From Herpomyces periplanetae (taxonomy: Eukaryota; Ascomycota; Laboulbeniomycetes; Herpomycetales; Herpomycetaceae): DNA of 64,000 nucleotides. Made by a program: the position numbers and the translations under genes. The DNA lies in the NCBI GenBank assembly GCA_009733715.1, contig WMKJ01000049.1, forward strand, positions 32,554 to 96,553, given 5' to 3'. Of this stretch, positions 1-64,000 are shown one piece after another (positions within the stretch are counted from its first letter, which is position 1; every line of letters begins with the position of its first letter). The notes under the pieces are model-generated. The model ran no database searches and was not told where the DNA came from. It worked only from the letters and a program-made list of their open reading frames with translations.

Positions 1-27
1 AAAGGAGAATAGCATCTACACTTCAAT

Positions 28-1082
28 TTAAGTATCGAGGGTTAATTGATCGAGAATCATTCTCACTTGGTTGGCGCCGTGTTCAGCTGGCCCACCTAAT
101 TGGAAGATTTTAGTGGATAAATTATTGATTAATTCTGAAGCCTTTTCGCGTAATAACTGGATGACGGATCGGGAATAAGCAAAACTGCCTTTGCTTTCCA
201 TATAATTCAATGCATAACGCTTAACTTGATGATCGGTGGTTTTTTGACGCAATATAGATATGAGAACCAGGTCCGAAGGGTCGGCGCGAATAGCGTGTAT
301 AATAGGGAAAGAAAATTTACCTTCAGTCAAGTCTTCGCAATGACCTTTGCGCTGAGCGTACGATGAAGAGGATAAATTTAAGTGGTCATCGAGGATTTGA
401 AATAGAATTCCAAGAGTCGATGCTAGTTGAGTACAATCGCTATAGGAGTCAGTTAACGGGTTAACGGGATGGTCCAATTTTATATAACGCACATATCGAG
501 AGGGCTTTCAGCTTGCATTAACTTGACGGCAAGTCTAAATAAACCGCCAGTTTTGTTGGCAACCATTTCGAGGTAATCTTGTTCACTGGGACAAGTAAGA
601 GTATCTCTCCAATACAAGTCCATTCCTTGACCACGATGTAAATTTAACAATTCTTGCGTATAAATTGAAATAGCATTTGGGTTATTTAGCCGGGATAGCT
701 CATGTAAAGCAAGAAAGTAAACATAATTAGCGGAATTAATGGTTTGGGGTGTACCAAAGATATTGTGGGCCACTGGTACACCTCTACGTAACAGGGAAAA
801 GTCTTCTACATCATCAATTAATAACGACGCGGTATGCAACATAGCGATTACACGCGTTATGATCGTGAGTGAGCTAGACGGAACGGCTAGCCAAGCGTTA
901 AAAGCAGTAATCAGCTGGGTACGAATATCTTTTCCGGGATGGCCGACCATGTATTGATAAGGAGCGAGAAGTATACGCTCTTTTTCACTGCACCACTTTG
1001 GCGTAAGAAGTTCCCCTTGTGAGAGTAAGGATAATAGAGAAGATTGTGATGAAGGTGTCATATCCGAGTTAGTTGATGACAT
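28..1082 (-). CDS. BTS1: Geranylgeranyl diphosphate synthase (type III, BTS1/GGPS1-like)
   Basis: Predicted to condense farnesyl diphosphate with isopentenyl diphosphate to make geranylgeranyl diphosphate for protein prenylation and other isoprenoids. Two exons, 1082-493 and 439-28, are joined by a 53-nt intron (440-492, donor GTGCGT, acceptor CTATAG) and give 333 aa, near the usual 300-340 aa. The first aspartate motif DDVED lies at about residues 90-94, followed by the RRG segment. The GQGMDLYW and [13 protein letters not shown] segments follow, and the second aspartate site [10 protein letters not shown] is at about 210-218. The intron removes a stop and restores the conserved run into the second motif, which supports the splice. 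The DDHLNL variant replaces the more usual DDYLNL. Short isoprenyl synthases are similar to each other, but overall length and motifs fit GGPP synthase best. Confidence 0.9.
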
Positions 1083-2267
1083 GTTTTCCCAAAATATGCG
1101 TACTATTATAACGTGTAAGAATTAACACTTCAATGAGCATTGCGATAAGCTTGTATACATGCATATCAACTTATCAACGCATTTCCGAGCAGGATTGCCG
1201 ACAACTTTAACAATCTTGTTAATACTAGAATATACACTACCTTTATGCACCGTAACAATCCACTTAAATATACCCGCTATATCTTCCGAAATAATTACTC
1301 GTCAAGTCTAAACTAAACTGAAATCAATCCGCACCCCTCCGAATATTTCACCAAAGTGCACAAAACTTACCAAAATTTTCATCACCGAACCATTTTCCTC
1401 CAAACTATTTAACTGTGTGACTTTTCCTCACGTGCCAATCCCGGGCCCGACCCGCTCAGCTTAGCCGGAGCCGTTAAGCGAAATCTTTCTTCGGCAATTC
1501 TTCCACCAATCAACTTTGCCGTGCACTCCTTCAGATTCCAGTCGCTCCTTCCCTCCTCCTCGGACCGTTTCATTCTTCCCCTACGTCATTCTGACTCATC
1601 CGCAGTTCTCTCGTGACCGCTGATCACGTGCTATGGCTTTGGTCAATTTATTTCCGTTTTGGGAAATATTTTTGGAAGTAGTTTGGTTGAAATTGTGGTT
1701 TTTACGTTAGACATTGTTTGGTTCAGAAGGGGTAATTTATTAAGGATTTATTTGTTCAATTAAATTTTCCATTTTAAACCCATTTATACTGATATTGCTT
1801 TTGTACATAAAAATCCTTTTAGTCCCTAAAACTTTTAAGCTGGTATCTTGGGTGATTTGGTTAATTATCACGGGTTAATTTATATCGTTTCTAAAACGTT
1901 TTTAGATACTCAGATAAACGGTCACTCCAATATATTTTTATTTTCTTGTTTCTTCGTACTTCTGTTCTCTTTCTTTATTTCAAATTCTTATTGACCTAAT
2001 TAGAATTTTTCACATTACCTCGTTCATAAAATTTGGTATTTACATACACCTCCCAATACATACTTGCCGGTCTTAACGTATAAAATCCCGTCAAAATCAT
2101 TATCCTGTTAATCGTTAAACGAAATGCATTCATGCTAAACTATCGTGCGATATAACCTTCTTATCATATCTCCGACACCCTTCAAAACTCCACCAACACC
2201 CAATAACCTCTTTTGCCTATAAATGTATACGAGACTTATCGCCTATGAATATCAAAAATTAACCCTT
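1083..2267. promoter_or_regulatory. Intergenic: promoter side of GGPP synthase, 3' side of DSN1
   Basis: No gene was found. It holds the 5' flank of the GGPP synthase gene, with two CACGTG E-boxes at 1429-1434 and 1625-1630 and a CCAAT-type sequence near 1506. A pyrimidine-rich stretch covers about 1540-1600. The right half, towards DSN1, is AT-rich and shows nothing recognisable. Confidence 0.5.
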
Positions 2268-4124
2268 CTATCGTGCTTCTTGACGCTTCTTCATAGTAGT
2301 TGCTAATGCACTTAATGTATCTTCCACTACGCGGTCCTTCACTAAGCCATTCATCCCATCCGAAAACACATTTTCACCCCGCTGGCATGCATCTCTAACT
2401 TCTAATAAGAGTGTACTTCGTTCAATAATTCGCTCTCCAACTCTATGCCCAACTTTGCGTAACTCCTCTATTCCATTCACACCCTCAGCCAGTACATCCA
2501 AGTGCGTTTCAATCCCACCCAAAGATTCACCTAGTCGCTGCTTTAAACACTCGACCAACTTATTCCAATCTTTCGCTTTATTTCCCTCATCATTTATGTC
2601 TCCGTCGTATCCATCCACTAATAATTTACCTCCCATCGTAGATAATGCTTTCTCAATTTTAATCTGAGTTTCATCATCTAACTCATCCTCTTTCGCATCA
2701 TCTGCCGTATGGGAAAACAGCCCTTCTGCTTTACTCAACTCTTCTTCCCATGCTTTTTTCTGCTGTTCAAGTCTAATATTCACCAGATAAGTTACCATGT
2801 CGTTAGTACATAATCCCGACAATTTTACCCATCAAAAAAACTATACTGACTCTTGTATTTCAATTTCCAACTCTTCGAGTCTACAGCGCATTTGTATATT
2901 GCGTGGATTTTCTTTCAAAACTCGATTCGTTCCATCATTCTCTTCCTGCACATAGACAGAGTTAACTCCTCTATACCATACCACATCTACCCCATCAATT
3001 CAACTTACCCGGCAGAACCAATCCGAAATTTCCGGTTTAGTACTTATATCCAAAAGTACTTCCTTAAGAATAACGTAGCCTGTTCCTTTATAAGTTTCTG
3101 TAGTCCAGGTAAGAACTTCATTTAATACTTACTCGCTTCATTTGCTAACAATTCATTACTACTCATGCCATCACTTATCGCTGGCTTATGTGACAACAGT
3201 CGTCCAGCACACCATGTTAGAAGTTGCTTCATTCGCTTTGGCTCGGGAATATTAGGATCAATATGCTTGTAAAACTCTTCCATGCCCACATCTGGATGTG
3301 GTATCGCATTCGATGTCCCGCTATCAATTAACGAACTTGCTCGATGCCCTCTTAATCCCATACTACTTCGACGATGTGTTTGTCCAGTTCGTTTTCGCAT
3401 CGCTTGATTCCGCTGGATAACAGGTGTGTCGGCAAAAGGAAGTGCTATCTTAATTACTTGTCGATTTGCTTCAATTTGAAATGATCCGCTCTCATCCCAA
3501 TTAAACTCCTTTTCTGTATTATCAACCGGAGCTCTAGATCCAGCTCCCTCCGTCGTTTCAGGTTCTTTCGACTTGTCCTGTTTTCTTTTACGTGTCACTG
3601 TACTTTTGACCACATCCTTAACTTCTCCAGATGCACTCACTTCCCCCGAAAGCCGAGCTGATCGTCTAATGGGTACTTCCACCTCCTTACCTCCCGCCGT
3701 GGTAGCAATCACTAATTTCTTCCGTTTTAAACGTGTCTTATTGCTTGCAGACGAACCCGTGGTTTTAACCGTATCCGGTTCATTTTTTAAATCCGAGTCC
3801 CGCCCTCTGGACTCCGTTGGTGCTTGCTTTAATCGAGTCCTCGAAAATTGAAATCCTCCATCATTTTCCACATATGCTAAACAAAGTTATCACTTCAATT
3901 TAGTTGACATGTTTTAGCCACGTTTTCTTATACTAACCTGCAGTACGCCTCCCAGCCGACTTAGGTTTACTCGTTGCTTTTTTCGCTGGTTCACTTGATT
4001 CAACGTTCGACATAACATGCCTTACTTTGTTTTGTCTTGTCGGTGAAGTGAGCTGAGATTCAACAATTCCTTCAAATGCGCATTTTGCATTTCGTTTGCG
4101 TGTCGACAGATGCGATGGTGACAT
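2268..4124 (-). CDS. DSN1: Kinetochore MIS12/MIND complex subunit DSN1/Mis13
   Basis: Structural subunit of the Mis12 (MIND) complex, which links inner-kinetochore chromatin to the Ndc80 complex. Five exons: 4124-3938, 3876-3133, 3097-3009, 2945-2851 and 2772-2268, giving about 539 aa. The recognisable core lies in exon 2. A RRSSMGLRGHRASSL segment near residues 230-245 is followed by a conserved block reading HPDVGMEEFYKHID and then PEPKRMKQLLTWC. This order is characteristic of Mis13/Dsn1. Exon 3 continues with KEVLLDISTKPEISDWFCR, and the last exons form charged coiled coil. The N-terminal third is basic and low-complexity, with an Aurora-type RRSS site. Introns are 61, 35, 63 and 78 nt. 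The last intron has an alternative in-frame solution (2763-2846), so the protein may be 537 aa. Without splicing it looks like three separate small ORFs. Confidence 0.85.
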
Positions 4125-6156
4125 GCCAGAACTCCCCTGTATTTGAATTCACAGCGCGTATAAAAGCGCGCAATTCAAGTAATACTTATGTAAATTCACT
4201 CAACCGAATTCCGAAGAAGAGTGTGCAACCATGTAATGAAGTATAAACAGGCTTATCACTTATATTCAATAGACATATCATATGCGCATGCTTATGTTCA
4301 CGCTGAATAAGTGAGTATTTCGTTTAATTAAAACAGACTAGAGTTGGCCACTTATAGGCTGGCCAAAAAGTTAATAATAATGAATAAATATTCCAATATC
4401 AGGATGAGAGATCACAATAGGATATTAAATAAGAAAAGTATTTAAAAAATGTGAATATGGGAACGGAAGCAATCCGTACGAAAGTATGTATGCGATACTC
4501 GGAATTTCGAAAAGTTGAGCGTGAAAACACAATAATCGGCCAAATAAATTGTCGAAATGATAAGTAGACGACGTGATGATTAAATGAATGCTTGAGTGGA
4601 TAACTTTGGAAGTAAGGAAGAATGCCTATTCACACTCCAAAAAGGTGTACAAAGGGTGAATAAACCGCACAAGTCTTTCGAGCAAATTATTGGAAGGAAT
4701 TTCAACTAGTAACAGATCACTGAAAATTAAACGCGGTAAACTGGGGAAATACCCCAAAAAAGGTCGTATGAAACAAAAATTAGAAGATTAAATTAATCGT
4801 AATAACAGCGCATGCTCAAAAATATTTCATATCGCGCAAAACAATATATTTTGCATCGAAGAAAAATCCCGCGGACGATAAACAAAACACTATCGCGAAT
4901 CTTGGCGGAAGTGTCACCGAGTTTGATGAAATACAAGCTAAGAATGAAATTAGTTTCCAGATATAACCTGCTAAATTTTCCAACGCGCTGTAAACCCTGC
5001 GAAATTTGAAATGGTCAATATTGGATTGGTTTCGACAAAGTTTTAACCGTTAAACTTCCCATTTGTCCTGCTCGATATTCTCCCCGCGATGTAATCGTTG
5101 TCTGACGTCATAAGCAATTAGCATATGTCACGTGATATTCTAAAAGTGCATTTTTGCTCTAAGATTGGAAGATGGGTTAGGCCGAGTAGGAGAGGAGGTA
5201 GTTGTTGGTTTAAACAATAATTTGGAATATGTAATTGATTATCATGGTCAAGTAATGTTAATCATTGTAGACTTGTATCACAATCTTTGAGATATATTCG
5301 GGCTTAACAAGTAGACCACATTGTTTAATACTAAATAAGATCGACATGCTGGTTCAGAGCCATTTAACTAAGCTAAGCTTTCATAGTGGTACATGATTAA
5401 TATTACTATTGAAAGTTATAAAAAGTAAAATTAATTAAATTTTAGATAATTCCAATCATTCACTTAACGCTTCAGTAATAATTGGATTAAATATTAGTTC
5501 ACGAACGATAAATCCCCTTCCTCGACTACCTAGCGCCCAAAACAACCTGTCAACTTTCATTATCGGCTAAACAATTATCCTCGAATCACATGATTATTAC
5601 TTAGAAATATGAGGTGTCTTAACAGAAATGATGATGTTTCTGCACTTATTTGTGACTAAGTTCGTCTTTACATGCAGTGGACATCTGACAAAATCTAATC
5701 TAATCAATCACACTTATATTATACCCCCTTCTAAACGTCTTGTACACGCATGCGCGGTCACACTCCGCCCTGCTCTTATAAGTTTACTTTTCGTATATCA
5801 CGTGACACAGATCACGTGTTATGATGACCAAGCAAATTAAATTCATGGACAGCATTTATTCTCGACTTTTTGCTTCGGACTATATTTTGTCACGCATCGT
5901 CATCATCGTTTTCTTTGCGACATATATTCCTTCGCGTTAATTTTCATCAATTTCATTTGATTTTTTCATTTTACATCAAAATTTGATTGAGTCCTACCCT
6001 AAATTCCTTATTTGGTTAAGAGCTTATTTGCCTGTTCCCAAAATCATTTGTCACGAATATCGTTACTTCACTTACCCATTTCACTTTGTCTTTCTTACTT
6101 GTCTTCCTCCTGTTAAATCTGACCTGTATATTTGCCCATAGTTCAATCTTCTTATC
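4125..6156. promoter_or_regulatory. 2-kb divergent intergenic region between DSN1 and CDC48
   Basis: No convincing gene; the small ORFs at 4812-5009 and 5628-5840 show no family signature or coding character. It contains a perfect palindromic CRE-like TGACGTCA at 5103-5110 and an E-box CACGTG at 5129-5134. A pair of E-boxes lies at 5799-5804 and 5813-5818. The last 200 bases before the CDC48 start are pyrimidine-rich, as in many fungal core promoters. Confidence 0.5.
5799..5818. promoter_or_regulatory. Paired CACGTG E-boxes upstream of CDC48
   Basis: Two CACGTG hexamers lie 14 bases apart (start to start), both within a TCACGTG context and about 340-360 bases upstream of the CDC48 start. CACGTG is bound by fungal bHLH factors such as Cbf1, Pho4 and SREBP-type proteins. 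Which factor acts here is unknown. Confidence 0.4.
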
Positions 6157-9085
<2,929 letters not shown>

Positions 9086-10485
9086 TGAAGTGAAATTACG
9101 CGCTTGTAGCAAGATTTGTCGTATATTTTCAGCTTAGATCTCGACAGCTTTGATCGTGATTCATTAGAAGCAACTTATCCAATTTAGGTTTGATGTAGAA
9201 TAGAAAGTAATATTTCGATAGTGTGTAGTATGATGTACATGATTTGTGCATGTGAATTTACGCATGCTATACACACAGAGGGAGGAGTATCATTTTTGAC
9301 GCAATTCCTGTCTGGGAATTTAGCATGTTAACGGATTAATTAGCAATGGAGAATATTACGTATAAAAGAAGCAGAGTAGATGAATTAGAGACACGACAGG
9401 CAAAGTAATGGTTTATATCCAACAAAACCAAGGGTTTAAATATAAAAATTCCTTCACGAAGTTGGGCACAGCCACAATTATACGGTGTGACGGAAGGGGA
9501 GGTGAAGACGGATGGATGCACCAAAGCACGTGCTTATGCATAGTTACCGTTAAGGAAGAACGTATTATAAGCGAAAACTTATTTGACGATCAAAATTTAG
9601 TTGGGGCGGTAGATCACGGTAGAACTTTCTTTTAGAATGGTGCAAAATATATTTCATGTAACTCAAATTACCCGGCTAAATGACAATGCAATCTGATAGC
9701 GCACGTGGTACTCGCTCAAAACAAAACGAGCAATGGATCACGTGACGGGATAAAAAGATTGGTGAATATAATGGAGAGTAAATGAGTGGATAGGTTGAAG
9801 GTAGAAGGACTTATGTGTTGGGACTTATTGTGAGATAGATCGAGTTATGTAAAGGGATAAAATGGAGATGTTCATCATGATCAAGTTTTAGAGTGCAGCA
9901 AGAGGATAAATTTCTCAAGGTTAATATTGTGATGGTTTGAGATATGTTGGAGGGTTTATCTCTAACTAATTATCGTTAAGCAACAGCAGCAGCCACAATA
10001 AGTGTGATACAAAGTTTTTACGCACACGTTAAAAAAATAAATTGGGTCAAGTGTATAAAAAAATTGAATCCAGATTTCTAGTATGTTAATCTATTATCAA
10101 GTTAAGTAACAGATCAACTCAAATATACATTTACTACGATAATTGACATGCTTTAAAGTGAACTTGAAACTAAACTGTTTCTTTTTATCTATATTGGTCG
10201 TACCATTCACCTTTCAACATCTGGCTGCACACACTCACAACAGAATACATTGAAGTGTATCACGTGGTTTGGCCACAGACGTTTTGAAGTGTATAGAGTA
10301 CGAAAGTGTAAAAGGGAAGATTTGAATATTGACGGTGAAAACTTATTGGCAGGGAATTGGGAATACAGTGAAAGTTAAGTGGTGTTATGCTGCAAACTTT
10401 CAAACAAGAGCAAAATCGTAAAAATCAAGATAGATTAAGTTTGCCTAAGAGTTTACCGGACATATCGTGTTAAACAAAAATTTTC
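9086..10485. promoter_or_regulatory. Intergenic region upstream of the PHO85-like kinase, four E-boxes
   Basis: No gene was found; a 75-aa ORF at 9408-9635 looks like chance. CACGTG occurs at 9527-9532, 9702-9707, 9739-9744 and 10261-10266, the last about 220 bases before the kinase start. The left 200 bases are presumably the CDC48 3' untranslated region. The remainder is AT-rich. Confidence 0.5.
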
Positions 10486-12456
10486 ATGTCTACCACGGTA
10501 CCTGCTAGTTGTAATGAATATGTGGGAGTTCAAGGCGTCACGGTTGACGTTCAATCATCAGGCACAGTTCCTTCTTCAGTCATGACATCTGGCACAGCAG
10601 GTGTCGTTAACGGATCAAGTTCATCAAATCATGACCATTCACCCGAATCAGCATCTTCATTGTCCTTTCCGACACGAGTTCTCGATTCAAGTGGTCGTAA
10701 AGCACCAAATAGCTTTCAGCAACTGGAAAAACTTGGCGAAGGAACTTATGCTACGGTTTACAAAGGGCGAAATCGCCAAACCGGTGAGTATGTAGCATTG
10801 AAAGAAATTCACCTGGATTCTGAAGAAGGCACTCCTTCAACAGCCATAAGAGAAATCTCCCTTATGAAAGAGTTAAAACATCCAAATATCGTTGCTTTAT
10901 ACGATGTTATTCATACGGAAAACAAGTTAATGCTAGTGTTTGAGTTCATGGACCGTGATTTGAAAAAGTTCATGGATTCCAGTGGTGACAGAGGAGCTCT
11001 TGAACCTAGCATTATCAAGTCATTTATGTTCCAGTTGCTACGTGGAATAGCATTTTGTCATGAGAATAGGGTATTACATCGAGATTTGAAGCCTCAAAAC
11101 CTACTGATTAATAGTAGCGGAGAATTAAAGCTGGCAGATTTTGGTTTAGCAAGAGCTTTCGGTATACCTGTTAACACTTTTTCAAATGAAGTTGTCACCC
11201 TATGGTATCGTGCACCAGATGTGTTACTTGGTAGTCGAAATTATAATACCAGTATTGATATATGGTCAGCAGGGTGTATTATGGCAGAAATGTTTACAGG
11301 CAGACCTTTATTTCCCGGAACTACAAACGAAGATCAATTGCAAAAGATTTTTCGATTAATGGGTACGCCAAATGAGCAAACGTGGCCTGGGATATCCCAT
11401 TTACCCGAGTATAAATCAAATTTTCACGTTTTTTCGGCGCAGAATTTACGGGTGTTCTTACCACAAATCGATCCTTTAGGTTTAGATTTATTGTTGCGAA
11501 TGCTTAAGCTACGACCTGAAATGAGAATTTCTGCCGCAGAAGCCTTAACTCACCCGTGGTTTAAGAGAGGTTTGAATGTCCCCGCTTCTGTGGTAGGGTC
11601 AGTTATGATATCACCACGAGTTGCCCAAACTATATCAAGTTCAACAGTATCCAATGTGCAACCATTATCATCCCACCAAGCAGTTCAAACGCAGTATCAA
11701 GCTCAAATAACGCAACAGAACTCACAAACTTCGCAATCGGCATCAGTATCCGTTGTTCCAGGAGGGTCTGGATCTACAACTGGGTCCAGCCAAATGTCGA
11801 CGGCAAATATACAACAGCATCAACATCAGCAGCAGCAGCAGCAGCAGCAGCAACAGCAACAGCATCAGCAACAACAAAAGCAATTACATCTTCGACAAAT
11901 GCAGCAAATGCAGCAGTTGTCAGGTGTTCCAATGGCAAGTGGAACGGTACCCATAATATCTATACAACAGGCAGCATCTCAAAAGTATGGACACGCCGTA
12001 CCGTGTACAATGTCAACAAGGAATGGTACATTAGTTCATAGTCAACCAGGGGGAACAATATCTAAATCTCAAGGGCATGCACGTAGTGAATCATTGTATA
12101 ATTCATGTCCAGGATATACACATGGAATAACGAATCATCAGATAGCTGCTGCCGCCGCTGCGGCTTCAATAACAAGTACAACAACAGGAACACAAGCCCC
12201 ACAACATCATTGTAATGTATCCGGAGGAATGATTAGCGGACAACCAAGTATGCGAGCGACAAATTTATCACATCACGTACTTTCAAACCATCATGCAGTA
12301 TTAACACAACATGTACCCCGTCCTCCACAGCCACAACACGTTGAGCCCAGCGACCCATTAGGTCAGCCAAACGAAAAGTGTCAAAATCATCCCATCTTAC
12401 ACTCTTCGTCTCATCCTCAACATTCTCTGCATCCTCAACATCATACACATCATTAA
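10486..12456 (+). CDS. PHO85: PHO85-type cyclin-dependent kinase with long Gln/His-rich tail
   Basis: Cyclin-dependent Ser/Thr kinase of the Pho85/CDK5 class, which in fungi acts in phosphate and nutrient signalling, polarity and cell-cycle control. Intronless, 656 aa. The kinase domain covers about residues 78-359. It has the Gly loop [11 protein letters not shown] (84-94), catalytic Lys in VALKE (106), cyclin-binding PSTAIRE (117-123), HRDLKPQN (198-205) and DFG (218-220). The activation segment [21 protein letters not shown] is close to Pho85 itself, which separates it from Cdc28/Cdk1. Residues 360-656 are disordered: a poly-Gln run near nt 11830-11880, a short poly-Ala, and a His/Pro/Gln-rich end. 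Yeast Pho85 lacks such a tail and is only about 305 aa. The region upstream of the kinase domain (about 77 aa, Ser/Thr-rich) is also extra. Confidence 0.9.
11821..11890 (+). repeat. CAG/CAA trinucleotide repeat encoding poly-Gln
   Basis: An imperfect run of CAG and CAA codons with two CAT interruptions lies inside the PHO85-like tail. It encodes nearly continuous glutamine. Pure CAG triplets in the centre make it a likely site of length variation. Confidence 0.85.
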
Positions 12457-12832
12457 TGGAAACTGCGACCTGTGCTCTTTCCTTCCCAAACTCGCTTAAG
12501 GGGATTTTTATCGCACACATATTCGCATAACAGTGGTTAGCCTTATTTGATTCCGAGTATAAATACGGGCATGGTGCTCCGTTTTGTAGTTGATGGAATG
12601 AGCAAATTTTGTCTTCATTCATGTTGGTTTATTTTTTTGTCTTTCTTACAAGTTAACCTAGTATAATCTTAACTAACACTTACGTAAGCTTACATCTATG
12701 TTGAAAGAAAAAAATTTGTTACCGTTAGTATGAACTTTATACTGTCGTGTAAAATGGAAAATCGTGGTTTTTGATGGGGTGTTACTTTCTATTAAATGGC
12801 CTACATCGCTACTTTAATGCTTATTTTAACCA
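12457..12832. other. Convergent 3' intergenic region (PHO85 / SHG1)
   Basis: This is the shared 3' flank of two genes that converge. It is AT-rich, with no gene or distinct element seen apart from short A- and T-runs. Confidence 0.5.
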
Positions 12833-14695
12833 TTAATTACTGCGCTGTGATGAATGCCAGTGTGTTGATATGTTAACTTGTGATGAATTGGCCTTGGATT
12901 CTGAATTATCTGTTATACTCGTGAATGATGATCCCCCGCGTTTAGACCCACTTCCCGTGTCGACTGTGGAATTTCGATATGTCCGACTTTCCGATGAATG
13001 ACTGGAATAAGACGACCGTTTCAACGTTCCTCTAGTCGATGTTAAAGACGTAGTCATCATTGGTGCTCTACCACAATTTGATTCCGTATCGTGTGACCAT
13101 CGCATTGGATTATGCTGTGGCCGACCGAACTTTCTAATTGATGAATGTGTACTATATCGATTGAAGAATGTTCCTCGTTGAGATGAATTGTGAAACGTTC
13201 TAGAATTCTCGCTATGTTCATACTGATAGCTACTGTCATGATATGACGTATTAAGCCGATGAAATCCATCTCGACCTGAATATGTTGTATGTGATGATTG
13301 TGCACGGTTATTATTCCGGGATCGACGGTCTCTATTCCATTCATTATTCCATGATGAACGTGATTTACTTCGTTGACTTGATGTTGATCCTGACGAAAGG
13401 GACCCTGAACTGTTCCTTCGACCACGAATTCGCTCTGTACACTTATCTGATCTTAGCTCGGATTCTGATTCTGATACGGATCTGATTGTCTTTTCGAGTT
13501 TTTTATATTCACTTTCTGTTTCTTCTTCAACTCTTTTTCCGTCATCGTCATCATAACAAGTAACACAATCTCTACTCCCACTTCTCTCATCTTCCTCATA
13601 CATCGTGGGTGCCGCTTCACTATTTCTGCATGTGTAGCTCTGACGATTCCAGAACTGATCTTCTTTTCCTCTGTATCCTTCAGTACTGGCACTCTCCCTG
13701 TTGGTATCACCGTCTCGGCGATGTCCTCGAAAACTACTAGTGTGAGTAATATGTCCACCTCGCCTCTCTTTGTAATGACCTTTGTACTCATGTCCATTAT
13801 ATCGATGTGATCGTGATATATTCCTTTCATCGTTTCCGTCGTACCGGTATCCTCGTGAATCCTTGCTAAACCGTTCAAGTTTTTGTTCACCTCTTCCATT
13901 TCGTCCAAAATAAGAATCGTTCTTATGACCGAATGTGCTGACATCATTTCGTTCCATTGTATAATTTTTTTCATTAGAGTAAATGTGCGTCACGGAAGAG
14001 TCTCTTCTCGACTCACCCGAATAACCTGGAGTGTTATCAATTCGTGCTCGCTTTGCATGCCTAGAGGATTCAGACTCTTGCCTTCGCTGTAAGGAAATTT
14101 CTTGGACCAGCTTGTCTATACGATCTTTCATCTTTTCCGAAGCTTCACGAGCATACTCCTGCTCCGTTTTTCCATCACGCTCACGTTCATTTTCAGCTTC
14201 ATCATAGCCAATTTCACGTTGTCGGTACTCACGTAAAGTTGACTCGATCTGATCGAGCAAATCATGAATACATGTATCGATGAATGCGTTAACCTGGTTG
14301 TACAGACCGCTTCGTTCAGCGGTGCCTTCAAGTAAAGCACTGGCAGCACGACGATCTTTGACGAGTAAACCGGGATTATGTTCCACCTCGCGCAAACTGA
14401 GTTGATTTAATGTTTCGATGAGTTGGGCTTTAACATTGTGTTCGCTTTCCACTCGTTCAAAGGCCAGTTTACGCAATCGGTCAAATTCTCCCTTGCGTTT
14501 GAAATTATTAATTAGACCATCAATTATTGCTCGCTGAGCTGAGGATATGGGAAGTTCACTCCGCTTAACGATTTTACGTTCACTCAATACACCCAATGCT
14601 CGCTCTTTTAATCTATACAAATCGCTCGCATTATCATTTTCTCGATCTTTTTCCATTTTTCCCTTATCAGCGGCGTTTACGTTCATCTCCTCCAT
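12833..14695 (-). CDS. SHG1: COMPASS-associated SHG1/BOD1-domain protein with long Ser/Arg-rich tail
   Basis: Intronless, 620 aa. Residues about 58-152 match the Shg1/BOD1 domain: IIDGLINNFKRKGEFDRLRK, then a segment with NPGLLVKDRRAASALLEG, then AERSGLYNQVNAFID. In yeast, Shg1 is a subunit of the Set1/COMPASS histone H3K4 methyltransferase. Animal BOD1/BOD1L proteins act in chromosome biorientation and fork protection. The start at 14695 is the first ATG of the open frame and lies about 57 residues before the domain. From about residue 155 the protein is highly charged, then Ser/Arg/Tyr-rich with RS-like dipeptides and no recognisable fold. Yeast Shg1 is only about 140 aa, so the tail is a large lineage-specific addition. 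The family call is firm; the COMPASS role is inferred. Confidence 0.8.
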   Translation of the reverse strand: MEEMNVNAADKGKMEKDRENDNASDLYRLKERALGVLSERKIVKRSELPISSAQRAIIDGLINNFKRKGEFDRLRKLAFERVESEHNVKAQLIETLNQLSLREVEHNPGLLVKDRRAASALLEGTAERSGLYNQVNAFIDTCIHDLLDQIESTLREYRQREIGYDEAENERERDGKTEQEYAREASEKMKDRIDKLVQEISLQRRQESESSRHAKRARIDNTPGYSGESRRDSSVTHIYSNEKNYTMERNDVSTFGHKNDSYFGRNGRGEQKLERFSKDSRGYRYDGNDERNISRSHRYNGHEYKGHYKERRGGHITHTSSFRGHRRDGDTNRESASTEGYRGKEDQFWNRQSYTCRNSEAAPTMYEEDERSGSRDCVTCYDDDDGKRVEEETESEYKKLEKTIRSVSESESELRSDKCTERIRGRRNSSGSLSSGSTSSQRSKSRSSWNNEWNRDRRSRNNNRAQSSHTTYSGRDGFHRLNTSYHDSSYQYEHSENSRTFHNSSQRGTFFNRYSTHSSIRKFGRPQHNPMRWSHDTESNCGRAPMMTTSLTSTRGTLKRSSYSSHSSESRTYRNSTVDTGSGSKRGGSSFTSITDNSESKANSSQVNISTHWHSSQRSN

Positions 14696-15275
14696 GAAAT
14701 CTTGTCAGTATTTCTATTTGCCTTGACTTTGGTAAGTTTTTGTTAATGTTGTTTTGACGATTTTACACTCTTTTATTTGCGTGCGAACCCGTACACGCGT
14801 ACCTACGACCGATTTCTATTACACCGTGATTCTAACCTCTGTTCTCTTTCATGTTATTCATGATCGTTAATTCTTCGTTAGCTGTACTTGACAAATATGA
14901 AGCCCACATAGACGTGTGCTCAGTAAAAACTCATTACCAATTTATACATATTTGGTTTACCCAAATTTTTCTAACCTGCTAAACATTCATTTAACAAAAC
15001 TATCTTTATGGACGCCTCAATGCTCCAGTCACTAGACCCTGTGGCTTAGCTAGTCTCAAAGTGTCGGCGAGTTTGGATATGTGTGTGGCGCAAAAAGTCG
15101 CACGGCGAACGATGTGGTTGAACTGAGCGTTTTGTGAATGATGCCATGCAAATATTATCAGAATATATAATACTCATCTTAGTATATCTGAATGTTCATT
15201 CATAATTTTCCCTTACAAGACATCACGTTTTGCTATCGCTGGAATCTCAAGCACAAAAGGGAGCGTTAACACATC
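14696..15275. promoter_or_regulatory. Divergent promoter region SHG1 / THR1
   Basis: About 580 bases lie between the starts of two divergent genes. It contains no gene, tRNA or E-box that I can see. Confidence 0.5.
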
Positions 15276-16902
15276 ATGTTAACGATTACAGTTCCTGGTT
15301 CATCTGCCAACATTGGACCTGGTTTTGACACTGTACGCACGCTATGCTCTACTTTATAGGTTAACATGTTGATCTGCTTTGTTACCATGTTTGGTTTTGC
15401 GTTTTACATTTACTTGGATTAATTGTGTCAACACAATTACATGATTTGCGTAAAGGAAACGTTACTTTGTTCATTATGGGAGGGCACCACTGTCAAGTAT
15501 ACTGATCGTAATTGATTCTACCTCGAAACCTTTAGATCGGTCTGGCTTTAACTTTATACCTAACAGTTACTGTAACACTTACTCCAGTGAAGATTTCATC
15601 CAAAGGTTTACAATGGACTATTACGTGTGAAGGAGTCAACGCACAAGATATAAGCTGTGATCCCCGCCGAAATTTAATTTGTCAGGTTGCTACTTACGTG
15701 CTCCAGTGTCATGATAAATTACAGCTTGACTCGCAAATTAATTTACACATTAACAATCAAATTCCCCTTGGTCGGGGTCTTGGATCATCTGGTGCTTCAA
15801 TCGTGGCGGGAGCTACAATTGCTAATCAGATTGCTGACCTAGATTTAACAAAACAGAGACTTTTGGTAGGTTACAGTAATTCACTTTAAGAAGAATAAAT
15901 TTATATCAGGTTGTGATACTGAATTAGGTAAATCTTAGGAATACTGTCTTATGGTTGAAAGGCATGCTGATAAGTAAGTTGAATATGAATTATGTTTTTT
16001 CGTTAAATACATGATCAACGTTACGTTTTGGTACATTTAAAACGAGTTACGTTGGGCATATGAATGCATACTTGTGTAATATGTATGGGCGTTAAACTTT
16101 GAAATATTGTACCAGTATTACGGCGTCACTTTTTGGAAATATGGTGATTACACTTGTTCATAGACGTGATCCACCGTTGGACAGTTTTCCCGATGTGTTG
16201 GATCCTGATAATACACAAGTTTTACCACCTCCAGAAGGCTTGGTCAGTTTACGTCAATGTGTACTATCACCTGATATAACATGCATACTCGTTATACCTG
16301 CATTTGTACTTCCTACAACAGATTCCCGAAATGTTTTACCAGATCAATACACGCGCGGAGATTTAGTGTATAATATGCAGAGAACTGCACTTTTGGCAAA
16401 TGCATTGTCCGATTCTCCGCTTGACGATAAATTTATTTTTGAGTTAATGCAAGATAAGGGTAAGTCACTATTGTTATAGTGATTTAATTTTGGTGCACCT
16501 GCTATGATGCCTTTACGATACTACTTGCATACATGACGTTTTGGCTTGACGAGTGTTCTGATTGTAAAGAGTATAGTTCATCAACCTTACCGGATGAAGT
16601 TGATTCCAGGCTTTAACGAGATCCTGGATCAAATGAACCCCGAGCGATATCCCGGGTTATTGGGCGTTTGTCTGTCGGGTGCTGGACCATCAAGTAAGTT
16701 AAGCAAGCAACAATATAAGTTAAATGCGTGCAATAATTTTAGATAGTTTAATTAACCTAGTGCAGTTCTTGCATTTGCGCGTACTAATGTCGATAAAATC
16801 GCTGCAAGAATGCAAGAGGCATTTAAATCACGACAAATTGATACCGAAGTCAAAATACTCCACACCGATGATCAAGGAACAAGAGTACACCATTGTAGCT
16901 AA
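15276..16902 (+). CDS. THR1: Homoserine kinase (GHMP family), threonine biosynthesis
   Basis: Phosphorylates L-homoserine to O-phosphohomoserine with ATP, the penultimate step of threonine synthesis; cytosolic. Six exons: 15276-15332, 15536-15865, 15939-15973, 16116-16459, 16577-16693 and 16766-16902, giving 339 aa (family about 300-360). The N-terminal VPGSSANIGPGFDT motif is split from IGLAL by the first intron. The GHMP phosphate loop IPLGRGLGSSGASIVAGA is at about 95-112. The sequence EYCLMVERHADN at about 130-141 is the second conserved block, where most homologues have ERHPDN. HQPYRMKLIPGF and the third motif LSGAGPS follow. All six exons were placed by frame continuity with these motifs. 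Exon 3 is only 35 nt. The downstream neighbour is a complex I subunit and is unrelated. Confidence 0.92.
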
Positions 16903-17347
16903 CATCGTGTTGAATTAAATATTTGTGGAAATGATAGAGAAAATTTCAAAGATGCAATTAACTGTGTATTAAACCAATTGATAAGTGCGAAAAATATTTA
17001 TCTTTTAACTTTTATCAAATTTTTGACCAGTTTTACCCAAATTTGGCTCATCGGACCACTCGGTACACCTTCCTCCTCCCCACACATACGTCATCATGAC
17101 GTAAGAACCAAAGCCACGCCCGGGAGTAATCAGGTGATAATATGGACCAGAGGGAATTGCATCCCGAAGCTCGGTGTGGCGGGGTGTGGCGGTGGAAGCG
17201 GAAAGGGATAAATGTTTATCCAAGCGTGGTTCATTTAAGGGACAGAATAATTGTACCTACGAATGTTTGCTGGTGGTTTACGTTGTATCGTGTGAATTTA
17301 TATTGATTAATTGAGGGAGTGAGAGTGGTCTGTTACAAGGGTCAAAT
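16903..17347. promoter_or_regulatory. Intergenic region upstream of NUXM with a 17-bp palindrome
   Basis: No gene was found. A perfect inverted repeat, TACGTCAT-C-ATGACGTA at 17087-17103, lies about 245 bases upstream of the complex I subunit gene. Each arm contains the ACGTCA/TGACGT core bound by bZIP (CREB/ATF-type) factors. The surrounding stretch to about 17215 is unusually GC-rich for this window. Confidence 0.45.
17087..17103. promoter_or_regulatory. Palindrome TACGTCAT-C-ATGACGTA
   Basis: Perfect 8-base inverted repeat with a one-base centre and bZIP-type half-sites, located upstream of the NUXM-like gene. Confidence 0.55.
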
Positions 17348-17698
17348 ATGGTGAACCAAGTGTTATTTTGGGCGGGATTCGGTACGTATGAGTGAATGAT
17401 CTGGTACCATTTTATCCACATGTGTAGGCTAACTGGTGGGAGCGGGAGTGAGAGTATTACAGGTCTAGCGACACGAATATGGTCACTGGGTATTCAAATG
17501 CAACCGATGGTACAACGAAATGTTCGATTTATGCTGGTATATCCTGCGTACGCGGGAGTAGGAGCAGGGTTTGGGTACTGGCTACAGGGTGTGGAGAAAC
17601 GACAGGATCGAATTATCGATGAATTAAAGGTTAAACTTCGCGAAAAACAATTGCGCGTATTAGCACGTGAGGCGGCGGCTACGATAGATTCAAATTAA
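17348..17698 (+). CDS. Complex I accessory subunit, NUXM/14-kDa-like
   Basis: Small predicted mitochondrial inner-membrane protein. Two exons, 17348-17381 and 17463-17698, give 89 aa. The intron (17382-17462) has donor GTACGT and branch GCTAAC. The acceptor ACAG was chosen because it alone joins VLFWAGFG to LATRIWSLGIQMQP in frame; an upstream AG reads into a stop. The joined N-terminus, the LVYPAYAGVGAGFGYWLQGVEKRQ block and the basic C-terminal helix resemble the fungal NADH:ubiquinone oxidoreductase NUXM subunit. A hydrophobic segment covers about residues 38-62. No catalytic residues are expected. The assignment is from memory of the family pattern; a generic small mitochondrial membrane protein is the alternative. 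Confidence 0.65.
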
Positions 17699-18464
17699 TT
17701 TACGTATACTTTACACTCGATGGTCGAGTTAGGTCGCGTTGTATGCATTTCACTTCCTATTCTCTTCAAGCCCCGCCCCGTGTACCGTTGATGATATATC
17801 GCGAGGGCAATTCATAGTGAGGCGTTTAGTTGTTTATGTATGCCAGAGAGAATGAGCGTGTGTGTATGTATATGCGTGTGTGTGTGTGTGTGTATGTGTG
17901 TATGTGTGTATGTGTGTACGCAGGCATGCTTGGGTGCTTATTCCTACAAAATTTCTTGTGTACTGGTCCACATTAAACTGATTTACGCGTTAACGTTAAA
18001 TACTCTAATCATCATTCGGTTGCAACGTGTACACACAATCATACGTGCTGGTCAGCGTAAGCCTTAGCCTTAGCGTTCACAGAAAGCTGAATATACACTT
18101 CCCTCCTAGTTTTCATAACAATCGTAATAAAATTATTTGGAAGGTTGACCATGGTCGATTGACAACTACCGGGTTATCCATGCTGTTCAGTGCACTGAAC
18201 CGGCATAACCACAAAATATCTATCGCGCTTCCTCCGAGTTACACGACAGTCGTCAATTTAACTTACCTTGACTAACAGCTTCCACCATACACTCACTCCT
18301 ATTCCATCCAGTCTAAGTTCTATCTACAAACTTATTCTTCTACATCACACATCTTACCATACTAAACCAAAATATTTACTCGTTACCCACTACTTGGGAA
18401 TCGTAAAGCTTAGTTACTCATCTTTTATTAATACCAAATCATTCTATCAATATTGTGTTTAATT
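17699..18464. other. Intergenic region with TG-rich tract
   Basis: It lies between the NUXM-like gene and the CofD-like gene and contains the alternating tract described separately. The short ORFs here are low-complexity translations of that tract or chance ORFs. Confidence 0.5.
17856..17922. repeat. (TG)n-type microsatellite, perfect alternating purine-pyrimidine tract
   Basis: Sixty-seven bases alternate purine and pyrimidine without interruption. Most are GT, with GTAT and GC variants. Such tracts can adopt left-handed Z-DNA under negative supercoiling and are prone to slippage. Confidence 0.85.
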
Positions 18465-20190
18465 ATGTCTTCATCTAACGCTTCGACAATTGATACTTCC
18501 GGGTAAGTTAAGTCTGCATTATTTATGGTTATAAAAGCATCGGCAACCTCGATCATCACGAGTTACTACTGCTTCTCACAGCATAAATTCGGTATTTAGA
18601 TCCAAGGGTAAATGTATAGCAGTGTTTTCTGGTGGCAGCGCAGCCAATAGTATTATCGAAGTGTTTTCGAATGTCGCTCAAAAACATCACCTTTCCCTCA
18701 AATTTATCATGCCAATAAGTGATAATGGTGGTAGTTCGTCCGAGTTAATTCGAGTATTCGGAGGTCCGGGTAAGTTGCATAGTGCCAGCGAAAAAAGCGA
18801 CCTCACAAATGCTCATGTGAGAGCTTTACACGCACGCGTATTCTAATTAGTACTACCGTGATCCATATTAACGACTAGGAATTGAGCTTAAATAGGCGTG
18901 GGAGATATACGAAGTATGTCACTAACGTTGTGCTTTTCTTCCGTTAGCTAAAACCTAAACTTACACTATGTCTATCACTCAGACCGACTTATCCGGTTCA
19001 TCCCATGTAGCGAAAGTGAAGACGATGAAAATTCAGCTTTAAGAAAATTTTTTAGTTATCGATTACCAGCTGTATCAACTAATGCTAAACGGGAATGGCA
19101 AGAAATCCTTGAAACCCGTAGCACTCTTTGGCAAGGAATTGGTTCAGCGAAACGCGAGTTAATTCGCTCATACTTGAACTTTATTAATGGAGAAATAGTC
19201 AAACGAATCCGACCGACAAGCGAGTTTAACTTTTCATCGGCATGTATAGGCAACTTGTTTTTAACAGGAGCTCGATTGTTCACACGGGATCTCGAAAGTG
19301 CAATTTATTTACTGGGCTGCATTTGCAAAATTCCAGAATATGTATCTGTGTTGCCGGCAATCAACACAAATTTCACACATCATATTGCGGCCCAGCTCGC
19401 GAATGGAAATTTATTACTTGGACAAAATGCTATATCGCATCCTTGTGATACATCCCCACCAACTGTCATTGGGGCATCATCACCAGATATTGATAAACCT
19501 ATTAGCTTGGAGGATGATAACGTTGAAGATGAGAATTTACCCGGATCTCTGGCAACATTAAGAAAACCCAACATTGAATATTCCAAGTCAAGTGAGGATC
19601 TTCCATCACGTATATTGAGGATTTGGTATATTAATCCCTACGGCCAGGAGATACGGCTAAATGCGAATCCAAAGGTAACCGAATCATTGAGGAGTGCTAC
19701 AAGTGTGATATACAGTATAGGGTCACTGTTTACATCGATTATACCGTCAATAATATTGAAAGAAGTAGGGAAAATTTTGGCAACAGGGGACATTCGGAGT
19801 AAAATCCTTATACTTAATAATATGACGGACAGAGAAACAGGGCCAGTTCCAGAAGCATTGACAGCATTTGACTTTGTAGCAGCAATTGCTAAAGCAGCAG
19901 GTGAAAGTCGAGGTATTGTTAATGTACCAAAAGAGGAGTACAAACATTATGTGACGCACGTTATCCATTTGGAAGGACAAGGAACACCCAAGACAAGACA
20001 AAATGAACTCAAGGAACTGGGAATTGAGGCTATACAGTTATACGGACGCAGGGCAGCCGGCAGCACAGTACCACGTTACGATGAAACTGTATTAGCACAA
20101 ACATTGGATAGTATAATTGGCCGGAAATTAACGCATCGAAGTCGACGCAATACATTACAAGAAGGACATTGGCATAGCAGATTTGAGTAA
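18465..20190 (+). CDS. CofD/UPF0052 (YvcK-like) family protein
   Basis: Four exons, 18465-18502, 18600-18769, 18896-18913 and 18983-20190, give 477 aa. The fold is that of CofD/YvcK proteins: a nucleotide-sugar or phospholactate-transferase-like Rossmann domain. Visible motifs are VFSGGSAANSIIEVF near residues 19-33, LPISDNGGSSSE-type sequence (here MPISDNGGSSSELIRVFGGPG), VGDIRNRLIRFIP across the 18-nt third exon, and the downstream NFSSACIGNLFLTGARLF segment. Bacterial relatives act in F420 synthesis (CofD) or in carbon/peptidoglycan control (YvcK). The fungal orthologues have no settled function, so none is assigned here. Three hydrophilic stretches, such as residues 210-250, are probable surface loops. 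The convergent neighbour APC13 begins its stop only 38 bases away. Confidence 0.85.
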
Positions 20191-20227
20191 ATAATGAGAA
20201 GCTGAAGGTGTAGTCATTCAAGATTGA

Positions 20228-20646
20228 TTAACGAAGAGCATTGGCCCGTAACATTGCACCAAAACTTGTATTATCCGATGAAGGTTCAGCCATTAAAGCA
20301 TCTAAACGAAAATCTTTCCATACAGGTTCCTTAAAGGAGTGAATAGCCCGGGTAATTCCAAAAGCGGCGTGCTGATCGGGTACTATATCTTCTTCATCCT
20401 CGGGATTTAGAGGTTCCAAATTAGGAGGAATTAAGATCTTATCCGGTTGTAGAGGTGTTCGATTAAAATCTTCTAAAAAATCAGCATGATGAGCATAATG
20501 ATAATGAACGTGGTAGTATGATGAATCGCGAGACTTGATTGTGCAGATTCAAATTTACAGCCCAGTGTGTAAGTAAAATATATCATGCTAAATTAGTCGA
20601 TATAGAAAACATGATAAAACTTTCAAACAAGTTTGAAACATACCAT
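20228..20646 (-). CDS. APC13: Anaphase-promoting complex subunit APC13 (fungal type), first exon is ATG only
   Basis: Predicted small APC/C subunit that stabilises the TPR subunits of the ubiquitin ligase. The spliced product is 102 aa from exon 1 (20646-20644, just ATG) and exon 2 (20533-20228). The 110-nt intron has a strong GTATGT donor directly after ATG and acceptor AATCAAG. The mature N-terminus reads MSRDSSYYHVHYHYAHHADF. The core is TPLQPDKILIPPNLEPLNPE followed by DEEDIVPDQHAAFGITR, a pattern I associate with fungal Apc13; human APC13 has a comparable LPYEDVAIPLNELPEPE block. There is no other in-frame ATG before SRDSS, and an in-frame TGA lies upstream in the intron, which supports the single-codon first exon. 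Family call moderately sure, gene structure fairly sure. Confidence 0.65.
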
Positions 20647-21016
20647 TCTAGCCGTAAATTTAATCGAAGCACAATCCAACTTAAAAACGCGAGCAATTGA
20701 AAATAAATTTTCCCAAATCTACGCAAACAATCCTCTTAAGCGTGTCAAAATCTCCAAAAATTCCTATCGCCAACCTTACCTAAGCAGCTTACGTCAGAAT
20801 TCACGTGGAAAATATTAGGTAAGCGCACAGAGGGAGAAGCGAGGTGGGAATATAAAAGGGCGGAGGTGACAAAGATCGTGAAGAAGAAAAGTATGGATGT
20901 ATAGGGAATTTTTTAACGAGGGTGACGATTAAAAGAGATATAATTTTTTAAGTGTACGAAAGAGTAAAGCTACAGTTGTTCTTCTTACGTTTTACTGCGG
21001 AAATAATTGGTTCAGT
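20647..21016. promoter_or_regulatory. Divergent promoter region APC13 / RPS29
   Basis: A 370-base divergent region with one CACGTG at 20802-20807. Purine-rich sequence precedes the ribosomal protein gene. No other gene was found. Confidence 0.45.
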
Positions 21017-21350
21017 ATGGCACACGAAAATGTTTGGTATTCTCGACCGCGCAAGTACGGAAAAGGATCTCGACAATGGTAAGTTTAATGTGATATATGC
21101 TTGTGCTTAAGGGTTCAGTTCATAAATTCCTGACGAAATGTCGATTAACAAACTTTAGTCGGGTGTGTACCCATCGTGCGGGGTTAATTCGTAAATTCGG
21201 CTTGGATTTATGCCGACAATGTTTCCGGGAAAAAGCCCACGACATCGGGTTTGTTAAGGTACGGAACTACGCGTCCAGCACTCGAATTCGTATGCGTGCA
21301 CGTAAAACTAATACAATTTTCTTAATTTTTATCTTGTTTAGCATCGCTAA
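21017..21350 (+). CDS. RPS29: Cytosolic ribosomal protein uS14 (Rps29)
   Basis: Zinc-binding small-subunit protein of the 40S head. Three exons, 21017-21078, 21159-21258 and 21342-21350, give exactly 56 aa, the standard eukaryotic length. The start [20 protein letters not shown] is typical. The zinc ligands are the CRVC and CRQC pairs: the first Cys codon is split by intron 1, and the second pair lies in [20 protein letters not shown]. The last exon is only nine bases and encodes His-Arg-stop, restoring the conserved GFVKxR end. Without that splice the frame would run 30-odd unrelated residues. Both introns are 80-83 nt. Confidence 0.93.
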
Positions 21351-21568
21351 ATCACGGTGAAAACTGTGGGCAGTTTTGGATCATTGGAACATCATGAATT
21401 TACACCCTAGCTAAATTTGTGTTACTCTTGATATTAGGCAAAATTGTAACTTGGTTGTGAATAAGAAATTGTCAACTACGTGTTAAGATAGCTTTCAACC
21501 ACGCTATATAATTCTATAACATCAAGCTACAGTATACATAATCACACAAATGCGCATTCATTTGACCA
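21351..21568. other. Convergent 3' flank RPS29 / POL12
   Basis: Short AT-rich shared 3' region with nothing notable. Confidence 0.4.
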
Positions 21569-24127
21569 TCAAATCTTAATTATATCGACACGAGCACGCT
21601 GATAAACTTTATGGGGTAATGATTTTGATTGTTCAAGGTCAGGTGTAATTGACATAGGATGGATCGTAATCTTCGCAAATGTGCCAGCACCTTTGGATTT
21701 GCATAACGTTCCAGGATTTACCACTATAACTGAATCAACTACCTATTTTCAAGATTAGCAAAAACCAATCTCCATATGGAAACGTACAAACTAGATTACC
21801 TACCTTAACAAAGGGGGTCAAGACGGACGGTGATATTAAAATATCGGGGCGCATACCAAGCCAATCGGCCAATTTAAGATAGGGCACCTCAAGCATGAAA
21901 CCGATATTTTCGTATGCAGACCAAGGTTCCTTGGGCTCATTCTCACTAGGAGGAAATATGCGAAATGGACCGTGAGGCTTATCACCACTTTTACCATCGA
22001 GTAATGGTGGAGGAAACACGGGAAAGAAATGTCGCTGTTCAATTAACTGACGTGATAGTCTATGGAAGATATTTTCACCAGCACAACCTGATGACACACA
22101 TTCACCAAAGCGCATAGCATTGAAGACATCTTGAGTAGACATTCCAATAACTATTTCATTAATGCCGAGGGTTATTGGGTTTGTTGCAGAAAGGACCTGT
22201 TTACTTGATAAGCCCAAGGAAGCTTTTGCAAGTCTATCTTGAGGCCATGAAACATGTCGATTGATTATATCGCGAACCGACGAACAAATAATCACTTTCA
22301 AGCTGGGCATTGATGTACATAGGTTGTTAATTGGGGTAGAAAAGTAAAATTTGAAGACGTCCGCAACATCAGAGTTATTAACAGTTGGAGCTCCAGGCTC
22401 GAGAGGGAAGTGCACATCACCTAATCGGATACTAGGATGGTCTAAGTCGAGGAACGGACCGCACAAAATAAGTAAATCGGCGCACGCTTGTTTAACCTGT
22501 TCAAGTAAAACTAGAAAAGGTTTGAATGCCACAGGAAACAGGCGCTCATGAGTAGTATATGGGCCAGATGCGACGATGACGGTTAATGGAGTGACTTGAT
22601 CTGTTTGAATAGCATTATTGGGTGGAGGAGGATTCGTAGTAGAGTTTGGGGAGGGATTGATCAATCGATTATTGAATTGAATGAAATCCGAGTAACTTGT
22701 ACTAGGCATGTCAAGCAGGGGGATAGGAATTGACTCCAATACTATGAATTCTTCACCTGTAGGATTACAACCACGAAAGGCGACAATTTTTCCGGGAAAG
22801 AAAGCATAATCATCAATTCGATCAACGTTTATGGGCACCCGTAACCCTGATCCGACTCTCAAAGAAGGTTCAAGAAGCATTGAATGAGGAAATAATTTCT
22901 GACCATCTGGAGTATCACAGACAATACGACCGACCGCTATCAAAGGTGATATAGATTGAATGACGGGATTACCAAATTTATCATCATCGAACTGATAATG
23001 ATCTTGTACCAATGCCATGAATTCTTCAATTCGGTCATCTAATACTTCAGCAGCTTCACTAATCTTCATCCCCATGGTGCGATGAGCGAATTTTGAGATA
23101 TCCGTGTAAGGCTTAATTTTGACGCGACTTTCCTGCCACGACGTATCACGGGTGGATAAAGTAAGGTGGGGATTAAGTGAATCAAAAATCCGCCCAAATT
23201 GATTTGAAGGAATTTTAACGTTGGGGACATCATTGTAATCCTTTGCAGCATTATGTTTAGCCGGACTGGAAGATTATTTGTTAAACTTTGCCAAAAGTAA
23301 ATTCAAAAACCAGAAAATAAAGAGAAAGAGTTGTTTTGAGGGCAAGAAGAAGAAAGGTTCTCGACAATCCACAGCAACTCGCTTAAATAAAAAAAACACA
23401 TACAGATTAGTCAGCTCATACGAGGCCGGAGGGTCGGGATCAAGATCTCCGGATGGGGGTGGCGCAGATGGTTGGGAGGGGGAGGAAGGGGTGGCGCAAG
23501 GGGGATCGGTAGGGGGATGATCCGACTCGGGGGCGGGGTGAGGCGGTGCAAGAGCTGGGGTGATGAACTCTCCTAAACTGGTAAGGCGGGGAGAAAATGA
23601 AAAAGTTGGCAGAAACATTTTATACGTATATATTAGCATTGTAACCAGTCGGAATGTGGTAAGACAAGCTTAAATTCATGGAAGGAAGCGTGTACGTACT
23701 AAAATTCACACTGGGGGTGTACTTACATATCGGAAATGTTTGTTGAAGATTGCACAGTACCCGCGGTAGCAGTTACTTGGGCTAGTTTGGCACGTTTTAA
23801 CTTTGGCTTAGAGCGAGAATGATGAGCAGAGCGAGCTAATACGCTAACTTGATTGTGTAAATCTTGACGAAAATCTCGTAGTAAGTTCAATGTCATGGCC
23901 TGGGATGCTTTAATCTTCATTTTAAGGCAGTAAGCCTCCCATTTAATGTGTAAATCAGTTAGACTAAGGCCAAAGCTACGTTGTATAGAGTGTAATTCAT
24001 CGATAATTTCGCCGGAAAGACATGTTGTATCAGATGATGATACACTTGTAAGCGCAAATAATTGATTTAACTCGTGTATTGAAGCTAATATTGAACCATC
24101 CAAAGTGTCTCGCGATTTTGACGACAT
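21569..24127 (-). CDS. POL12: DNA polymerase alpha subunit B (POL12/POLA2)
   Basis: Regulatory B subunit of the DNA polymerase alpha-primase complex, required for priming at replication origins. Four exons: 24127-23727, 23577-23404, 23265-21804 and 21742-21569, giving 736 aa. The N-terminal helical domain includes a FGLSLTDLHIKWEAYCLKM segment (about residues 52-70). A Pro/Ser-rich linker lies in exon 2. Exon 3 carries the OB-fold, then the inactive calcineurin-like phosphoesterase domain with LTVIVASGPYTT, LLILCGPFLDLDHP and HVSWPQDRL, ending in SVLTPFVK. The final exon supplies NPGTLCKSKGAGTFAKITIHP and the RARVDIIKI end, matching Pol12 C-termini. Introns are 149, 138 and 61 nt. Exon 2 boundaries rest on frame continuity and are the least certain. 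Confidence 0.9.
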
Positions 24128-24659
24128 TGTATAACGAATTAATTTTCCGTAGTATGTACGCGCACGCTGACCAACTGAATGTTAGAAACATACGCGTACT
24201 AGTATACACAATATTATACGAGTAAACTGTTTCTTACTGCTAATTCCGCAGAATTTCTTTACCCGCGCAAAACCAATTCCAATGTGTACATTAATTCCAT
24301 CAAACAAAGCTCCATTTACCTTCTATTCATCCATCCTCTCCCCTCCCACCCGTCCCCACTCCCCCTTCCAGCGCCCGAGCCCATTACTCAGCGGCTGACG
24401 TTAGCTGTCACGTGTACAAATGAGAGGGAGGGAGGGGAAAGATGCAAGGGAAAATATTGCCCGCGTGAGGAACGCGATGATGATAAAAGAAGATTTGAAA
24501 ATAGCTGATAGGTTAGGACGGGTTGGAGGGTTGTGGTGGAATTTTACGGGAAAAGGCTTTCATTGGAATATAATTGTTGGGTTACTTTAAGGTTATTAAG
24601 GAAGATTTGTGGGTAAAATTTTATCCTTGGAGACGAGTTAAGTGTCAGCACGTCATAAA
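24128..24659. promoter_or_regulatory. Divergent promoter region POL12 / Sec14-like gene
   Basis: Contains a perfect ACGCGT (MluI cell-cycle box) at 24192-24197, 65 bases upstream of the POL12 start, and a near-match at 24158-24163. An E-box CACGTG at 24409-24414 lies towards the Sec14-like gene. In fungi MBF binds ACGCGT upstream of S-phase genes, so the site fits a replication gene. Regulation itself is inferred. Confidence 0.5.
24192..24197. promoter_or_regulatory. MCB-like ACGCGT box upstream of POL12
   Basis: A perfect ACGCGT hexamer lies 65 bases before the POL12 start codon. This is the MBF site found upstream of replication genes in many fungi. Only the sequence match is seen; binding is inferred. 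Confidence 0.45.
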
Positions 24660-26144
24660 ATGTTTCGAAAAATTGATAATAGTAAAGTTTCATCTTCTGT
24701 ACAAAGAAGTAGTGGAAGCAACACTGCTACGGGGCATTCTAACGATGAAAATGGTAATATTAAAGGTTCTCCGGGCATACTAACAATATCGGGAAAACGT
24801 ACCTTAACAGCGGAACAAGAGACAAAGTACGATCAAATATTAAGTTATTTTTCCTTACGTTACGGGGATTGTGACGGCGATAGCGAAGACAGACAAGAAG
24901 ATCACTACAGTGTTGACCATTTGACAAAGTATTCGGATGAAAAAGGTAATAGGATTGATACCGAAGTTAACACATGAATTAAAGTTAATGTAAATGGCAT
25001 AAATGTTAACATAAGTTTACCAGAGTTACCCATAGTATACCGCCAATCGTTAAACTCCTCAATAAATGACACTACTGATTCAAAAGATGATAGTGGTGCA
25101 TCTTGCTCCTGTACTAATAATTCTACAACAGCTACTACTATCAGGTCTAATTCAACGATTGAAGGTACTCCGGAAAAAGATAAAGTTACCAACATTACAG
25201 CCAAGTTAACCTTAACATCGTTGGATTCACTTAATTTACCTGAACCCGTCTTGTCAACACTCGCAGACGATGAACGAATGTTTCTAACGCGTGAATGTAT
25301 TATTCGCTACTTGACTGCATCGCGATGGAGTGTACCTGAAGCGATTAAACGCTTGTTTGCTACGTTAAAGTGGCGTCGAGAATACGGAATTCCCTTTTCC
25401 GATGATTACATTGGGCCTGAAAACGCTACAGGGAAGCAGTGTATTTTTGGTTACGATAGACAAGGTCGACCGTGCTTATACCTCGATCCAGCGAGACAAA
25501 ATACCGAACGTAGTCCACGACAGTTGCATCATCTTGTATACATGCTTGAACAAGTTATCACATTAATGCCACCAGGTTGTGAAATGTTAACTTTGTTAAT
25601 ACGGTTTCACGGTTCACCCATGACTGGTGGAAAAAATGTCAGTGTAGCCCAGGGAAAGGAAACCGTTCGAATTCTCCAGTGTCATTATCCAGAACGATTA
25701 GGAAAGGCTTTAGTGAGTGATTTACCCTGGTATATTCGAACATTCTTCAAGTTGATATCACCCTTACTCGATCCAGTCACTAAATCAAAGATGCTATTTA
25801 ACCAACCCTTAACCGAGCATATCAGTCAGAACCAATTACCCCGAGAATTCGGTGGTACATTTGATCTTCAATATGATCATAACGTTTACTGGCCAACTTT
25901 AACAAGGCTGTGCGATAAACGTCGAAAAAATTATCGTCAAAGATGGATTCAACGTGGCCGGAAAATCGGTGATAGTGAATTCTACCTTCGCGGTGGAGGT
26001 TACACTCCCGAGTCAACTGATGGCGAAGATGGTTTAATTGATTGGAATGAATTCTTCAGATCATCAAATCAACTAAACCAGATGTCCGATAATCCTATTG
26101 AGCCAGAATTCACGATTTCTTCCGTAACCTCATCATTACCGTGA
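24660..26144 (+). CDS. Sec14-like CRAL-TRIO phosphatidylinositol transfer protein
   Basis: Lipid-exchange protein of the Sec14 superfamily, probably moving phosphatidylinositol or sterol between membranes. Two exons, 24660-24945 and 25024-26144, give 468 aa. The 78-nt intron (branch GTTAAC, acceptor TTACCAG) is a multiple of three and contains an in-frame TGA, so read unspliced the gene looks split in two in the same frame. The CRAL-TRIO N-lobe starts near FLTRECIIRYLTASRWSVPEA and the lipid-binding lobe has a segment ending DRQGRPCLYLDPARQ. The gate region contains HYPERLGKALVSDLPWYIRTF and LLDPVTKSKMLFN. The pattern is nearest to the Pdr16/Sfh3 branch. The N-terminal 190 residues are disordered and Ser/Thr/Asn-rich. 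The ATG at 24660 is the first in frame. Confidence 0.85.
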
Positions 26145-26251
26145 AGTTCAACTTCGATTAGATATACTGTAGTGTATTTTAAAGCATTTGAGGTTTACAG
26201 ATGCAGGAATATTGGCGCTGCGGACGCATTAAGTTACCCTTTGTCCAAAAT
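26145..26251. other. Convergent 3' flank
   Basis: About 107 bases between the Sec14-like and GCD2 stops; nothing recognisable. Confidence 0.4.
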
Positions 26252-27898
26252 TTAATTAACATCACAAAAAAACCGAAAGACGACTGGAACAACGCTCGGC
26301 GGCAGACTTCCGTACTCCGTAATAACCATCGTGATGTATTCGGCTGGTGTAACATCGTACATTATGTTTAAAACTTGTAAATTAGACGTTTCAGTCCAAG
26401 CTTGTACTAAATGATCCGCTGTAGTTGTGGCTGTATCCGTGTGAACTCGTGTAACTCCCAATATTTCTGCCTCTGGAGCTATTTCATTCATCACGATCGA
26501 GTCAAGTACAACTCGATCCGTGAATTTCAAACTTTCGCAGCACACTATCACCGGTATGTGTCGAACTTTGGCGTGCATTGCAATTATGGCAGTTCCAACT
26601 CTCGAATAAAGGCATCCATTTCCCATCATCGCATGTGCTCCTAAGAAAACTTTTGTGGCCCGCGCAACAGCGTGACATGCTCCGCTTACAAGTGTATAGG
26701 AAACTCGAATTCCATGTCGTGCAAGCTCTGATGCCAAATGACTACCCTCAAATAATGGTTTGCTATCCACTACAATTACTTCAAATTTAACACCTGCATG
26801 CCATGCTTCCAAAAAAGTCTTCAAGATAATACTTGATTTAGCAAATGTAACTATCACATCATCTTGTCGAATTTTTCCTGCGCCGGTTTGACTGATCACC
26901 GTATCTGCATATACAATCCTTTCATAGATGAATGTATCGATTGCATCAATAAGTGCAGCTTTCGCATCCATTTCCGGTGTTGATGGGTCAATTTTAATGA
27001 TCAGATCTTTCAAATATCGTATCGCATTACCCATGGATATGCTAAGTGGTCGACATGATTTTAAAAAGTCAATTTGCGGTGAAAGGTGATGCGATGTTAA
27101 GTGTCTTGCTAAAGATGTTCCCTCCGGTGTCGTATACGAGAGCAAAACGTTCTTAAACGCTAATAGCATAGCCAGGCACCTAGCATTACTTCCACAAATC
27201 TCGTAACAGCTCATCTTTAGTCCTAGCGTTAAAACGCTTGGATGAACTTCTTTAAATTTATTTCCAATCGAAGATCTTCGCGACTGACCGTACAAATGTC
27301 CAAACAACGCTACATTTTTATCCGTATCACCTCGTGATGTACGCGGTGTAGAGGTATCCAATAATGGTGACGACGGAGGTAATGAAGGCGGTAAAGTTAA
27401 CCGTGATGAATTTTTAAATGTAATAGTATGATCCGATCCCAAAGTATTCAGCATAGTAGTGCTTGTTGAACCACTAACGGATCCCGTAGATGTATTCTGA
27501 CCTGAACTGTGAGAAAGAGTGTGGGATAATGAAATACCGGATAAATTTGTCGCATTTACTGTGCGTACACCAGAGTCCATGCGCAATCCTTGACAATTCC
27601 CCGTACCTGTACGTACGTTTGTTTCAGTAGTTTTTCGTTGCATCCTACGAGATGCTTTTTCCAGTTTTGCAAGCTTTTTCAACTCAGCATTGCTGAGTTT
27701 ACTTCGTTCTCCATTTCCCGTTCCCACTTCCATTTGCATTCCAGCTGTACACCCGGTCATAGATCCCGTTGTAGATGTACACGCTGAAAATGACCCTGAT
27801 GAACTTAGCAGTTCCGGGTCAACAAACGGATTAACCAGAGAATACTCCGACGCGTCCAACTTGCTATTCCCCGATTCCGTTCCATAAGACTTTTCCAT
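26252..27898 (-). CDS. GCD2: Translation initiation factor eIF2B subunit delta (GCD2)
   Basis: Regulatory subunit of the eIF2B guanine-nucleotide exchange factor, which senses eIF2-alpha phosphorylation in general amino-acid control. Intronless, 548 aa. The N-terminal 180 residues are Ser/Thr/Gly-rich with a basic KLAKLEKASRRMQRK helix, as in other delta subunits. The C-terminal Rossmann-like IF-2B domain begins with ALFGHLYGQ and VHPSVLTLGLKM. It contains SMGNAIRYLKDLI, TFAKSSIILKTFLEA, VIVVDSKPLFEG, GIRVSYTLVSGA, a FLGAHAMMGNGCLYSRVGTA segment and PVIVCCESLKF. It ends with YDVTPAEYITMVITEYG. Length is close to yeast Gcd2 (about 650) and human EIF2B4 (about 520). Confidence 0.92.
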   Translation of the reverse strand: MEKSYGTESGNSKLDASEYSLVNPFVDPELLSSSGSFSACTSTTGSMTGCTAGMQMEVGTGNGERSKLSNAELKKLAKLEKASRRMQRKTTETNVRTGTGNCQGLRMDSGVRTVNATNLSGISLSHTLSHSSGQNTSTGSVSGSTSTTMLNTLGSDHTITFKNSSRLTLPPSLPPSSPLLDTSTPRTSRGDTDKNVALFGHLYGQSRRSSIGNKFKEVHPSVLTLGLKMSCYEICGSNARCLAMLLAFKNVLLSYTTPEGTSLARHLTSHHLSPQIDFLKSCRPLSISMGNAIRYLKDLIIKIDPSTPEMDAKAALIDAIDTFIYERIVYADTVISQTGAGKIRQDDVIVTFAKSSIILKTFLEAWHAGVKFEVIVVDSKPLFEGSHLASELARHGIRVSYTLVSGACHAVARATKVFLGAHAMMGNGCLYSRVGTAIIAMHAKVRHIPVIVCCESLKFTDRVVLDSIVMNEIAPEAEILGVTRVHTDTATTTADHLVQAWTETSNLQVLNIMYDVTPAEYITMVITEYGSLPPSVVPVVFRFFCDVN

Positions 27899-29477
27899 AT
27901 TGAAGATTAAATGTCACAATTAACCTTGATCTCTATTTCATTAAAACCTTAATAATCTAATTTGCCAAAAAAATTCCAAATAAAATTCTTACCCTCTCCA
28001 GGATACTTGAACAGTTGAACGCTCCGAACTTAACCGAAATAGCATTCAAATAATCTATCAAAATTTAACCGACCCAAGCCTAACAATACTCTTGTGCATG
28101 ATTTCCCGCTAACCCGTAAAATTGACCCTGCAAAACCCCCGTCAAATCTATACTCAAAATATTCTTTCCACCGATATCGTACTAAATGCTCCATGCTAAT
28201 TTTTTGGAAAATTTCATCGCGAACACCTAAATCCCCAAATTTTCTCCATTCAGTGAACCACGTGACTGGCATATGCTCAGTCTGCTGAGATAAGCATTCT
28301 GGTCCATGGATCACGTGGTTTGCAGCGTGGTGATGGCTTCAGTGCGAATTACCGTTTTGGGTAATAAACTGACTTGAATGTATGTTCAGAATTAAAATAA
28401 AGGTAAGTAATGTGTGTAATGGTAATTTATGATTAATTGCAAAATTTTGGGGTGAATAATTTTACGAATTAAAATTGTATTATAATTGAGTTTAGCTTTA
28501 TGTTTAAAATTGAGGTATGTGTTGATTATTTTCTGTTTCATTTCAATGCATATCCCATCCCACGCTTTTGACTACTACGAAGGATCCAATATTTTATATT
28601 ACTTCAAAATCCTAATGGTGAATTACTTATACGCTTGATTTAAATTTCAATTCTCATGCTAAATTTCATGTTGCTTGTATCCAATTTGTATACTGTCCCA
28701 AACCGAAAAATTTATATTTTGTAATCAACATATTACACCTGTAATAGATGTTATGGTTGTACTTTTGCAAATTCGCTCTACAGCATAAACATATTTTAAC
28801 CAATATTAATATGTAAATTCATTCGACTCGATAATGGAGAATATCAATTCTTATAATTTCCCAGCATTTATAGACAATGATTTTGTACAAAATTATAGCA
28901 ATCAAACCACTGACTATTTCATCCTAGTTCCTATAATACATCTCATTCAACGTACTGATAGACAGGTTTGATACCCATTTGCTCTTTTTGATTCCAGAAA
29001 ATATAGCCCCACAATTTAAAGATTTCAATAAAAGCTTTCTTTGTAGATCAAGATTCGTGTTAGTGTAAAATCACTATCATAGAGTTAGTAGTTCAATTAT
29101 GCAATTACGGCTTTATTCAAAAACATTTTTAGACTTATGTCTAAACTTGTCCAAACATAACCGTATAAATAACTGAACTTGTAACATACTATATATTATA
29201 ATCCAGTATGCCATTGAAAGCTAGCTACCACCATTTGTTTTGTTCATCGGAGTCGGCAAAGCTAACCTGTAGTGTACAATTTCTTTTGGCTTCTTTGATT
29301 TAACCTGCAACACACTTAATATGTAACTCGGCTCTAATCAATATTTCATTTCTAAAGGTTACCTGCAAGATTCATAAGATTGACCGATTTTTCATGTATT
29401 GATATACTTTCGTTCGTTTGCGTATAAAGGTTTAAACCGTCCCATTGTATTCACGTAATTTTTCACTTGGAACCACG
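27899..29477. other. AT-rich intergenic region with two E-boxes
   Basis: No supported gene in about 1.6 kb. CACGTG at 28259-28264 and 28312-28317 lie about 360-420 bases upstream of GCD2. A 94-aa ORF at 28030-28314 (minus) shows no family match or signal. From 28370 to 29470 the sequence is strongly AT-rich and without pattern, up to the 3' end of the secreted repeat protein. Confidence 0.45.
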
Positions 29478-31559
29478 TTAAATTGCCCTCTTCGCTTTAT
29501 TTTTAGGGCTATAAGATTCTGCAATTTCCTTAATCCTGGAATGCTCTCGTTCATTTCTACTTAGAGTTAAGATTGACCGATCGTTTTCACCAACATTCCG
29601 CTTACGCCCACGTAAAGTTTCCCTCTTCGCTTTTTTTAAGGGTCTATAAGATTCGGCGATTTTCTTAATTCTGGCATGCTCTCGTTCATTTATCCAGGAA
29701 TCTGTTTGTGATGGTTGATCCTGCGAATTTGATCCCTGTTCAGATCCATGCGACGTTTTCATCTCTGCTGGTTTATGAGGCCTGTAAGATTCCGCAATTT
29801 CCTTAATCCTAGCATGTACTCGTTCACTTTGACCTGGGGTAGAATCCGGTCCATCATGCTCGGTTACATTCCGTTTTGATCCGCGTAAAGCTTCCCTCTT
29901 CACCTTACTTGAAGGTCCATAAGATTCTGCAATTTCCTTAATCCTGGTATGCTCTCGTTCACTTGCCATAGCATCCACTGATGATGGTTGACCCCGCCGA
30001 TTTGATCCTTGTTCAGATCCATGCAATGTGTTCACCCTTGCTGGTTCATAAGACTCTGCAATATACTTAACCTTGGCATGCTCCCGTTCTCTTTCACCAG
30101 CTGACAATGTTCCACGTTCAGATGTATTTGATACGTATCCATTGCTACCCTTTAATCTACTATTATGCCTTTGTAACTCTTCCCGAACAGGTATCTCAGG
30201 CTGCTTCTTTTCCTTTTCATTTTCCGGTTGACTCCATCGATTAAATTTAATTTGTTTATCAGTGTCTTCAGACATATGAGGTTTGTAAGATTCTGCTAAT
30301 TCTTTGATTTTAGCGTGTTCCCTCTCTTCCTCGGCTATTGTTGAAGTTGAATCTCCACCTCTATGTTTCTCTTCCCCAAACGTGCTACCTATGCTCGTCG
30401 GTGACTTGCCATTTAAACTTTGTTCGCCCTGATTAGACTTATTTGGCGCCCATCCCTTAAGCTCTGATGATGCAGGCGATATTGTAGACTCCCAAAACAG
30501 TTCAGGGCGATCAGACAAATGGGTCCGGTAGGAATTTGATATATTCTTAATCCTAGCATGTTCTTGTTCTCTTTCCTGTGTCGCTACATCAAACTTATCA
30601 TTCTCTACCTCGTCACTAACTTCAGCTCCTCCATTCTGAACTTTGGGTGCATTCTTTTGATTGAGAGGGTTTGTCATAACATCTGCCATACTTGGTTTAT
30701 CCTCTTCAGATTTCTGTATATCTTTCCATTGTTTGCCATAGTTCACATCGGAAGTATTCAAGGTTTCATCTTCGTCGGATAAAGTCTCGTCATGAGATGA
30801 TGATATACGATGAGACTCTTTACTTTTAGTATTGGATTTGTCATTCGGTTCCGTTGGCGTTGACGGATCCATATCCAAAGTAAGAATTTTTGATGGATCA
30901 GTTTGAATTATAGGTCCAGATGAGTTCTTAGGATATTGTTGTTTTAAATCATCAAAATTTGACTCATTTATTCCACAGTCCCCGCCTAAATGTTTAATCC
31001 AGATATCAATGGAAAGACATTCATCATTTAAACTCATTTGAAGATGAGGAGAGTCTGGCATACTATAAACTCGGTAGCTCAGCAATTCCACATCCGTTTG
31101 GTTATTATTCGTATACTCCCCCAAGAGTCGAGAATCGATCTGTGTAGGGCACAATGCAAACGAATGTGGTTTAGAATTAATAACTGGGAGAACCGTGGCT
31201 GTAGTGTTTGAGCGCCGTAGTAACTGAAATACGTCACGAGTAGAGTTGCGAAGAGAATTTGGGTTGGAGGACAATGCAAGTTGAAAGTCAGAGTTAAAGT
31301 AAACAACTTCATCACTATTATCGACTCTAAGCTGTCCTAAATTCCTTTCAGGTTGTGTACAAAGGTAATTTAGTGCTAATTTTCTCTTGCAATCTGCAAA
31401 GTAATGTAAAAAGTTTTTAGGGTACTTCACCATAAGTGCACTAATCATGTTATGGTCGGTGCAGACGGCCCGTGGTGCGACGTATTCAATTCTCATGTCA
31501 TATCCAAGTACTTCGATAGAACGAAGAATAAATAGAAATAAAATGGTAAAGGTAATCAT
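29478..31559 (-). CDS. Secreted repeat protein of unknown function (six-Cys N-terminus plus seven EREHARIKEIAESY-type repeats)
   Basis: I do not recognise the family. The first ATG in the open frame (31559) begins MITFTILFLFILRSIEVLG, a good signal peptide of about 19-20 residues, giving a 693-aa precursor. Codons upstream of this ATG stay open but contain no other ATG. Residues 21-215 hold six cysteines (33, 57, 67, 137, 181, 195) and several N-glycosylation sequons (NST, NTT, NQT, NES, NSS). A charged Ser/Asp-rich linker follows. Residues about 330-683 carry seven imperfect copies of E-R-E-H-A-(R/K)-I-K-x-I-A-E-S-Y-x-P. They are separated by spacers of two alternating kinds: one with HGSEQGSN, the other with KRE-LRG-KRN. 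Lys-Arg dipeptides suit a Kex2-type protease. There are no introns and no transmembrane segment after the signal. A secreted, possibly processed effector or wall protein is an inference only. Confidence 0.75.
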   Translation of the reverse strand: MITFTILFLFILRSIEVLGYDMRIEYVAPRAVCTDHNMISALMVKYPKNFLHYFADCKRKLALNYLCTQPERNLGQLRVDNSDEVVYFNSDFQLALSSNPNSLRNSTRDVFQLLRRSNTTATVLPVINSKPHSFALCPTQIDSRLLGEYTNNNQTDVELLSYRVYSMPDSPHLQMSLNDECLSIDIWIKHLGGDCGINESNFDDLKQQYPKNSSGPIIQTDPSKILTLDMDPSTPTEPNDKSNTKSKESHRISSSHDETLSDEDETLNTSDVNYGKQWKDIQKSEEDKPSMADVMTNPLNQKNAPKVQNGGAEVSDEVENDKFDVATQEREQEHARIKNISNSYRTHLSDRPELFWESTISPASSELKGWAPNKSNQGEQSLNGKSPTSIGSTFGEEKHRGGDSTSTIAEEEREHAKIKELAESYKPHMSEDTDKQIKFNRWSQPENEKEKKQPEIPVREELQRHNSRLKGSNGYVSNTSERGTLSAGEREREHAKVKYIAESYEPARVNTLHGSEQGSNRRGQPSSVDAMASEREHTRIKEIAESYGPSSKVKREALRGSKRNVTEHDGPDSTPGQSERVHARIKEIAESYRPHKPAEMKTSHGSEQGSNSQDQPSQTDSWINEREHARIKKIAESYRPLKKAKRETLRGRKRNVGENDRSILTLSRNEREHSRIKEIAESYSPKNKAKRAI
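29505..30575 (-). repeat. Seven-copy coding repeat (EREHARIKEIAESY units)
   Basis: The core units on the plus strand lie near 29511-29556, 29641-29690, 29780-29829, 29914-29972, 30041-30101, 30281-30332 and 30523-30572. The five copies at the C-terminal end are regularly spaced (about 130 bases) and most alike. The two N-terminal copies are further apart and degenerate. Spacers of copies 3 and 5 resemble each other, as do those of 4 and 6, which points to duplication of a two-unit block. Confidence 0.85.
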
Positions 31560-32071
31560 AATGGCTGAGACTGATGTTGATTTTAACCTTGAAAATTGTA
31601 GGTTAATGTACCCAAAGGCCTCGCAAAAGAATGATGAAGTAAAGAATTTTAACTCTGCGGGTTTGAGGGATTTAAATAGAAAAAAATTTATTGTTGGTCG
31701 ACACAATTTTGAGTCGGAAAAAAAATTTTTTGTAAACACTTTAACAATCTACATCATTAGCATTGACATAGGCATTGTATATTATTCCCGATAAGTGGTT
31801 ATGTGCCAAATTTATGGATGAAGAATATGATAAATCCGGATTAAAAGTGAAACCTTGGGAATTAAATCACCAATTTCTTCATTTATCAACGTCATTGAGC
31901 TCACATAAATTCGTCCTCACCGTACCCCGATTATGCAAATTTTAAGTACCCCGTTATTAAAAAATTTAGTAGTCAACACATCATAAATACTTCCAGTAGA
32001 ATATTGAGATGTTAGCAACATAAGTTGAATGATTGAGGTAAGAAAAATAATTACGGTAAACTATTCGCATA
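31560..32071. promoter_or_regulatory. Intergenic region: 5' flank of the secreted repeat protein, 3' flank of TEL1
   Basis: About 510 AT-rich bases. Open frames here on both strands are shadows of the upstream extension of the repeat-protein frame. No motif was recognised. Confidence 0.4.
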
Positions 32072-35000
32072 TCAAGAATATGCCGCCCAGCCTGCAAATA
32101 GCACTGATAAGTTTCGTGGATCTGTTGCTTGTTGAATAAGCTCGTTGACAGTAGCTTTAATGCTTAATTTATCTTTATTGAGTTTTTTTTTAACAGTGTT
32201 AAGTGCAAGAATAAAATGAGTTTGGGACTGTGTAGGGTTCAGATCATTTGCAAGTGGGGTGAGAGAATTTATGATAGGTGAGCAATCCTCATGATCCTCG
32301 TCATCTTTAATATTTTGAATTCGTTTGGCACGAAGACTCGTAATACTCCAGTCATAGAAGGGGTCGAATTTAAGAACGTTGAGCAATGTCAATATACACT
32401 CCCTATGTTCGTTCATAGCACCCAGTGTAAATTGACAACACCGTCGAAATACCCCTTCATACCCCGTGCATCCCATGGCATCGATAATATCACGAGTCAA
32501 TCGAAATGGAACGTTCTCCGGGATTGGTAAAATTTTACCTGATTCGAAGCATACTTCAAAGTCTACATGAACCAGTTCACCACTAGTTTCATCAATCAAA
32601 ATGTTTTGAAGATGCCTGTCACCGATTCCAAGAATGTATCCTGTGATCGAGTTCGTCGCTACACTACGTGTGTAAGCTGTCCTCTTAGAAAACCATTCAT
32701 CGGCTGATAAGTAACGTTCGAAAAAGAATTGGTGCAACACAGGCGAATATTGCGAGCAAACTAGTTTAAATGTAGATAGGCGAGTCTTACTATCTCTTTT
32801 CATTACCGAAAATATTTTTTTACGGCATTCTTTTGTAGGTAAATCTGACGGATGATACGCATGATGAGCATAAGACAAGTACTCTGCCAATGAAAGGGTA
32901 TTATCTATAAATTGGATGATAGATGCATTAAATTTAAGTGGTAGTACTTTGTAAGTTCGTATGCGTAATGCCCTGAACCTAGCTTGAAACTGGACGTGGA
33001 GAATCCTGTTAATTTGATTCAAAACTTGCTGCATTACAACATCTCGTTTGCAGCTCGTTGCGTCTAACGCCGAAGTAGTTGATGAGCCATCTTTAACTAT
33101 ACACTTATAGCTTTGTCCATTATCCGCAATTTCTACTATAATTTTAGGCATACTAAGCCCTTCTGCCACGATAAAATCTTCCTTAAATCCCGTTACCTTG
33201 GGAAGTATACCCGGACTAAAATAATCTCCGTCATTGCGTACCCTAACATTTAAAGTAGGCGGGGGAAGATTTAATCTAGGAATTGTATTCAATAATTTGC
33301 GTGTTTCTCGGTATAATTCCATTTTATGGCTTTCCTCCCGTTTAACTCGCATCCGCGCCACATCATAATATAATGAACTACTTAAATATATATCTCGCCA
33401 AACCTGACTGATTCTTGTACGCCGAGCATTAAATTCCCCAGATATTTCCCTTGCAACTAAAGCCCTTTTCTCCACCATGGTTGCACGTGACGAATGTACT
33501 GGCGAATGAAACGTTGAGCTCAACAAAATTGTGGGTCCACGAGTTACCCCTGCATTGGTCGAAGAAAAAGTGGATACTGGTGTACCTGCATTTCCTTCTT
33601 CTATGGCGGTGTATATGGACGGCATTCCGTGGTATGGATGATCGAAACATATTCGGAGAATCAAAGCCTTAATTAAACTTAGGAAACATTCCGGGGTCCG
33701 TTTATTTTCAGTTTGACAGTTATTAGACGTAACCTTAATTTGTTTATCCGCTTCATTGTTAGATTGCTCTCCAAGCCTACTCATTAATTGTTCCATTAAC
33801 CAAACAAATTTTCCACTTCCAACCTTTTCAATTCGTGATTTAACTACACAGTTGGCCTTTTCATTTTTTCGGTGTTCAAACCACAGTCCTAAAAATCCCA
33901 CAGAACTAATGTCATCAAAATCATCACTACTTTCCATGGAGCGTAGGTAATTTTCCAATCCTTTTAGGACAAATTTATCCCAAGTTTTCCTAAGTCGACC
34001 TATTTCCTCTTCTCCAATCTCTCTCCACTTTTTCATGTCATGAACCCTCTTTTCAAAGCGTTTTCGTTTTCCTTCATCTTCTTTACTTCGATACTCTTTG
34101 ATTACTTTCTCATAGGCATCCATTTCTTGTTTGCCCAATGCCATTCCACGTTCCTTGCGTAAAATTCTCTCTTCGTAACCCCCTTGTCTTACTTGTCGAT
34201 CGCAGAACTTTGCATATTCAGAGTACCCTCGTGCCATTGCATTTGCCGTTTGATGCGTTTCCCCTCCCGTATCTAATTTATCGTAATATTCCTTCATAAT
34301 ATCCTCAACTCGTTCAACCTTTGCTTCCTCTACTTCGTACGCTAATCGACATGCCAATTGTTGAAAATCTTCCCTTTTCACCCTGTCATCTTCTTTCAAT
34401 CGTTCCCACACTTTTTTCAATATTTTAATTGAACTATCCCGCTCTCCTTGCTCCCACAGCATTCGTGCGGTTTCTATTTCAATGTCTTCTCGCAAAATTT
34501 GAACTCCTGTCCACTGCTTGCTCAGTTCACGCATATACATAACCATACTCACACTATCACCCATCAAACCGTACTCTCTAGCTGCCCGGGCCCATCTAAT
34601 CAAGCCTTTCATTTCAATTTTTTGCGTAACTTCATTCCACCCTACCCTTTCACTGATCCTTCGAAACATGCCCCGTCTACAAAGTACAACCCTACGCACT
34701 TCGTTCCATCTCATTTCACCAAATTTTTCATCGTGTTTTTCAATATCCTTCCATATCTTTTCCAGTTCCCCTATATCATTCACTCGTCTTAATCGGTCTT
34801 GTTCCCAGAGACATCCTAATTGACATTGCATAGAATTCATTTTAACCCATTCTTCACTTAATCGAACCATTTCTTCAACAGTTTCAATTACGCTTTGCTT
34901 GGTGTTTTCATCATTCATCCATATTTTCGGTCCAGTTCCACGCCCATCTCCCCCGAAACCAACACCACGACGTTCTTCAACATCAAGTCTCCATTGCTCT

Positions 35001-38000
35001 AGTTTGCTCGCTACATTATCTCCTTGAATTCCACTCTTTCTACCTCCTTCATTCATCACAAGTCCGTAGTAACCCAAATTCAAATCGTCAAACGATTCTA
35101 TAGTTCCACGTAAATCTTCTTCACACAATTCCACACCTAACTGGATGCGAGAGTCAATTGTTGCACCGCGAATCAACAGACTCTTTCCCCCGTCTTTTTC
35201 GTAATCTAATCGCCTAAGTATCCCATCAAAACTGGAGCCCTCTTCGACTCCATAGAAAGAATCCGGCTCATCAAGACCTCCATAAATTCTAAGTAATAGC
35301 TCGCCCATCTCCCCAGCCCATTCAACTTTGGCGTTAAATCTCTCTCGGCCACCACATTCACTCCAACTAATTTCTGCTAACATTAGTGCTGTGCTGAACA
35401 TTCCACATTGAAGGGCTGCGCGTGAAGCCTCTAAAAAATCCACTTTAAACCAAAAGTTCCGCTCCGCACTACCCGCTTTACTGTTTTTTCCCCCTCGACC
35501 TCGTCCTCTCAAGTAAAGTATAACGCTTAGCAAAGCTTTTCTTATTGCTTTAACCCCTTCGCTTGTATCATTGAAAAATTCCTTGCACAAAGTCCCCATT
35601 TTGGCCTTCCCAATCGCATTTTCCCTAACCTCCTCTGCTAATGTCATGTGTACGATCGGATTTAAAAGTAATTCACCCAGTCCGTCAATCTGTTCAATGG
35701 CACCTTTTAACTCCCACACCATTCCATTTCGTGCTCCAATTGAACAGAGCCAAATGCATAGAGACTTTGCCCAGTCCTCTACTCGCTCATCGCAGTCCTT
35801 TAATTCGAATGTCGCCGATCTCTTCCTATCTTCAGCGCTACTATCAACATTTAATCTTAAGCCTATAATTACTTTGTCATCAACACAAGCTTCAGCTATC
35901 CACTTATCTTCTTTTCCTTTCTGCCCAAGACAAAATATTCTTCGAAGTGTGTCCTCGACTATGCTAACCGTGCGAGAGCTTTCACTGTATAAGCTATCGC
36001 ATAATGTTTTAATAATAAGTCCACCAGACGAAATCCCCTTCCAATCTTCTTGTTCATGCTTCCATTGGATTCCAAATACAGAGCAACGAATTCCCCTAAA
36101 GAACGCCTCCCCCAATACTCGTCCACTCCAAAACACGTACTGTTTGCTGGCATTGCCCTTTTTCAAAGTTTTCCATACTTGATATCCATATCTTACTGCA
36201 TCCACCTCTAGAACTCTCTCGCATTCGGAGTCAAATGTTTGAATAGCCGTCGAAATAATATAGTCACGCCAACGCTCAGATATTACCTTATCATGAGACA
36301 CTTCTTCTTTGAACATTTCTACGAGCACTTTCCATTCTGTACAATCATTGGTTTGGTCAAGCAATTTAAAAAACCTATCTGCTCCCCTTATAGTCCTTAA
36401 AAATTGATGTACCCACTGGCAAAACTCGTTAATATTCTCATACCCAGGACCATTATCTTTTATGAACTTATTTAACCATAAGTATACCGACACACAGTAT
36501 CCAATTAATGTTTCATCGGTCTTCTCCCCCTTGATATCAGAGCTTCGGGCGATCAAATGTTTGGCAATTTTAATAGCTTCTAGGCTACAAACCGAGTCCG
36601 TTAGATACTTTCTCACCATTCGCAACGTCATTTCAAGAGCATAGCCCTTTAAGGCAATATCCTTAGCGAAACTGATCGCTATGCCAACTTGGGCTAGCTT
36701 TAATCGCTCAAAGTATCCACCTGTACCCCCATCGTCGCTCGCCATAATAAATCTAACCAAGTAAATGTATAACCCTTCTGTCCAAACTCCATCCCAATCA
36801 ATATTTGAAAGTTTGCATAAATTTTCCACAGCTAGCATTAGTTCATCTCCTATCAGTCGAGGCTGACCAACATATCCTATTTTCCAACTAGGTTGTGTCA
36901 TTTTTATCATTTCGTCACCTTTCAACAGGCTTAATGCATCAAAATTAATTTGATAACTTTCTGTTCTTTGCATTAAATAGCCCAAAACCTTGGCAAACTT
37001 CACACGTGGAATCCGTTTAATTTTAGCCCGTACTAAGAATTCTTTTATACTCTTATCTAACTGTTCAGCATTCCAAATAATCATGTAGGCAATTGTTCGT
37101 TCAAACGCTTCTTTTAACAGCATATCAAGCTTCCTACCCAAAAGCTTATTAACATTTTCAAGTTCTTCGTACTGGGCTCGCATGGCAAGCTGCGCTATAA
37201 CTTCCTCCATACTCGCCATTACCATTTCCTCGATGGTAGTAAAACCGAAACATGCGTATGGCAAGCTTTCAATTTGTCTATTATTTTCAATCCATCCAAA
37301 TAAAATTTGTCGTGAGAATACAGTAAAAATTTCCCTACCATTGGTCAAACCGATTCTTTTACCAATGTTGCAGAGGCTAAGCTTTCCATGATCCAACGAC
37401 TGTTGAATAGTCCCTGCTATATTCACAATATCGTAGACACAACGACCCACAAGTTTAGGCTCTATACCGATACGACTGACGATCAATTGACGCATGAAAA
37501 TTACCTCAACCCATTCTGTATGATGGGGTAAATATCGAAAAATTTCTTCAAACACACGTTCTTGTTGCTCTGAAGAAAAGCAGTTGAAGAATTCGTGTAT
37601 GTTAAGTGAAACATGATGCATTACTGAGACTTCGCTGTTCTCCATTAATTTTATGTACGCTCGGCCTGCCCAACCGAGGCCTTCTTGCGTTTGTTCATCC
37701 TCATTTTGTTCCTTAGTGACTTGGATGAGTAAATCAATCACGCAAATTCTCAAATAGGACGAAAAAACGCCCTTGGTGCTGGCATTGTTAACTAGCCATT
37801 CATAGATGTCTCGACCTTTAGCCCATACACCACCACCATGCCTCCAAAACTTAACAAATCCGCTTACTAGCCGGATAACCAACTTGAGAGGTATTTCACT
37901 GCGTTCGTGCTTGTAATTTTGAAGCAAATTACGTCCGACAAACTCGAGAATCATTTCCCCTTCGTGAATTCCAATATCTAGAGAACTTGAAACTAGTGAA

Positions 38001-40897
38001 CTTAAGAACCCTTCACATGCACAAAAGTCTGCAACTGAGTAGTTTGTAATATGTTTGATGAAATTATGAGGAACTTGATTGTTTGCAGTTCCAGGTGTCA
38101 TAGCTTCAAATGCATGCGATACTAGATGTGCCAATGATGCCACGTATAGGCGAACTGACCTCACATCCCCCCGCTGTTCCCAATCTGTGCACCATTGATG
38201 AAATGATGACAACCGTGTACTTCCTAGCGTATCATTGTCTTCGAAATCAGAATCATACTCAGCTTCCGTGGGAATCTCCCCATCGTCGTCCCGGTCTCCG
38301 TATACTACTTTAACACGAGCATCTAGGCTACGCGAGATATAAAGCAGTAAGGGAAATAAGCCCACGCGTTCGAAAGCATCAGGGTCCAAGTTTTGGAATT
38401 CTGACATAGCAGGTGTGCATTCACACACTGCCATAAGCACAGAATCCACATTGTCCGCTATATAAGAGCTTTTGAGGATTCCTTTTGATATGTATTTGAG
38501 TAGCTCATTGGTTCCCTTTTTCAGAGTTTCAACTAGACATTTAAGTGTGTCGTCACTCTGGTACGACAAGCAACTATTTAATATACATTGCATTGTTGCA
38601 CCACGCATCATCACGACCTTAGATGAAGACGCCCAATCGTGCCCCTTGAAACTTTGGCAGGAAGTTTCCGTCTCAAGTACTAAATATTCGAATAGCCGTT
38701 TTTCCATATCTTCAGAGGAACTGAATTCCCTAAGCAAATTTTGACAGCCTGTCTCGTTAGTAGCACCAATAGCAACTTTTCGAGTCAATCGAGGAACATC
38801 TTCATCAGGGAGCAGTAGCAGGTATTTCAATTGACGGGCCTCCTCGCAGCTTCGAGACCATACACGACCTATTCTGTCCAAAATGACTAATGGTGCAAAT
38901 CTAAATCGTACCAAAGGGCGTCGAAGACAGATTCGAGCCAAGTTCGCGACATCAAGGGCAGAAAAGTTGGCACTGATTGCCATATATCCCCCTCGCTCCA
39001 CTTTCCAATGACATTTCCATTTATTCATTAGCCAATTTAATATTCGCTCGGACAGAGATTGCCACGAAAAGCTACTGAGGGATATGGTAAATTGGAGAAA
39101 GTTTTCCCATAAGGATAAAATGGAATCCGAGAGTGAAGTTGGACAAGTCATATCAAATGAAACCAGTAGTTCATCCAAAAATGTGCGAATTACGGAGCAA
39201 GGCACTAGTTCCAATCCGAGAAGAACGTTCATTAAATGTCCCGCAGCTCGACCACACGATGCAGTAGGTAATAGTCGGGTTGCTGCGACCCATATATCAG
39301 CGTATTTTGAACGCATAGATGGAGCGGCACTAGTTACCTGAAAGGCACAACTAGATATTGAGAAAGTAAGCCAGTAGGGTAAAGACAGAACAAATAAAAC
39401 TTACTTTGCCAGTGTGATAAGAGACCAATTTGACACGAGTAGGTTCTCATCAGGTATTAATGGTGTTAGCTTCGAGAGCAATTTTTCTAGGCACTCTTCA
39501 GTTAGAGTTAACTGAGGAATCATTATGGCAAGGATTTGCAAGCTGGTTATCCGCTCATCGATGGAAGTAGACAACCCGGCAGAGTCCATAAGATCATCGA
39601 ATTTTAAACATTTTCGCTGACGCTTTATGGGCAAAATGCTATCCCTTAGTCCAGAAGAGCCGTCAGATTTTTGAAGAGTATGTTTATCTAAAATAAAATA
39701 GTAGTAACCTAGGACAAATGGTATACACCAAAAGATGCTGCTTGGCTCTGGGTATAATGGGTTCATAGCAACAGATAGAAATGAGATATGTCCATAATCA
39801 CGAAGGGATTGTCCGGGAAAAAAGAAAATGAGACGATTGAGGGATATTAAGTCTTTTGGTTGCCGTTTAGTATACTCGGTGAATAAGATAAGGAGAAGAG
39901 ACTCGAGTACTTCAAGGTCTAAGCGATCCACATAAGCTAAATGAGTTAAGTGCCAGCGGCAGATGATCAAACTTGTGAGGATTTGTTCTTTTAAAAGCAT
40001 GTCTTTAACAGCCCATAAATTATGAAAGAGAGGAAGAAGGTTGAGTATACAAGATTGTGTAATTTGACAATGTTCGGGTGTGGTTCGAGCAAGTACGAGA
40101 TTCAGGCAAGTTAGCACGTCAGCCTGAGTACGTTTGGCAGATATTAGCAATTCAAATAACACAGTAATGAGTTGCTCCGCCAATTCAAGAACGGGGGCAT
40201 TTGAAGCTAGTAAAAGATATTTTAAGCATTGAACGAGTTCCATGCATATTGGAGAAAGTTCGGAGGTTAGCACTTTACGGGCACGAGAGTCGTTTTCGAT
40301 TTCTTTTGATTCTTGTGACGGATTGGAAGATCTGAGTTTGCTCGTAATGAAGCCATCTTCGTAAATTACCATAGAACCTGAAGCACCAGATAAGACGCGG
40401 CAGCAGTTAATGCAAAATTGTGTAAGAGACAACCAATAATGGCGCAAATGTTCAGTGTGAGGTTGAAAAGCAAGAATGACCTTAAGACATTTGAGATAGT
40501 CGAGAGCGATTGGTTTGCAAATTTTAAGAGTTTCCACGTAAACATAAGTTTGAATATGTTCTAAGATTAACTTGACGATTTTAGCATCAAAGAATTGTAC
40601 GCCGGATTCGATAACTTCACGTAAAGTTGTAGCAATTGAACTTAAACGAGCTGACACAGAGGATAAAGAGCTTCGTGCATGTGATTTTTCAAGCAGAGCA
40701 CGATCAGAAGCCGCAGCACGAAATAAGGTCTCGAAGATAATTCGCCATTCTTTACGTTCGATAGACTGTACTTTAGGCGTGTTGCGAATAGAAGCGAACA
40801 CATGGCGAAGATCAGCTACGCCCTCCTTCTGACATTTTATGGTAGACGAGCGAATTCGATCTAACACATCAAGCAAACAAATTTTTCCGTCACTCAT
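32072..40897 (-). CDS. TEL1: TEL1/ATM phosphatidylinositol-3-kinase-related protein kinase
   Basis: DNA double-strand-break and telomere checkpoint kinase of the ATM class; nuclear. Two exons, 40897-39405 and 39350-32072, give 2923 aa (yeast Tel1 2787). The intron acceptor TATCTAG was chosen because the nearer CAG breaks the frame; the joint reads ITLANCAFQ. The N-terminal two thirds are HEAT-like helices, followed by the FAT region and the kinase. The activation and catalytic blocks near residues 2710-2790 are ERYLSADEWFSKRTAYTRSV, SITGYILGIGDRHLQNILID and LPIPENVPFRLTRDIIDAMG. The FATC end is LSVLFAGWAAYS. Oddities: the usual HIDLG/HIDFG reads HVDFEVCFE, and the Lys-loop LRQD motif reads CKRD after an insertion. 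GDRHLQN and the metal-binding Asp are intact. ATR and TOR are less likely because ITGYILGIGDRH, VPFRLTRDI and EGVFRRCC are ATM-type. Confidence 0.92.
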
Positions 40898-41526
40898 GGC
40901 AATTATAGAGAGGATACCAAGTATAAAATAACCATAATATCCGGAACAATGATCATTTTAAGAATTAAATGAAAAAAATAATTAACGAAGTTGAATAAGA
41001 ATGAAGGTAGGTCAACAATGTATAAATTAGGAATTTAAAAGGGATTGAATGACTGAGTGATCAATTAATTGGAAATATTTAAATATACGAGAAACAAATA
41101 ACTAGAAGCGTGCTAAAATAAAATAAGATTAGAAAAAAGTGTGTTTTTGACGAAAACCAAAAAATTTACTTCGACGATCATGAAAATTGGCGTGTTAGAA
41201 GCGAACAAAAATTCGGAAAACACCTGACCCAATGTGGCGCTAATGTGGCTGAGGTCACTTAGTCAGAATGGGTGGATAATTAAATAATCCGATTAACATC
41301 ACGTGGGGGCGATGTTTTGGGGGAGCCGACGAGTAGAGCTGAGAGGGAAGGTCGCGGAGGGAATATTTGAAAGATATTTGCATTTGTGTATGTGATGTGG
41401 AGGAATTTACGCGTTAGAGGTGTTTTATAAGGGAATTGAAATTAGGAATTTGTATGAGATTAAATATTATATTCGGGGGAAAACGAGATTTATATTAGTT
41501 CACAGCACAGAGATATGAGGTTGTGA
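40898..41526. promoter_or_regulatory. Divergent promoter region TEL1 / NUP192
   Basis: About 630 bases between two very large divergent genes. It contains CACGTG at 41300-41305 within a locally GC-rich stretch, and ACGCGT at 41409-41414. The half next to TEL1 is AT-rich. No further gene was found. Confidence 0.45.
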
Positions 41527-44500
41527 ATGGTAGTGGGACTGAACTTGATTAAACAAAGTGTATGGGCGTTGAGTAGTTTTATGGAAATGGCAGACCCGGA
41601 GGAAACAGAAAGTTTTGAAGGTTTATTACGAGACTTAGCAGTGCTAAGTGAGGGACGGATTCCGCCACTGGATCGATTAGCAGAGGAAATTAGTAGTAAG
41701 GTTGGGGATTTCAAAGGTTTATTGGATAAACCTGGACCAAATGAAGCGAGTCGCAAACAGTTATTGTCGGGGAAAATTGTGGTGGATGATGTTGAGTTGG
41801 AGGTTAACGAGGAATTTAAGGCAGAGGTCATGCAAGTATCTAGTGAACTGGAATTGGACGAACTTGAATCGGCCAAATTATTTTTGATCGGACAGCGAGA
41901 TGCATTGGAATTAGATCGTTCACCCGTGTTAGCATCTATATTACGATTTCATAAACGGAGACAATTTCTGCTTGAGTGTTTACGAATGATATTTGAGCGT
42001 CCTTTGAATGAAGAAATTGAGGTAAGCTTGGATGATACAATGGTTAATCAAGACGCACTTGAACTTCAAACATTATCGGAGTTCAAGCAACTTCTTGACT
42101 CGTTGAAAACACAAATTTTGAGTGGACCAGACGGTAAAATTGGACCTGTACCGGAATTTTGGCGTCGTTGCTTTAGTAGTTTACACGATATTGAGAATTG
42201 GTTGGTTCGATTGTCAGAACAAGTTCAAAGAATGACGTTAGTTGGTCAAGTGTTGATGGGTGAAACAAAAGAGTCGCACGATTTTCAGCGAACATCTCTG
42301 ATAACACAGCATGAAGCTTTATCAGCAATTTGTTGCTATTTAATTCGAGATGGATTTGTTCCTGCATCTGAATACACAACAATATTTGGTCGATTAAGGC
42401 TTAGTGATAAATATGATTCAATTCTTGTTCATTTGGTTCCTATTCTTATGGGTTTTATCGAGTATGTCGGTAAAAAAGTCGTTAGCTCACACCCTGATGA
42501 AGCTGAAGCTATACATAAAAGTTTAGTAGGAGCTCGAACGGGGAATGTATGGTCCTTGCGAAGTTTTCACGCTGCAACTTTGTTAGTATGGCTCAGTGAA
42601 TATGCGGGACGGGATTTCGGGGATGAAGCGAAGACTATGCAAGACCGGTTAACGGAATTGGTTTTAGAAACTCTTAAAGATGGGGCATTTCATTTTATTC
42701 TTTCAATTGTAAAAGATGTACGAGATCACAGCTGGTGTGATTCGGCCAAGGATGGATTAACGGCGTTTTTACTGCAAGATGCACCCGCTTTATCAGGGGA
42801 TACAGAAAGTTTATCTCCTTACATGCAAAATCTAATGATGGAATATATGCAAACGTTTGTGGAAACCCTGATAACTAACATGCCGGACATGCTACGATTG
42901 CTGAAAGCGCGCGAAGATGAAAATCATCAGCTTCTTCAGTCTACGTATATGCTTGGGCAAGGGGACTATGATATGCACTTAGAGCGTTTTCTAATTATTA
43001 TATCTTATGTATATGAAGGTAGTCCAGAGGCTACATTAGATTTTTGGGTGTCACCGGACGGCAATTTGAATGGATTCTTACATTGGGCAGGCAAACGACA
43101 AACGACGCCTAGGGCGGCAGCTTATTGTGAAATGCTTCAATCTTTATCGGAGGGGGAAGTATGTGCTAATCATGCCCATCGATTTCTTTTGGAACAAGGC
43201 AGTAATGTGAATGGAAAGAATAGGAGACCTAAGTCGTTAAGTTGGTCACAAATTTTAAGTGAACTTGAATTTTATACATCATACATTAAAGACCGATCGG
43301 GATACGGATGTTCAGCTACGAGTTTTCCAGCGAGCGCGGGTGCGATTAATGATCATACAATTGAACCGGAATCACAACTTATGCTAGAATGCTACTTGAG
43401 ATTAATTGCTCATATGTGTGTTAATAGTCCTGAAGCTCGAGAATGGATTCCGACTCAATTACCTTTCAGTTTATTAGAAACTTTATTGTTCGCGTATAGT
43501 CGTGGAATAGAAGGTCGACTTAGAGCGTGTGTTTTAAACGTGATGTCCAGTTTGCTGAAGGATAAAACACGAGAAATTGGGCATAGTATGTGGTTAAGTT
43601 TTGACCAATGGATCTTTACAGGCTTAGCTATTCGTACGCCAGGAATTGTTAATCGTGAAGCGTGGATTCGTCCCAATACTCGACTTTTTGAACTATTCTC
43701 GGGGAATTTTGAAGAAGCCAATTCTTTTATGCGCTTACTCAATGGATTATTTGCAAAAATTACTTGCGATGCTTTACCATTTCCCGAAACACTTGGAGCA
43801 CATTATCGAAAAGTTGAAATTGATACGTACGTGGATTTTGCCATGGGATGTATATTTGGAGATTTGTCTCGCAATATTGATGCTAGTATGCAACAGTGGA
43901 TTCTTAGGCTTAATTGCTTAGAGTTCATATATACTTGTCTTGATTCTTTCAATGACAATTTGGTTATTCTTTCTATGCTTATGAATGTTAAGGTGGATGC
44001 AGCCCTTGAAATTTCATCACTTGGTGCATATCTTCGACTTCACCCGTTTGCGCGGGTAATGGATTGGTTGTTTAATGACGAAGTTTTGGTTGTTCTATTT
44101 GCTTCAGCTCATGAGGACATTGAAATTATCAATAAAACACCACCGGGATCACCTATTATACTTGCCATCACACGATGTATTCAAGTAATGGATGCTGTAA
44201 TGAGATTACAGTCGACCTATTTGGATTATGTCCGTCCCTACGTTAAAGCACAAGCTCAAGATGGTCGTATTTGTGTTGCTAATATGGCACTTACTTCATT
44301 TGAAGATTCCGTATTAAACAATCTTCAATTAATTGTTGATTTAGGATTATATTGCGGTTCGTCACACTTGGAACTCGTTCTCGCGGCCTTGAAGTTATTG
44401 GGCAAAATGTCATATTCTAAAAAACTTGCAAAGGTTGTTAAGCCTCCCGCATGTAGTGGTAATAATAGTGGAAGTGGAGAAAGTAAAATACTCAGTATCA

Positions 44501-46713
44501 TGGAACGGGAAAATGAAAGTGAATGTGTATCGAGAGCACTTTTAGCAGCTATGCAAATAGATCTCCGAGAATGGGAAATTGGACCCGATTCCCCAGCATA
44601 TCAAGTTAAACGGGAAATAGTGGAATTTCTTTTCAAAACGTTAGAAGCTGTACCCGATCAAGCTACAGTAGCGCATATTTTAATGGGGTTTTCTTGTCAC
44701 GATGGAATAGTTGACATAACAAGAGGAGGTTTATTTGATGCAGGATTATCGTTGTTTCATACTATAGTTAAACTTGGGATAGAGTATCCCAGACGACTTG
44801 GTGAAGGGTACTGCTCCTGGCTTGGTAAAATCAAGGAACGAATTGTGAGCATAATGAGGATACTTTGGACTTCAAGAATTTCAAGCAAAGTCGTCATGAT
44901 GGAGCTTCATGAAACTGGACTTATTTTTCACTGGGCAATTAGCAATGAAGTTATTGATAATAATACTCTATGGAATGGACAAAGAGTAGATCATGACGAT
45001 TTTATATTTGGGGATGCTGCACTTGGGTTAGCGGGATTTTTACGTGAACGTGCAGCATTTTATGATTGCTTTACACGAGAACTTTACATGACAAAAGTGA
45101 TAGGAATGCCGAGTTACTTGAGTAAACTTGAATCAACACTCAATGGGGTTACTAGTTTGGAAGATGGCCAACAAATAAGAAATGCTAGCATATTTGATTT
45201 AATTGACTTTCTCGATATTAAAATAGATCGAGATATTGTTATGGTTTCTACAAAATACTTTGGTGATATAGATTTATCACTTTGTGAATCTGTAGATGGA
45301 ATGGGAAGTTCAGAGGCAACATATCTCGATATTGATAGTGTTAAGGAGCTGTTACTTTTGCGCATGAAGGAATTAAAGCGTGGAGGTAGTATTGAGCTAA
45401 CGGAGGCAGATATTGAGCAGATGAATGAAGAGTTTATTCGGGTTCTCACATTTTCCCAAGGGATTAACAATCTCAATCATATCAAGACGGCGAGATACGA
45501 TGCTCTTGAGTGTTGGATTAACTTGTTGCTTGTTTATCTTGACGTTTGCGAATTAGATGATCAAGCTAAAGCGCTATTTACGGAACATACATTGAAAGTA
45601 ATGATACGGAAGCTGGCCAAATCACTAAATGAAAATGATTTTCGTATAGCGGAAGTATTAATGAAAGCGGCGAAAAATCTACTTTATCATATATCGGGAG
45701 ATATATATGCCCAACAAGTAATCCAGGATACTGACGTTTCAAATGATATTCCGTTTCAACTATTTCGTTTAGCCATAGATGCTATTGTAAGCGTTTCAAG
45801 TACGGAAGAAGTTCGCCATTCTAGTCAACAAGTTATTGCATCGTTTATCGGGAAAATCCGCAAAGCCGGTCAAGGTCAGACATGGCTCAATTGTCTGGCT
45901 AAAAGATTGATGGTAACAATTCGTGCGAAAATTGAAAGACTTTGTGAAGTTGTATGTGATGATGCACAAAGAGGAAATATTAACACTCGAGTTCCAGCTT
46001 TACTTTTGCTCGAAGGAATTGTGTGGATTTCGTACCTTGAAAATTGTGGTTCTGGATATTCCGGGTTAGGTGATAAAGGGTTTATTAGCAGTTCAATGAC
46101 GGTTTCGGGAAGTTCGACTCACAATACAGATGTTATAGAGAATTTTGGACGAATTAACTTTATTGGATTACTGGTTGATAATGTTAAACGGATAAAAGAT
46201 GATCTACTTACGGCAAACTCAGAAGATATTGGGCAGTTAATTCTTTGCTTTAAAGCTATACTAGCATTATTAAGTTCAGTATGCCGAACCAAAGCTGGGT
46301 CAACGCTGGTTTTAAATGCAGGATGGTGGAATGCAATTCACAATCTACATCGTGAAGAGATTCTTGTTGCTGTAGTACGCGTTATAATTAATATAGTATT
46401 AACCCGAGGCATTCATAACGAAAGAATTATACAACAAGTTTGGAACTTTTTATCGGAAAATGAAACTAGGATTCGGGCACTCTTTCAAACGTTTAGAGAA
46501 AATCAAAAATCTCGTGCCGATTTGGAAGAACAAGTCATGTCATTTACCTTTTTGATTTGTGTAACTGACTTTCTTCACGATGATCACAATGATTTCGATG
46601 ATGTCCAATCCACCGAACCTCGTGACAACTTTCTTCGCAGAAAACTGCCCAAACGGGCAAGCATCTCCAATTCAACGCTCTCCCGAGGTACTGCCGATCG
46701 GGGTTTCACGTGA
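41527..46713 (+). CDS. NUP192: Nuclear pore inner-ring nucleoporin NUP192/NUP205
   Basis: Large alpha-helical scaffold of the inner ring of the nuclear pore, partner of Nic96/Nup93 and Nup53. A single 1728-aa frame without introns, near yeast Nup192 (1683). The N-terminal part, with LFLIGQRDALELDRSPVLASI followed by FHKRRQFLLECLRMI, is the Nup186/Nup192/Nup205 signature: the LLxG-type segment followed by RxxLLxCL. Further helical solenoid continues to the end, with no catalytic motif. The C-terminal 40 residues are basic and Ser-rich. The start at 41527 gives MVVGLNLIKQSVWAL, plausible as the first helix. An alternative in-frame start lies at 41581 (MEMADPEE). The stop codon TGA overlaps a CACGTG-like hexamer. 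Confidence 0.9.
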   Translation: MVVGLNLIKQSVWALSSFMEMADPEETESFEGLLRDLAVLSEGRIPPLDRLAEEISSKVGDFKGLLDKPGPNEASRKQLLSGKIVVDDVELEVNEEFKAEVMQVSSELELDELESAKLFLIGQRDALELDRSPVLASILRFHKRRQFLLECLRMIFERPLNEEIEVSLDDTMVNQDALELQTLSEFKQLLDSLKTQILSGPDGKIGPVPEFWRRCFSSLHDIENWLVRLSEQVQRMTLVGQVLMGETKESHDFQRTSLITQHEALSAICCYLIRDGFVPASEYTTIFGRLRLSDKYDSILVHLVPILMGFIEYVGKKVVSSHPDEAEAIHKSLVGARTGNVWSLRSFHAATLLVWLSEYAGRDFGDEAKTMQDRLTELVLETLKDGAFHFILSIVKDVRDHSWCDSAKDGLTAFLLQDAPALSGDTESLSPYMQNLMMEYMQTFVETLITNMPDMLRLLKAREDENHQLLQSTYMLGQGDYDMHLERFLIIISYVYEGSPEATLDFWVSPDGNLNGFLHWAGKRQTTPRAAAYCEMLQSLSEGEVCANHAHRFLLEQGSNVNGKNRRPKSLSWSQILSELEFYTSYIKDRSGYGCSATSFPASAGAINDHTIEPESQLMLECYLRLIAHMCVNSPEAREWIPTQLPFSLLETLLFAYSRGIEGRLRACVLNVMSSLLKDKTREIGHSMWLSFDQWIFTGLAIRTPGIVNREAWIRPNTRLFELFSGNFEEANSFMRLLNGLFAKITCDALPFPETLGAHYRKVEIDTYVDFAMGCIFGDLSRNIDASMQQWILRLNCLEFIYTCLDSFNDNLVILSMLMNVKVDAALEISSLGAYLRLHPFARVMDWLFNDEVLVVLFASAHEDIEIINKTPPGSPIILAITRCIQVMDAVMRLQSTYLDYVRPYVKAQAQDGRICVANMALTSFEDSVLNNLQLIVDLGLYCGSSHLELVLAALKLLGKMSYSKKLAKVVKPPACSGNNSGSGESKILSIMERENESECVSRALLAAMQIDLREWEIGPDSPAYQVKREIVEFLFKTLEAVPDQATVAHILMGFSCHDGIVDITRGGLFDAGLSLFHTIVKLGIEYPRRLGEGYCSWLGKIKERIVSIMRILWTSRISSKVVMMELHETGLIFHWAISNEVIDNNTLWNGQRVDHDDFIFGDAALGLAGFLRERAAFYDCFTRELYMTKVIGMPSYLSKLESTLNGVTSLEDGQQIRNASIFDLIDFLDIKIDRDIVMVSTKYFGDIDLSLCESVDGMGSSEATYLDIDSVKELLLLRMKELKRGGSIELTEADIEQMNEEFIRVLTFSQGINNLNHIKTARYDALECWINLLLVYLDVCELDDQAKALFTEHTLKVMIRKLAKSLNENDFRIAEVLMKAAKNLLYHISGDIYAQQVIQDTDVSNDIPFQLFRLAIDAIVSVSSTEEVRHSSQQVIASFIGKIRKAGQGQTWLNCLAKRLMVTIRAKIERLCEVVCDDAQRGNINTRVPALLLLEGIVWISYLENCGSGYSGLGDKGFISSSMTVSGSSTHNTDVIENFGRINFIGLLVDNVKRIKDDLLTANSEDIGQLILCFKAILALLSSVCRTKAGSTLVLNAGWWNAIHNLHREEILVAVVRVIINIVLTRGIHNERIIQQVWNFLSENETRIRALFQTFRENQKSRADLEEQVMSFTFLICVTDFLHDDHNDFDDVQSTEPRDNFLRRKLPKRASISNSTLSRGTADRGFT

Positions 46714-46840
46714 CACGGTGGAGCGTCTGCCGTGGATGGGGGGTGTGGGGTATTGAGGGAGGGGGAGGAAAATGATAAATAGAGTTGGGGCGATTATCTT
46801 GATTTTTAATTTACACATGTAGGATCATATGCTTGTTAAG

Positions 46841-47714
46841 TTATACATCAGGCTCCGATGATAGAGCCTGTGAATGCTTTGATTTGATGGTCTGTGCCCA
46901 CAATGGTAATGACGATATTGGATTATCATTATTATTGAAATTTGTATGAAGGGAATTAGATGTTTCTGTCGAGGAGGATGACGTCATGGGCCGCAAAGAG
47001 TTTTCCGGGAAATTATTCATGGGGTTCGGGGCCTTGTAAATTTTATCATTGGGAAGTTTGACTATGGAGAATCTTGTCAATCGAGGATCTCCGCGTAATT
47101 GCCGTAGAAGTGAAGCTCGTGTATCATTTGAAGCGTAGAAGCGTAATACAAAGCTTTGTTGCGGAAATTGTGCGCAGGTAAATTTAGGTGAAGGATAGTG
47201 AGTTGCAATAGAGTGAATTATAGCTGGTGTGGGTGATGAAAGTAGAAATGTCGCGGCATTTTTAACGATTCTGTTACCATAAAAGTAACCAACACACCCC
47301 AATGGTAAAACGATGATTTATACACATGAGCACATGCGCAAACACCAGATTAAAGTTAACTTGGTACACTAATGTCGGGCAACGTGAAACAATACTCTCA
47401 ACCTACTCTTTCACGTGGGAAACATGTGATGCTCGGGTCTAAACGGAGAAATTAGTCGGGTAAAAAAAAGACGGGTAGTTTAGACATGTAAAAGAGGTGA
47501 AGATAAATGAGAGTGTATTAATGAATGGACTTTCGCAGTCGGAGTAGATGGGGGATTTTAGAAGTAACGAATAACAAAATTATTAAATTAGATTTGATTA
47601 ACAGATATATAAAGTAAAGGTAAGAGAGTATTGAATTGGTAATGGTGATGATAATTATGACGAAATAAGGATCAGGGAAGTACTACTTACGAATGCAATT
47701 AGTTCGTAGAACAT
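46841..47714 (-). CDS. MRP17: Mitochondrial ribosomal protein bS6m (MRP17)
   Basis: Small-subunit mitoribosomal protein next to bS18m. Three exons, 47714-47691, 47438-47407 and 47270-46841, give 161 aa. Exon 1 supplies MFYELIAF, the characteristic bS6 first strand. The 32-nt exon 2 gives TRASHVSHVK, and exon 3 begins in EIVKNAATFLL. The block ending SFVLRFYASNDTRASLLRQL and the following GDPRLTRFSIVKL match the second half of the S6 fold. The C-terminal 55 residues are Ser/Asn-rich and extra. Exon 2 was found by asking which ORF joins both ends in phase; donor GTAGGT and acceptor TTTAG both fit consensus. The long introns (252 and 136 nt) are unusual for this window. Confidence 0.82.
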
Positions 47715-48063
47715 TGGGAGATTAGGGTAATGAATTATATAATCCGAGGGTAAGGTATTTAAGGGAAGGTAAACCTGAACCGGCGCGTGGGGAGCGAAGG
47801 AGTGAATTTTTTTTGAAGCTTGAATAAATCGATGAATTAAAAGCAAGTCAATGAAGAAAAAAAGTGATTAGATTTGTATATACATATATATATGTATATT
47901 TGTATGCTTGGGCATATATATATATAGAAAAGATTCGACTTAATATTGATCACGATATTCTTCAGTGAGAGTTTAACTTGCTAAAATATTATCCTTGGCG
48001 AATATTTTAACTCGTGCGAAATATTAAGTTGGAGTGTGTTTGTGTGTGTGTGCGATCTAACAA
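47715..48063. promoter_or_regulatory. Divergent promoter MRP17 / GCV3 with TA-rich tracts
   Basis: About 350 bases separate two divergent genes for mitochondrial proteins. It holds a palindromic TATATACATATATATATGTATATT-type tract (47875-47899), a second (AT)n run at 47912-47926 and a short GT run near 48025-48052. Confidence 0.5.
47875..47926. repeat. AT-alternating, partly palindromic microsatellite
   Basis: A 25-base alternating run at 47875-47899 is near-perfectly self-complementary. After a 12-base break, a 15-base GC(AT)n run follows at 47912-47926. Such DNA can extrude a cruciform or melt easily. Confidence 0.75.
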
Positions 48064-49026
48064 ATGAACAAAATGGCCACCACGATGTCGATTATAACGA
48101 AATGTCTCTTTCAAGCACGATGTGTTTCTCGCTATAATCCCGTCTTCGTAAGCGGAAGCGCAACCCACGGGTCAGGTTTAGGTAATCTTTCGTATTACGT
48201 TATCTGATGTTTCTCATGATCAGCTACTTATGAATACTGCAGGTGCTGTTAGGACGATGAGCTGTGGAAGTGTAAAGAGATCCCGTAAATTCTATTCAAG
48301 GGAACACGAATGGTTGGAAATATCGGAAGATGGATGTCAGGGTAAGGGAGTTTAAAATGTTAATGTGAATGGGTGTATAAATGATATATTGCAAGAATGA
48401 TAAACCGATCCGCTCGTTAAGGCTTGTACAACCCTAAACGTTTATTTTTTAATGTAACGAGCAAATTGATTGGTTCATGAAATTGACTTAAGATTGGTTT
48501 GAAAAAAGAGTTTATAATGTGAATGATGGGTGAACTTTAACGTACTTTGATGGATAACCTACATTGAAGTATGGTTGATTGTATATAGAATTTGACCTGG
48601 GATTTATTTTATGTTTGACTGGAATTCCTCTTTCTGTTAACTTGCTTAATTCTAGGAACGGTTGGGATTAGTAACTTCGCAAAGGACCAACTCGGCGAAG
48701 TTGTATACTGGGAAGTCAACAGTCCTAAGAATAGTCAGGTTAAGGCAGGTGAAGTGATCGGTAACGTTGAAAGTGTCAAAAGTGTTTCGGATATAATTTC
48801 GCCTGTTCAGGGAGAAATCGCTCAAGTCAACGGTGATGATGGCAACCAAGATAGCAATGAAGTTTTGAAACATCTCAACTCCGATCCCGAGTCTTCGGGT
48901 TGGCTTGTTAAATTAAAACTCACCCCCAGCATCCCCCCATCTTCAACTCCACCAAATTTACTCACCTCTAAACAATACCAAGACTATCTAAATGCAACGT
49001 CACCCGACGCGCCTTCCGCATCGTGA
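48064..49026 (+). CDS. GCV3: Glycine cleavage system H protein (mitochondrial, lipoylated)
   Basis: Lipoyl-carrying shuttle protein of the mitochondrial glycine decarboxylase complex and, in fungi, part of the lipoic-acid transfer route. Three exons, 48064-48181, 48243-48341 and 48656-49026, give 195 aa. The N-terminal 45 residues are basic and Ser/Thr-rich with Arg, a fair mitochondrial presequence. The H-protein core starts with RKFYSREHEWLEIS. The lipoylation lysine is Lys114 in NVESVKSVSDIISPVQGEI. The domain includes GTVGISNFAKDQLGEVVYWEV. The 48064 ATG is preceded immediately by an in-frame stop and begins MNKMATTMS; the next ATG at 48073 is an alternative. The second intron (314 nt) is the longest in the window. 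Confidence 0.93.
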
Positions 49027-49822
49027 TCGGTAACTTCCATATTGAGTAATACATTCAATATAATTTTTCAATACACTTGCTGTATTTATCGTTTTATTAA
49101 CAATACTATTTGTGACTCTTTCCCTATTTAGGAATTCCAAGTTCTTTCCTGCTTTTTCTGCGTTAACTTTCCATTTTATTCGGTCGACTCATTATGTATG
49201 AGTGTATTCTTAATTTAATTTAATTTGTATTGTATTGTATATTTCTCATGTGAAGTTCTGTTTGTCGAAAGTATAAATATCTTTAATACAATTTCTTAAC
49301 GTTTCTCCGTTTTACAATAACATATATATCTCTCGTCAACTACTCGCTCGTTCGCATCCTTGCTCATTTACTTACCGTTTATTTAATCGCTCGCCGATTA
49401 TCCTTCCATTGTATTATTACCTGTTTTTTTGTTCTGGTTTTTATATTTTATTGCACTAAGGTTTCACTCGTTTATCTTCGACCTTTTGTTAACTTGAGTT
49501 TTGCTACCTTTTTACTTGTTCTTGTGTAAATCGTACTTGTACACGTATATACGTATACACATTTACATCCGAGTAAATTTATTACAATTTCTCAGTAGGT
49601 TATTGCCCCCCTTGCTCTGTGAATTCTATCAAGTGTATCAGCTTCATTTCATCGTCAGCTGTCGAATTAATATATCCATTATCTCTAATCTCATCTATAA
49701 ACAGACTCTTAAATATCTCCTTCCAAACATCCTCCAATAAATATACTCGAAATTCACCCACCTAACGAGTCACCGATTCACGTACCCTAAAGCAGATTTA
49801 TCACTGTACATTTAAAACAAAA
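49027..49822. other. Intergenic region without recognised gene
   Basis: About 800 bases rich in T and C. It contains an alternating ACGTATATACGTATACAC-type tract at 49538-49562. No other feature was seen. Confidence 0.45.
49538..49562. repeat. 25-base alternating purine-pyrimidine tract
   Basis: Uninterrupted alternation TGTACACGTATATACGTATA-type, related in sequence to the tract near 54570. Confidence 0.65.
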
Positions 49823-50098
49823 ATGCGTCTCCCGACTTTTTTCCCATCCCCTACCGCTCAATTACCCCCTCTCGAATCCGTTGGTGTGTTCTATTCCCCG
49901 GATTTAACGCGCGGAGTAATATTTGCCATATTAATGCTTAGCGTCGTATTCCTTACCTTTTCATCCGTCGTTTGGGTTGTCCGGCTAAACCAAATGCAAC
50001 TCCGGGAACTTGAAATGGATAAAGATTCCTCCGATCCCGAAACCGATCTTACCGAAGCCGACTTGTTACAGCGACAGGCCTTATTCAAATCCTCCTAA
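49823..50098 (+). CDS. Small predicted single-pass membrane protein, unknown
   Basis: I do not recognise this 91-aa ORF. It starts with an ATG and has one hydrophobic segment of about 23 residues (GVIFAILMLSVVFLTFSSVVWVV, residues 32-54). A charged C-terminal tail of acidic and Gln/Leu-rich composition follows. The N-terminal 30 residues are Pro-rich. Its transmembrane helix followed by a regular amphipathic tail looks like a real small integral membrane protein, but there is no second line of evidence such as conservation or splicing. It lies alone between GCV3 and the G-beta gene on the same strand. Confidence 0.4.
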   Translation: MRLPTFFPSPTAQLPPLESVGVFYSPDLTRGVIFAILMLSVVFLTFSSVVWVVRLNQMQLRELEMDKDSSDPETDLTEADLLQRQALFKSS

Positions 50099-50616
50099 AT
50101 CAGCGTTAGCCTCTATGAAAATTTATGATTACCGCGACGGCCACAAGCTACCTTTAACGAAACATTACCTTACATTCGTATCTTCCATTATTTTGTTATA
50201 ATCCATCTTCGTTTCTCCCGTCTACCTTCATACTTATAAATTCTTTGCTACCTACCCCCTTCTTGCAACTTTAATTATCCTCTATCCCACAGGATAGTAT
50301 AATATATTTCACCTTGGGGCTCGCGTATCTTAATCATTTACTTTACCCTTTCCTCCTTCCTGTACTTGTACACACAATCTGCTTTTTCAACCATCTCTTT
50401 TTTAATGTCAATATTATTCTCCTATAATGAGTTTCGTTTAATTGAGTACACTTTTCAAACTTTTGGGGACATTTCGTCTATTCTCTTCTCCGGTTAACCA
50501 TGTGACACCTGTTTCGCTACAGGTTATAGCTAGCTACAAATACCACAACCATCATCGTTATCGTCATTATACTCGATACATCACCATCATTCTCTCACTT
50601 TATTTTATCTTTAAAA
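50099..50616. promoter_or_regulatory. Upstream region of the G-beta gene
   Basis: About 520 bases, pyrimidine-rich near 50150-50430 and again just before the start. No gene or known element was found. Confidence 0.4.
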
Positions 50617-51946
50617 ATGTCCTCGGATCCCATTCAACAGCGGATATTAAATGTACGTCGTGAGGCCGAAACTCTCAAGGACAAAATCAAGCGTAAAAAG
50701 GATGAGCTAGCGGATACCACTTTACGCGATGTGGCCCGATCTCGCGTTGAACAACTTCCTCGATTAACCATGAAAACTAAACGTACGTTAAAGGGACATT
50801 TGGCAAAAATTTACGCTATGCACTGGTCAACGGATAGAAGACATTTTGTTTCGGCTTCCCAAGACGGAAAACTTATCATTTGGGATGCATATACCACTAA
50901 TAAAGTTCACGCTATTCCTCTACGGTCTTCATGGGTTATGACGTGCGCTTATGCACCTTCAGGAAATTATGTAGCATGTGGTGGTCTAGATAACATTTGC
51001 TCGATTTACAATTTATCATCGCGTGATGGACCTACACGCGTAGCAAGAGAGTTATCGGGTCATTCGGGTTACTTGAGTTGCTGTCGATTCATAAATGATA
51101 GACGTATATTAACCTCATCAGGGGACATGACTTGCATACTGTGGGACGTAGAAACTGGTGCCAAAATGATCGAATTTGCCGATCATTTGGGCGATGTTAT
51201 GAGTTTAAGCATTAATCCAATAGATAATAATCAATTTGTCTCGGGCGCTTGTGATGCATTTGCTAAATTGTGGGATTTGCGCACTGCAAAGTGTGTACAA
51301 ACGTTTGCTGCTCATGACTCGGATATTAATGCTATACAATTCTTTCCTAATGGAAACGCATTTGGAACCGGATCAGATGATGCTTCGTGTCGTTTATTCG
51401 ATATTCGTGCTGATCGGGAATTACAAAGTTATACGGTACGTTGATTTTAATTTACTCGAACTTTAGTTAACAAAAAATGCTCATCAAGTCATTTCTAACA
51501 TCCATTTCACATTTGTATGCACGCATGCATGCATGCACGCATACATTTAGATTTCCAAACCTATGTGTGGTGTAACATCTGTTGCATTTTCCGTGTCTGG
51601 TCGTTTATTATTCGCTGGTTATGACGATTTCGAGTGCAAGGTAAAATCATTTATTCGTTATCGAATACTTTATTCCTTTATCTACATTTTTTACTTACAC
51701 GTGCACCTGTGCTTGCATATATCTGTATAGGTGTGGGATGTTTTGCGTGGTGAACGTGTTGGAACGTTGCAAGGACATGATAATCGAGTTAGCTGCTTGG
51801 GAGTTAGTAATGATGCCATTAGCTTGTGCACAGGGTCGTGGGATTCAATGGTAAGTTAAGTTTTACTACAGTTTTATAATTTTTTGTCCCATAAATATTT
51901 TACTCGTGTTTACTAACCTATATATTAGCTTCGAGTTTGGGCTTAA
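50617..51946 (+). CDS. Heterotrimeric G-protein beta subunit (WD40 propeller)
   Basis: G-beta of a heterotrimeric G protein, signalling with a G-gamma from pheromone or nutrient receptors. Four exons, 50617-51435, 51551-51640, 51731-51850 and 51929-51946, give 348 aa, standard for G-beta. The N-terminal coiled coil ([20 protein letters not shown]-type, here [20 protein letters not shown]) pairs with G-gamma. Seven WD repeats follow, for example [51 protein letters not shown] and [19 protein letters not shown]. The last exon is 18 bases and encodes LRVWA-stop, the invariant end of the seventh blade. All introns are phase 0. The first intron has a 32-base alternating GCATGC tract. It is closer to the metazoan/filamentous-fungal Gnb1 type than to yeast Ste4. 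Confidence 0.93.
51515..51546. repeat. Alternating GCATGC tract in G-beta intron 1
   Basis: Thirty-two bases alternate purine and pyrimidine perfectly around a (GCAT)n core, nearly palindromic. It ends within the acceptor region of the intron. Confidence 0.75.
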
Positions 51947-52848
51947 CACTCAAGTCGAGAGTAATTAATTAATTTATTCGTTTAAAAGTGTGTGGGACGT
52001 TAGTGTAATTGTTGAAACGTATACTGGGAGCTTGGTGGATGGCATTCCCCAGTATCTTTATATTTCGCTTTCTTGGGTATCGTGTTCACGGGATAATACT
52101 ATTCGTGTGTGCATATGTGTGCTCGCTTCATGATTTGCGTTGATTATTTCGAAGGGTTTTTTCGTGGTGGTTTAGCAAAGTTAACATGCTACGATTTATA
52201 TTTGGGAATCCGGGCTTCGTGTGCGAAGTTGGTTAGGTGGTTGGTTGGGACAAGCGAATGAGCACTATGGCAAAAACACTACAGCTAATTTGTAAATACG
52301 CAAGTTTGCGCCATGCCTTTCAACGAGGTTCCTATCACTCTCAGGCATAATTATTCACCCGTGAAAATACTACCGGAAATACACTTGTTAGAGCCAGTGG
52401 GAACATTTAGTTGCTCACGAAGATGAAGATGACATTGATCAAACAAGGCATAGCGTACGTATAACAGAGGTTAATGTGGCATTGCATACTTGCTGCGGCG
52501 AACAAGCTTTGCATTGCGTAACATTTTTACTATCGTAGAGTTAACAGTGCAGGGGGAGAGTGTATTAATTCATAATGACTAAATATTACCAAAATTGGTA
52601 TGGCAAAACCTGCGCATATAGACAATAATGCGCTTATTATGCGAAAGTAGAACAATACGATTTGGAATCACACCTAAGTATGTATGTTTGGCGAAATGGG
52701 GAAAACGACAAAACTAGTGCACAGGCAAAAAAAAGATTGTGTAAACAAGAGTCAAAAGATACGACTGAACGAACGACGGAAGAATGAGATAATATGGGCA
52801 AGTAATGTAAAAGTTGAATCAACGGTTACGGGAAAATGGCTAAGTAAA
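51947..52848. other. Convergent intergenic region without recognised gene
   Basis: About 900 bases between the G-beta and Mpv17-family stops. Only short chance ORFs are present, and no structural RNA or repeat was recognised. Confidence 0.45.
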
Positions 52849-53924
52849 TTAGTATGAAGTGGGATCAATGGGAGCTTTACCGCTGGACGATGAATAGCGC
52901 GGATCACCGTAATGTTTTTTGCGCAGAGCGGCTAATCGCTTTTGCTTAGTGTGAACGTTAATGTATGTACCGATAATGAAAGCGACTAAGTTAAAGAAGG
53001 GAACCCAGAGATGATAAGGTAGGAAACGTTGGGCAAATGCCAAACAAATGGGAGAAGATATCCAGCTAACACGCATAACTGGCATAAAACCAGCCTTAAC
53101 GGTCGCGCGAACTTGATGGTAAGTTTTAGCGCCGGCAATTAATGCCATAAAGACTAAGTAGAGGGAATTTTGAATGGGCGAAACCTGCGAACAAGGTGGG
53201 GTGGGTAGTTAGTGAATGGATGTGGATAAAATGGAAGAAGTGCAAAAATAAACAATAGTGAGAGAGGGTAATGTTGGACGAGGGGACGTACTATCAAGTT
53301 ACTAAAGAGGATTTGCAGGAAACGAGAAAAAACTCCAGTATGACCAGCAAAGAGCCATTGCATAATATTAACGAAAGCATGACCCATAGGAGCACTGATA
53401 AAGAAACCGTATAAGGCCATTTTAGGAACGCGAGCTGTAAAATAATTACCGTATCGACCGCGATCACGAGCAATCCACGAGGCTAATAATTCTTGTAAGC
53501 TTGCCAATGTTGCCGATGTGAACATTTTACTTTGTAAGGGATGCTCTTGCAAGTGTCTCAAGTAAGCGGCCATATAACCCGATACGATTTTTCGTGGTGC
53601 CCATGTTGTGTATGTAGATTGATCCGTATACGCGTGTCTTATGATGCCATGATCCATGACATTTGTAGGCTTTTCACCGCGTAAAATTCGTGGTGAACCC
53701 GTTGAAGTATTATAATCATGATGATGATAACTAGGAATATTTTCTGGCGAGAAAGGTGACGCGCAATATTTAGCAGCAGTTGGAGGGCGAACGGGAGCTG
53801 GAGCTGGACCTGGTGCAGATGATAAAACTTGACCTGGAGCATAACGAGGGGGATTTTGTTGGTAGGACTGTGGAGGTGGAGGTGAAGTACCGTACCGAAG
53901 GGGATCGTTAAATTTAACAGACAT
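52849..53924 (-). CDS. Mpv17/PMP22-family membrane protein
   Basis: Integral membrane protein of the Mpv17/PMP22/Sym1 family, in mitochondria or peroxisomes, thought to act in solute permeability. Two exons, 53924-53292 and 53184-52849, give 322 aa. The C-terminal half has the family signature: HPLQSKMFTSATLASLQELLA in the first helix, MALYGFFISAPMGHAF in the second, and the C-terminal ISSPICLAFAQRFLPYHLWVPFFNLVAF. The intron joins FSNLIV to SPIQNSLYLVF in phase 0. The first 115 residues are a disordered Pro/Tyr-rich extension absent from small Mpv17 proteins; similar extensions occur in some fungal members. Targeting cannot be told from the sequence. Confidence 0.85.
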
Positions 53925-54937
53925 GATGTAAATTGTGTAATTGACAATGAATTGATGAATAAAATGATAATAAAACCACCTCCTAACGAAAAATCTACTA
54001 TCACCGACACGAAAATTCCGTGGTAATCACCCTTTAAAAGTATCCCCCCCCGGATCCGGATTATCTACTCTTCCCGTCGGGTATACGGCTGCAGTCCCGC
54101 AATCACGTGAGTAATAAGGTGAGGGGAATTAGATTGGGGAGAGGGAGGGAAGTGTGGAGAGCGGTGTAAGTTGTGATGGAGAAGTGTAGGTAAATAAGAT
54201 GTGATGTGGTAATATATAATGCAATATGGTAGGGTGTATAAATTTCAATAAGATGAATTTCACGTGTAAATTAGGAAATTCAATAATTCGCGATTTTTGG
54301 AAATTCGCATCAAACTGGCAAACTTATAGAAAACGCTTTTTCATAAAAACATTCTGGATTTGGATTAACTAAACTCCCGGCATCCGAGGTGTGGCTAATC
54401 TACTTATTCAACTAACTTAATAATGCAAGGTAATTAGTAATAAAGTGTGTATGAAAACGTGCAAGTTGAAAGACGGTATAACGTATAGCCAGAGGAGATG
54501 GGTGTATAGGAGGAAGGAATGGTAGAATTGTAAGATTTATAGTTGCAAGTATTTATACGTGTGCGTATGCGTATACGTATACACGCTTATATCTACTGCT
54601 TCAATCTCCGCACCTCCCACCTCCCACCTCCCCTTCTCTCCCGTCCCTGCATAAGCCCAACAATATCCAACTTTCCTCACCCTTCCAGCCTCACGTGAGT
54701 AGCCAATCTTAGCACAGTCAGCAGAATCATGCTGACTAATTCTCACTTGGAAAAGTCATCAAAAGCGCGTCCATCGTGAAATTTGGTTTCGCTTGCAGTG
54801 TGTAAATCTCCCTTTCACGGTCACTTTGAACTATGATTGTGTATATCATTGCGGTAAATCAGCCGATTATTCCAGCTAATTTTTTACAATTTTTTGATTT
54901 GTTCCACTTTTGACACTCTGTATCGTCTTTTAAAGTT
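53925..54937. promoter_or_regulatory. 1-kb divergent region between the Mpv17-like and Vps3844-like genes
   Basis: Three CACGTG E-boxes (54104-54109, 54261-54266, 54692-54697), a 33-base alternating tract (54554-54586) and a CCCACCTCCCACCTCCCC-type pyrimidine run near 54607-54640. No supported gene was found; a small minus-strand ORF at 54537-54746 is a translation of the repeats. Confidence 0.5.
54554..54586. repeat. 33-base alternating purine-pyrimidine tract
   Basis: Uninterrupted alternation containing GCGTATACGTATACACGC, with palindromic GTATAC elements. Confidence 0.7.
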
Positions 54938-56263
54938 ATGGGGTTTTTGCATATCATTGCCCTTTTTACAATTTTTTGGCATATTTCCATTGCTTCTCGT
55001 GCCGAGGATTCTTCTAAAGTTGCCGGTTGGATATGGAACCCGGACATTAATTCTCATTCAACAGCTACTCAGCCAATAATACTTACTAAAGATATATTCG
55101 CCATTTTCCTCGCAAATTACCTCGGAGTAGAAAAATTTCACGATATTCCGAGCTCCATTGCCCAAGATTCCCTCTCTTTGTCCCGCTTAAACGCTGCTCT
55201 AAATTCAACCATCCGTGAACCTTTTCGCCCCCGTATACTAATTCTCATACACGGTATTTCCCGCGAAAATTCACTTTCACAAGCCTTTGGTCAAGCTTCC
55301 TTTCTTCTCGATCATGCTACTCCTAAACATCCTTCCGTTTTACATGATTTATTAACCGGCTTTACCCGGGAATGGAAAATTTCAACGCTTAATCCATCTC
55401 AAATTACACCCCCGTTAAAGACTACTTTAAACGACTGTTTTCATTCTCCCAATGATTACTCTTTTATGTTCATGGATAATGAACGATTAATCCTACAAAT
55501 TACAGCTTTTCAGGTCAGTGGGTATTCCTACATTTACCCTTGCCCTCTACTTATGAATTCCTTCCTAATTTAAACTTTCCCCACGCTAACACCCTTACAG
55601 AATTGGCTTAAAAGTCAGCAGCAAGTTAAGCCTTCCAAGTCATCGGCTCGCTTTGATCCAATTACTCGATTGTTAGATACCGTTAGATGTACTGTGTCTA
55701 CGACTGAACGAGTTTGGAAAATTGAACCGACAGTTCGAATAATTGGATTTACAAGTTGGACAAATAATGATGTTTCAATGTCAAATGATTCTTCAGCTGC
55801 ATTTAACCTTGAATTTCCCCGTGAGATTGTAGATCGTATAGCAGAGGCAACAGCCTTTGATCAAGTACGTTTCACATTAAATGAGATAACGGAAAAGAAG
55901 CGTATACTTGAACAAGTTGAATCAAGCGCAACAGTGAGGCCGCTTGGACAATGTTTTTCTACACAACTAGCGTGTCAAACTGAGACACGGAATTGTACGC
56001 AACACGGAGAGTGTCGTAGTGCGGGTAAAGAAGGTGGGTGTTGGCGATGTGAGTGCTCACGAATTGTTGTACGGCAGAATCCCGATGGATCGAAGAAAAC
56101 GGAATTATACGTTGGATCTGCATGTGAGAAGGTGGACGTATCAGTACCGTTTTGGCTTTTGTTAATGACAACGCTTGCAATTACTTTAATTGTTGCGGCA
56201 GCTGTATCACTATTGTTAAGCATGGGACGAGAAAAGTTGCCACCAATAATCAGTGTATTGTAA
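54938..56263 (+). CDS. Vps3844-type ER/vacuolar membrane protein (EGF-like C-terminal domain)
   Basis: Type I membrane protein with a Vps3844 C-terminal domain. Two exons, 54938-55513 and 55601-56263, give 412 aa; the intron has a GTCAGT donor. The N-terminus MGFLHIIALFTIFWHISIASRA is a signal peptide. The lumenal part (residues 23-300) has no family I can name, apart from an RILILIHGIS stretch. Eight cysteines between 310 and 367 (C310, 317, 324, 330, 339, 342, 344, 367) form an EGF-like knot. It is followed by KVDVSVPFWLLLMTT, the family hallmark, and a transmembrane helix at about 374-398. The name comes from a yeast family connected with vacuolar sorting; its molecular job is not settled. 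Confidence 0.8.
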
Positions 56264-57702
56264 TTGGTTCAGTTATATTGTGTATACTGTTGATATGATG
56301 CGCACATCGCATTACGTATGCTGTGTGAATACGTATTGTATTATTTTGCTTAGCATTGCATACAACAATTATGGTTTCTCAAGTGCCATCTTTGTGATAA
56401 ATTATGGGAGAAAGAAGATTAAAGAGTAAAAATAGGAAAAACTGTATATATAAATGTATGATTTCATATAAGCGTTTGTGATAATTAAAAGTAAGTGCTC
56501 CCCAATTAGTACCAAAATAGGTAAAGGCTACATTACGAAGGGTGTGAAAGCTGTAATGTAAGGACGGGAAAGAATGGTAGGTAACTAATTCTACCACAAC
56601 ATTAATGAGGACCCTGGCAAGGAATTTTTAAATCATCCACTAAAATTCGCAAGGATGAAGGAAGCGTCCCATATTTAGATTAATTTAGTGCTAATATAGT
56701 ACAACATTAAAGTATATTTAAGTAAAAGAAAAACCAAGGTAAAGTCAGCTAATAGTAGTCCCAAATAGGTAAACTTTAATTGCAGAACTAAAGAACAGTC
56801 ATTTAAACTTTAGCAACGAACCTTTTAAATGAACCCATCACTTTTGTCACAATCCCCAAATTTCCCTCGCCGTCATCACCATCCCATTAAGGACACGTTT
56901 CCAAACCCCCGTCGGGGCACGGCTAATCATTAATCCGCTCATGTGATACGGGAAAAAGTCTGCCCGACAACCGAGCGGGGCAAATGAAAAGCTGGCGATT
57001 TGGCAAAGAATTTATGAATTGGCGGTTCGTGTTATGATGGTATATTCTTCATTTCCCCTTCCCAGATCCTTCTCATTTGTTCAAATTTACTATTCTACTC
57101 ATCCCGTTATCTTTCATTTTAAGAATTTCAATTACTTTTTACTTATCACCACACCAAGTTAACCCCCCTTTTTCCTCACCAAATAGAATTTTCCTTCTTT
57201 GCCGTTCCATCACAACTCTTCTCCTGTTGGCCTGGAATTTCTTTCGTGTTACGCGTTTCAATCTTTTGATATTTGCGTATTGTGATTATTCCGGTTTAAA
57301 CAATCGGTAGAAATTTAACAATTTTCGCATGCCGCTATTCTTCACTTTTTGCAACTACTGTCGACCATTTATCGACTCATCCGATCGATAAGTCGATTGA
57401 TTTTTTTTCCTGGTTATTACTTTTTTTTAGCCTTTTTCGGATCCGTCTTTCTTAACGTTTTTGTGACTCGACGTGACTTCTTCCAGTTTACCGTTAACAC
57501 GTAGGATTGCTCATTCTCTCTCTCGCTTGCTCAACCATTGTAACGTTTACCCTAATGTTCTACGTTGATCAACGTGTAACACGTTAGCAAGGCTTGTTTC
57601 TTTCACAATTCACCCTTTCTTAGTCCAGTTAATTTCACCTTGAAATTTCACGCGTGATCATTTCATTCGATTACCCTCGCTGAATACATACACTCACTCA
57701 CC
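56264..57702. promoter_or_regulatory. 1.4-kb intergenic region upstream of SEC63
   Basis: Mostly AT-rich, with a pyrimidine-rich last 650 bases leading to the SEC63 ATG. No supported gene, E-box or repeat was found. ORFs at 56379-56597 (minus) and 57077-57310 (plus) look like chance. Confidence 0.45.
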
Positions 57703-59745
57703 ATGGGTGCAGAATACGCGTATGATGAACAGGGTCAATATTTCCCTTATTTTGTCATGACTATTGCCGCTATTATTACACTACCATTGACATATTCTGC
57801 TCTTACTGCCGGTAGAAATGAGGAATCAAAAGCTCGTCGTATTACAAGCACTTTTAAACCTACCGATTCCGATTTAATTGAGTCTGAACGAAAACGTCAA
57901 AAAAAGGGTAAACGTTGTTACAAGCGTAAATTTCTCGCTGTATTGGGCTGGCTCGTCATACTATGGATGATTTATCTCATTCTCGTTACCTCCTATACCG
58001 TTCCCAAAGTTTGGGATCCCTACAAAATCCTAAGAATCTCTCGATCTGCTTCCGTCAAAGATATTAAACGTCATTACCGACGATTGTCCTTGACCGAACA
58101 CCCTGATAAAGTTCACATCGACGAATCATCAAATATTACGGCCGAGGCTGCCAATGATCGTTGGGTAGAAGTTGTGAAAGCATATAAAGCTTTAACTGAC
58201 GATGATATTCGCAATAATTACCTTAAGTATGGACATCCAGACGGAAAACAAGCCTTCAGCGTTGGAATTGCATTACCCATGTTTATAATTGCCCAAGGCA
58301 ATGAAAAGTACGTCCTGTTATTATACGGTGGATTATTAGCGGTTATTTTACCTCTTGTGGTCGGAAAATGGTGGTATGGTAGTCAACGAGTTACCCGTGA
58401 TGGTGTACACATGCAGAGTGCGCATCGTCTTTTCAAGGAGTATAAGGAAACAAACACAGAAAATGATATAATTGTCGGGCTGAGTGGAAGCGCTGAAATT
58501 GAAAATATTATTCAAAAACGGAATCCCAAATTTAATCTAAAGCGAATACGTTCTACCCTGTGGTCATCCGATGCAAATTTAGGGTTGCCTGAAGTGTGCA
58601 GTTTAAAAATTTTATATGGTAATGTAATGGAAAAATGTCCGAAAAAGCGACAATCCGGTCTGTGTATGTCTTTAGCATACCTTGCGCGGGTTGATCTAAA
58701 AGACCGATCATTAAATGAGGACAAGTATGCGGTTGGTAGTCATTTATTTGCGTTAAATGAAAGTTATCTTGCAATAGCTCTAGCCTTTGGAAATCTCGAA
58801 CCAGTTATGGCATCAATTCGCCTTTGCCAACACATTATTCAGGCCGTTTTACCAGGAGATAGTGAGCTACTCCAATTACCTTATATGACGAAGAAAACTA
58901 TTCATAGTGTTGAAGAGGAATTAGGCCAATGTCGTTCACATATTAAATTGTTGGACTTTATGAAGTTGTCAACAAATCGAAGACGGGAATTATCCATTAA
59001 GTCAGGTTTACTGAGAAATCGTGAATTCGCTGATGCTATGCAAATAGCGGGAAAACTGATAAAATTTTCCGTTGCCAAATCGTACTTTCGAGTTATTGGT
59101 GAAAGGAATATTGCAGCAGCAAGTTTAGTTCATTTTATCATTAAGGGTCGTTTCGTACCATTAACATCCCATAATGTTCCATCTGTCGATATTGAGGCGT
59201 TGGACAAACAAGTCATGTCACCAGAGCATGATCAATTTTTACGAGATTTGGGAGAGAAGGGAAACTTTTTGGACTTAGCGCATTCTCCATACTTTGGGAG
59301 AGATCATATTCCCAAATGGTATGCTCTACTTGGAGACACAAAACAAAGTAAAATAATCGTCGGGCCGGGAATATTTAGTCGATTTGAGCAACCGATTTTT
59401 AATGAACAGGGTGAGCCAACTTATGCTATGCAAACCTTGAGTATACAATTTGGCGCTCCTGTAACTGCGGGGAAATACGAATTTTCGTGTTACTTGTTAT
59501 GTGATTCGTATATCGGATTGGATAGTAAATGGGATGTTGTATTGGATGTTGTCGGGGAATCTGAAGTATTGGAAGAAGACGTTCCGGACAGTGCAAAAAG
59601 AAAGAATGGATTGTCGACAAAAGAAGTTATTCAAGATGATAATCATAATTCAAGTGGTTCTGAAGAAGAAAATTGGTCAGGTAGTGAATCCGCTTCATCG
59701 AGTGAATCTGAAACCGACACGGAAACAGAGACTGAAGATGACTAG
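57703..59745 (+). CDS. SEC63: SEC63 ER translocon subunit (J-domain)
   Basis: ER membrane J-protein that recruits the Hsp70 Kar2/BiP to the Sec61 channel for post-translational translocation. Intronless, 680 aa (yeast 663). Transmembrane helices are near residues 16-38, 78-99 and about 195-215. A lumenal J-domain between the second and third covers about 103-165, with HPD at 133-135 inside RRLSLTEHPDKV. The cytosolic Brl domain follows, with NPKFNLKRIRS, LRNREFADAMQI and the C-terminal FSCYLLCDSYIGLDSKWDVVLDV beta-sandwich. The tail is a strongly acidic Glu/Asp/Ser/Thr run, as expected for binding Sec62. The ATG is in a good context (ACCATGGG). Confidence 0.95.
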   Translation: MGAEYAYDEQGQYFPYFVMTIAAIITLPLTYSALTAGRNEESKARRITSTFKPTDSDLIESERKRQKKGKRCYKRKFLAVLGWLVILWMIYLILVTSYTVPKVWDPYKILRISRSASVKDIKRHYRRLSLTEHPDKVHIDESSNITAEAANDRWVEVVKAYKALTDDDIRNNYLKYGHPDGKQAFSVGIALPMFIIAQGNEKYVLLLYGGLLAVILPLVVGKWWYGSQRVTRDGVHMQSAHRLFKEYKETNTENDIIVGLSGSAEIENIIQKRNPKFNLKRIRSTLWSSDANLGLPEVCSLKILYGNVMEKCPKKRQSGLCMSLAYLARVDLKDRSLNEDKYAVGSHLFALNESYLAIALAFGNLEPVMASIRLCQHIIQAVLPGDSELLQLPYMTKKTIHSVEEELGQCRSHIKLLDFMKLSTNRRRELSIKSGLLRNREFADAMQIAGKLIKFSVAKSYFRVIGERNIAAASLVHFIIKGRFVPLTSHNVPSVDIEALDKQVMSPEHDQFLRDLGEKGNFLDLAHSPYFGRDHIPKWYALLGDTKQSKIIVGPGIFSRFEQPIFNEQGEPTYAMQTLSIQFGAPVTAGKYEFSCYLLCDSYIGLDSKWDVVLDVVGESEVLEEDVPDSAKRKNGLSTKEVIQDDNHNSSGSEEENWSGSESASSSESETDTETETEDD

Positions 59746-60911
59746 ATAGTATGTTCGCAACATATTGGTCTTGAGACGTGTGTCAACCCTAACCTTGGGG
59801 AATGGAAAGGAGAGTGTTGATAATTGGAATTTGATCGTGTTATACGTTATCCAGTTATACAATCCGTTGTGTCGACGCACCGCGCAACGCGATACATCAT
59901 CCAAAATTAGCTTGGGTATTTTCGCTCATGCTTGTCCTACCATAAGATACCGTTGTACTGTCGTGATATTTGATTTTAAGCTTGTCGGGAAAGCCTACCG
60001 GATGAAATTTAGTATGAATATGTTACAAGCTGGTTTCTCAGAGATCTATTACAATTTTTCCTATTTTTAATAGGGGATTTTTTTGCTCCATGGTTTTCAC
60101 TATTCCCATCATCCCATCATCACCACCTCCAACGCTCTAATAGAAAGTGTTTGCTTTGACTCGATTCCCTCTGTTACTTTAAACTTGGGTTGGCATTTCT
60201 ACGGTTATGTGTCTCAAACTATATCATGTGGATATTCAATCTACTGCAATAATAATTCCATTTTACCATTGTACAATGGTGACTATACATGTCAATAGAG
60301 CATGATGGGTTTACTAGCTATAGCAAATGGAATAATAGCCCATATATATTCATCTTTTTACCATGATTACCTTGGTTATGTATCGTGGCTTTTGATGTAG
60401 GGTCAAGGTCAATGTTTGATGCTCAAGCTGGTGTAAGTTTGGTATGGTTTGGTACGTATAATGGCCGATCAGTGTGACGGTATTTTGTAAACTTTGAATG
60501 TTTCGGCTTCTTTGTACTACCTCGACTAGCTTTATAGGGGTTTATGAAGCATTGTGTTGCATTATATTTGGTTGTTCTGCACTGCTTCGGGTTATGAATC
60601 TGTGTGGTGCGTACGTTTAGGGCATGATGTATAAGAGAAAGGGTAAACTCTTCCAGGTAAGCTACTAAATGAAGCAAAGGTGAAACTATGTTAAAGCAAA
60701 GGTGAAACGAATAGATATATCTTCAATTTATGACAGTGCTACATCTGTTATCATGAAGATATAAGTCTACGCTACCTCCTTTTCAAGTTCACATTCACAT
60801 TTCTTACTTTTCCCCAAAGAATTTGCATACCTATTTAACTTAACTTTGGTAGAATGTTTCTATTGTGCTATCGTTGCTAAATTTTTACACTCAGCGGAAT
60901 TCGTGTTAACT
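59746..60911. other. Intergenic region between SEC63 and the YTP1-like gene
   Basis: About 1.2 kb with only short ORFs lacking signatures. It contains a 15-base direct repeat AAGCAAAGGTGAAAC at 60672-60686 and 60694-60708, about 200 bases upstream of the YTP1-like gene. Confidence 0.45.
60672..60708. repeat. 15-bp direct repeat
   Basis: AAGCAAAGGTGAAAC occurs twice, 22 bases apart start to start. It probably arose by local duplication. Confidence 0.7.
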
Positions 60912-62456
60912 ATGGATCATGGTCATATGACTGTTAATACGGAGCCAACGGCTCCTATGGCACCTACATTCTTTTCAACAGAATCTTCCCATGCCCTGAC
61001 AATAGTCCATATTCTATCGTCAATTGTCACGGTTTTCATATTATTACCAGCGACAACCATTCTCTTTAGATCCAGACGAATACATCATACAAGAAAATGG
61101 AATTTAATATCACAATTAACATGCCTATGTTTTACACTGCTTACCACGGCTACGGGAGTGATCTACTCGAGTAAATCGCCCTCGGGATTATATCCTCATA
61201 ATTCCCACGTTATCCTGGGATTTATTATGATTGGGGTTCTACTGGCATGGCAAATCTTCATGATTCTTCCCAGCGTTCAACGTACTATGAAGCTACATCA
61301 AAGACAGCATCAACGATACCTTTCAGATTCATCTACTCTAACCAACTTTTCAGATGAGCGTTCCGGAGAGTCATCATCGTCATCCCCGTTAATAGAATCC
61401 CCTCTAAAACACAGCTTTCATTCGTCCAATCAACCTGCCCTTACCGTCCATCAGTTAAAATGTCAAACGCAGTCCCCAAGTCATTCAATACAACGAATTT
61501 GTGCTCTTCTCGAACCAAGTATACTCATCTTTGGATTTATCGTACTATTATCCGGTATAACCGTATACCTTGGAATTTTACAGGGGCATGACATATTTGG
61601 CGGTTTAGCTCATTTTATAAAAGGTGGTATTTTTTTCGTTTACGGTATATTTACCTTAGCAAGATGGTCAGGACTATACGCTAAATATGGATGGGCATGG
61701 AATCTAAAACCATCTCACGATCATGCCCTTGATATTACATCCCACCCTAAATGCTGCAACAATACAGATGATACCCTGAACCATAACCATGGATTTTTTC
61801 ACTCAATCAAACCATCCAATGTCACCGCTGAATTCGTAGAAAGCTTTCTCATTTTTTTCTACGGTGCGACAAACGTTTTTCTCGAGCATCTAGGCTCCTG
61901 GGGCCGTTCATGGTCCCATCAAGATCTCGAACATCTCGTTATCACGCTCATGTTCCTTGGTGGCGGCCTCCTCGGCTTACTCATCGAACTACCTACTCTA
62001 CGTCACTTGATCACTCCCGCCCTGCGCCACTCCCCTTCCGAATCCCGTGCCTCCACCGCCACTCTGAATCCCGTTCCGGCCATAATTCTTTTTGCCTTGG
62101 GCCAGACCATGAGTTCCCATCATCAATCTTCCCTTCTCTCTACTGAACTTCACGCTTACTGGGGAAAATTGTTTCTTTTGGCCGCCTTATCTCGTATCAT
62201 TACCTACATTATTTTTTTCTTGCGTCCAGTCAATTCATCTGTACCATGTTTTCCCCCTAGTGAACTTGTTACTTCATTTACCCTTACTGCAGGAGGTCTT
62301 TTATTTATGCAGAGTACTCACTCTCTAGTCAATTTTTTCCAATTTTACCAAATTCCTTCTATGCTTTTAATATCTTTAAATATCGGAATCACTGCTTTAA
62401 TCCTTTCTTGGTCTCTACTCCTCTTCTCTGCTCGCGCTTGGGCTTCCCGGTCCTAA
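60912..62456 (+). CDS. YTP1-like multi-pass membrane protein
   Basis: Fungal multispanning membrane protein of the Ytp1 family (DUF2427 N-terminal part, Ytp1 C-terminal part); function not settled, with resemblance to cytochrome b561/ferric-reductase-like folds. Intronless from the first in-frame ATG, 514 aa. The N-terminus MDHGHMTVNTEP is His/Met-rich like many members. A hydrophobic helix VHILSSIVTVFILLPATTILF follows, then an NSHVILGFIMIGVLLAWQIF segment. After a Ser-rich loop comes the conserved C-terminal half: ILFGFIVLLSGITVYLG-type helix, HFIKGGIFFVYGIFTLARWSG, VESFLIFFYGATNVFLEHLG, and a run of helices to the end. The frame stays open for 66 bases upstream without an ATG, so an earlier spliced exon cannot be excluded. 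Confidence 0.85.
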   Translation: MDHGHMTVNTEPTAPMAPTFFSTESSHALTIVHILSSIVTVFILLPATTILFRSRRIHHTRKWNLISQLTCLCFTLLTTATGVIYSSKSPSGLYPHNSHVILGFIMIGVLLAWQIFMILPSVQRTMKLHQRQHQRYLSDSSTLTNFSDERSGESSSSSPLIESPLKHSFHSSNQPALTVHQLKCQTQSPSHSIQRICALLEPSILIFGFIVLLSGITVYLGILQGHDIFGGLAHFIKGGIFFVYGIFTLARWSGLYAKYGWAWNLKPSHDHALDITSHPKCCNNTDDTLNHNHGFFHSIKPSNVTAEFVESFLIFFYGATNVFLEHLGSWGRSWSHQDLEHLVITLMFLGGGLLGLLIELPTLRHLITPALRHSPSESRASTATLNPVPAIILFALGQTMSSHHQSSLLSTELHAYWGKLFLLAALSRIITYIIFFLRPVNSSVPCFPPSELVTSFTLTAGGLLFMQSTHSLVNFFQFYQIPSMLLISLNIGITALILSWSLLLFSARAWASRS

Positions 62457-62532
62457 GTTTTTATTACTGATCACGTGTGCTCGGATTTTCCTATACACTT
62501 GAGATATTAGAGGAGTTTGGTTAAAGGATATA
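62457..62532. promoter_or_regulatory. Short promoter of DAM1 with E-box
   Basis: Only 76 bases separate the YTP1-like stop from the DAM1 start on the same strand. A TGATCACGTGTG sequence with the E-box at 62472-62477 lies about 56 bases upstream of the ATG. Confidence 0.45.
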
Positions 62533-63297
62533 ATGTCTTCTGTTCCTCGTTCTGCTCCCCCTTCTCGGCCTACTACTCCTTTACGAGCTTTTAATTCTCA
62601 TGCATCAGCTTCGACAAGTTCCGAACTTCCTGAGGATTCTCCCCTCAATGCTTTACTTCCCCAATTTGAAGAATTTGCCGATGCGTTTCACGATTTGGAT
62701 CTTAATATGCAACACATTCGTTTATTAACCGCTTCTTTACAACGTTTTACCGAAAATTTCTCTGCTTTTCTCTATGCTTTGACGTTGAATGCTTTTTGCG
62801 TAGATTTTCCCAGAACTCCCTTTGCCGATTCTTCCCCCCCTCCCCCTGCCCCGCCGCCGCCTCAAACTTCATCTGTTACATTAAATTATGATAAGTCGAC
62901 CCTTGAGTCATCTCATTCAGGCCACCATCCTTCATTATCGTCACCATCCCCTTCCCATCTACAGTCTCATCCCCAATCGTCTAATCATTCATCAAATTCT
63001 CGTTCCCAACAATCCCGCTTGATTAATCGTCAAACTTCTTCCTCAGCTCGCTCCCAAAATCATCCCCCATCCCGTTCTACTAACAAATCCCTTCCTACTA
63101 CTTCTCGCCGTACCACTACGACTTCTTCAGCTACTCGCATGCCTTCTCCCCGTCGAACCGCCCACGCCACCGCCACCACCACCACCGTCCGTCGCATCGC
63201 CACAAATTCGACCTCCCAAATCCCCAAGTCGTCACGTGCCTCGTCTCGTTCGGCTTCTTCCCACATTCCAAAATCTTCACGACATCCTCACGCTTAA
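62533..63297 (+). CDS. DAM1: DASH complex subunit DAM1
   Basis: Subunit of the fungal DASH/Dam1 complex, which rings spindle microtubules and couples kinetochores to them; regulated by Aurora B. Intronless, 254 aa. The conserved domain is at residues about 39-97: FEEFADAFHDLDLNMQHIRLL, LQRFTENFSAFLYALTLNAF and CVDFPRTP, matching the Dam1 pattern of LxxF-x-ESF-x-SFLYGLxMNAFCVDFPE. The rest (residues 100-254) is low-complexity, rich in Pro, Ser, His and Arg. It contains RRT/RRTT-like sites that could be Aurora substrates. The start is the first ATG after an AT-rich leader. Confidence 0.9.
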   Translation: MSSVPRSAPPSRPTTPLRAFNSHASASTSSELPEDSPLNALLPQFEEFADAFHDLDLNMQHIRLLTASLQRFTENFSAFLYALTLNAFCVDFPRTPFADSSPPPPAPPPPQTSSVTLNYDKSTLESSHSGHHPSLSSPSPSHLQSHPQSSNHSSNSRSQQSRLINRQTSSSARSQNHPPSRSTNKSLPTTSRRTTTTSSATRMPSPRRTAHATATTTTVRRIATNSTSQIPKSSRASSRSASSHIPKSSRHPHA

Positions 63298-63542
63298 CTT
63301 TTTTTTTACTTTACAAGACGGATCTCTATTATAATGTTTCGCATGCTCTCTACTTTGTTTATTATATAGATCTATTTGCCACCTACTTACACACTTGTAT
63401 TGCGTACAAAAATTAAAATTGTTATATTAAGTCGGTTAGTCAATTCCCAAAAAGTCATCAAAACACTGCCCCAAGCAGTTTAACGCTTAAACCATAAATT
63501 CGTTAGGCTTAACATATTGCTTTCATCATCATTATTTTTCAA
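63298..63542. other. Convergent 3' flank DAM1 / malate synthase
   Basis: T-rich sequence containing the two genes' 3' ends; nothing else recognised. Confidence 0.4.
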
Positions 63543-64000
63543 TTATAATTTACTCGCAGGCAATTGATTAGTACAGGTTGTTATACGGTCGTATAGCAAA
63601 CTGGTCAAAAATTCCGCGTAATCCTCCCCGGTTATTTGGTTCTTTAAATACTCTCCGGCTAATTTCCATGCACCTGCACCGCGGGATTCGTTCAAATGCT
63701 TCGCTACAGCGTCGTCCAAATTTTGTTTAATATACTCCTTGGTAACCTTTGGAGATGATTTCTGACTTTTAATGCGGTTACGCAATGAATCGCCACTGAC
63801 AACACGATTCTCATTTACATCACGAACGGCCAAGGCAGCGTTATGATGACACCATTGCCATAATTGACTTCGTGATACTTCTGCCGTTGCTGCATCTTCC
63901 ATTAAATTTGACAAAGGAACACACCCAATTCCACGCAACCAAGCCTCCATGTACGCTAGGGCTACTTCTATGTTTCAACGTACCCCAGCCTCGGTAACTT
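63543..64000 (-). CDS. Malate synthase, C-terminal part (runs off the window; in-frame TGA near the edge)
   Basis: Glyoxylate-cycle enzyme joining acetyl-CoA and glyoxylate to malate, probably peroxisomal. Only the C-terminal part is inside the window. The frame reads EAWLRGIGCVPLSNLMEDAA, then TAEVSRSQLWQW, and ends in SKL, a canonical PTS1 peroxisomal signal. The tail KTxxYxxxxLD-type region and TSLLYDRITT are normal. Continuing to the edge, the frame reads VTEAGVR, then TGA (63975-63977 on the plus strand), then NIEVALAYMEAWLRG. The residues on both sides fit malate synthase, so the TGA lies inside the domain rather than at a boundary. No GT-AG intron of normal size can remove it from what is visible. 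Whether it is an error, a pseudogene or an unusual splice is open. Confidence 0.85.

Follow-up and report, generated by a model that had tools for sequence, protein, structure and literature searches.

The locus analysed here raises the question of what a repeat-tailed protein of no recognised family does, and whether its own repeats can tell which of its parts selection keeps. The gene lies in the window, the whole stretch of 64,000 nucleotides that was analysed, and is read on the minus strand from an ATG at 31559 to a stop codon ending at 29478, which gives 693 amino acids. The coordinates and the ATG start given by the first-pass annotation are exact, and the strand, left unstated there, is minus.

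The gene and its neighbourhood

29478..31559, minus strand: open frame of 693 amino acids between ATG and stop codon, taken to be one exon on the basis of codon use and the lack of an intron-like stretch

This frame has a codon score of 0.149, the median for 45 ORFs of 300 or more amino acids being 0.134, and its shifted and reversed readings score -0.053, 0.004 and -0.069 (the last being the opposite strand). ORFs of this length from stretches outside the window, which are also among the 45 compared, served to train the codon table, and base rates were taken from a sample covering part of the genome, namely 200 kb in 20 contig-start stretches plus the window, with 61 ORFs. By part of the protein, the scores are 0.095 for the head, 0.224 for the linker and 0.157 for the repeats. 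No intron inside the frame was found by one consensus pattern, and the base at -3 of the ATG is A. Upstream of the ATG, another 60 codons can be read in this frame, none of them ATG; since they score 0.079 and are weakly coding-like, translation may start farther upstream by way of splicing. A chance or non-coding frame was rejected by codon use and by the constraint on the motif described below. The frame is a real gene, coding-like and present as a single copy in its own genome.

The gene is flanked on one side by an eIF2B-type gene (26252-27898) and on the other by a TEL1/ATM-like kinase frame (32072-39316), and the three share the minus strand. The earlier description of the window as otherwise housekeeping was largely right, since among the 26 other ORFs of at least 150 amino acids, 20 were scanned (one from a later start), and 17 of the 20 match a Pfam family. 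The TEL1-like gene is itself divided over two frames, one with the kinase and FATC part (32072-39316) and another with the TAN domain (39401-40897), perhaps with an intron between them. Long uninterrupted frames also occur in the window, such as the TEL1 kinase part with 2414 amino acids and Nup192 with 1728, and the frame at 19174-20190 matches CofD of the 2-phospho-L-lactate transferase family, which is better known from prokaryotes.

Search for relatives and placement of the fungus

Among 5.8 billion proteins, no relative was found either with the whole protein (none at E up to 0.1, 6867 candidates scored) or with the head (none at E up to 1, 305 candidates scored). Pfam, NCBIfam and PDB gave no match over the cut-off, and the motif profile had none in PDB at E up to 1; thus the earlier statement that no family is recognised still stands, the profile match that could have overturned it being absent. 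The sole Pfam line, a 12-residue match at E 0.27, was taken as chance. A paralogue family in its own 13.79 Mb genome was likewise rejected: in a six-frame search, which scores the best candidates only, the whole protein, the head and the repeats match only their own gene at E up to 10. Viral and prokaryotic contigs gave 10 and 41 pattern matches, respectively, none confirmed as a relative, as expected for a fungal gene. When motif strings were sought in literature text, only the short "erehar" occurred among the matches listed, with no title concerning such a protein.

As a control, 7991 candidates were scored for the neighbouring eIF2B gene, and 876 proteins matched at E up to 1e-20; the best, from Rhizodiscina lignyota, has 69 percent identity over 64 percent of the query, and the named ones in the best 120 of the 876 look fungal. 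In a quick tree of this one gene, built from 44 hand-chosen rows among the 120 listed of 876, the fungus falls in a set of five rows with Rhizodiscina, Eremomyces, Tothia and Venturia, four genera of Dothideomycetes (SH-aLRT 95). Its branch is four times the median length, and the placement is rough because of this long branch and an odd letter composition. Hence, the tree roughly suggests a fast-evolving, Dothideomycete-like fungus. Fast evolution could erase the recognisable kin of a secreted protein, so that an orphan need not be newly born. With a genome of 13,790,361 bases in 220 contigs, and about 40 percent G+C in the window, the fungus seems to represent a fast-evolving lineage with a small genome, where such orphans merit cataloguing. 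Searches of the same genome gave one strong match to the STE2 receptor, two exon-sized CFEM matches over the cut-off, ketoacyl synthase over the cut-off at five places, and no match to GH28 or cutinase; nothing therefore points to a degrader of plant tissue, and these results together say little about lifestyle.

Leader, head and linker

31503..31559, minus strand: putative signal peptide, residues 1-19, with the hydrophobic core ITFTILFLFIL and V-L-G before Y20
30915..31502, minus strand: head, residues 20-215, with six Cys and five N-x-S/T sequons and no Pfam, PDB or homologue match
30576..30914, minus strand: acidic, disorder-like linker, residues 216-328, from net charge and charge-hydropathy

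The protein is probably secreted, as suggested by a leader with an 11-residue hydrophobic core, whose N-terminal hydropathy score is the highest of the 61 ORFs and whose residues 1-19 have a mean hydropathy of 1.95, followed by V-L-G before Y20, to which the -3/-1 rule for signal peptide cleavage was applied. The signal peptide proposed earlier is hence retained as a putative one, judged by hydropathy. The remaining parts of the N-terminal description could all be located: Cys at residues 33, 57, 67, 137, 181 and 195, sequons at 105, 118, 153, 198 and 212 within the first 215 residues (five further ones lie beyond residue 215), and an acidic linker with a net charge of -14 over residues 216-333. 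The head falls on the folded side of the charge-hydropathy boundary and the linker and repeats on the disordered side. After the leader there is no further hydrophobic stretch, the 19-residue mean being at most 0.71, which leaves no visible GPI signal or membrane span; the C-terminus reads KNKAKRAI and lacks the hydrophobic GPI signal of GPI-anchored fungal adhesins. A single-sequence structure model of the head alone was unusable (mean pLDDT 31.9).

A second secreted-looking protein, of 263 amino acids, was observed at L013:7666-8457; its N-terminal part contains Cys, its tail is repetitive and rich in Asn, Gly and Met, and it has no Pfam match.

Seven motif copies and their spacers

The tail (residues 329-693) carries the motif EREHxRIKxIAESYxP seven times. 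Its 14 residues, E-R-E-H-x-R/K-I-K-x-I-A-E-S-Y, are followed by x-P in six of the seven copies and have sharp limits, with E at -3 and Y at +10 relative to an invariant H; five columns (E, H, K, S and Y) are invariant. The H residues stand at 334, 415, 494, 537, 582, 628 and 673, at spacings of 81, 79, 43, 45, 46 and 45. All seven copies reported earlier were recovered, each agreeing with 11-12 of the 12 positions of a motif profile; in a six-frame scan of 264 kb (527,916 positions) with this profile, which was built from these same copies, nothing else reaches 8 of 12. Off-diagonal self-similarity of the protein is 58 SD above 20 shuffles and ranks second of the 61 ORFs, behind a CDC48 frame. 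Tandem Repeats Finder reported no array in the region and only a 19-base simple repeat.

The copies, located by the motif profile, and two larger units, located by self-alignment, are as follows:

30528..30569, minus strand: motif copy 1, residues 331-344, EQEHARIKNISNSY
30285..30326, minus strand: motif copy 2, residues 412-425, EREHAKIKELAESY
30048..30089, minus strand: motif copy 3, residues 491-504, EREHAKVKYIAESY, then an A-type spacer (RR at 521-522)
29919..29960, minus strand: motif copy 4, residues 534-547, EREHTRIKEIAESY, then a B-type (KR) spacer
29784..29825, minus strand: motif copy 5, residues 579-592, ERVHARIKEIAESY, then an A-type spacer
29646..29687, minus strand: motif copy 6, residues 625-638, EREHARIKKIAESY, then a B-type (KR) spacer
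29511..29552, minus strand: motif copy 7, residues 670-683, EREHSRIKEIAESY, then a short B-type spacer
29775..30047, minus strand: first of two 91-residue double units (residues 505-595), which align with each other at lag 91 with a score of 277
29502..29774, minus strand: second of these double units (residues 596-686)

Type A spacers read ..LHGSEQGSN.. or ..SHGSEQGSN.., and type B spacers ..KxKRExLRGxKRNV... Their alternation, claimed in the first-pass annotation for the whole array, holds from copy 3 onwards; copies 1 and 2 are more diverged than the later ones, and each is followed by a longer, unique spacer. Because the two types alternate from copy 3, the newest part of the arm looks like a duplicated 91-residue double unit, the two units being identical at 55 of 91 residues and 199 of 273 bases.

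A single-sequence model of residues 20-693 was too poor to use (mean pLDDT 40.9). In it, six of the seven motifs are mostly helix and the better blocks (pLDDT 50-68) lie on or beside motifs, and the same low-confidence model likewise places helices in the head, where pLDDT is near 30, and a further two in spacers and tail. The hydrophobic moment of the motif is 0.28-0.51, not clearly above same-letter shuffles (p 0.10-0.38 per copy). The idea that the repeats form a regular helical solenoid did not hold, because the 14-residue motifs are parted by unequal, charged, disorder-like spacers of 29-67 residues.

Constraint on the motif and history of the array

The orphan's own repeats reveal which part selection keeps, a 14-residue motif that is near-fixed among spacers that drift. 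Between the two double units, the motif has a pN of 0.060 and a pS of 0.396 and the spacers a pN of 0.305 and a pS of 0.425, so that synonymous change is alike in both and amino-acid change in the spacers is five times that in the motif (Fisher p 3.8e-5 for the contrast, on rounded counts). Pooled over all 21 pairs of the seven copies, pS is 0.65 and pN 0.18, and 158 of 277 differences among copies fall on third codon positions (permutation p 5e-5). A similar contrast (pS 0.56, pN 0.16) in one of the five alternative readings, a shifted one on the reverse strand, arises because its third positions are shared with the true frame, and codon use speaks against that reading as a coding frame. With the motif under stronger constraint and the spacers drifting, the motif is the likely working part of the arm, and offers a specific peptide to test for binding.

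The pS and pN between copies also suggest that the copies are old rather than freshly homogenised. A further unit was sought in the 3' flank:

29297..29432, minus strand: probably one more repeat unit, now decayed, in the 3' flank beyond the end of the frame, alignment score 59.5

Aligned with the expected next unit as probe, this stretch scores 59.5, a value reached by none of 1000 dinucleotide shuffles (maximum 54), and the best of 28 flanking control windows scores 45. An earlier, looser alignment, with other gap costs, was weaker, its score being reached by 2 of 500 and 55 of 500 shuffles for two probes. Owing to this decayed unit, the repeat array was probably once longer.

Proposed working

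A short constrained motif among drifting spacers fits the expectation for an array of docking motifs. The reading that we tentatively put forward, with a confidence somewhat short of even, is that of a secreted, probably hyphal-surface or extracellular, multivalent protein, in which a disulphide-bonded head would carry a disordered arm with seven helical docking motifs. We infer the secretion, disulphides, helix, binding and surface location from the sequence. In such a protein, the leader would direct the chain into the secretory pathway, the six-Cys glycosylated head would fold and localise it, and the acidic linker with the disordered, charged arm would display seven helix-prone 14-residue motifs, which may act as repeated docking sites for one partner, with strength gained by number. 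The arm would have grown by duplication, the latest being that of the 91-residue double unit.

Kex2 sites and a possible processed precursor

The main rival to the docking-array reading is that the protein is a Kex2-processed repeat precursor (KEP), whose arm is cut at KR or RR so as to free motif peptides, and the following sites bear on it:

29871..29900, minus strand: part of the B spacer after copy 4, with KR at 554-555 and 562-563, from the sequence
29598..29627, minus strand: part of the B spacer after copy 6, with KR at 645-646 and 653-654, from the sequence
29487..29492, minus strand: last KR site, residues 690-691, from the sequence

These five KR sites lie in the C-terminal 140 residues at matching places in both B spacers, one A spacer has RR, and the first arm KR site reads KR-EA, resembling the XA signature described for STE13 following KEX2 cleavage (PMC6339444). 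A Kex2-like protein is present in the same genome, in an 837-residue frame with Peptidase_S8 and P_proprotein. The head also has dibasic sites (KR at 58, RR at 115), and cutting the whole protein at KR and RR yields nine fragments. Three of the products would be peptides alike in motif and K-x-K-R end, one of 33 residues with one motif, one of 83 with two motifs and one of 37 with one motif; two others would be the similar octapeptides EALRGSKR and ETLRGRKR.

However, the arm KR sites are confined to B-type spacers, one of the two types, and in a hand alignment the KR pairs of the B spacers are matched by EM and EQ in the A spacer that follows copy 5. No KR or RR occurs in the stretch of 406 residues that contains copies 1-3, which only KK at 451-452 divides, and copies 5 and 6 share one KR/RR fragment, so the repeats are not interspaced by KR or RR throughout. 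If KK and RK were also cut, copies 1-2 would part from copy 3, and one cut would fall inside motif 6. The KR pairs kept between the double units are not striking, since the spacers as a whole drift. The KEP criteria, as set out in PMC6339444 and PMC7329392, ask for a signal peptide without a membrane span, which was judged here by hydropathy, at least 4 fragments after KR/RR cutting, at least 3 of them similar, and a repeat of at least 15 percent of the length. By hand count, 3 x 33 of 693 gives 14.3 percent, just below the cut of Le Marquer et al., and a share of 19 percent, which passes it, results if the 406-residue fragment is counted as a fourth. DUF3328/UstYa, a mark of ustiloxin-type RiPPs, had no match in the genome, nor did control genomes give any.

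Thus, the Kex2-processed precursor suggested in the first-pass annotation is borne out weakly: a Kex2-like protease and KR sites are at hand, but a classical precursor is doubtful because KR occurs in one spacer type and the first three motifs lie unseparated, and we consider it unlikely. There is a slight chance of a hybrid, in which the head and the first three motifs would stay on the hyphal surface as a docking arm while Kex2 frees the later one- and two-motif peptides to compete for, or signal via, the same partner; if so, one gene would make a tethered ligand array and its free ligand.

Further alternatives to the proposed docking array

Instead of docking to a partner, the motifs could associate among themselves into short coiled coils and so crosslink the molecules, as in a wall or matrix protein that assembles itself into a network. 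In our reading, the conserved positions I, I, A and Y are compatible with a single amphipathic stripe, and the helices drawn for six motifs in the low-confidence model agree with this. Self-assembly is nevertheless quite unlikely, as the hydrophobic moment of the motif is not significant and a stable coiled coil would normally be longer than 14 residues.

A host-directed effector, in which the basic B spacers (KKAKRETLRGRKRN) act as nuclear-import signals after uptake and the motifs bind a host protein, is very unlikely; in its favour, these spacers hold bipartite-looking basic clusters, which we liken to such signals, and the protein is secreted-looking with no relatives found. Repeat effectors that enter host nuclei have been described (PMC5923269). 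Nevertheless, the basic clusters may equally be protease sites, and the unmatched GH28 and cutinase give this reading no help. Finally, a signal-anchored or secretory-pathway-resident, unsecreted protein is highly improbable by the rules for membrane anchor length and HDEL-like retention signals: the mean hydropathy of the first 19 residues is within membrane-anchor reach, but the core spans only 11 residues, followed by R and E and a plausible cleavage site, and the C-terminus is not HDEL-like.

Comparison with known systems

The gene belongs to a familiar general kind, that of repetitive fungal surface or secreted proteins; internal repeats were reported for 15 effectors of Ustilago maydis and 23 surface-associated proteins of Mycosphaerella graminicola (PMC5923269). 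The AGLs of Glomeromycotina are like it in being secreted, with tandem repeats and disorder, and are reported as unique to one lineage, but their repeats are Pro- and/or Gly-rich (PMC8786786), whereas those described here are charged and helix-prone. Repeat effectors of plant-associated organisms, as described in PMC4617103, resemble the proposed arm in having repeats that are often extended or disordered and that bind partners. KEPs including Rep1 are also secreted-looking, with repeats, KR sites and a Kex2-like protein in the genome (PMC6339444, PMC7329392), and 2560 of 7878 are listed as stand-alone ones without homologs (PMC7329392). The present protein differs from them by KR in one of two arm spacer types, by three of seven motifs unseparated by KR or RR, and by its head, which contains Cys and spans about 200 residues.

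The nearest described architecture is that of Rsp3 from Ustilago maydis, a fungus of another phylum, and the likeness is one of build, with no kinship claimed. As in Rsp3, which is described as having a signal peptide, a Cys-rich region and degenerate C-terminal repeats making up about half of the protein, with no GPI anchor predicted and without being predicted as a Kex2-processed repeat precursor in that account (PMC5923269), the 693-residue protein combines a leader judged by hydropathy, a Cys-bearing region and a repetitive C-terminal half with no GPI signal, the agreement being one of architecture only. Rsp3 differs in its Gln/Pro-rich region, nine Cys and several repeat types, in place of one charged motif present seven times, and it is shown to vary in length between strains (PMC5923269). 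Rsp3 decorates the hypha and binds secreted host proteins (PMC5923269).
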